Notes under the pieces: model-generated | Seen by the model: the letters and a program-made list of their open reading frames with translations, nothing else | Told to the model about the DNA's origin: nothing | Database searches by the model: none | Origin: Bacteroidota bacterium | GTDB taxonomy: Bacteria; Bacteroidota; Bacteroidia; Chitinophagales; Chitinophagaceae | Direction: 5' to 3' | DNA length: 32,113 nucleotides | Assembly (NCBI GenBank): GCA_029561255.1 | Contig: JAKQJH010000177.1 | Location: 1-32,113 of the forward strand | Program-made: the position numbers and the translations under genes | Shown: piece by piece, positions 1-32,113 of the stretch | Layout: each line of letters begins with the position of its first letter | How positions within the stretch are numbered: position 1 is the first letter of the stretch

Positions 1-1
1 G

Positions 2-403
2 TTTGCGGTACTGGATACCATTCCTGCCCTCGCCAAAACATGGATGGCGCCACTGCCGATGGCCTATGATGCCACCTTACCCGGCTATGTAAAAATGAAG
101 GAAATGATGGGCGGACATGGCGGTGATAATCTGCCCAAGGCCCAGGCCAGCAAAGATGCCACGATGGCACATTTCATTTTGAAATATTATACACCCGGCA
201 GCCTGTTCATTCATTATAACGGCTCCTATCACTCCGAAAATTATGAGGGCATTGTCTGGTATCTGCGCCAGCAAAAACCCGAATTAAAATACGGCACCAT
301 TACTGTAGTTTCCCAGGAAAATATAAAATCATTATTGACGGAAAACAAGGGAAAAGCCGATTTTATCATCTGTGTGGATGAGGATATGACCAATACTTAT
401 TAG
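2..403 (+). CDS. ChaN-like haem-binding lipoprotein, 3' part (5' end outside window)
   Basis: The reading frame is open from the window edge and ends at TAG 401-403, giving 133 residues of a C-terminal part. The stretch AQASKDATMAHFI followed by HYNGSYHSENYEGIVWYL is typical of the ChaN / Cofac_haem_bdg family (formerly DUF399), whose members bind haem and are often lipoproteins involved in iron uptake or handling. The N-terminus, including any lipoprotein signal, lies outside the window, so localisation cannot be judged. It is followed after 63 bp by lpxC-fabZ, which has its own promoter-like box, so a shared transcript is not required. The family assignment is from recalled motifs; the haem-binding role is inferred from the family. 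Confidence 0.75.
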   Translation, partial: FAVLDTIPALAKTWMAPLPMAYDATLPGYVKMKEMMGGHGGDNLPKAQASKDATMAHFILKYYTPGSLFIHYNGSYHSENYEGIVWYLRQQKPELKYGTITVVSQENIKSLLTENKGKADFIICVDEDMTNTY

Positions 404-438
404 TCCTGTTTACCCTTCCGTAAAGCCTGCAATAATCG

Positions 439-446
439 TATCTTTG
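439..446 (+). promoter_or_regulatory. Bacteroidota -7 box (TATCTTTG) for lpxC-fabZ
   Basis: TATCTTTG matches the Bacteroidota housekeeping -7 consensus TAnnTTTG exactly and lies 20 bp before the ATG of lpxC-fabZ. No convincing -33 TTTG was seen at the expected distance. The transcript would have a short leader of about 15 nt. Confidence 0.5.
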
Positions 447-466
447 CCCCGCTTAACAACACACGC

Positions 467-1864
467 ATGAGTTTCAATCCTGATAAACAGCACACGCTAA
501 AATCTTCTGTAAAAATTTCCGGTACTGGTCTGCACACTGGAGTAATGGCCGACCTGATTCTGCATCCGGCCAATCCCGGATTCGGATACCAGTTTAAACG
601 CATTGACCTTCCCAACCAACCCGTTATCAAAGCCGATTGCGACCTGGTTACGGATGTGAGTCGCGGAACCACCCTGGAAGCTAACGGCGCCAAAGTAAGT
701 ACAGTTGAACACGTGCTCGCTGCCCTGGTGGGAATGGGGGTCGATAATTGTCTGCTGGAGATCAACGGACCTGAAATGCCCATCATGGATGGCAGTTCCA
801 TGCCCTTTGTGGAACTGATCGAGGAAGCCGGGATCCTGGAGCAGGATGCAGCGAAGGTATGGTACAGTATTGATGAGAATATCTTCCACTACGATGAAGA
901 GAAAAGAGTGGAAATGGTGGCCATGCCCGCAATGGAATACCAGGTAACCACCCTGATAGATTTTAATTCACCCGTACTGGGAACCCAGCATGCCGGGTTA
1001 AAGCATCTCCGCGATTTTAAGGATCATATTGCCCCCTGCCGTACTTTTTGTTTTCTCCACGAACTGGAAATGCTGCTGGAACATAACCTGATCAAAGGAG
1101 GTGATGTAAATAATGCCATCGTGATCGTGGACAAGCCGGTCGGTGATGCAGAGATGGAGCGGCTGAAAAATATCTTTAAGAAAGAAAAGATCGAGGTAAA
1201 GAGCGAAGGCTACCTGAATAACCTGGAACTTCGTTTTCCCAATGAACCGGCCCGGCACAAATTACTGGATGTGATCGGCGACCTGGCCCTGATCGGTTAT
1301 CCCATCAAAGCGAGAATTATTGCCAATCGTCCCGGACATAGCAGCAATGTGGATTTTGCCCGGAAGATCAAGCAGTATATAAAAAAAAATAAACACACAC
1401 AGGGCATCCCGGTCTATGATCCTTCCCAGCCCCCCGTATATGACCTGCAGTATATTGAGAAAACATTGCCCCACCGTTTTCCCTTTGCCTTTGTAGACAA
1501 AGTGATCGAACTCAGCGATACGCATATTGTGGGAGTGAAAAACGTCACTTTCAATGAGTGGTTTTTCCAGGGTCATTTCCCCGGCAATCCCATTATGCCC
1601 GGCGTATTGCAGATCGAAGCCCTGGCCCAGTGCGGCGGCATCCTGGCCATCAACCTCAGCGGGGATGGTCAATACGACACTTATTTCCTGAAAATCGATA
1701 ACTGTAAATTCAAACAGATGGTCCGCCCGGGCGATACCCTGATCCTGAAAATGGAGCTGGCAGCCCCCATCCGACGCGGTATCTGCGAGATGAAAGGAAC
1801 GACCTATGTGGGCAATAAAGTCTGCTGTGAAGCCGACCTGGTAGCGCAGATTGTGAAGCGGTAG
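467..1864 (+). CDS. lpxC-fabZ: Bifunctional UDP-3-O-acyl-N-acetylglucosamine deacetylase / 3-hydroxyacyl-ACP dehydratase
   Basis: A 465-residue fusion of two enzymes. Residues 1 to about 310 are LpxC, the zinc deacetylase that commits the cell to lipid A synthesis. Zinc ligands are His82 (in TVEHV) and His264/Asp268 (in HKLLD), and His291 (in GHSSN) is the catalytic histidine. Residues about 325-465 are FabZ, which dehydrates 3-hydroxyacyl-ACP in fatty acid elongation; its active-site His370 is in GHFPGNPIMPGV and Glu384 is in EALAQ. The ATG is chosen because the LpxC N-terminus (LKSSVKISGTGLHTG) follows directly and a -7 box lies just upstream. Both enzymes use 3-hydroxyacyl-ACP chemistry at the branch between lipid A and phospholipid acyl chains. 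The fusion is known in Bacteroidota and is intact here. Confidence 0.97.
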   Translation: MSFNPDKQHTLKSSVKISGTGLHTGVMADLILHPANPGFGYQFKRIDLPNQPVIKADCDLVTDVSRGTTLEANGAKVSTVEHVLAALVGMGVDNCLLEINGPEMPIMDGSSMPFVELIEEAGILEQDAAKVWYSIDENIFHYDEEKRVEMVAMPAMEYQVTTLIDFNSPVLGTQHAGLKHLRDFKDHIAPCRTFCFLHELEMLLEHNLIKGGDVNNAIVIVDKPVGDAEMERLKNIFKKEKIEVKSEGYLNNLELRFPNEPARHKLLDVIGDLALIGYPIKARIIANRPGHSSNVDFARKIKQYIKKNKHTQGIPVYDPSQPPVYDLQYIEKTLPHRFPFAFVDKVIELSDTHIVGVKNVTFNEWFFQGHFPGNPIMPGVLQIEALAQCGGILAINLSGDGQYDTYFLKIDNCKFKQMVRPGDTLILKMELAAPIRRGICEMKGTTYVGNKVCCEADLVAQIVKR

Positions 1865-1909
1865 GAGGTTGGAGGTTCGAGGTTGGAGGTTCGAGGTTGG
1901 GGGTTGGAG
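1864..1909. repeat. 7-bp tandem repeat [G/C]GAGGTT, about 6.5 copies
   Basis: Six consecutive heptamers read GGAGGTT, GGAGGTT, CGAGGTT, GGAGGTT, CGAGGTT, GGGGGTT, followed by GGAG. The array begins with the last base of the lpxC-fabZ stop codon. The first base of each unit varies while the rest is almost fixed. Confidence 0.85.
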
Positions 1910-1937
1910 ATACAGAAAGAATTTGACCATTTTTGAG

Positions 1938-1969
1938 TTGTATTAAACAGCTAAACCTGTTTAATACAA
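1938..1969. repeat. Perfect 13-bp inverted repeat (hairpin)
   Basis: Arms TTGTATTAAACAG (1938-1950) and CTGTTTAATACAA (1957-1969) are exact complements around a 6-nt loop. There is no T-run after it on either strand, so it is not a standard intrinsic terminator. It could still end or stabilise the lpxC-fabZ transcript, or be a protein-binding site. Confidence 0.7.
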
Positions 1970-1981
1970 GGTTCCTTGCTT

Positions 1982-2011
1982 CGCAGCGAGACAAGCTCGC
2001 TACTCGCTGCG
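1982..2011. repeat. REP-like palindrome with CTCGCTAC core
   Basis: Arms CGCAGCGAG (1982-1990) and CTCGCTGCG (2003-2011) pair perfectly over 9 bp. Outer bases TTCC (1972-1975) and GGAA (2011-2014) suggest a longer imperfect structure. A related short element with the same CTCGCTAC string and ATTTC/AAAT ends lies at 2050-2070. From memory, intergenic elements containing such a CTCGCTACGCTCG-like core are common in Bacteroidota. The rest of the 1910-2309 gap holds no gene I can support. Confidence 0.6.
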
Positions 2012-2121
2012 GAATGACAAGTTATGGGGGGAGAAAAAGGAAATACAAGATTTCTCGCTACGCTCGAAATAGCAGTTTACCCCAAAAGCGCTGAAATATG
2101 TTCACAGCAGGGGCTGTTTCC

Positions 2122-4289
<2,168 letters not shown>

Positions 4290-4364
4290 CCGGTTCTGCG
4301 GGCTTCCCGGCTGGTTTTAACAAATTGGACTTTGAATTTATAAAATATTGACTATAAGCAACTT

Positions 4365-4390
4365 GGCTCCGATTTTTCGGAGCCTTTTTT
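4365..4390 (+). terminator. Intrinsic terminator of gyrB
   Basis: Stem GGCTCCGA (4365-4372) and TCGGAGCC (4377-4384) with a TTTT loop, followed by six T (4385-4390). It is a standard Rho-independent terminator 76 bp after the gyrB stop. Confidence 0.9.
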
Positions 4391-4414
4391 CATTAAAAGC
4401 CAAATTTACTCCCC

Positions 4415-4440
4415 TTGAACCCCCCGGATTGCGTAATTTC
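4415..4440 (+). promoter_or_regulatory. Possible promoter for the 67-residue protein
   Basis: TTG (4415-4417) and TAATTTC (4434-4440) are spaced 16 bp apart, a weak version of the Bacteroidota TTTG / TAnnTTTG arrangement. It lies 28 bp before the ATG and just after the gyrB terminator, where a promoter is needed. Confidence 0.3.
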
Positions 4441-4468
4441 ATCCTTTACTAACGCAAAAACTTAAACC

Positions 4469-4672
4469 ATGTCAGATGTAAAAATTACAGCCTACAATGT
4501 AAAAACCAAGGAGAAAGGTGTGGAAATGCTGGATGCCGTTATCACGAAGACCGCAAAAGGAGCCTATATGGCCCAGGGAAATGATGGTAAAGGAAATAAA
4601 CTGACCACCCTGATGGGCGAAGAAAAAGCGCTGGCGGCGATTAAAGCCGGTATAGCCAAGCAAGGCTGGTAA
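4469..4672 (+). CDS. Small hypothetical protein (67 residues)
   Basis: A 67-residue soluble protein with no signal peptide, no cysteine and no membrane segment. It is rich in lysine and alanine and ends KAGIAKQGW. I do not recognise a characterised family. It is probably a real gene: it lies between its own promoter-like sequence and a strong terminator (4722-4757), begins with ATG after an A-rich leader, and has balanced, protein-like composition. The N-terminal half alternates polar and hydrophobic residues (VKITAYNVKTK, then MLDAVITKTAKGAYMAQ), suggesting a small beta fold followed by a C-terminal helix (EEKALAAIKAGIA). It converges on the S8 protease gene. Function unknown. Confidence 0.7.
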   Translation: MSDVKITAYNVKTKEKGVEMLDAVITKTAKGAYMAQGNDGKGNKLTTLMGEEKALAAIKAGIAKQGW

Positions 4673-4700
4673 GAATAATGAATAATCAGTAATGAGTAGC
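4673..4700. repeat. 7-bp imperfect tandem repeat after the small gene's stop
   Basis: Units GAATAAT, GAATAAT, CAGTAAT, GAGTAGC follow the TAA stop without a gap. The flanks TAATCAG (4683-4689) and CTGATTA (4699-4705) also form a 7-bp inverted repeat. Confidence 0.6.
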
Positions 4701-4721
4701 TGATTAAACAGTCCTTAATAA

Positions 4722-4757
4722 CAGAGCCCTCCGGTTTTCGGAGGGCTCTGTCGTTTT
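4722..4757 (+). terminator. Strong intrinsic terminator, possibly bidirectional
   Basis: A perfect 12-bp stem, CAGAGCCCTCCG (4722-4733) with CGGAGGGCTCTG (4739-4750), has a 5-nt loop and is followed by TCGTTTT. It lies between converging genes, the 67-residue protein (+) and the protease (-), so it may stop transcription from both sides. Confidence 0.88.
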
Positions 4758-4847
4758 ACTATTCTATAAATTAGCTTCTTATTAAATGGTTTTCATTGCC
4801 CTTTCCTCTTTAAAACAGGTCCAAGAAAATAAGCATCTACCAACTTT

Positions 4848-4861
4848 ACTGATTACTCATT
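4848..4861. repeat. Two heptamers across the protease stop codon
   Basis: On the minus strand AATGAGT (4861-4855) is followed by AATCAGT (4854-4848). The same two heptamers occur in the opposite order on the plus strand at 4684-4697, after the converging gene. Confidence 0.5.
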
Positions 4862-7800
4862 GTTTCACCAGTTTAAAGCTCCTCCTCTTCTCTCCCACTC
4901 CTGTTTCCAGCAAATAAATTCCCGCCGGGTAGGCCGGGCCTTTCAGGTCAATGTTCAGTTTTTGGGCAAAGCCGCTGGCCGGGTTGCTGTGCTGGTAAAC
5001 GAGGCGGCCCTTTGTATCATAGACTTTCACCTGGATCGTTTCACCCGGACTGGCCTGGCAGTTGAGGCTGAACTGGCCGGCGGATGGATTGGGTGTAACG
5101 GTCCATTGAATTTCAATATTGAATACCAGCGGGCGGATCGCTGAGTAGCGCACCGTTCCGTCATTATCGATTATTTTCAACCGGTAATAGCGTACCCCTG
5201 ATTTTCCGGGCTCTGTGTCCAGATACTGGTAGCGTTGTTCCCGGTCTGAATTACCCTGGCTCAGTATTTCACCCAAACGTGTATAACGGCCCGACTGGTA
5301 ATCGGCATTGCCACGGGCCACTTCAATCTCAAACCGGTTTACATTGTATTCCGAAGCAGTCACCCATTCAGCCAGTACATCATCCTGGGGCAGTTTACGA
5401 ACAGTAAACTGCTTCAACTCAACAGGCAAAGGCTGACTGCCTGTAAGTCCGCCGGTATTGAGCCAGAACTCGGAAAAATTATTGACTTTAAACTCAGCAT
5501 AATAGCCTTTATCGAAAGGTACTTTGGTGGCCCGGGACGGGATAACAAAAGACCAGACACCCTGGTTATTATCCGCAATAGTTCCGTTTTCATAACTATT
5601 ATCCGGGTCACTATACTTAGTTACCCCGAGATCATAAACCGTAGCCGGTTTGGCACAACCACTGCAACCTGTAGCCGCAATCAGGGTTTCTGTTTCGGTA
5701 TCCGGGAAATACACCCGCACCAACACCGAATCACCCAGTGCCAGGAACGCGTTGGCAGGCTGAATGGTAAAGTTGCGGTTATGATAATACTGGTTACTGC
5801 TCCAGCGTACCGCACCGGTATGCAGATAGGCTCTAACATCAGTAGCTCCCATTTCCTGTCCGGCCGGATGAACCGAAGCCACCAGTTTACCTCCTTCCAG
5901 GAAATCCACCCAGGTATTGGTACCGGTATTGATGGTCTGTGTTACCGGGGCTGCCATGGTTGCACCATCATATAAACCGTACAGGTTATCGTAAATATGA
6001 ATATCATCCACCGCTATCCCGTCTTTATTCAGCCCTGAGTCGGAATTAAACACAAATCGAAAACGGAGCCGGCTGTTATTGCTGGTGGGTAAAGCCGTTG
6101 TGGCTACATGCCAGTTGGTATAATTTTGCTGGCTCCATAACTGATTTCCCGCATAGTTTTTATTGTACCAATTCGTTCCTTGTCCAAAGCTGCCCAGTTT
6201 TGTCCAGGTAATTCCATCTTCAGAATATTCCACCCAGGCGGCATCACAAAGGACCGCGCCGCAATCTTCGATGTCCATGGCCACGCTGAAACTGAGGGTA
6301 GGATTGGTCATGGTTGAAATATCAAAGCAGGGCGAATAGAGATAAGAAAATTCATTGTCATTATAGTAGCCGGCGATCCTTGTCTTCCAGGCCTTGCTGC
6401 CACTGGCAGCCCGGTTGATCTTCGGAGAGATCGGCGTACCATATTCCCAGGAGGATAAGATGCCTCCGGTATACCAGGAACCATTATTGGTTTCAAAATT
6501 CTGCAGGTAAGGGAAGCTGCTGACCAGGGGCAGATTATTCACCGTGCTGCTGACCGTGTCATTCTGATTATAGGTATCCGTTGCCAGGGCCGACCATACC
6601 TCTATAATATGATTACCACTGGTGGTAAGATTGGCCGTTGCGGTAAACGTGTACTGAACCGATGAGCTGGCTGCAATGGAAGTAATCGTTTCATTGGCGA
6701 TGACCACTCCATCCACTTTCAGCGTGATGGGAATATTATTGATGATGGCATTCGACGTATTCCGTACCGTTACTTTTACCGGCACCGCTGCACTGAGTCC
6801 GCAACTTACCGTATAAGGCGTATCCACACTGACCAGTTGGATATCATCAACCGCTTTATAAAGACGGATATCATCAAACGTATATCCTGCCGCCCTGAAA
6901 TTATCAGCCGCCAGATACTCGCCCCATTGTCCCCAACGAACTTGTGTGCTGGTACTGAAGGATTGTCCATAAGCGGCCAGTGAATCACTTAATTCAATAC
7001 TGCCGGAGAGTTTAAAGGAACCATCCGCAGCTGGCTGATTGGCATACAGGTCATAGACCGCTATCCAGTTGTCTGTATCATTACCCCGTATCCATACTTT
7101 ATTGGCGGCATTGGATTTTTGCCCGTGATTTTTATACCGGAAATCGATCCTTATATCATCCGTTGCCGTATTGAAGGTGGCCAGGTTAAAGGTACCGGTG
7201 AGTGAATCAACACTTCCGCCGGATACAAAACGACTCTGATCAAGCGTCAGTGCTTTGGAACCGGAATAAGCAATGCCGGTATGGATAAATGTTTTCGCCT
7301 GACCATATATTCCATTGTTGACAAAGTCATACCGGTCATTGCCGGTCAGTCCCATCTGGTCCACCGTGATCGTTTGTTCTGCCGCGGTTTCCATATCGTC
7401 GAGCCAGGGAAGCAGGGCATTATTAATGGCGGCATTGGCGAGTTGCTTAAACACTTTCGTCTGTGTATTATTCGCCGTCACCGGATCCGAGGCTTTGGTG
7501 GCGATGACCTCAATACTATAGGTTCCGGTGGCTCCCAAATTGGCGGTGGTGGCGAATGTATGCGAAAGCGTTCCTCCGGCTGCAATATCCGCTATGGGAG
7601 TTGTGATTACTTCATTGACAGCCGGTCCGCCATTGATGGAATAACTCACATTGATATTACCAGATGAAATGGCATCATCAAGGTTTTTAATCCGTATGGT
7701 AACCGCATGAGTGGCGCTCAGGGCGGTGCTGGTCAGTTCACGTCCGGAAGTGGCGGGGGAAACAATCGCATCCAGTTTCAGGTCGTTATCCGAAATAGTT

Positions 7801-10274
7801 CCCGCACAGGTACCTGCATTGGGTTGGCGACTGATGGCATTGGCACGTCGCCCGGGATTGCCATTGATCCGCGGACGGACAGTAACCCAATACGTGGAAT
7901 CTTTTGACAAACCACTGAAAGTATAGGTCAATGCAGCAGTAGTCGTCACTGAAACCATTTCAGTTCCTTGCAGCCACATTACTTCATAATCCGTAGCACC
8001 GGGAACGGCGGTCCAGTTTATTTTTATATATCCTTCGCATTGCACCGCATCGAGTGAGACGGTATTCAGGGTGGCTATCGTAAAAGCAGCACTGGTTTGG
8101 GTCAGGCCACTGGTATTGTTGGTAATCCGGATCCGGCCCTGATCAGTGGGGGTATTGGGTACGCCCCAGCTATATACCCGGCTGCTGGCTGAAACGGCGT
8201 TATTCAGCAAAATCCAGCTGCTGCCGTTATCAGGTGAAAATTCGAGTGTATAGGTACCACTGCTGCCATAATCATCCCATTGAATATACACGGTATCGAG
8301 AGTAGTAACGCTTGGTGTGAATTTATCACCCCCAACAGGATTGGTCAGCACAAGGCTTCTTGGTATGATATCGTATACCAGGAAATACTCCTGTGATGGG
8401 TTCTGGGTGATCGCATTTCCGATTACTTTCAAATCGTAGTTACCGGCTGTGGGATTATTAATTTCCACCTGTTCAATATTGTTGATATGATCGGTACCGC
8501 TTGCTGCCAGGTTATTCACGTTAGCAGGTAAAGTATCCAATACGGAAGGGAACACCGTAAAACTGGCGGGTGTATTTACTTCCAGGTCAATATCATTGAC
8601 TAATGTTTTGCTGGCCATTACTGCTGCCGGGGGATCCTGCCAGTAAACCAGTACTTTGAGTTTAGCCGTATTGGCCGGCACCGAGATCGTATGTGTATTG
8701 GTTACGGTATTGGCCACGGTTGAATTAAAATACGTGTTGCCTTCTATCATGGCCAGCGATCGAACCAGGTTGAGCCGACCAAAACCATATCGGAAATCGG
8801 GCCCGCTGTTTCCTTTATCATCTGCCCCGTTGACCAGTATCGCTTTACTTAATCCGTTCTTCGGATTAGCCCCGGCATTTAATTGCCGATATCGTTGTAC
8901 GAGTAATGCGAGTCCGCCGGAAACTCCCGGTGCAGCCATACTGGTACCGTTGTTATAACTATAGATATTGCTGGTCCAGGTGGAGGCGAGAAATACTCCC
9001 TGTGACATAATCTCCGGTTTTACACGGCCATCCTTTACCGGACCGCGACTGGAAGAAGCCGCGATATTGCTCCGGAAATCGGTGCTTCCCACTGTGAGTA
9101 CATTCTTGGCCGATTGATAGCCTCCCAATACGGTTTTAAATCCGGCAGGATACGGCGAGCAGGTTAAGGCTCCATTATTGCCGGCAGCAAATACCTGTTG
9201 CAATTCGGGAAGATCAATGGCCTGCTGATCGAGTACACGGGACGTGAGATCGTATAAACCATTAAAGAAACAATCGTCCACCACCGCGCCAAAAGAGTTA
9301 TTGGTGATCACCATACCATGATCCTGTACATAGGCCGGGGCTTCTGTAAAGATGCCGGAATAGTATTGTGTAAGTAATGTTGCCTTTGGTGCATAGCCGG
9401 TATATAATTCCTGTATGATACCGGCACCACCGATCGTACCTGCTACGTGCGTGGCATGCGCCCGCATGATATCAGCCGCCCGGTTGATCAACCTTCCATT
9501 AAAATCAAGATGGGATTGTATGTCACCATTATCTCCGACACCCACTACAACACCCTGTCCATCCAGATTACGTCCACCGGCTGACAATGGAGCTCTCAGC
9601 ACACTAGCTCTGGTGGTATACATGCTGTTACTGTTTAACTCACGATCAGGGGCGGGAATGGCCTGCACATATTCCACCCAGGGGGTAGCGGCCAGTTCTT
9701 CCAGCCGGCTGGCAGCAATGCGTACGCCGAGAATCCGGTACAACTGATAATCGTTACTAACTAAGTCATAATTACCCCGACGCAATTCCTCTTTCACTTG
9801 TTCGGGTAAAAAAGATTTCGGATAACTGATCCACAGGTCGATGGTACCGGGTGTTTTAATCGCATATGTTGGGAATAAACCCCTGGCGAGTTGCGGCTGC
9901 ATTTTCTGCTGGGGCGATGGCTCTATAATGGCCCTTGCCTGTACGCGCTGCAGGGTTGCTTCACTGAGTAAACCGGTAATCGTTGCGGTATAGGCGTTAT
10001 TAGGAATATAATCGAGTAATTCAATTCCTGCCTGCAGCAATTGTTGTCTTTCAGCTGCGGTGGGTAATTGCTCAAATTGAAGAATGGCGAAGGACTTTCC
10101 GGCAGTACGTGAACTGCGGTTATTAAAAGAGTCAACCCGGCTGGTACTGATATTTTTGGTGGGAAATACGGCCCCGCTTTTTAATAAGAGGGCAAAGCGG
10201 GCATCCTGCTGCGCTGTTGCAGTAAAACAAGTAACCAACAGGAAGGCAATCAAGGGAATTGGATAGATTCTCAT
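4857..10274 (-). CDS. Secreted multidomain S8 subtilisin-like protease with T9SS sorting domain
   Basis: An 1805-residue serine protease, probably secreted through the type IX system. Residues 1-21 are a signal peptide (MRIYPIPLIAFLLVTCFTATA) and about 22-225 look like a propeptide. The S8 catalytic domain (about 235-510) has Asp248 in GVGDNGD, His276 in HATHVAGT, oxyanion Asn366 in AAGNNG and Ser445 in GTSMAAP, so the triad is complete. Flanking residues are unusual: DNG replaces the common DTG, and HATH replaces HGTH. Further domains are beta-rich: FN3-like (about 739-820), CARDB-like (about 830-925 and again near 1150-1230) and jelly-roll or MAM-like segments. Residues 1724-1805 are a type A sorting domain, with TPNPSAGQF near its start and PAGIYLLE near its end. 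It lies 85 bp downstream of mfd on the same strand. Substrate unknown; it may degrade extracellular protein. Confidence 0.92.
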   Translation of the reverse strand: MRIYPIPLIAFLLVTCFTATAQQDARFALLLKSGAVFPTKNISTSRVDSFNNRSSRTAGKSFAILQFEQLPTAAERQQLLQAGIELLDYIPNNAYTATITGLLSEATLQRVQARAIIEPSPQQKMQPQLARGLFPTYAIKTPGTIDLWISYPKSFLPEQVKEELRRGNYDLVSNDYQLYRILGVRIAASRLEELAATPWVEYVQAIPAPDRELNSNSMYTTRASVLRAPLSAGGRNLDGQGVVVGVGDNGDIQSHLDFNGRLINRAADIMRAHATHVAGTIGGAGIIQELYTGYAPKATLLTQYYSGIFTEAPAYVQDHGMVITNNSFGAVVDDCFFNGLYDLTSRVLDQQAIDLPELQQVFAAGNNGALTCSPYPAGFKTVLGGYQSAKNVLTVGSTDFRSNIAASSSRGPVKDGRVKPEIMSQGVFLASTWTSNIYSYNNGTSMAAPGVSGGLALLVQRYRQLNAGANPKNGLSKAILVNGADDKGNSGPDFRYGFGRLNLVRSLAMIEGNTYFNSTVANTVTNTHTISVPANTAKLKVLVYWQDPPAAVMASKTLVNDIDLEVNTPASFTVFPSVLDTLPANVNNLAASGTDHINNIEQVEINNPTAGNYDLKVIGNAITQNPSQEYFLVYDIIPRSLVLTNPVGGDKFTPSVTTLDTVYIQWDDYGSSGTYTLEFSPDNGSSWILLNNAVSASSRVYSWGVPNTPTDQGRIRITNNTSGLTQTSAAFTIATLNTVSLDAVQCEGYIKINWTAVPGATDYEVMWLQGTEMVSVTTTAALTYTFSGLSKDSTYWVTVRPRINGNPGRRANAISRQPNAGTCAGTISDNDLKLDAIVSPATSGRELTSTALSATHAVTIRIKNLDDAISSGNINVSYSINGGPAVNEVITTPIADIAAGGTLSHTFATTANLGATGTYSIEVIATKASDPVTANNTQTKVFKQLANAAINNALLPWLDDMETAAEQTITVDQMGLTGNDRYDFVNNGIYGQAKTFIHTGIAYSGSKALTLDQSRFVSGGSVDSLTGTFNLATFNTATDDIRIDFRYKNHGQKSNAANKVWIRGNDTDNWIAVYDLYANQPAADGSFKLSGSIELSDSLAAYGQSFSTSTQVRWGQWGEYLAADNFRAAGYTFDDIRLYKAVDDIQLVSVDTPYTVSCGLSAAVPVKVTVRNTSNAIINNIPITLKVDGVVIANETITSIAASSSVQYTFTATANLTTSGNHIIEVWSALATDTYNQNDTVSSTVNNLPLVSSFPYLQNFETNNGSWYTGGILSSWEYGTPISPKINRAASGSKAWKTRIAGYYNDNEFSYLYSPCFDISTMTNPTLSFSVAMDIEDCGAVLCDAAWVEYSEDGITWTKLGSFGQGTNWYNKNYAGNQLWSQQNYTNWHVATTALPTSNNSRLRFRFVFNSDSGLNKDGIAVDDIHIYDNLYGLYDGATMAAPVTQTINTGTNTWVDFLEGGKLVASVHPAGQEMGATDVRAYLHTGAVRWSSNQYYHNRNFTIQPANAFLALGDSVLVRVYFPDTETETLIAATGCSGCAKPATVYDLGVTKYSDPDNSYENGTIADNNQGVWSFVIPSRATKVPFDKGYYAEFKVNNFSEFWLNTGGLTGSQPLPVELKQFTVRKLPQDDVLAEWVTASEYNVNRFEIEVARGNADYQSGRYTRLGEILSQGNSDREQRYQYLDTEPGKSGVRYYRLKIIDNDGTVRYSAIRPLVFNIEIQWTVTPNPSAGQFSLNCQASPGETIQVKVYDTKGRLVYQHSNPASGFAQKLNIDLKGPAYPAGIYLLETGVGEKRRSFKLVKQ

Positions 10275-10302
10275 AGCGATTTTTAGCTATCTAAAAGTAA
10301 TA

Positions 10303-10332
10303 CAAATACCTGAGAATTACCAATACAGACAA
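10303..10332 (-). promoter_or_regulatory. Possible promoter of the S8 protease gene
   Basis: On the minus strand TTG (10332-10330) and GGTATTTG (10310-10303) are separated by 19 bp, the spacing expected for Bacteroidota promoters. The -7 box lacks the leading TA, so the match is partial. The leader would be about 25 nt. It lies within the 85-bp gap after mfd. Confidence 0.35.
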
Positions 10333-10359
10333 GGAATTCAGACAATGCAGAACTGATCC

Positions 10360-13300
10360 TTAAACAGTTGCAACGGGGGCTGGAAAACAATACCGGTGCA
10401 TGGCTGCCAGAAAACGGTGCATCGCCGCCATATCCTGAAGGTCATTGGCCACCAGGAGGAAAAGCCGGCCGGTTTGTTTCAGCTTGCCTTTATTAGTCTC
10501 GGTCTGCAGAAACTGTATGATTTTCTGAAAGGTGCCGGATTCAAAATAGGGAGAATCCGGGCGGTTGATAAAGAAACAACGGAGGGTATTATCCTTCAGA
10601 CTCATTTTTTCAAAGCCCAGGTCGACTGCCAGTTTCCGGCATCGGACCGTAATAAACAGATCATCCACCTGTCGGGGTAATGTGCCGAACCGGTCTTCGA
10701 GTTCCGTTTTCATGGCCAGCAGTTCCTCTTCAGATTCTGCATTATCTAATCGCTGATACAGGGAAAGCCGTTCGGCAATACTTTCCACGTATTCATCCGG
10801 GATCAAAATTTCCAGGTCGGTGTCGATCGTACAATCCTGCACAAAATCATCCTGCCGGGCGATTTCTTCCTTGAAGAGGTCTTTGAAGTCGGTCCGTTTC
10901 AATTCACGGATCGCTTCATCAAGGATCTTCTGGTACATTTCAAAACCAATCTCGGCCATGAAACCACTTTGTTCCCCGCCCAGGAGGTTACCGGCCCCGC
11001 GGATATCGAGGTCCCGCATGGCGATCTGGAATCCACTGCCGAGTTCACTGTGCTGTTCAAGTGTTTGTAATCGTTTCCGTGAATCGTTGGGAAGGGTACT
11101 CATGGGTGGTGCCAACAGATAACAGAAGGCTTTTTTATTACTCCGGCCCACCCGTCCGCGTAGCTGATGCAGATCACTCAAACCAAACTGGTGCGCATTG
11201 TTTACGATGATGGTATTTACATTCGGAATATCCACCCCGCTTTCCACAATATTGGTACAGACCAGTACATCATAACGCCTGTCGATAAAGTCCAGGATCT
11301 TTTCTTCCAGTTCATGACCTTCCATTTGTCCATGGGCAAAGCCGATACTCAGGTCAGGACAAAGTGCCTGGATAATCGCGGCCATCTCGGCCAGGCCGGC
11401 AATCCGGTTATAGATAAAGAAGACCTGTCCTCCTCTTTCGGTTTCGAAATAGATGGCATCGCGGATAAAGTCTTCGTTGTATACCTGCACTTCGGTCTGG
11501 ATCGGCTGCCGGTTGGGCGGCGGGGTATTCATGATACTCAGGTCACGGGCACCCATAAGCGAAAACTGAAGTGTTCTCGGGATCGGGGTGGCCGTCAATG
11601 TCAGACAATCCACGGTAGTCCGGAGGGTTTTTATTTTTTCCTTATGTCCCACGCCGAATTTTTGTTCTTCATCCACCACCAGCAAGCCCAGGTCCTTGAA
11701 CTTTACTTCCTTCCCCAGCAATCCATGTGTACCTATAATGATATCGATCTTTCCTTCTTCGAGTTTTTTCAGGGTTTCCTTCCGCTCTTTAGCCGATTTA
11801 AACCGGTTGATATAATCTACGGTGACCGGGAAATCCTTTAACCGGTCCTTGAATGTTTTATAGTGCTGAAAGGCCAGAATAGTAGTAGGCACCAGTACGG
11901 CTGCCTGTTTGCCGTCCAGGCAGGTTTTGAAAGCGGCACGGATCGCGACTTCTGTTTTTCCAAAGCCCACATCCCCGCAAACCAGCCGATCCATAGGAGA
12001 TGGGGATTCCATATCTTTTTTCACATCGGCAGCGGCCTTGCTTTGGTCAGGGGTATCCTCATAAATAAAAGAGGCTTCCAGTTCCGTCTGCATGTAATTA
12101 TCAGGCGTATGCGAAAATCCCTGCTGCGCTTTCCGCTTGGCGTACAACTTGATCAGGTCAAATGCGATCTCTTTGACCTTGGCCTTTGTTTTCTCTTTCA
12201 GTTTATTCCAAACATCACTACCCAGTTTATTTACTTTGGGCACACTGCCGTCTTTCCCGGTATACTTGGCAATTTTATGGAGGCTGTTGATATTGACATA
12301 AAGAATATCCGTATCCTTATAGATCAGTCGTACTGCTTCCTGGGTACGACCGTTCACTTCAATTTTCTGCAGACCGCTGAATACGCCCACGCCATGGTCA
12401 ATATGGGTCACGAAATCACCCGGCTGCAACTCACGCAGGGTGCGTAGGGTAAGCGCCTTGTTTTTGTTATACGCCTGTTTGACTTTGTATTTATGGTAAC
12501 GCTGGAAAACCTGGTGATCGGTATAACAAAGTAATTGCAGGTCTTCGTCGATAAATCCTTCGTGAATGGAAGTGGACACGGGATTAAAAACGATATCCGC
12601 TTTGAGGTCATCAAAAATACTCTGCATCCGTTCGAGCTGTCTCGGATTCTCCGCGAAAATGTATAACTGAAATTTCTTTGCCTCCCAGCTCTTCAGGTCA
12701 CGGATCAACAGGTCAAACTGCCTGTTGAAGGAAGGCTGCTCCCGGGTGTTATGGCGAATCGTAAGCGGGGAAAAATGATCCGGGAAGGAATCGCCATGTC
12801 CAAAGCCCACCAGGTGACGCTGCACGATTTTTTCCTCCCATTCCGGGATGCTGATAAAATCCTTCATCGACACCTGTTTCTTTTCCAGTTTATCATCCAG
12901 CTCCTCCCGGTGTTTGGTTTTAACGACCGGTTGCGCCCGGATTTCTTCCTGAATACGCAGGAAAGATTCAAGGTCTTCAATACTATCGGCAATATGTTCG
13001 CGGCACAGGGCATAATCCTGTATCCAGATCACGGTATTTTCCGGAAGAAATTCGAAAAGGGAAATCCGGTCTTCCTCTTCAAACTGTGTATCCACATTAG
13101 GAATGATGCTTACCTGCAGCAGTTTTCGCTCGCTGAGCTGGGTTTCGGGATCCACGATACGGATAGAGTCCACTTCATTCCCGTATAACTCTACGCGGTA
13201 AGGTTTTTCATTTCCGAATGAATAAATATCAAGAATTCCCCCGCGGATGGCAAACTGCCCGGGTTCATAAACAAAATCAGTCCGCTCAAATCCATAATCC

Positions 13301-13794
13301 CCCAGTTTCAATAAAAGCTGACCGGTATCCAGGGTATCCCCGGTACGGATATGAATAATATTGGAGGATAGGGTTTTTGGTAAAACCACTTTTTCAAAAA
13401 GGGCTTCCGGGTAGGTGACCAGTACTTTTTTATTACCCCCCGCAGCGATTTTTGTCAGGGCTTCGGTACGCAGCATGACGTGCGAGGAATTGAGCAACTG
13501 GTAATTTTTCCGGTTTTTGAAGGAGGCCGGGAAATAAAAAATATCGAGTGCTTCAGTCAGGTTCTCGAGGGTATTGTGAAAATAGGCGGCTTCTTCCCCG
13601 TCGTTCAGGATCACCAGGTGGTTCATCTGAGAGAGCGAAGGGTGTGTAAACGCAGCAGCCACGATAAACTGGGAAGCACTGCCTCTTAAATTCTCCAGGT
13701 AAATTTTTTCGGGCCGGGCAAAAGAGAGCCTGTCCGCCAGTTGAAAAAGGCGGGGTGTCTGATGGTATTTTTGCAACAATTCCTGGACACTCAT
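10360..13794 (-). CDS. mfd: Transcription-repair coupling factor (Mfd)
   Basis: A 1144-residue ATP-dependent translocase that removes RNA polymerase stalled at DNA damage and recruits UvrA. Residues 1 to about 250 are the UvrB-like module. The RNA polymerase interaction domain is about 450-515 (GDFVTHIDHGVGVFSGLQ). The RecG-like motor has Walker A GDVGFGKTE (608-616), DEEQ (709-712 region), TATPIPRT (734-741) and QLRGRVGRS (877-885). The TRG motif region follows, and the C-terminal D7 domain is about 1000-1110. The length is normal for the family. The start is the ATG at 13794, since MSVQELLQKYHQTP matches typical family N-termini and the next Met is far inside the domain. It is divergent from the flavin reductase gene across a 102-bp gap. 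Confidence 0.96.
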   Translation of the reverse strand: MSVQELLQKYHQTPRLFQLADRLSFARPEKIYLENLRGSASQFIVAAAFTHPSLSQMNHLVILNDGEEAAYFHNTLENLTEALDIFYFPASFKNRKNYQLLNSSHVMLRTEALTKIAAGGNKKVLVTYPEALFEKVVLPKTLSSNIIHIRTGDTLDTGQLLLKLGDYGFERTDFVYEPGQFAIRGGILDIYSFGNEKPYRVELYGNEVDSIRIVDPETQLSERKLLQVSIIPNVDTQFEEEDRISLFEFLPENTVIWIQDYALCREHIADSIEDLESFLRIQEEIRAQPVVKTKHREELDDKLEKKQVSMKDFISIPEWEEKIVQRHLVGFGHGDSFPDHFSPLTIRHNTREQPSFNRQFDLLIRDLKSWEAKKFQLYIFAENPRQLERMQSIFDDLKADIVFNPVSTSIHEGFIDEDLQLLCYTDHQVFQRYHKYKVKQAYNKNKALTLRTLRELQPGDFVTHIDHGVGVFSGLQKIEVNGRTQEAVRLIYKDTDILYVNINSLHKIAKYTGKDGSVPKVNKLGSDVWNKLKEKTKAKVKEIAFDLIKLYAKRKAQQGFSHTPDNYMQTELEASFIYEDTPDQSKAAADVKKDMESPSPMDRLVCGDVGFGKTEVAIRAAFKTCLDGKQAAVLVPTTILAFQHYKTFKDRLKDFPVTVDYINRFKSAKERKETLKKLEEGKIDIIIGTHGLLGKEVKFKDLGLLVVDEEQKFGVGHKEKIKTLRTTVDCLTLTATPIPRTLQFSLMGARDLSIMNTPPPNRQPIQTEVQVYNEDFIRDAIYFETERGGQVFFIYNRIAGLAEMAAIIQALCPDLSIGFAHGQMEGHELEEKILDFIDRRYDVLVCTNIVESGVDIPNVNTIIVNNAHQFGLSDLHQLRGRVGRSNKKAFCYLLAPPMSTLPNDSRKRLQTLEQHSELGSGFQIAMRDLDIRGAGNLLGGEQSGFMAEIGFEMYQKILDEAIRELKRTDFKDLFKEEIARQDDFVQDCTIDTDLEILIPDEYVESIAERLSLYQRLDNAESEEELLAMKTELEDRFGTLPRQVDDLFITVRCRKLAVDLGFEKMSLKDNTLRCFFINRPDSPYFESGTFQKIIQFLQTETNKGKLKQTGRLFLLVANDLQDMAAMHRFLAAMHRYCFPAPVATV

Positions 13795-13802
13795 GTTCTG
13801 TA

Positions 13803-13810
13803 CAAAGATA
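13803..13810 (-). promoter_or_regulatory. Bacteroidota -7 box (TATCTTTG) just before mfd
   Basis: On the minus strand TATCTTTG matches TAnnTTTG exactly and ends only 8 bp before the mfd ATG. If it is used, the transcript would have a leader of about 3-5 nt. A -33 element is not evident, so this could be chance. Confidence 0.35.
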
Positions 13811-13896
13811 ATTCAAACGGGGTAAAGCACGATAATTTCCGTGTTTCAGAACATATTAATGGTTCGTTGGTTTTACCTTTATCAAAACCACCAAGC

Positions 13897-14616
13897 ATGG
13901 CATTACTACCCTGGCGAAAAGGAATAGTTACGAAGATTGACGATCATACCCATAATACCCGTCGTTTCTGGATCCAGGTACCCGAACTGGAGCGGTTTGA
14001 TTTCATGCCTGGCCAGTTTGTTACCCTGGACCTGCCCATTCACGAGAAGCCCAACAAAAGATGGCGCAGTTATTCCATTTCCTCCTGGCCCGATGGCAGT
14101 AATATATTTGAATTGCTGATTGTACATGCGGAAGGCGGTTCCGGAACTTCCTATTTATTTGAAGAAATCAACGTGGGCAGTGAACTGGTTTTCCGCGGCG
14201 CCCAGGGTGTTTTTTCCCTTCCGCCCCAGCTCGATAAAGAACTTTTCCTGATTTGTACCGGTACCGGCATTGCCCCGTTCCGGAGTATGGCCCAATATAT
14301 CCACTTGCAAAAGGTTCCACACCAGAAAGTCCACCTGATTTTTGGCTGCCGTAATAAGGCTGATCTTTTATATTTTGATGAATTGATGGAACTGGAAGAA
14401 AAAATGCCCGGATTCCGTTTTCACCCGGTACTTTCCCGGGAACACTGGGAGGGACATAACGGGCATGTGCATGAAGTATACCAGGAACTCTGCAAAGAAC
14501 GGCAGGACGCCTATTTTTTCCTTTGCGGCTGGAAACAAATGATTGATGAGGCTAAAGTAGTAATCCTGGAAATGGGGTATGATAAAAAAACTATACACCA
14601 GGAATTATACGGATAA
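13897..14616 (+). CDS. Ferredoxin-NADP reductase-like FAD-binding oxidoreductase
   Basis: A 239-residue two-domain flavoprotein that moves electrons between NAD(P)H and a one-electron carrier. The FAD domain (about 1-112) has RWRSYS at 55-60, the R-x-Y-S flavin motif. The NAD(P) domain has TGTGIAPFRS (121-130), FGCRNKADLLY (149-159) and the C-terminal CGW (210-212). This is the single-chain FNR superfamily; no iron-sulphur cysteines are present. ATG 13897 is used because the FNR fold begins there. The frame is open further upstream, but that extension overlaps mfd and looks unlike a protein. A near-consensus -7 box, TACCTTTA, lies at 13874-13881. The gene lies 110 bp upstream of nuoA on the same strand; since nuoEFG are missing, it may serve as an electron entry partner (inference). 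Confidence 0.85.
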   Translation: MALLPWRKGIVTKIDDHTHNTRRFWIQVPELERFDFMPGQFVTLDLPIHEKPNKRWRSYSISSWPDGSNIFELLIVHAEGGSGTSYLFEEINVGSELVFRGAQGVFSLPPQLDKELFLICTGTGIAPFRSMAQYIHLQKVPHQKVHLIFGCRNKADLLYFDELMELEEKMPGFRFHPVLSREHWEGHNGHVHEVYQELCKERQDAYFFLCGWKQMIDEAKVVILEMGYDKKTIHQELYG

Positions 14617-14701
14617 CCCTGCCCTTCACCCAAAAATTTAACTGACAAAGAACAAGTTTTGCGGTGATATGTGTCATGTACCGCATTTAGCGCATTGTTA
14701 C

Positions 14702-14709
14702 TATATTCG
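14702..14709 (+). promoter_or_regulatory. Probable -7 box (TATATTCG) for the nuo operon
   Basis: TATATTCG differs from TAnnTTTG at one position and lies 17 bp before the nuoA ATG at 14727. It overlaps an in-frame GTG at 14709, which argues against that GTG as the start. Confidence 0.35.
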
Positions 14710-14726
14710 TGCAAATCAATCTGTAT

Positions 14727-15077
14727 ATGGGCGCATCTTCGCTTATAGTTCTGATTATTGCCGCAGTTGCCTTCTCAGGCATCGCGATCATGCTATCCAC
14801 TTTTGTATTAAAAGCTACTAAAAACAAACAAAAGGGTGAGCCCTACGAGTGTGGTATACCCACCAAGGGCAAGACCTGGATCCAGCTGAATGTGGGTTAT
14901 TACCTTTTTGCCCTGATCTTCCTGATTTTTGATGTGGAACTGGTGTTTCTGTACCCCTGGGCCGTGGTGGCCAAGAGTATGGGCTGGGTAGCATTGGTGG
15001 AAATAGTGATTTTCTTTTTTATCCTGTTTACCGGATTTTTATATGCCCACAAAAAAGGAGCCCTTAAATGGGTCTAG
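14727..15077 (+). CDS. nuoA: NADH-quinone oxidoreductase subunit A (complex I)
   Basis: A 116-residue membrane subunit with three predicted transmembrane helices (about 5-27, 60-82 and 88-110). The loop between helices 1 and 2 carries the family motif GEPYECGIP, with the conserved Cys near the quinone site. The second helix includes FLIFDVELVFLYPW, diagnostic of NuoA. ATG 14727 (MGASS) is chosen over a GTG six codons upstream, which overlaps the probable -7 box. It is the first gene of the nuo cluster and is separated from nuoB by 14 bp. Confidence 0.95.
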   Translation: MGASSLIVLIIAAVAFSGIAIMLSTFVLKATKNKQKGEPYECGIPTKGKTWIQLNVGYYLFALIFLIFDVELVFLYPWAVVAKSMGWVALVEIVIFFFILFTGFLYAHKKGALKWV

Positions 15078-15091
15078 TATAATATTATAAG

Positions 15092-15628
15092 ATGTCAGTG
15101 AAACAAAATACCGCCAACGATTTCCCCGGACAGATTCATGAGAATCCGGGAGGTGGCATTGTCCTCAGCAAACTGGATGATATCATCAACTGGGCCCGGT
15201 CCAATTCACTTTGGCCGCTGACCTTCGCCACCAGTTGCTGTGGTATCGAATATATGGCTGTCGCCGGTGCCAAATACGATTTTTCCCGTTTTGGATTTGA
15301 AGTGGCCCGGGCTACCCCACGCCAGGCCGATGTGATTATTATTGCCGGAACCATTGTGAATAAAATGGCCCCGGTGCTCAAAAGATTATATGACCAGATG
15401 GCCGATCCAAAATATGTGATCGCCATGGGGGCCTGCGCGATCAGCGGCGGGCCATTCTTTTATAATACCTATTCTGTAGTAAAAGGTGCGGACCATGTGA
15501 TCCCGGTGGATGTGTATGTGGCCGGTTGTCCGCCACGGCCTGAAGCCCTGCTGCATGCCCTGATTTCCCTGCAGAATAAAATTAAAGCGGGAATGACCCG
15601 TGAACAGATCAGAACAGACAAAGATTAA
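15092..15628 (+). CDS. nuoB: NADH-quinone oxidoreductase subunit B, N2 cluster subunit
   Basis: A 178-residue peripheral-arm subunit that carries the terminal 4Fe-4S cluster N2, which passes electrons to quinone. All ligands are present: tandem Cys49-Cys50 in TSCCGIEYM, Cys115 in MGACAISGG and Cys146 in VAGCPPRPEALL. Length is normal. The N-terminal 20 residues are variable and polar. The stop is followed 2 bp later by nuoC, so the two are translated from one message. Confidence 0.97.
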   Translation: MSVKQNTANDFPGQIHENPGGGIVLSKLDDIINWARSNSLWPLTFATSCCGIEYMAVAGAKYDFSRFGFEVARATPRQADVIIIAGTIVNKMAPVLKRLYDQMADPKYVIAMGACAISGGPFFYNTYSVVKGADHVIPVDVYVAGCPPRPEALLHALISLQNKIKAGMTREQIRTDKD

Positions 15629-15630
15629 TT

Positions 15631-16089
15631 ATGTCCAAAGAACTGTTGAAATTCCGGATAACCGAAATGCTGCCCTCTGCCAGCTTTGATGAAAGCGGCG
15701 AATGGCTGAATGTGGAAGTGACGGCCGCAGAATGGCCCACGTTGGCCGGTGCGCTTTGTAAGGACAGTCACCTGGCGCTGGATTATATGTTCTGCCTCAC
15801 CTGCATCGACTGGAAGACTCATCTGACGATGGTCTATCATCTTCATTCCACCAGTTTCCGGCATAATATAGTGGTGAAAGTGAAACTGGACCGGGCCAAA
15901 CCGGAAGTAGTCAGTGTCTGCAAATGCTGGCGTACCGCAGAATTTCATGAAAGAGAAGTATATGAAATGTTTGGGGTGAATTTTCTGAATCATCCTGATT
16001 TACGATTACTGATATTACCGGACGGATGGGAAGGAAAGAACCCGTTGCGAAAAGATTTTGAGGACCCGATTAATATGATTCGTCTTTAA
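15631..16089 (+). CDS. nuoC: NADH-quinone oxidoreductase subunit C
   Basis: A 152-residue subunit of the hydrophilic connecting module (30-kDa subunit family). The signature EREVYEMFGVNFLNHPDL, then PDGWEGKNPLRKDF, is complete near the C-terminus. In this organism nuoC and nuoD are separate genes, not fused as in E. coli. It starts 2 bp after nuoB and is followed by nuoD after 20 bp. It carries no cofactor and helps hold NuoB and NuoD. Confidence 0.96.
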   Translation: MSKELLKFRITEMLPSASFDESGEWLNVEVTAAEWPTLAGALCKDSHLALDYMFCLTCIDWKTHLTMVYHLHSTSFRHNIVVKVKLDRAKPEVVSVCKCWRTAEFHEREVYEMFGVNFLNHPDLRLLILPDGWEGKNPLRKDFEDPINMIRL

Positions 16090-16109
16090 GACAAAACAGC
16101 AAGAACAGC

Positions 16110-17252
16110 ATGTACAGGGAAACCCAAATAATAAAAGAAACCAGCCCCGGCATTGTCGGGGAAACCGGTGAATTCACCATCAATGTGGGTCCGCAACACC
16201 CGGCTACACACGGGGTACTGCACCTGGTGATTACCCTGAGCGGGGAAACTATCATGAAAGTGGAACCCCACCTGGGCTATATCCACCGTTCGATCGAAAA
16301 AATGTGCGAGAGCCTGACCTACCGGCAATTTATTTATGTCACCAGCCGGATGGACTATCTCTCTTCCCATATTAACAACCATGCCTGTGCGCTCTGCGTG
16401 GAAAAAGGGATGCAGATTGAAGTGCCTGAACGGGCCAAGGTGATCAGGGTACTAATGGATGAACTGACCCGCATCGCTTCCCATGAACTCTGGTGGGGTG
16501 CCATGGCCATGGACCTGGGCGCATTCACGCCTTTCTTTCATGCCTTCCGCGAAAGAGAAAGTATCAATGAAATAATGGAGGAAACCTGCGGCGCCCGGCT
16601 GACGATGAATTACAATGTGCCCGGTGGTGTGATGCAGGATCTCCATCCGGATTTTCAGCGGAAGGTGAAGGAATTCCTGAAGCTCTATAAAAGTAAAATT
16701 CACGAATACGATGAACTGGTAACCGGTAACATCATTTTCCAGAATCGGATGAAAGGAGTCGGCATACTCAGTGCAAAAGATGCTATCTCTTACGGATGCA
16801 GTGGTCCAACGGCAAGAGGAAGTGCCGTTTCTTCGGATATCCGTAAGGTATACCCGTACGGTATTTATGACAAACTGGAATTTGACGAAGTGCTCGAAAC
16901 CGGTTGCGATTCCTTTGCCCGTTATATGGTACGTATCCGTGAAATGCAACAATCCATCCGCATTATTGAACAACTGATCGATAATATTCCCGAAGGTGAT
17001 TTCCAGGCCAAGACCAAGGCTGTGCTGAAACTGCCCAAGGGTGAATTTTATACCAAAGTGGAAACCGCCCGTGGCGAACTGGGTGTTTATATTGTAAGTG
17101 AAGGCGGCACCACTCCTTACCGGATTAAGTTCCGTTCACCTGGTTTTTCCAACCTGTCCGTACTCGATCATATCGCACGTGGCAGCAAGATTGGTGACCT
17201 GGTGGCCATGATGGGAACACTGGACCTGGTCATCCCCGATATCGACAGGTAA
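16110..17252 (+). CDS. nuoD: NADH-quinone oxidoreductase subunit D (49-kDa, quinone site)
   Basis: A 380-residue subunit related to [NiFe]-hydrogenase large subunits; with NuoB it forms the quinone pocket. The N-terminal motif VGPQHPATHGVLHL (26-39) contains the conserved His pair. HLGYIHRSIEKM and MDYLSSHINNHA follow, and the C-terminus has GDLVAMMGTLDLVIPDIDR. The hydrogenase metal cysteines are absent, as expected for NuoD. In 14-subunit operons nuoE, nuoF and nuoG would follow; here the next gene is nuoH, 135 bp away. Confidence 0.97.
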   Translation: MYRETQIIKETSPGIVGETGEFTINVGPQHPATHGVLHLVITLSGETIMKVEPHLGYIHRSIEKMCESLTYRQFIYVTSRMDYLSSHINNHACALCVEKGMQIEVPERAKVIRVLMDELTRIASHELWWGAMAMDLGAFTPFFHAFRERESINEIMEETCGARLTMNYNVPGGVMQDLHPDFQRKVKEFLKLYKSKIHEYDELVTGNIIFQNRMKGVGILSAKDAISYGCSGPTARGSAVSSDIRKVYPYGIYDKLEFDEVLETGCDSFARYMVRIREMQQSIRIIEQLIDNIPEGDFQAKTKAVLKLPKGEFYTKVETARGELGVYIVSEGGTTPYRIKFRSPGFSNLSVLDHIARGSKIGDLVAMMGTLDLVIPDIDR

Positions 17253-17255
17253 TCA

Positions 17256-17276
17256 CTGTTTAACTAAAGTAAACAG
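17256..17276. repeat. Inverted repeat in the nuoD-nuoH spacer
   Basis: CTGTTTA (17256-17262) pairs with TAAACAG (17270-17276), just after the nuoD stop. The 135-bp spacer also holds CCGGTCAA twice (near 17309 and 17356). I saw no coding remnant of nuoEFG in any frame and no strong promoter. Confidence 0.45.
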
Positions 17277-17387
17277 GGGTTTTACTGCGAACAAGGGGTT
17301 TGTCACTGTCCGGTCAAAATGAAAATAAAGTACCGGCGACTGCTAAACAGTTGCACCGGTCAATCATACTAACCTGAACAATGCAGC

Positions 17388-18464
17388 ATGTGGAGTCTCG
17401 CACATATCGCCAATGAAATCCATGAGTGGTTGAGCAATACATTCAATCCCACCTGGACCCTGGTCATCGAAATGGTAATGGCCGGCGTGGCCGTCATTGG
17501 ATTATTTGCCGGTCTCGGACTGGTACTGGTTCTGATGGAAAGACGGGTGGCGGCCTGGATGCAGATCCGCCTCGGCCCTAACCGGGTTGGTCCCTTTGGT
17601 TTACTTCAATCCATGGCGGATACCCTGAAATTAATTGTCAAAGAAGGATTAACACCTGATGGCGCGGATAAAGTGATGTTCAACATCGCTCCCTTTATTG
17701 CCATGATTGTGGCGATGTTACTGATGGCCCCCATTGCTTTTGCCAAAGACTTCCAGTTGTGGGATCTGAATATCGGCGTCTTATATGTTACGGCCGTTTC
17801 TTCCATTATGGTCATTAGTATATTAATGGCCGGCTGGTCCAGTAACAATAAATATTCCCTGATGGGTGCCATGCGCAGCGGGGCACAGATCGTGAGTTAT
17901 GAACTGAGTGCCGGATTATCCATCATGACTATTATCGTGCTGACCGGCAGTCTGCAGATCTCCGATATCATTAATGCTCAAAGCAATGGCTGGTGGATCT
18001 TTAAAGGTCATTTACCCGTCTGGATTTCCTTTGTCATCTTTATCATTGCCGTAACGGCAGAAACCAACCGTGCGCCCTTTGACCTGGCTGAAGCTGAGTC
18101 AGAACTGACTGCGGGTTTCCATACGGAGTATTCCGGGATGAAGTTTGCACTTTTCTTCCTGGCAGAATATATCAACGTATTTATTGTATGTGCCATCGGA
18201 GCCACTTTATTCCTGGGAGGCTGGATGCCGCTGCATTTCGGATCAAACAATGCATTTAACGATGCCATGGATTATATACCGTCCAGTATCTGGTTTTTCG
18301 GGAAGACCTTCTTCCTGATCTTCCTGATCATGTGGTTCAGGTGGACCTTCCCGCGTTTGCGGATCGACCAGCTGCTGAACCTGGAATGGAAATACCTGCT
18401 GCCGATCAGTATGATCAATTTACTGCTGGCTACGGCGATGGCTATATTGGGATGGCATTTTTGA
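17388..18464 (+). CDS. nuoH: NADH-quinone oxidoreductase subunit H
   Basis: A 358-residue membrane subunit (about eight helices) that joins the membrane arm to the quinone chamber. The signatures are RRVAAWMQIRLGPNRVGPFG near residues 51-70 and TNRAPFDLAEAESELTAGFH, an acidic loop thought to couple quinone chemistry to proton movement. The C-terminal WFRWTFPRLRIDQL is also typical. ATG 17388 gives the usual N-terminus; another ATG at 17381 is in a different frame. It is followed by a 181-bp repeat-bearing spacer before nuoI. Confidence 0.96.
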   Translation: MWSLAHIANEIHEWLSNTFNPTWTLVIEMVMAGVAVIGLFAGLGLVLVLMERRVAAWMQIRLGPNRVGPFGLLQSMADTLKLIVKEGLTPDGADKVMFNIAPFIAMIVAMLLMAPIAFAKDFQLWDLNIGVLYVTAVSSIMVISILMAGWSSNNKYSLMGAMRSGAQIVSYELSAGLSIMTIIVLTGSLQISDIINAQSNGWWIFKGHLPVWISFVIFIIAVTAETNRAPFDLAEAESELTAGFHTEYSGMKFALFFLAEYINVFIVCAIGATLFLGGWMPLHFGSNNAFNDAMDYIPSSIWFFGKTFFLIFLIMWFRWTFPRLRIDQLLNLEWKYLLPISMINLLLATAMAILGWHF

Positions 18465-18469
18465 GGGAG

Positions 18470-18490
18470 GTGAGTGGTGAATGGTGAATG
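18470..18490. repeat. 7-bp tandem repeat GTGARTG, three copies
   Basis: GTGAGTG, GTGAATG, GTGAATG lie 5 bp after the nuoH stop, in the nuoH-nuoI spacer. They have the same unit length as the arrays at 1864, 2122 and 4673. Confidence 0.65.
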
Positions 18491-18571
18491 GGGGCGTGAT
18501 AAGGGGAAAGGTCTTTTAAATCGGCTGATGCTAAAAGAGCAAGAGGACAAGGAAGAAAGAATATCTTCTAG

Positions 18572-18593
18572 CCCCTCTCTTAAAGGAGAGGGG
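18572..18593. repeat. 8-bp palindrome CCCCTCTC / GAGAGGGG
   Basis: CCCCTCTC (18572-18579) pairs with GAGAGGGG (18586-18593) around TTAAAG, followed by TTGGGGTGAGG. From memory this resembles a widespread intergenic repeat in Bacteroidota. There is no T-run, so it is unlikely to be a terminator inside the operon. Confidence 0.6.
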
Positions 18594-18645
18594 TTGGGGT
18601 GAGGTAATGGAAGGGCGACATTTAATAAAATGAATTAAACATAAA

Positions 18646-19122
18646 ATGTTTTTAATCGACTACATAAAAGACGTTACCGGTGCGGTGAAATCCCTGGCTA
18701 CAGGGATGAAACGAACCCTGTATTATTTTACCCATCATAAGGAGATCATTACCGAGCAGTATCCGGATAACCGGGCTACGCTGGTGATGGCTGAGCGCTT
18801 CAAGGGTGAAGTGGTGATGCCGCATGATGAGAAAAATGAACACCGGTGCACCGGTTGTACGGCCTGCGAACTGGCTTGTCCCAACGGCACCATCAAAGTG
18901 GTCACCAAATTTGATATCACCCCGGAAGGAAAGAAAAAGAAAGCCATTGACAAACTGGTATACCACCTGGAACTCTGCACGATGTGCAACCTCTGTATAG
19001 AAGCTTGTCCTTCTGATGCAATCAAAATGGCCCAGACTTTTGAACACAGTGTGTTTAACCGGAGTGACCTGACAAAAATTTTAAATAACCCGGGTTCTAA
19101 AATCATGGAAGGCGTAGAATGA
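18646..19122 (+). CDS. nuoI: NADH-quinone oxidoreductase subunit I (two 4Fe-4S ferredoxin-like)
   Basis: A 158-residue subunit carrying clusters N6a and N6b in the peripheral arm. The two motifs are complete: Cys68, Cys71, Cys74 with Cys78, and Cys111, Cys114, Cys117 with Cys121. In complexes that lack NuoEFG this subunit is close to the site where a ferredoxin would dock (known from cyanobacterial-type complexes), so it is the likely electron entry point here (inference). Its stop overlaps the nuoJ start by 4 bp (ATGA). Confidence 0.96.
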   Translation: MFLIDYIKDVTGAVKSLATGMKRTLYYFTHHKEIITEQYPDNRATLVMAERFKGEVVMPHDEKNEHRCTGCTACELACPNGTIKVVTKFDITPEGKKKKAIDKLVYHLELCTMCNLCIEACPSDAIKMAQTFEHSVFNRSDLTKILNNPGSKIMEGVE

Positions 19123-19637
19123 TGAACGGATACACCATACTTTTTTACCTGCTGGCGGCACTGACCCTCAGTTGCGGTATCATGTCCATCGCCACCCGGC
19201 ATATCTTCCGGGCCGCGATCTATTTATTATTTACCCTCATCGGTATTGCGGGTCTCTATTTCTGGCTCTCCTATGAATTCATAGCGGCCGTACAAATTGT
19301 GGTCTATGTGGGCGGAATTGTTGTGTTGATTATTTTCTCCATCTTCCTGACACAGCAGGCCGGGGAAAAATTAACCAGGCAAAAACTGGATCGCAAAATA
19401 TGGGCAGCCCTGGCGATCTTTTGCGGATTCGCATTGACGATGGTGCAGGTATTACACTATCAGTTTCCTTTGTCCAATAACCCTGCTACGGTTACCGTAC
19501 GCCGGATCGGTGAAAAAATGATGAGTATGGAAGCAGGTGGTTATGCCCTGCCGTTTGAAATAATTTCCATGCTGCTGCTGGCAGCCATGGTTGGATGTAT
19601 CGTGATTGCTACACGCAGTAAACCCGAAGTAAAATGA
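19119..19637 (+). CDS. nuoJ: NADH-quinone oxidoreductase subunit J
   Basis: A 172-residue membrane subunit with about five helices. The conserved stretch around FIAAVQIVVYVGGIVVLIIF (third helix) is diagnostic of NuoJ. The start overlaps nuoI by 4 bp, and a second ATG follows immediately, so the true initiator could be at 19122. Its own stop overlaps nuoK by 4 bp, which suggests translational coupling of nuoI-nuoJ-nuoK. Confidence 0.94.
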   Translation: MMNGYTILFYLLAALTLSCGIMSIATRHIFRAAIYLLFTLIGIAGLYFWLSYEFIAAVQIVVYVGGIVVLIIFSIFLTQQAGEKLTRQKLDRKIWAALAIFCGFALTMVQVLHYQFPLSNNPATVTVRRIGEKMMSMEAGGYALPFEIISMLLLAAMVGCIVIATRSKPEVK

Positions 19638-19948
19638 TGGAACCCGGATTATATCATATTTTATTTATCAGCACCGCTTTATTCTTTATCGGGGTATTTG
19701 GTTTCCTGACCCGCAGAAACCTGATCACCATGCTGATGAGTATCGAGCTGATCCTGAACAGCGTGAACCTGAACTTTATCGCCTTTAACAAGTATGTATG
19801 GCCTGAAAAAATGGATGGCCTTTTCTTTACCATATTCATCATCGCTATTGCCGCAGCTGAAGCGGCCGTAGCCATCGCCATTATCATCAATTTGTACCGG
19901 AACAACCAGTCCATTGATGTAAATAATGCTGAAGAATTAAAGTATTAA
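19634..19948 (+). CDS. nuoK: NADH-quinone oxidoreductase subunit K
   Basis: A 104-residue subunit with three transmembrane helices. It has the family motifs GVFGFLTRRNLITMLMSIEL and NSVNLNFIAFN, including the conserved membrane Glu in SIEL, and a second Glu in AIAAAEAAVAIAI, both part of the proton path. Coupled to nuoJ by an ATGA overlap and separated from nuoL by 6 bp. Confidence 0.96.
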   Translation: MMEPGLYHILFISTALFFIGVFGFLTRRNLITMLMSIELILNSVNLNFIAFNKYVWPEKMDGLFFTIFIIAIAAAEAAVAIAIIINLYRNNQSIDVNNAEELKY

Positions 19949-19954
19949 CAGACT

Positions 19955-21949
19955 ATGCCGAACGCAACCAACATAGCACTGATTCCCCTGCTTCCCCTGG
20001 CCGCCTTTGTTCTGCTTGGCTTATTCGGCCGGAAATACCTGAAAAGCAGCGCGGGACTGATTGGCACCGCCCTCCTGCTTGGATCGGCTCTCCTTGCCTT
20101 CTATACCGCTTATGATTATTTCTTTGTGTATGGGAAAGTCGACGGCGTTTACCAGCAGTTTATACCCATGAAATTTACCTGGCTGGCTTTCACCAAGGAA
20201 ATGTCGATTGACATGGGCCTGGTGATCGATCCCATTTCCGTAATGATGCTGGTGGTGGTGACCCTGATTTCACTGATGGTACATATTTACAGTCTGGGTT
20301 ACCTGAAGGGTGAAGAACGATTCTCCACTTATTATGCCTACCTGGGTTTATTTACATTCTCCATGCTCGGACTGGTACTGGCCAGTAATATTTTCCAGAT
20401 CTATATTTTCTGGGAACTGGTTGGATTATCCTCCTTCCTGCTGATTGGTTTCTATTATGATAAACCCAGCGCGGTGGCGGCCAGTAAAAAAGCATTTATT
20501 GTAACCCGTTTTGCCGATCTCGGTTTCCTGATCGGTATCCTGGTACTCTCCTATTGCTCCGGCACTTTTGATTTTCAGACGATGATCAGCCGGCTGACTG
20601 ATCCGGAATCAAATGAAGTCAAAAATGCAGTGGCTTCCACTTTCCTGGGTGCTTCAGCCCTGACCTGGGGTGCAGCCCTTGTATTTATAGGCGGAGCTGG
20701 TAAGAGTGCGATGTTTCCCTTGCATATCTGGTTACCGGATGCCATGGAAGGTCCAACGCCTGTTTCTGCATTAATCCATGCTGCCACCATGGTGGTAGCG
20801 GGTGTATACCTGGTAGCCCGATTATTCCCTGTCTTCTCCGTCACCACCCCCGGTGTGCTGGAAGTGATAGGTTGGGTTGGTGCAATTTCCGCAGTGATTG
20901 CTGCCGTAATCGCCTGTACACAGACGGATATCAAAAGAGTGCTGGCTTATTCCACCATGTCGCAGATAGGTTACATGATGTTTGCACTGGGCGTTTCAAA
21001 ATACGGTGGTGAAGCCGGATTGGGCTATACCGCCTCTATGTTTCACCTGTTTACCCATGCCATGTTCAAAGCCCTGCTCTTCCTCGGTGCGGGTGCAGTC
21101 ATACATTATGTACACAGTAATGAAATGAAAGACATGGGAGGATTACGAAAAAAAATGCCCATTACGCATATCACTTTCCTGGTGGCCTGTCTGGCTATTG
21201 CGGGTGTTCCCCCATTGGCCGGATTCTTCAGCAAAGAAGAAATTCTGTTAGCGGCTTATCACAGTAATACGACAATATACTGGATCGCATTAATTACTTC
21301 AGGACTGACCGCTTTTTATATGTTCCGTTTATACTTCAATATATTCTGGAACAAACCATATGAAGCGCATGGTGAACATCATAGTCATGGCTCCGCCTCC
21401 GCAACTTCAACACAGCATGCTTCGGCGGGCAAAGAAGGTGGCTTTGTTATGATGATGCCCCTTGTACTATTATCTGTAGGTGCCGCCGCCGCTGGTTTTA
21501 TTCCTTTTGGCGAACTGGTCAGCACGGATGGCAAAGCACTTGAATCCCATTTCAGCCTGTCGTTTTCTGCAGCCCCGGTGGCCCTGGGATTGGCTGGTAT
21601 TTTACTGGCGCTTTGGATGTATGCCAAAAACAGCGATAAACCAGCTAAACTGGCGGCTTCACTGGGAGGTTTATACAAAGCAGCGTATCACAAATTTTAC
21701 ATTGACGAATTATACCTGTTTATCACGAAAAAGATATTGTTCAATATCATTGGCCGTGCGGCTGCCTGGTTTGACCGCACCATTGTGGACGGACTGGTCA
21801 ACCTCACGGGTAATACAACCGTATTGGTATCCGAAGGAATCAAAAAAATCCAGTCCGGGAAAGTGCAGCAATATGCGATTATCTTCCTGGGTGGAGTGAT
21901 CCTGCTGGCTGTATTGTTTATTTATGTTTTCAAACCGGTGTATTTCTAA
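19955..21949 (+). CDS. nuoL: NADH-quinone oxidoreductase subunit L (antiporter-like)
   Basis: A 664-residue antiporter-like subunit, the distal proton pump of the membrane arm. The central channel motif GKSAMFPLHIWLPDAMEG, then TPVSALIHAATMVVAGVYL, contains the conserved Lys and His residues. A histidine-rich cytoplasmic loop occurs near residues 470-490 (HGEHHSHGSASATSTQHAS). After it come the long lateral helix region and the final transmembrane helix (AIIFLGGVILLAVLFIYVF). Length is normal for NuoL. Confidence 0.96.
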   Translation: MPNATNIALIPLLPLAAFVLLGLFGRKYLKSSAGLIGTALLLGSALLAFYTAYDYFFVYGKVDGVYQQFIPMKFTWLAFTKEMSIDMGLVIDPISVMMLVVVTLISLMVHIYSLGYLKGEERFSTYYAYLGLFTFSMLGLVLASNIFQIYIFWELVGLSSFLLIGFYYDKPSAVAASKKAFIVTRFADLGFLIGILVLSYCSGTFDFQTMISRLTDPESNEVKNAVASTFLGASALTWGAALVFIGGAGKSAMFPLHIWLPDAMEGPTPVSALIHAATMVVAGVYLVARLFPVFSVTTPGVLEVIGWVGAISAVIAAVIACTQTDIKRVLAYSTMSQIGYMMFALGVSKYGGEAGLGYTASMFHLFTHAMFKALLFLGAGAVIHYVHSNEMKDMGGLRKKMPITHITFLVACLAIAGVPPLAGFFSKEEILLAAYHSNTTIYWIALITSGLTAFYMFRLYFNIFWNKPYEAHGEHHSHGSASATSTQHASAGKEGGFVMMMPLVLLSVGAAAAGFIPFGELVSTDGKALESHFSLSFSAAPVALGLAGILLALWMYAKNSDKPAKLAASLGGLYKAAYHKFYIDELYLFITKKILFNIIGRAAAWFDRTIVDGLVNLTGNTTVLVSEGIKKIQSGKVQQYAIIFLGGVILLAVLFIYVFKPVYF

Positions 21950-21959
21950 ATAAGAATTG

Positions 21960-23438
21960 ATGAACCTTATATTACTTATAGGAGCCCCTTTGTTAACCGC
22001 CCTGGCTGTATTGGCCGCGCGGAACAAAGCACAGGTGAAATGGATTTCACTGGCCGGTTCTTTATTTCAACTCGGATTGGCCGTAGCTTTACTGCTGGCA
22101 TTCCGGCATGAAAGAGCCATAAATAACACGGCCCAGATGCTGTTTGAGCAGCAGCACCTGCTTTTCAAAACGCTGAATATCAGTTTTCACTTTGGCGTGG
22201 ATGGTATTTCAGTCGCCATGATTCTGCTGACAAGCTTTGTAGTGGTTGCCGGAGTGTTGGTTTCCTGGAATGTGGAGAAGATGACCAAGGAATTTTATTT
22301 CCTGCTGCTGCTGCTCGGACTCGGCGCTTATGGTTTCTTCATTTCCCTTGATCTGTTCATTCTCTTCTTCTTTCTGGAAATATCTGTAATACCTAAGTAC
22401 CTGCTGATCGGAATCTGGGGAAGTGGTAAAAAAGAATACAGTGCCAACAAACTGGCCCTGATGCTGATGGGTGGTTCGGCCCTGATACTGGTGGGTATGC
22501 TGGGATTATATTTCCTCGCGGGTAATACATTTGACATCATGACCCTTTCCAAAACAACCATCCCCGCCGAATACCAGCATATTTTATTCCCCCTTTTATT
22601 CCTGGGCTTTGGGGTATTTACCGCTTTATTCCCGTTGCATACCTGGGTACCAGACGGACACTCTTCCGCTCCAACCGCGGGTAGTATGTTCCTCGCCGGT
22701 ATCTCCATGAAACTCGGCGGTTATGGATGTTTACGGGTAGCCACCTACTTATTACCCGAAGGCGCCAAAGAATATGCAACAATCATTATTGTACTATCTG
22801 CCATTGCTATCTTATATGGTGCATTTGCCACGATGATGCAAAAGGACCTGAAATATATCAACGCCTACTCTTCCGTGAGTCACGTTGGATTCAGTCTGTT
22901 AGGAATCGGTATGCTGACGCAAACGGCTATCACCGGGGCCCTGATGCAGATGGTATCACATGGGGTAATGACGGCCCTTTTCTTTGCCGTGATTGGCATG
23001 ATCTACGACCGTACGCATACCCGGATGGTAGGTGAGATGGGAGGCCTGATGAAACAGATGCCCTTTATCAGTACCATCTTCTTTATTGTCGGACTTTGTT
23101 CACTCGGTTTACCCGGGTTGAGCGGCTTTGTGGCAGAGATGACGGTATTTGTAGGTTCCTGGCAGAACCCGGATCTCTTTCACCGGATCGCTACGATAGC
23201 TGCCGCTATGTCCATTGTGGTGACCGCAGTGTATATATTAAGAGCAATTGGCAAAACAATGATGGGGCCCAATACCAACGAAGCACACCTGATCTTAAAG
23301 GATGCTGCATGGAATGAAAAGCTGGCCGCCATATTACTGGTGGGTGGTATTCTCGCCATTGGGATAGCCCCAGGCTGGCTGAATGACCTGCTGCAACCGG
23401 CGGCAGAAGAAATTATGAACCGAATTGCTGGAAAATAA
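21960..23438 (+). CDS. nuoM: NADH-quinone oxidoreductase subunit M (antiporter-like)
   Basis: A 492-residue antiporter-like proton-pumping subunit of the membrane arm. Key motifs include LEISVIPKYLLIGIWG with the conserved membrane Glu, TALFPLHTWVPDGHSSAPTA and GSMFLAGISMKLGGYG with its Lys. The in-frame codon at 21957 is TTG; the ATG at 21960 is the better start. It begins 10 bp after nuoL and ends 11 bp before nuoN. Confidence 0.95.
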   Translation: MNLILLIGAPLLTALAVLAARNKAQVKWISLAGSLFQLGLAVALLLAFRHERAINNTAQMLFEQQHLLFKTLNISFHFGVDGISVAMILLTSFVVVAGVLVSWNVEKMTKEFYFLLLLLGLGAYGFFISLDLFILFFFLEISVIPKYLLIGIWGSGKKEYSANKLALMLMGGSALILVGMLGLYFLAGNTFDIMTLSKTTIPAEYQHILFPLLFLGFGVFTALFPLHTWVPDGHSSAPTAGSMFLAGISMKLGGYGCLRVATYLLPEGAKEYATIIIVLSAIAILYGAFATMMQKDLKYINAYSSVSHVGFSLLGIGMLTQTAITGALMQMVSHGVMTALFFAVIGMIYDRTHTRMVGEMGGLMKQMPFISTIFFIVGLCSLGLPGLSGFVAEMTVFVGSWQNPDLFHRIATIAAAMSIVVTAVYILRAIGKTMMGPNTNEAHLILKDAAWNEKLAAILLVGGILAIGIAPGWLNDLLQPAAEEIMNRIAGK

Positions 23439-23449
23439 AACTGGCTGGA

Positions 23450-24847
23450 ATGAATGAACTGTTCACATTGATGAAATCAGAACTGGTGCTTACCGGCATC
23501 ATTTTCCTTTTACTCTTTATCAAAATCGGTAAAGGGGTGAAGAATGAAACCCTGCTGCCATTGGCACAGGTTTTACTACTGGCTAATTTTGTTTTTGGCT
23601 TTGTCCTGAATACAGAGGGCCGCTTGTTTGGGGACATGTTCTATACCACTCATCTTATTGCCTTCCAGAAAAACATTCTGAACCTTGGGGTATACCTGAT
23701 CACCCTGCTATGTGCGGACTGGCTGAGAAAAACACCACACCTGGCTGAATTTCTCCTCTTGATGCTGTCGGCCCTGTTGGGTATGTTCTTTATGATCTCC
23801 AGTGCCAACCTGCTGATTTTCTACCTGGCGCTTGAACTCGCAACCATTCCTGTTGCGGCGATGGCAAATTTTGATCTGGACAAGAAAAAATCCGCGGAAG
23901 GTGCCATGAAGATGATTCTCTCTTCTGCTTTCTCCTCCGGCATCTTACTCTTTGGAATCTCCCTGATCTATGGCAGTACCGGTTCTATCAGTCTTCCTGA
24001 AATACAGGAACGCCTGGACGGTTCAACCCTGCAGATTCTGGCATTTATATTCTTCTTTACGGCATTTGCCTTCAAATTATCCATGGTTCCCTTCCATTTG
24101 TGGACCGCCGATGTGTATGAAGGTTCACCTATTGCGGTTACTTCATTCCTCTCCGTTATTTCGAAAGGGGCCGTTGCCTTTATTTTCATGACCATGCTCT
24201 TCCGGGTATTTACTCCGATGAAAGAGGTCTGGCAGGTCATGATCATCATTCTTTCTGTCCTGACGATGGTGGTGGGTAATCTTTTTGCGCTCCGTCAGCA
24301 GAATATCAAACGTTTCCTGGCATTTTCTTCCATCGCCCAGGTTGGTTTTATATTACTGGCCCTTAGCAGCGATGATTTCCATATGGGAAGCACTGCCGTC
24401 ATTTATTTTGTGCTGATTTATTTGTTCTCCAATCTTGCCGCATTCGGGGTGGCCAGTGTGATAACCGAAAGAACTGGCAAAGAAAATATTGATGATTATA
24501 AAGGGCTGTATAAAACCAATCCTTTTATGAGCTGGATACTGGCTCTGGCCTTATTCTCCCTGGCTGGTATACCACCCACGGCTGGCTTCTTTGGAAAATT
24601 ATTCCTGATCACGGCCGGCGCTTCCGGTGCGGCTTACTGGTTCATCCTGGTGGCGGCCCTCAATATGATCATTTCCCTGTATTATTACCTGCGGGTGATC
24701 CGGGCGGTATTTATGGATAAGAACGATAATCCGATTGAACCGCTGAAACTGATGGCCCCGGTAAAACTGGGTATGCTTCTTTGCGGTGCCGGTATTGTAC
24801 TAGCCGGATTACTGAGCTGGATCTACGATTACATTCATTCATTATAA
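23450..24847 (+). CDS. nuoN: NADH-quinone oxidoreductase subunit N (antiporter-like)
   Basis: A 465-residue antiporter-like subunit next to NuoK in the membrane arm. Diagnostic segments are LALELATIPVAAMANF with the conserved Glu, FKLSMVPFHLWTADVYEG, then SPIAVTSFLSVISKGAV with its Lys. About 13-14 hydrophobic helices can be counted. It is the last nuo gene; a small proline-rich gene follows 9 bp later and appears to be in the same transcript. Confidence 0.95.
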   Translation: MNELFTLMKSELVLTGIIFLLLFIKIGKGVKNETLLPLAQVLLLANFVFGFVLNTEGRLFGDMFYTTHLIAFQKNILNLGVYLITLLCADWLRKTPHLAEFLLLMLSALLGMFFMISSANLLIFYLALELATIPVAAMANFDLDKKKSAEGAMKMILSSAFSSGILLFGISLIYGSTGSISLPEIQERLDGSTLQILAFIFFFTAFAFKLSMVPFHLWTADVYEGSPIAVTSFLSVISKGAVAFIFMTMLFRVFTPMKEVWQVMIIILSVLTMVVGNLFALRQQNIKRFLAFSSIAQVGFILLALSSDDFHMGSTAVIYFVLIYLFSNLAAFGVASVITERTGKENIDDYKGLYKTNPFMSWILALALFSLAGIPPTAGFFGKLFLITAGASGAAYWFILVAALNMIISLYYYLRVIRAVFMDKNDNPIEPLKLMAPVKLGMLLCGAGIVLAGLLSWIYDYIHSL

Positions 24848-24856
24848 GCACAGTGT

Positions 24857-25246
24857 ATGGCGATCAACAAGAACCATGAATTTGAGGAACTGGATGGCGT
24901 GAAATGCGGCATCGTGGAAAAGAATGTAAGTCCGGAGAGACTCGCTTTTCTAAAACCATTACTGGAATTGAACGGGTTTACGGTAGTGTCTGTCCCCAGC
25001 CCGGCGCCAAAAGCGGCCCCGCCTCCCAAAGTGGCAGAGGGAGAAACAGCGCCCCCTCCTCCGCCACCCCCAACGCCCCCCTCAACATTTACAGTTGGCG
25101 TAACGGATTATACTTTCAATGCCACCAATGCCATTTTCGGCCGGATGCTGAAAACCAAGAATGGACATGTGGTGACCCATGCTTATTGGCTGCAAAAAGA
25201 AGCGGAGAGCCATGAGGAAGTGCCTTACTACGAGTTCAAGGGATAA
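24857..25246 (+). CDS. Hypothetical proline-rich protein at the end of the nuo operon
   Basis: A 129-residue soluble protein I do not recognise. Residues 1-46 form an acidic N-terminal part (EELDGVKCGIVEKNVSPERL, then AFLKPLLELNGFTVV) that could be a small alpha/beta unit. Residues about 47-76 are a proline/alanine linker containing PPPPPPPTPP. Residues 77-129 form a second unit (TFTVGVTDYTFNATNAIFG, ending YYEFKG). There is one cysteine, no signal peptide and no membrane helix. It begins 9 bp after nuoN and is followed by a terminator, so it is co-transcribed with nuo. It may be an accessory or assembly factor, but this rests only on position. Confidence 0.75.
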   Translation: MAINKNHEFEELDGVKCGIVEKNVSPERLAFLKPLLELNGFTVVSVPSPAPKAAPPPKVAEGETAPPPPPPPTPPSTFTVGVTDYTFNATNAIFGRMLKTKNGHVVTHAYWLQKEAESHEEVPYYEFKG

Positions 25247-25268
25247 ATTTTTACCGGATAACTAATTG

Positions 25269-25302
25269 AAAAAGACGAAATAAATACCATTTCGTCTTTT
25301 TT
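25269..25302 (+). terminator. Intrinsic terminator of the nuo operon
   Basis: AAAAAGACGAAA (25269-25280) pairs with TTTCGTCTTTTTT (25290-25302) around a 9-nt loop, with the T-run forming the 3' end. It lies 22 bp after the stop of the proline-rich gene. Confidence 0.82.
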
Positions 25303-25402
25303 CATGTTTGTCATTGATAAGAATCAGTGTTTCCGCTGACCTGTGTCCCCCCCTATTCGGCTGGTTTAGCGCTAACTATGCAAGCACAAAAGCTTATCTA
25401 AT

Positions 25403-28165
25403 ATGGCAACAAAAACAAAAACCGGAAAGTATGTGTACTTCTTCGGCGGCGGCAAGGCCGATGGAAACGAATCAATGAAAAACTTGCTGGGCGGCAAAGG
25501 GGCAAACCTCGCCGAAATGGCAGGACACCCGAACCTTAAATTACCGGTTCCCCCGGGATTTACCGTAACCACAGAGGTTTGTACTTACTACTATGCGAAT
25601 AAAAGAACCTATCCCAAATCCCTGAACGCACAGGTAAAAGAATCCATGGAAAGAATGGAAAAGATCACCGGTAAAAAATTCGGTGATGAAAAAAATCCAT
25701 TATTGTTATCCGTTCGCTCCGGTGCCCGTAAGAGTATGCCCGGCATGATGGAAACCGTATTGAATGTAGGTCTCAACGAAAATACCATAAAAGGCGTGAT
25801 TGCCCAGAGTGGTGATGCCCGTTTTGCCTATGACGCTTACCGTCGCCTGATCATGATGTATGCCGATGTGGTGATGGAAAAAGCCGCCGGTATCGAACCC
25901 AAAGGAGGTAAAGGCATTCGTAAAGTGCTGGATGAAAAACTGGAGCATGTTAAAAAGACGAGAGGATATGCCAGCGATACGGACCTTACTGCTGAAGAAC
26001 TGAAAGAACTCGTTAAAGATTATAAGAAAACCGTTAAGAAAGTACTGGGCACTGAATTCCCTGATGATCCCTGGGAACAAATGTGGGGTGGTGTGGGTGC
26101 CGTATTTGCCAGCTGGAATGGTAAACGTGCCATTGAATACCGTCGTATTGAAAAAATACCACACGAATGGGGAACGGCGGTTAACGTACAGGCCATGGTA
26201 TTCGGTAATATGGGCGAAGGATGCTGCACCGGTGTGGCATTTACCCGTAACCCCGGTAATGGCGAAAACCATTTTTATGGAGAATACCTGATAAATGCGC
26301 AGGGTGAGGATGTGGTGGCCGGTATCCGGACTCCTTCTCCTGTCAATGACTACTCAAAGAATGCACAGAGTGAACATTTCTCCACCCTTGAAGAACTGAT
26401 GCCTGCTCAATACAAAGAGCTATATACCATTCAGCGCAGACTGGAAAAGCACTATCATGATATGCAGGACATTGAGTTTACCATTGAAAAAGGAAAACTC
26501 TATATGCTGCAATGCCGCGTTGGTAAACGGAACGGTGTCGCTGCGGTTCGTATGGCCACTGAAATGGTCAAAGAAAGACTGATTGATGCCAAAACAGCAT
26601 TGATGCGTGTGGGCCCGAATCAGCTGGTTGAATTACTCCTGCCAATGCTGGATCCTAAAGCAGAATTACTGGCTCCTGTTATTGCCAAAGGTCTTCCTGC
26701 CGGTCCTGGTGGTGCCAAAGGCCGCGTGGTCTTCTCTTCTGCTGAAGCAGTAGAATGGGCCTCCAAAGGGGAGAAAGTAATCCTCGTTCGTGAAGAAACT
26801 TCCCCCGAAGATGTGGATGGTATGCATAAAGCACAAGCGATCCTTACCACTAAAGGTGGTATGACGTCTCACGCAGCGCTCGTAGCCCGCGGCTGGGGTA
26901 AATGCTGTATAGTAGGTTGTGGCGATATTGAAATCCATGCGGAAGCCAAAAACTTCCATGCAAAGAATGGTGTGGTGATCAAAGAAGGTGACTGGATCAG
27001 TCTGAATGGTACTAAAGGTGCCGTTTATGAAGGCAGTATGGCCCTGGTGGACATTGATATCGACAAGAACCAGTCCTACAAAGACCTGATGAAACTGGTG
27101 GATAAATTCAAACAGATCGGCGTACGTGCCAATGCAGAGACCCCGCTGGATGCTGTAAACGCCGTTAAATTCGGTGCAGAAGGTATCGGTCTCTTCCGTA
27201 CAGAACACATGTTCTATGGCGAAGGAAGCGAAGAACCCCTGTTCCAACTACGTAAAATGATCGTTAGCAAAACAGAAAAAGAAAGAAGAGAAGCGCTGAA
27301 CGGCCTGTTCAAGTTTGTGAAGAAAGACGTGAAGAATACCCTTTCCGTAATGAAAGGTCATCCCGTAACCATCCGTCTGCTCGACCCACCATTACATGAG
27401 TTTGTTCCCCATGATAAAGAAAAACTCCGCCAGCTGAGCAAAGAACTCGGTATCAGTATGGGTATGCTGAACAGACGTGTACTCGCTTTGCATGAAAATA
27501 ACCCGATGCTGGGTCACCGTGGTGTACGTCTCGGTATCAGTTATCCGGAGATCACAGAGATGCAGGTACGCGCTATTTTCGAAGCAACTGCCGAATTACT
27601 GAAAGCAGGTAAGAAAGCTTTCCCTGAGATCATGGTTCCTGTTACAGTGATTGCTCATGAGCTACGTCACCAGAAAGTGATCGTGGATCAGGTATACAAG
27701 GAAGTATGTGAGAAATTCAAGATGAAGAAGATCCCCTACCTCTATGGTACGATGATCGAAACGCCGCGTGCTGCATTACGGGCTGAATTCATGGCCAATG
27801 TAGCCGACTTCTTCAGCTTTGGTACCAATGACCTCACCCAGATGAGCTTTGGTTTCAGCCGCGATGATATTGGTGGTTTCTTACCAAAATACCTTGACCT
27901 GAAGATCCTTCCCGATGATCCGTTCCAGACCATCGACCAGGAAGGTATCGGCCAGCTGATCAAAGTAGGTACAGAAAGAGGCCGGGTGACCAAACCCAAC
28001 CTCAAAGTAGGTATCTGCGGCGAGCATGGCGGCGATCCCGAAAGCGTGAAATTCTGTCACCGTATCGGTATGAACTATGTAAGCTGTTCTCCGTTCCGTG
28101 TACCAATTGCCCGCCTGGCTGCGGCACAGGCTGCGATTGAAACACCGAGAAAGCAGAAGAAGTAA
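25403..28165 (+). CDS. ppdK: Pyruvate, phosphate dikinase
   Basis: A 920-residue enzyme that interconverts pyruvate, ATP and phosphate with PEP, AMP and pyrophosphate. The ATP-grasp domain has LLGGKGANLAEMA (28-40) and SVRSGARKSMPGMMETVLN (103-121). The swivelling phospho-histidine domain has KGGMTSHAALVARG with His490. The PEP/pyruvate barrel has GIGLFRTEHMFY (594-605), FGTNDLTQMSFGFSRDD (806-822) and Cys873 in GICGEHGGDP, the likely acid/base. Length and order match PPDK, not PEP synthase. It lies alone between the nuo terminator and a hairpin terminator at 28281. A REP-like array begins 2 bp after its stop. Confidence 0.97.
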   Translation: MATKTKTGKYVYFFGGGKADGNESMKNLLGGKGANLAEMAGHPNLKLPVPPGFTVTTEVCTYYYANKRTYPKSLNAQVKESMERMEKITGKKFGDEKNPLLLSVRSGARKSMPGMMETVLNVGLNENTIKGVIAQSGDARFAYDAYRRLIMMYADVVMEKAAGIEPKGGKGIRKVLDEKLEHVKKTRGYASDTDLTAEELKELVKDYKKTVKKVLGTEFPDDPWEQMWGGVGAVFASWNGKRAIEYRRIEKIPHEWGTAVNVQAMVFGNMGEGCCTGVAFTRNPGNGENHFYGEYLINAQGEDVVAGIRTPSPVNDYSKNAQSEHFSTLEELMPAQYKELYTIQRRLEKHYHDMQDIEFTIEKGKLYMLQCRVGKRNGVAAVRMATEMVKERLIDAKTALMRVGPNQLVELLLPMLDPKAELLAPVIAKGLPAGPGGAKGRVVFSSAEAVEWASKGEKVILVREETSPEDVDGMHKAQAILTTKGGMTSHAALVARGWGKCCIVGCGDIEIHAEAKNFHAKNGVVIKEGDWISLNGTKGAVYEGSMALVDIDIDKNQSYKDLMKLVDKFKQIGVRANAETPLDAVNAVKFGAEGIGLFRTEHMFYGEGSEEPLFQLRKMIVSKTEKERREALNGLFKFVKKDVKNTLSVMKGHPVTIRLLDPPLHEFVPHDKEKLRQLSKELGISMGMLNRRVLALHENNPMLGHRGVRLGISYPEITEMQVRAIFEATAELLKAGKKAFPEIMVPVTVIAHELRHQKVIVDQVYKEVCEKFKMKKIPYLYGTMIETPRAALRAEFMANVADFFSFGTNDLTQMSFGFSRDDIGGFLPKYLDLKILPDDPFQTIDQEGIGQLIKVGTERGRVTKPNLKVGICGEHGGDPESVKFCHRIGMNYVSCSPFRVPIARLAAAQAAIETPRKQKK

Positions 28166-28166
28166 G

Positions 28167-28248
28167 CTTGTTGGTGATAACACCAACAAGATGCAGCAGC
28201 TGGTGATAACACCAACAAGATGCAGCAGCTGGTGATAACACCAACAAG
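28167..28248. repeat. REP-like array A: three 29-bp units with GTTGGTG palindrome
   Basis: Copy 1 (28167-28190) is a perfect palindrome with 10-bp arms CTTGTTGGTG and CACCAACAAG around ATAA. Copies 2 (28200-28219) and 3 (28229-28248) have the same core, but the left outer arm is replaced by CAGC and is no longer fully complementary. The spacer is ATGCAGCAG each time, and the period is exactly 29 bp. The array starts one base after the ppdK stop and lies in its 3' untranslated region, before the terminator. Confidence 0.9.
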
Positions 28249-28280
28249 ATGCAGTTTTCTCACTCACTATAATCCGATAG

Positions 28281-28314
28281 AAACCCTCTCAAGTCTTTGA
28301 GAGGGTTTCGTTTT
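28281..28314 (+). terminator. Intrinsic terminator of ppdK
   Basis: AAACCCTCTCAA (28281-28292) and TTGAGAGGGTTT (28297-28308) form a 12-bp stem with loop GTCT, followed by CGTTTT. The T-rich tail is also the left arm of the next REP-like palindrome. Confidence 0.82.
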
Positions 28315-28338
28315 GTTGGTGTTATCACCAACAAAACG
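28309..28338. repeat. REP-like palindrome with 13-bp arms
   Basis: Arms CGTTTTGTTGGTG (28309-28321) and CACCAACAAAACG (28326-28338) are exact complements around TTAT. The core is the same as in array A, but the loop is the complement (TTAT against ATAA) and the outer arm is different. Confidence 0.85.
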
Positions 28339-28339
28339 G

Positions 28340-28358
28340 TTGGTGATATAACCAGCAA
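28340..28358. repeat. Degenerate REP-like copy
   Basis: TTGGTGATATAACCAGCAA resembles the core with several changes in the right arm. It follows the perfect palindrome at 28309-28338 directly. Confidence 0.5.
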
Positions 28359-28377
28359 TCACACCTATAAGCGCTGG

Positions 28378-28401
28378 ATCGTTGGTGAGAACACCAACGA
28401 T
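28378..28401. repeat. REP-like palindrome with arms ATCGTTGGTG / CACCAACGAT
   Basis: A perfect 10-bp stem with loop AGAA (28388-28391). A further degenerate half copy, with CCAA (28439-28442) and TTGG (28447-28450), lies 40 bp downstream. These elements fill most of the 375 bp between ppdK and the transposase gene; nothing else coding was found there. Confidence 0.82.
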
Positions 28402-28540
28402 ATACATCCTGTCTCCGGTGCATTTATTACTAAAAACACCAATCAGTTGGCTTTTTTTGAACATCCGTATGAGGGAATTTTCACTTCCCGTCTACGTCTT
28501 TTTCCCATACAGCCTCCAATTCCGGAATTTACCTTACGGC

Positions 28541-29059
28541 ATGTCAGTATTAAAACCCGAATGCCCTCAGTTCTTCACTGCAACAAATCTTTGGTGGAAA
28601 CCACTTCTAAAAGATGATGCGCATAAAGAAATAGTAATCAGCAGCCTCCGGTATTTGGTGGAGAAAAGACGAATCAGCATGCACGCCTTTGTCCTGATGT
28701 CCAATCATATCCACCTGATCTGGAAAATAAAACCGGATCACCGGCCGGAAAATGTACAGCGTGATTTCCTGAAATTTACCGGGCAACAGATTAAATTTTC
28801 TATGCAAAAAACCAATCCCGGATTTCTTGAGTTATTCAGGGTAGACAGTAAAGACCGTAAATATCAGTTATGGGAAAGAAATCCATACAGTCAGGCATTA
28901 TGGACAGCTCCTGTTTACCTGCAAAAACTTCAGTATATACATGATAATCCTGTAAAAAAAGGGTTTTGCAAGGATCCGGAAGACTACCACTATTCTTCTG
29001 CCCTTTTTTATGAAACAGGGAAAGACAATTGGGGATTTCTCGAAAAATATGACATTTAA
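28541..29059 (+). CDS. REP-associated tyrosine transposase (RAYT, HUH/Y1 superfamily)
   Basis: A 172-residue single-strand DNA transposase of the IS200/IS605-like Y1 superfamily. The HUH motif is His56-Ile-His58 in MSNHIHLIW, and the probable nucleophile is Tyr132 in LQYIHDNPVKKGF; the C-terminal YSSALFY block is also typical. The N-terminus FFTATNLWWKPLL with EIVISSLRYL fits a Bacteroidota RAYT subgroup known to me from memory. RAYTs recognise and cleave small hairpins (REPs) and occur as single-copy, domesticated-looking genes. ATG 28541 fits the family start; the frame runs open upstream to 28382 but that part overlaps REP copies and lacks family features. It is intact, with no IS ends or target duplication seen. 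Palindromes with a common core flank it on both sides. Confidence 0.87.
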   Translation: MSVLKPECPQFFTATNLWWKPLLKDDAHKEIVISSLRYLVEKRRISMHAFVLMSNHIHLIWKIKPDHRPENVQRDFLKFTGQQIKFSMQKTNPGFLELFRVDSKDRKYQLWERNPYSQALWTAPVYLQKLQYIHDNPVKKGFCKDPEDYHYSSALFYETGKDNWGFLEKYDI

Positions 29060-29110
29060 TTACAAATCTTCCGGGTACATTCAGCTTTACCTGCTCTTCA
29101 TATTATCAAA

Positions 29111-29130
29111 TATCCCCTGAAACAGGGATA
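29111..29130. repeat. Small inverted repeat downstream of the transposase gene
   Basis: TATCCC (29111-29116) and GGGATA (29125-29130) pair, with CTG and CAG allowing an extended stem. It lies in the 121-bp gap before the next gene and differs from the GTTGGTG family. Confidence 0.4.
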
Positions 29131-29180
29131 CTCCGGGTAATCTTCATCTCTTAGTTTTACTTCCTACTAAAAAACCGGCG

Positions 29181-30017
29181 ATGAAAAAGTCAATTCAATT
29201 CTGTCTTTCCCTTTTATTGCTTTCAGTATTTAACGTATCAGTGTTTGCGCAAAAGACAACCACTTATGCACAATCAACCACCCAGTTGCAACTGGAAAAA
29301 AACAATATTCAGGTGGAAAATCTCAGCTTCACTGATGCGCTGGGGCCTGAAAATCAACTCCAGCACACAGCCAGCTTTGACTTTTTTCTATCCGATGATG
29401 CGGCCACTCAGAATATTCTCAGGATACTCCAGGTCTATACAAAAGAACAGGCGAGCCGGCAGTTGAATTTTGTCACGCTTAACTATGCTGGTGATCCTTT
29501 ACAGGAAAGATTTTACGACAATGCGGTGGTAGAAGAAATCCTCTTTAATGCACTGGATGCTACATCCAAGGCCCCTTTTAAAGCGACGGTAAAAATCAGA
29601 GCGGGTTCAGTTAAAATACAAAAAGGCGGTACCAGGCCTGACCTGGCCCCCAGGAATAAACGGCGGGCCTTAACTGCCAACTTCAGTATAACACTAGGAA
29701 ATCTGCCAACAACCCGGGTGGCTAAAATAAGTGGATTGGGTATTAAGCCGGGTGACGGATCCTACATTAATTTAACCATTGAAGTAATGGCTATTGATGG
29801 CGCTGCCTGGAATCAATGGTTTCTTACAGGAGCAGCTGGGCTCAGAAAAGAAAAGGGCAACATCCATCTATTGGCACCAGACCTGAAGGGAGTATTGTAT
29901 AGTTTTTCATTATATGATGTTGAGATAGTCTCTTATACAGGAGGATCATCTGGCAACCAGCAGACTATCAGCCGGGCTACAATCGGGTTAAGGCTGAAGG
30001 GATTGGCGGTGAAGTGA
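29181..30017 (+). CDS. Secreted hypothetical protein (278 residues)
   Basis: It has a clear signal peptide (MKKSIQFCLSLLLLSVF, cleavage likely after VFA) and then about 255 residues of mainly beta-type sequence. There are no cysteines in the mature part and no recognised catalytic motif. A basic segment occurs near residues 150-167 (RPDLAPRNKRR). The last 45 residues (YSFSLYDVEIVSYTGG, then SRATIGLRLKGLAV) look like strands. It is probably periplasmic or surface exposed. A weak -7-like TAGTTTTA lies at 29152-29159. It lies between the RAYT gene and REP array B, which begins 3 bp after its stop. I do not recognise a family; function unknown. Confidence 0.75.
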   Translation: MKKSIQFCLSLLLLSVFNVSVFAQKTTTYAQSTTQLQLEKNNIQVENLSFTDALGPENQLQHTASFDFFLSDDAATQNILRILQVYTKEQASRQLNFVTLNYAGDPLQERFYDNAVVEEILFNALDATSKAPFKATVKIRAGSVKIQKGGTRPDLAPRNKRRALTANFSITLGNLPTTRVAKISGLGIKPGDGSYINLTIEVMAIDGAAWNQWFLTGAAGLRKEKGNIHLLAPDLKGVLYSFSLYDVEIVSYTGGSSGNQQTISRATIGLRLKGLAVK

Positions 30018-30019
30018 TA

Positions 30020-30099
30020 CTTGTTGGTGATAACACCAAACTACTGACTTGTTGGTGATAACACCAAACTATTGACTTGTTGGTGATAACACCAACAAG
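30020..30099. repeat. REP-like array B: three 28-bp units
   Basis: Three copies with exactly 28-bp spacing. Copies 1 and 2 have left arm CTTGTTGGTG but right side CACCAAACT, so the outer arm does not pair. Copy 3 (30076-30099) is the full perfect palindrome, identical to copy 1 of array A. Spacers are CTACTGA and CTATTGA. The array fills the gap between two converging genes almost exactly. Confidence 0.9.
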
Positions 30100-30101
30100 A
30101 C

Positions 30102-30680
30102 TCAACCTGCGGCCAGGAAACGGATGCCGGGCATCGGCATAAAATAGTTCGGAAGACAGGTGAGAGACCCGTCTTCTTCGATGGTAAAATCAATCCCTTT
30201 AAAACTAACCTGCTCCAGCGAAGGGTTAAGCGATAGCTCAAAATGATTATTCTTGTTATCAGGACTTTTCACTAAAGTAACAATATCAGGAAACAAAAGA
30301 TGTTGTACATAAATGCTGTCACAATGCGCAATATCCAGCTGTATACATCCCTCACTATCAGTGACTGCTTCCTCCCGGTTGTCGCCCATCAGGACAAAGC
30401 AACGGATATTTTGTACCAGCATTGAATTGGTGTCTGTGAAAACCAGGTGATATCCATCTCCCTGACGAAACTCCTTATTCACTGTAAAATCCTTCCCGGG
30501 TTCCTTTCCGCTTTTAAGTTTAACCAGGTTTCCTTCCACTGAAAATGTGCCGGTTGCATTGCGGTCTACCGCCCCGTACGAGAAAAAAAACTGAAACTTC
30601 CCGTCCTCTGAAAATTTAAAGCCGGCGACCATTTCTGTTTGGCGGAAATAATATTCTCCCAGTATAATTTGTTTTTCCAA
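30102..30680 (-). CDS. Hypothetical protein (192 residues)
   Basis: A 192-residue protein with no signal peptide and mainly beta-like sequence. The N-terminal section (ILGEYYFRQTEMVAGFKFSE, then DGKFQFFFSYGAVDRNATGT) reads like a small barrel or lipocalin-like strand pattern. The C-terminal section SLEQVSFKGIDFTIEEDGSL is also distinctive. I have seen similar uncharacterised Bacteroidota proteins but cannot name a function. It is 12 bp downstream of the beta-barrel gene on the same strand, so they are probably one operon. Its stop lies 2 bp from REP array B. Confidence 0.7.
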   Translation of the reverse strand: MEKQIILGEYYFRQTEMVAGFKFSEDGKFQFFFSYGAVDRNATGTFSVEGNLVKLKSGKEPGKDFTVNKEFRQGDGYHLVFTDTNSMLVQNIRCFVLMGDNREEAVTDSEGCIQLDIAHCDSIYVQHLLFPDIVTLVKSPDNKNNHFELSLNPSLEQVSFKGIDFTIEEDGSLTCLPNYFMPMPGIRFLAAG

Positions 30681-30692
30681 AGTCCTTCAGAT

Positions 30693-31427
30693 TTATTTTC
30701 TAATAGAAAAATACAACCCGGTGTTCAGGCCGGCCGTCCAGAGTTTCTCAGCCACAGGTGTATCAGCTGAGTTTAACAAACCATACCGCAAGACAGGTTC
30801 CGCCATCAATTTAAGGCGGCCATTTAACCGGTATCGTAGCCCCATACCAAGTTGGACCGAGAGATTCACTTCCCGTATATCATCCTGCAGTTTCGTATTA
30901 TCTCTCTTCACCTCTCCAGACCCATAATAGTTGTATGTCACCTGACCTTGGTTCAATAATAGGTTAATTACCATCCCTCCGCTGGGTGCCATCTGTAATT
31001 TTTTTCCACCCCACAGGTAAACCACGCGAAGCGGAATATCTAAGAATTGTTTTCTGTAAACATGCTTTACAGCAACAGGATCGCCAGGTGAAACCGGAGG
31101 AATGTAAACAAGCAATTGCTTATGTGTCTTATAGCCTTTCGCTGAATAAAACAACCCGGATTCGATCTGTAAACGGGAAGAAATATTCCATCCAAAACTT
31201 ACACCTGTTGTAAAACCAAGTCTTGCCTTTTCCATCCGGTCTCTTGACCTGATTATTGTTTGGGACACAGACTGACCGTCATTATTAACCAACCGACGGT
31301 AACTATAGTCGGGAGAAAAGTGCAATCCGACAAAAAAAGGTTGCTGTTCTTTTTTACTGATTATTTCCTGCGCAGATAAAGTATGGAATATTAAAAAGAG
31401 GATTATAAGGAAGGAAGTGCGCATCAT
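30693..31427 (-). CDS. PorT-family outer-membrane beta-barrel protein
   Basis: A 244-residue protein with a signal peptide (MMRTSFLIILFLIFHTLSAQ) and then alternating strands typical of a small outer-membrane barrel. Examples are FTTGVSFGWNISSRLQIESG, LFYSAKGYKT, VNLSVQLGMGLRYRL and a final LNTGLYFSIRK. The pattern of G-aromatic strand ends and KTHKQLLVYIPPV-like loops fits the OMP_b-brl_2 (PorT-like) group common in Bacteroidota. Either of two ATGs (31427 or 31424) could start it. A perfect -7 box lies upstream at 31444-31451. Transport or receptor role unknown. Confidence 0.8.
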   Translation of the reverse strand: MMRTSFLIILFLIFHTLSAQEIISKKEQQPFFVGLHFSPDYSYRRLVNNDGQSVSQTIIRSRDRMEKARLGFTTGVSFGWNISSRLQIESGLFYSAKGYKTHKQLLVYIPPVSPGDPVAVKHVYRKQFLDIPLRVVYLWGGKKLQMAPSGGMVINLLLNQGQVTYNYYGSGEVKRDNTKLQDDIREVNLSVQLGMGLRYRLNGRLKLMAEPVLRYGLLNSADTPVAEKLWTAGLNTGLYFSIRK

Positions 31428-31443
31428 AGATAAAAGGTGTACT

Positions 31444-31451
31444 CAAATATA
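31444..31451 (-). promoter_or_regulatory. Bacteroidota -7 box (TATATTTG) for the beta-barrel gene
   Basis: On the minus strand TATATTTG matches TAnnTTTG exactly and ends 16 bp before the ATG. The -33 zone would fall inside the REP-like palindrome at 31463-31488, with no TTTG visible there. Confidence 0.5.
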
Positions 31452-31462
31452 AATAAATATTT

Positions 31463-31530
31463 TCATGTTGGTGATAACACCAACATGACTCACACCAACA
31501 TGACTCACACCAACATGACTCACACCAACA
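31463..31530. repeat. REP-like array C: one full palindrome plus tandem half arms
   Basis: A full copy has arms TCATGTTGGTG (31463-31473) and CACCAACATGA (31478-31488) around ATAA. It is followed by repeats of the right arm alone: the 15-bp unit CACCAACATGACTCA occurs at 31478, 31493 and 31508, with a partial at 31523-31530. Confidence 0.88.
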
Positions 31531-31534
31531 ATAG

Positions 31535-31565
31535 AACAGCCTGCCCCTTCCGGCGGCAGGCTGTT
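31535..31565. terminator. Hairpin downstream of the hydrogenase protease gene
   Basis: AACAGCCTGCC (31535-31545) and GGCAGGCTGTT (31555-31565) form an 11-bp stem. On the minus strand it lies 29 bp after the protease stop, but the sequence beyond it is only moderately T-rich, so termination is likely but not certain. Confidence 0.5.
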
Positions 31566-31594
31566 TGCTTTGCTTGCTACTAATGCTTATGCTA

Positions 31595-32077
31595 TCAACT
31601 CGTTACTGCAGTATTGGCCGGAGCCAGTTGGATCGCCAGCCCGGTGACAAGATTCAATAGTTCAGGCATGGCTGCTTCTACCTCATCGGTCATTTCAACG
31701 CCTTGTTGCTGGATATACTCAATGCTTACCACAAACAGGTGCATCTCTGGTATCTGGCCCAATAGCTGTAATGAATTGACCATATCCCGTAACCCGATAT
31801 CGTGTGTGCTCATGGATTTGGGGAAATCGGCTGCAAACTTTGGTTTGATCAGCCGGATAGTACCTGCTTTTTGTCCATCCAGGGTGGCATCCACGAGGAT
31901 AACCTGCCGGTATTTTTCAAAATACTCCAGCAGGTGAAAACCACCGGTGCCGCCATCCACCACATCCACGTAATCCGGTAAGCCCGCAGACATGAGTTTT
32001 TGTGCCGCATGCACCCCTACTCCCTCATCGCCCATCAGGTAATTCCCGACGCCCATAATCAGCACTCTGTCTTCCAT
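31595..32077 (-). CDS. [NiFe]-hydrogenase maturation endopeptidase (HyaD/HybD family)
   Basis: A 160-residue protease that cuts the C-terminal tail of the hydrogenase large subunit after nickel insertion. The family motif MGVGNYLMGDEGVGVHA (8-24) holds Glu18. DGGTGG (41-46), Asp63 in LVDAT and His92 in STHDIGLRD supply the other nickel-sensing ligands (Glu16, Asp62 and His93 in E. coli HybD). Length is normal. It is on the minus strand, 3 bp after the end of another gene at the window edge, so it belongs to an operon that extends beyond the window. The organism therefore probably has a [NiFe] hydrogenase. Confidence 0.92.
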   Translation of the reverse strand: MEDRVLIMGVGNYLMGDEGVGVHAAQKLMSAGLPDYVDVVDGGTGGFHLLEYFEKYRQVILVDATLDGQKAGTIRLIKPKFAADFPKSMSTHDIGLRDMVNSLQLLGQIPEMHLFVVSIEYIQQQGVEMTDEVEAAMPELLNLVTGLAIQLAPANTAVTS

Positions 32078-32080
32078 GAT

Positions 32081-32113
32081 CTATGATTTAGTTGGTTCAT
32101 TCGGCACATCCAG
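32081..32113 (-). CDS. 3' end of an upstream gene (last 10 codons)
   Basis: Reading the minus strand from the window edge, one frame gives LDVPNEPTKS and then TAG at 32083-32081. The stop is 3 bp before the protease ATG, a spacing typical of operon partners. In hydrogenase operons the gene before the protease is often a structural or cytochrome subunit, but ten residues do not identify it. Confidence 0.35.
   Translation of the reverse strand: MDVPNEPTKS

Follow-up and report, generated by a model that had tools for sequence, protein, structure and literature searches.

A RAYT gene of a Bacteroidota bacterium and its probable family of REP hairpins

We found that the window (the whole stretch of 32,113 nucleotides that was analysed) very probably carries a REPtron of the Bacteroidota type (subclass 2.6 / group 5), that is a low-copy gene for an HUH/Y1 nuclease together with its own REP family. 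As far as sequences can tell, the hairpins of this family are mostly intergenic and carry a one-sided conserved signal, related RAYTs have matching and mostly inverted hairpins beside them, and the arms and the foot of these hairpins follow the lineage of the RAYT. From this we infer cleavage by the RAYT, a guide role of the foot and mobility of the REPs.

Results

The first-pass annotation of the window had proposed an HUH/Y1 transposase of the RAYT type, 172 residues long, and this held good: the open frame is intact, as are the catalytic residues His56, His58 and Tyr132 (Table 1), and the protein scores 85 bits against the NCBIfam profile REP_Tyr_transpos (cut-off 80). The score is 21.3 against Pfam Y1_Tnp, just under the cut-off of 23, and a search of PHROGs gave no match. 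Sequence comparison with the TnpA-REP 4er8 gave an E value of 3e-6, and the predicted fold (model pLDDT 94.5) had the same structure, which contains a REP hairpin, as its top PDB match (E 2.9e-8, TM 0.66/0.69). In the bin of the host, which is 76% complete and may hold a second close RAYT, we found, besides a single close copy, a 32% paralogue and a weak match of 28 residues. With one close copy, and with 20.6 bits against the IS200 profile (transpos_IS200), far under its cut-off of 55, the gene is not that of an IS200/IS605 transposase. Judged from its motifs, its profile match, its low copy number and the nearby REPs dispersed between genes, it is a RAYT (TnpA-REP). When compared to the signature given for subclass 2.6 in Table 1 of PMC6006769 (NH[LIV]H, WQ, YIH[QN]NP and an SS tail), NHIH and YSSA fit while YIHDNP and WK/WE deviate.

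The exact palindrome GTTGGTG-N0-12-CACCAAC occurs five times in the window, every time with a loop of 4 nt, where 0.01 occurrences are expected; none of 100 shuffles of the window reached this number. Ten copies of GTTGGTG-N4-CACCAAC with an identity of at least 72% over 20 nt were found in the part searched for them (27500-32113), which bears out the earlier count of at least nine full or near-full palindromes. The half arm GTTGGTG is present 20 times against 4.7 expected, and 18 of these lie within 28170-31529, where degenerate copies and half arms had been noticed and are indeed seen (for instance copy 5). The other two are solitary, at 5718 and 20876: the statement that there was nothing elsewhere in the window stands for the palindrome but not for the half arms. 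In the same way, the gene does have copies in the roughly 3.3 kb around it, but these form three separate arrays (28167-28401, 30023-30099 and 31464-31529) and no single block round the gene. Within 900 bp of the RAYT, copies are found on the upstream side only; the next downstream copy is 964 bp from the end of the gene, and no hairpin of the family adjoins it there. A single base separates copy 1 from the ppdK stop codon, which ends at 28165. Separate insertions are a less likely source of the tandem arrays than slippage or unequal recombination at a later stage.

Table 1. Positions in the window of the RAYT gene, of the REP copies and of associated elements.
Feature	Position	Strand	Description
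REP copy 1	28167..28190		10-bp stem, loop ATAA, 3' flank ATGC
REP copy 2	28199..28216		one mismatch in the arms; in 29-nt tandem with copy 1
REP copy 3	28228..28245		one arm mismatch; 29-nt tandem
Terminator-like hairpin 3' of ppdK	28280..28309	+	13-bp stem; outside the REP family
REP copy 4	28309..28338		13-bp stem; loop TTAT, inverted with respect to copy 1
REP copy 5	28339..28356		degenerate
REP copy 6	28378..28401		loop AGAA; closest to the RAYT start, ~140 bp
RAYT (TnpA-REP-like) gene	28541..29059	+	172 aa, ATG at 28541, stop ending at 29059
HUH motif of the RAYT (Asn-His-Ile-His)	28703-28714	+	His56, His58
Tyr132 codon of the RAYT	28934-28936	+	single catalytic Tyr
REP copy 7	30023..30040		3' arm incomplete; starts a 28-nt tandem array; the ORFs on either side converge
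REP copy 8	30051..30068		3' arm incomplete; 28-nt tandem
REP copy 9	30076..30099		exact; 28-nt tandem; 3' flank ACTC
REP copy 10	31464..31487		exact; 3' flank ACTC
Three half arms (CACCAAC)	31493..31529		form a 15-nt tandem that includes copy 10's 3' arm

The genome of the host contains 28 exact copies of GTTGGTG-N4-CACCAAC on 12 contigs, five of them in the window, in both orientations and with differing flanks; hence the family is not confined to the vicinity of the RAYT. The pattern TTGGTGN3-6CACCAA gives 30 copies, 7 of which are within the window. No ORF is overlapped by 12 of the 15 clusters of copies.

The relatives were studied on 151 loci: 30 from the genome search, 80 related loci (those kept of at least 463 relatives on at least 595 stretches) and 41 regions (40 plus L154). 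Removal of 9 same-contig duplicates left 142 sampled loci for the matching of the two sides; 8 were removed for the count of GGC feet and for the survey of relatives' feet, which left 143 in the latter, L178 being kept though its protein is that of L109, and the proteins of L156 and L157 being identical. Hairpins lie on both sides of the RAYT, within 300 nt, in 74 of the 142 loci. The two sides match in 66 of these and fail to match in 8, while shuffling the sides between loci gives 31 matches on average and 41 at most, and 2 kb away from the RAYTs none of 55 match. In the 66 matching loci the loops are inverted in 49, direct in 9 and unclear in 8. Hairpins of at least 8 bp occur in 140/202 of the 300-nt flanks of close RAYTs, against 40/334 of the control stretches 0.7-1.0 or 2.0-2.3 kb away. 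A short-loop hairpin within 300 nt is missing from 27 of 135 loci; 18 of the 27 have CCAAC-N2-3-GG[CG] on the outward strand (1/24 control sides), and the other nine do not. Beside the distant paralogues, which share 31-36% identity and occupy 21 loci including one in the host genome, we found other hairpins or none. A count of stem covariation would be circular, as the relatives' hairpins were picked for perfect pairing. Orthologous sites of two species of the same genus (G066 and G207) differ in REP content and one site has another hairpin family; none of them gave a clean empty site with its boundaries.

We then counted foot-tagged TTGGTG hairpin sides in 244 genomes of the family, the presence of a RAYT being taken from the matches listed and a RAYT being called close at a best E value of 1e-45 or below. 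The loose pattern TTGGTGN3-6CACCAA is a poor measure across genomes (it matches in 202/244, and the reversed pattern often gives 1-3 matches), and the tagged pattern was adopted for this reason. At least three tagged sides are present in 16 of the 31 genomes with a close RAYT and in 18 of the 213 without one among the matches listed (p = 4e-8, kinship ignored). The figure falls to 5/104 where the matches listed include no RAYT at E <= 1e-10. There are also orphan hairpin families: 16 genomes have at least three tagged sides and, among the matches listed, no RAYT at E <= 1e-30. Conversely, of the 59 genomes for which the matches listed include a RAYT at E <= 1e-30, 41 have fewer than three such sides, and some of these 41 have other arms. 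The palindrome is thus not equally common where a close RAYT is missing from the matches listed, and RAYTs of the subgroup lie mostly beside variants of the same hairpin and not beside unrelated repeats, which supports the first-pass proposal that the palindromes are the REP family of this RAYT.

At the foot of the hairpin, on one side only, the relatives have a tetranucleotide, in most cases 5'-YGCC (opposite strand GGCR); in some lineages it is replaced, along with the RAYT, by CTCC, CCTA or GCCT. A GGC foot beside the stem (loop up to 60) was counted in 77/104 close loci and 10/18 intermediate ones, against 2/21 distant paralogues and 4/60 close-group controls. The valid trinucleotide controls gave 7/104 (CCG) and 15/104 (GCC); CGG (61/104) and GCG (56/104) overlap GGCG and cannot serve as controls. 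Genome-wide, the foot is GGAG in 33/35 hairpins of G099 and GGCG in 18/21 of G225, while G159 has GGCG in 24/31 (loops of 4 or more) alongside TAGG in 8/15 (loop of 3); the reversed pattern gave 5 matches in G225 and 1 in G159. On the RAYT tree, from which L061, L099 and L119 are excluded (two or more stops each), the foot class changes 35 times versus 58.8 when shuffled (minimum 51), and the hairpin arms 51 times versus 70.5 (minimum 67).

The usual foot (GGCR) is found in the host genome on the foot side of 5 of the 30 copies and on the other side of one; no window copy has it. The signal that the RAYT of the host matches its own hairpin is therefore weaker. Instead, 23 of the 30 copies have a C at position 14 (foot WNNC, 5'-GNNW on the other strand; p about 1e-7 with 24 positions allowed for). 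This fixed C is one-sided, the opposite side showing no similar preference. The 5' GT[AG]G of canonical REPs is not the foot of the host's hairpins, and the relatives have mostly YGCC, and others. The alignment column which best tracks the register of the foot is column 115, residue 116 (Fisher 1.8e-6, with the window set by hand to 14 and after removal of 28 loci whose register was unclear): Leu is present there in 59/62 loci with C at position 13 and in 3/11 with C at 14, and the window RAYT has Tyr116 in place of the usual Leu. The register changes only 5 times on the tree, which leaves too few independent pairs for significance; hence residue 116 as a determinant of the register stays a lead only. 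Arginine 121, aligned with E. coli R104, was rejected as the cause of the window foot, several RAYTs with a GGC foot being also without the Arg.

Discussion

In the mechanism that we propose, the RAYT would bind the folded REP on single-stranded DNA such as the lagging-strand template, contacting the arms and the 5' foot tetranucleotide (5'-YGCC in most relatives, 5'-GNNW in the host). Tyr132 would then form a 5'-phosphotyrosine link at a nearby dinucleotide selected by pairing with the foot, and cutting and rejoining might spread or reshuffle the REPs into intergenic sites.

The pairing could also have been active once, the RAYT of the host being now mismatched and the copies being its decaying relics. 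We consider this unlikely: the frame and the catalytic residues are intact, 28 copies have exact arms and the foot, WNNC on a single side, is not random, even if the usual foot is restricted to 5/30 copies, degenerate and half copies occur in the window and no copy lies directly downstream of the gene. Tyr116, at the residue that best tracks the register, also sets the window RAYT apart from the GGC class, though as a lead only.

It is very improbable that the palindromes act as regulatory sites or RNA hairpins, for example operators or terminators, and are near the RAYT by chance. They fold well, a stop codon is at most 10 nt from a copy in 6 of the 15 clusters, and some genomes have such hairpins but no close RAYT among the matches listed. 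Nevertheless, TTTT just past the core is found in 0/30 copies on either strand, and Rfam gave nothing above the gathering score (two matches far under it were discarded as chance). Copies that match are much commoner beside related RAYTs than in control stretches farther away, and on the RAYT tree arms and foot change with the lineage. Ordinary tandem expansion of one ancestral palindrome by slippage, the transposase being uninvolved, is scarcely credible: it suits the 29-, 28- and 15-nt tandems of the window, but it can neither scatter exact copies, in either orientation and with flanks that differ, over 12 contigs nor yield matching hairpins beside RAYTs.

Returning to a REPtron, we tentatively suggest, as an idea with somewhat less than an even chance, that the Bacteroidota RAYTs are naturally re-programmed single-strand nucleases, in which a lineage-specific foot (YGCC, CTCC, CCTA, GCCT or GNNW) is read by a lineage-specific segment and sets the cleavage dinucleotide. 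The putative reading segment would be residues 111-121 of the window RAYT, after the conserved Trp-Glu-Arg, and the window RAYT, with Tyr116 and a one-base shift of the fixed C in its foot, would represent a switch of its own. A pairing rule between foot and cleavage dinucleotide is reported for Marinomonas in PMC8266576, where the RAYT biochemistry uses GTAG-type REPs; if it holds here, YGCC would give cuts at G/G or G/C and CTCC at G/G or G/A. The clade offers about a hundred RAYTs, in many cases with readable matching hairpins, and natural changes of arm, loop and foot, so that the recognition rule becomes directly testable, and a repeat family of Bacteroidota gains a likely origin.

The first-pass annotation held such a family to be undescribed in Bacteroidota. 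This is not so for the type, since PMC6006769 describes subclass 2.6 RAYTs, mostly from Bacteroidetes, with "atypical" flanking REPs which lack GT[AG]G and have copies elsewhere in the genome; the palindrome itself and its foot appeared in none of the passages, titles and abstracts covered. Nothing on this appeared in the literature on RAYT in Chitinophaga, judged by titles and the starts of abstracts, and the titles checked for the two arms were unrelated.

According to the passages of PMC6006769 known to us, the present system shares with subclass 2.6 the phylum, NHxH, the C-terminal SS, the flanking hairpins free of GT[AG]G and the copies in the genome, and its 172 aa are similar to the median of 179. 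It departs from it by YIHDNP in place of YIH[QN]NP, and by a one-sided foot linked, with the arms, to the lineage, where these passages mention no foot. What the sequences would add to subclass 2.6 is this foot tetranucleotide, replaced with the RAYT in some lineages. The canonical REPtrons of groups 2/3 (E. coli, Stenotrophomonas, Marinomonas), as presented in PMC8266576, are alike in the 4er8 fold, the 5'-foot tetranucleotide, the inverted copies beside the gene and the dispersal, with a concentration near the gene as in Marinomonas; unlike theirs, the foot here is not GTAG, the phylum is different, and the stems are perfect with loops mostly of 3-5 nt (~10-45 nt in some relatives). Class 3 TnpA-Y1 of Planctomycetes and Acidobacteria, with the CnGA foot stated in PMC6006769, also has a foot tetranucleotide other than GTAG, but differs in protein class, Y motif and phyla. 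Finally, IS200/IS605 elements (IS608, ISDra2) share the HUH/Y1 fold and the subterminal hairpins, and PMC6006769 reports for them a guide tetranucleotide 5' of the hairpin; unlike these multicopy elements, the present system has a single close copy of the gene in the bin, together with dispersed short repeats.

The transposase and the palindromes of the window

The first-pass annotation had read the region 28167-31530 as a RAYT transposase gene amid its probable family of REP palindromes, and this reading was borne out. The protein passes the NCBIfam model of REP-associated tyrosine transposases (85 bits, for a cut-off of 80). The E. coli TnpA-REP structure 4er8 is found by sequence profile (E 3e-6) and is also the first fold match of the predicted model of the protein (pLDDT 94.5). 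In an alignment of 29 RAYT sequences, no substitution affects the two HUH histidines, Tyr132 or Trp111. We counted five exact GTTGGTG-N4-CACCAAC palindromes where 0.01 were expected, and ten REP copies in total at 72% identity or more over 20 nt; the claim that there were none elsewhere in the window has to be amended for half arms, two of which stand alone outside the arrays. Folded as single-stranded DNA, the five REP copies tested each give a hairpin of 10-13 bp; six foldings were computed, with z-scores from -4.7 to -7.3. In two of the three arrays the copies recur regularly, every 29 or 28 nt.

Coordinates of the transposase gene, the gene next to it and the REP arrays
Feature	Position	Remarks
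REP array 1	28167-28401	between ppdK and the RAYT gene
RAYT gene (+)	28541-29059	ORF of 172 aa
Gene of a 278-aa protein	29181-30017	signal-peptide-like start
REP array 2	30023-30099	between two convergent ORFs
REP array 3	31464-31529	three 15-nt half-arm repeats at its end

At 28167-28309, a REP array follows the ppdK stop codon and precedes a terminator-like hairpin, and may therefore be transcribed within the 3' end of ppdK. The 278-aa protein, which has no match in Pfam or NCBIfam, separates the RAYT from the next REP array; in many relatives a REP lies directly beside the RAYT at this place.

Copies in the rest of the genome

The window is one contig of a 3.63-Mb bin which is 76% complete. 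A search of the whole bin for the palindrome, with mapping of the copies, had been proposed with the annotation; it gave 28 exact copies on 12 contigs, of which five are in the window, and 30 matches to TTGGTGN3-6CACCAA, the reversed-pattern control giving 0 each time. Examined together with their flanks, these 30 copies fall into 15 clusters, 12 of which overlap no ORF of at least 80 aa (ORFs were called by length only); the sole overlap of a thirteenth is with an upstream extension of the RAYT frame, and the other two overlap other ORFs. In six of the 15 clusters a stop codon lies within 10 nt of a REP copy. In this 76% complete bin there are one close RAYT gene and one paralogue at 32% identity (L154), which is flanked by hairpins of other kinds. 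This distant second RAYT (L154 / L017, contig C191 of the window's own genome, G000) has unrelated G+C-rich hairpins, of GCGAGGCG type, on both sides.

Hairpins beside related transposases

Scanning named genomes yielded 80 loci, drawn from at least 463 relatives, whose record titles name Chitinophagaceae, Cytophagales, Sphingobacteriales, Saprospiraceae, other Bacteroidota, a Lutibacter and two Ignavibacteria; with further family members, 142 distinct RAYT loci were compared. Of 202 flanks of 300 nt beside close RAYTs, 140 contain a hairpin of at least 8 bp with a 3-7-nt loop, versus 40 of 334 stretches farther away. Whether RAYTs of the subgroup stand beside unrelated repeats had been raised as a check, and the family link came through it: the hairpins of the two flanks match in 66 of the 74 loci which have them on both sides, versus 31 on average and at most 41 when sides are shuffled between loci, and 0/55 at 2 kb away. 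Loop orientation in the matching loci is inverted in 49, direct in 9 and unclear in 8. In the distant paralogues (21 loci), we found hairpins of other kinds, or none.

Another 27 loci have no short-loop hairpin. On their outward strand, 18 of them bear a CCAAC arm with a GG[CG] foot, compared with 1 of 24 control sides, and many of these have loops of about 10-45 nt as judged by eye. The same arms, mostly with a GGC foot and with loops of about 10-45 nt, are seen in the relatives L021, L026, L027, L048, L049, L052, L066 and L081; loop length seems free in this group.

The foot of the hairpin

We read the foot, a tetranucleotide adjoining one side of the hairpin, on the strand with the purine loop, directly 3' of the 10-nt 3' arm. 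Most close loci have GGCG or GGCA as their foot. GGC adjoins a stem in 77/104 close, 10/18 intermediate and 2/21 distant paralogue loci, and in 4/60 control stretches; the comparison trinucleotides CCG and GCC do so in 7/104 and 15/104 close loci. Genome-wide copies were chosen regardless of foot, apart from requiring a base other than G at position 18 and a purine as the first loop base. The foot is GGAG in 33/35 copies of genome G099 (reversed-pattern control 0), GGCG in 18/21 of G225 (5 control matches), and GG with the third and fourth bases free in G158 (control 0); in G159 it is GGCG in 24/31 copies with loops of at least 4 and TAGG in 8/15 with loops of 3 (control 1). GGAG is found again in the hairpin beside the RAYT of the G099 species (L101, L182). 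G159 has two REP families sharing the TTGGTG core, one with a loop of at least 4 and a GGCG foot, the other with a loop of 3 and a TAGG foot, and at least six RAYT matches. On a quick RAYT tree, 59 of whose 135 inner branches are weak, foot classes change 35 times versus 58.8 in 200 shuffles (minimum 51), and arm classes 51 times versus 70.5 (minimum 67).

The window's own genome is an exception to the usual GGCR foot, which is present in 5/30 of its copies on the foot side, in 1/30 on the other side and in none of those in the window. Their foot is still not blank: 23 of the 30 copies carry C at position 14 (p about 1e-7 after 24 positions; 21/27 and p 3e-7 or less with near-repeats collapsed by hand), and 25 have A or T at position 11, with nothing comparable on the opposite side of the hairpin in these copies. 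Protein residue 116, Tyr in the window RAYT, is Leu in 59 of 62 RAYTs with C at position 13, and Tyr, Phe or His in six relatives with an AGGC foot (C at position 14); three loci with C at 14 retain Leu. These counts, which treat related loci as independent, suggest that residue 116 may track the register of the foot.

Distribution and turnover

We scored 244 family genomes for at least three foot-tagged hairpin sides, with RAYTs taken among the matches listed. Such sides occur in 16 of 31 genomes with a RAYT at E <= 1e-45 versus 18 of 213 without (p 4e-8), and in 18 of 59 versus 16 of 185 at E <= 1e-30 (p 1e-4); both p-values are too good because the species are related. The possibility that the palindromes are as common without the transposase is not borne out by these counts, but tagged genomes without a close RAYT exist (16 at E <= 1e-30). 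Among them are G112 and G183, incomplete genomes of the same genus as the RAYT-bearing G013, and G082, a genus mate of G159; some of them would be explained by RAYT loss or by incompleteness of the bin. G155 (2.0 Mb), the one genus mate of the window's genome that was drawn, has no RAYT at E <= 1e-10 among the matches listed, no foot-tagged side, and three loose TTGGTG palindromes.

Genomes G066 and G207 have the RAYT at the same place (L038 and L037), with DNA about 99% identical between flanking genes about 90% identical, and differ there in REP content. At a second orthologous site, a single TTGGTG-type hairpin adjoins one of GGTC type in G066; G207 carries two of TTGGTG type there and about 430 more bases. 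As judged from these differences at orthologous sites, REP copies are gained or lost between species, whatever the mechanism. The REP-RAYT-REP cassette of G066 has a copy of the end of the upstream ABC-transporter gene, terminator included, on either side, and in G207 a shorter part of this gene end is repeated around the cassette; this looks like a recent transfer or conversion with target duplication.

Comparison with known systems

The observation is genuine, and to read it as a RAYT with its REPs is correct; function is predicted. Subclass 2.6 of TnpA-REP, as defined in PMC6006769, is mostly from Bacteroidetes and has flanking structures without GT[AG]G and copies elsewhere in the genome. 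The subject of PMC3733652, as far as its available part goes, is GTAG and CGTC repeats, and the portion seen of PMC8040213 presents palindromic RNA candidates of human-microbiome Bacteroidetes, without RAYTs. In the titles and abstract starts among the matches listed, we found no report of the GTTGGTG/CACCAAC palindrome or of the YGCC foot. The kind is already known; the variant is described at finer resolution here than in those parts of the literature examined. For GTAG REPs, according to the part consulted of PMC8266576, the foot contributes to cleavage-site choice in one system; in most of the close RAYT loci, 5'-YGCC stands ahead of the hairpin on the opposite strand, at the same place as GTAG in known REPs.
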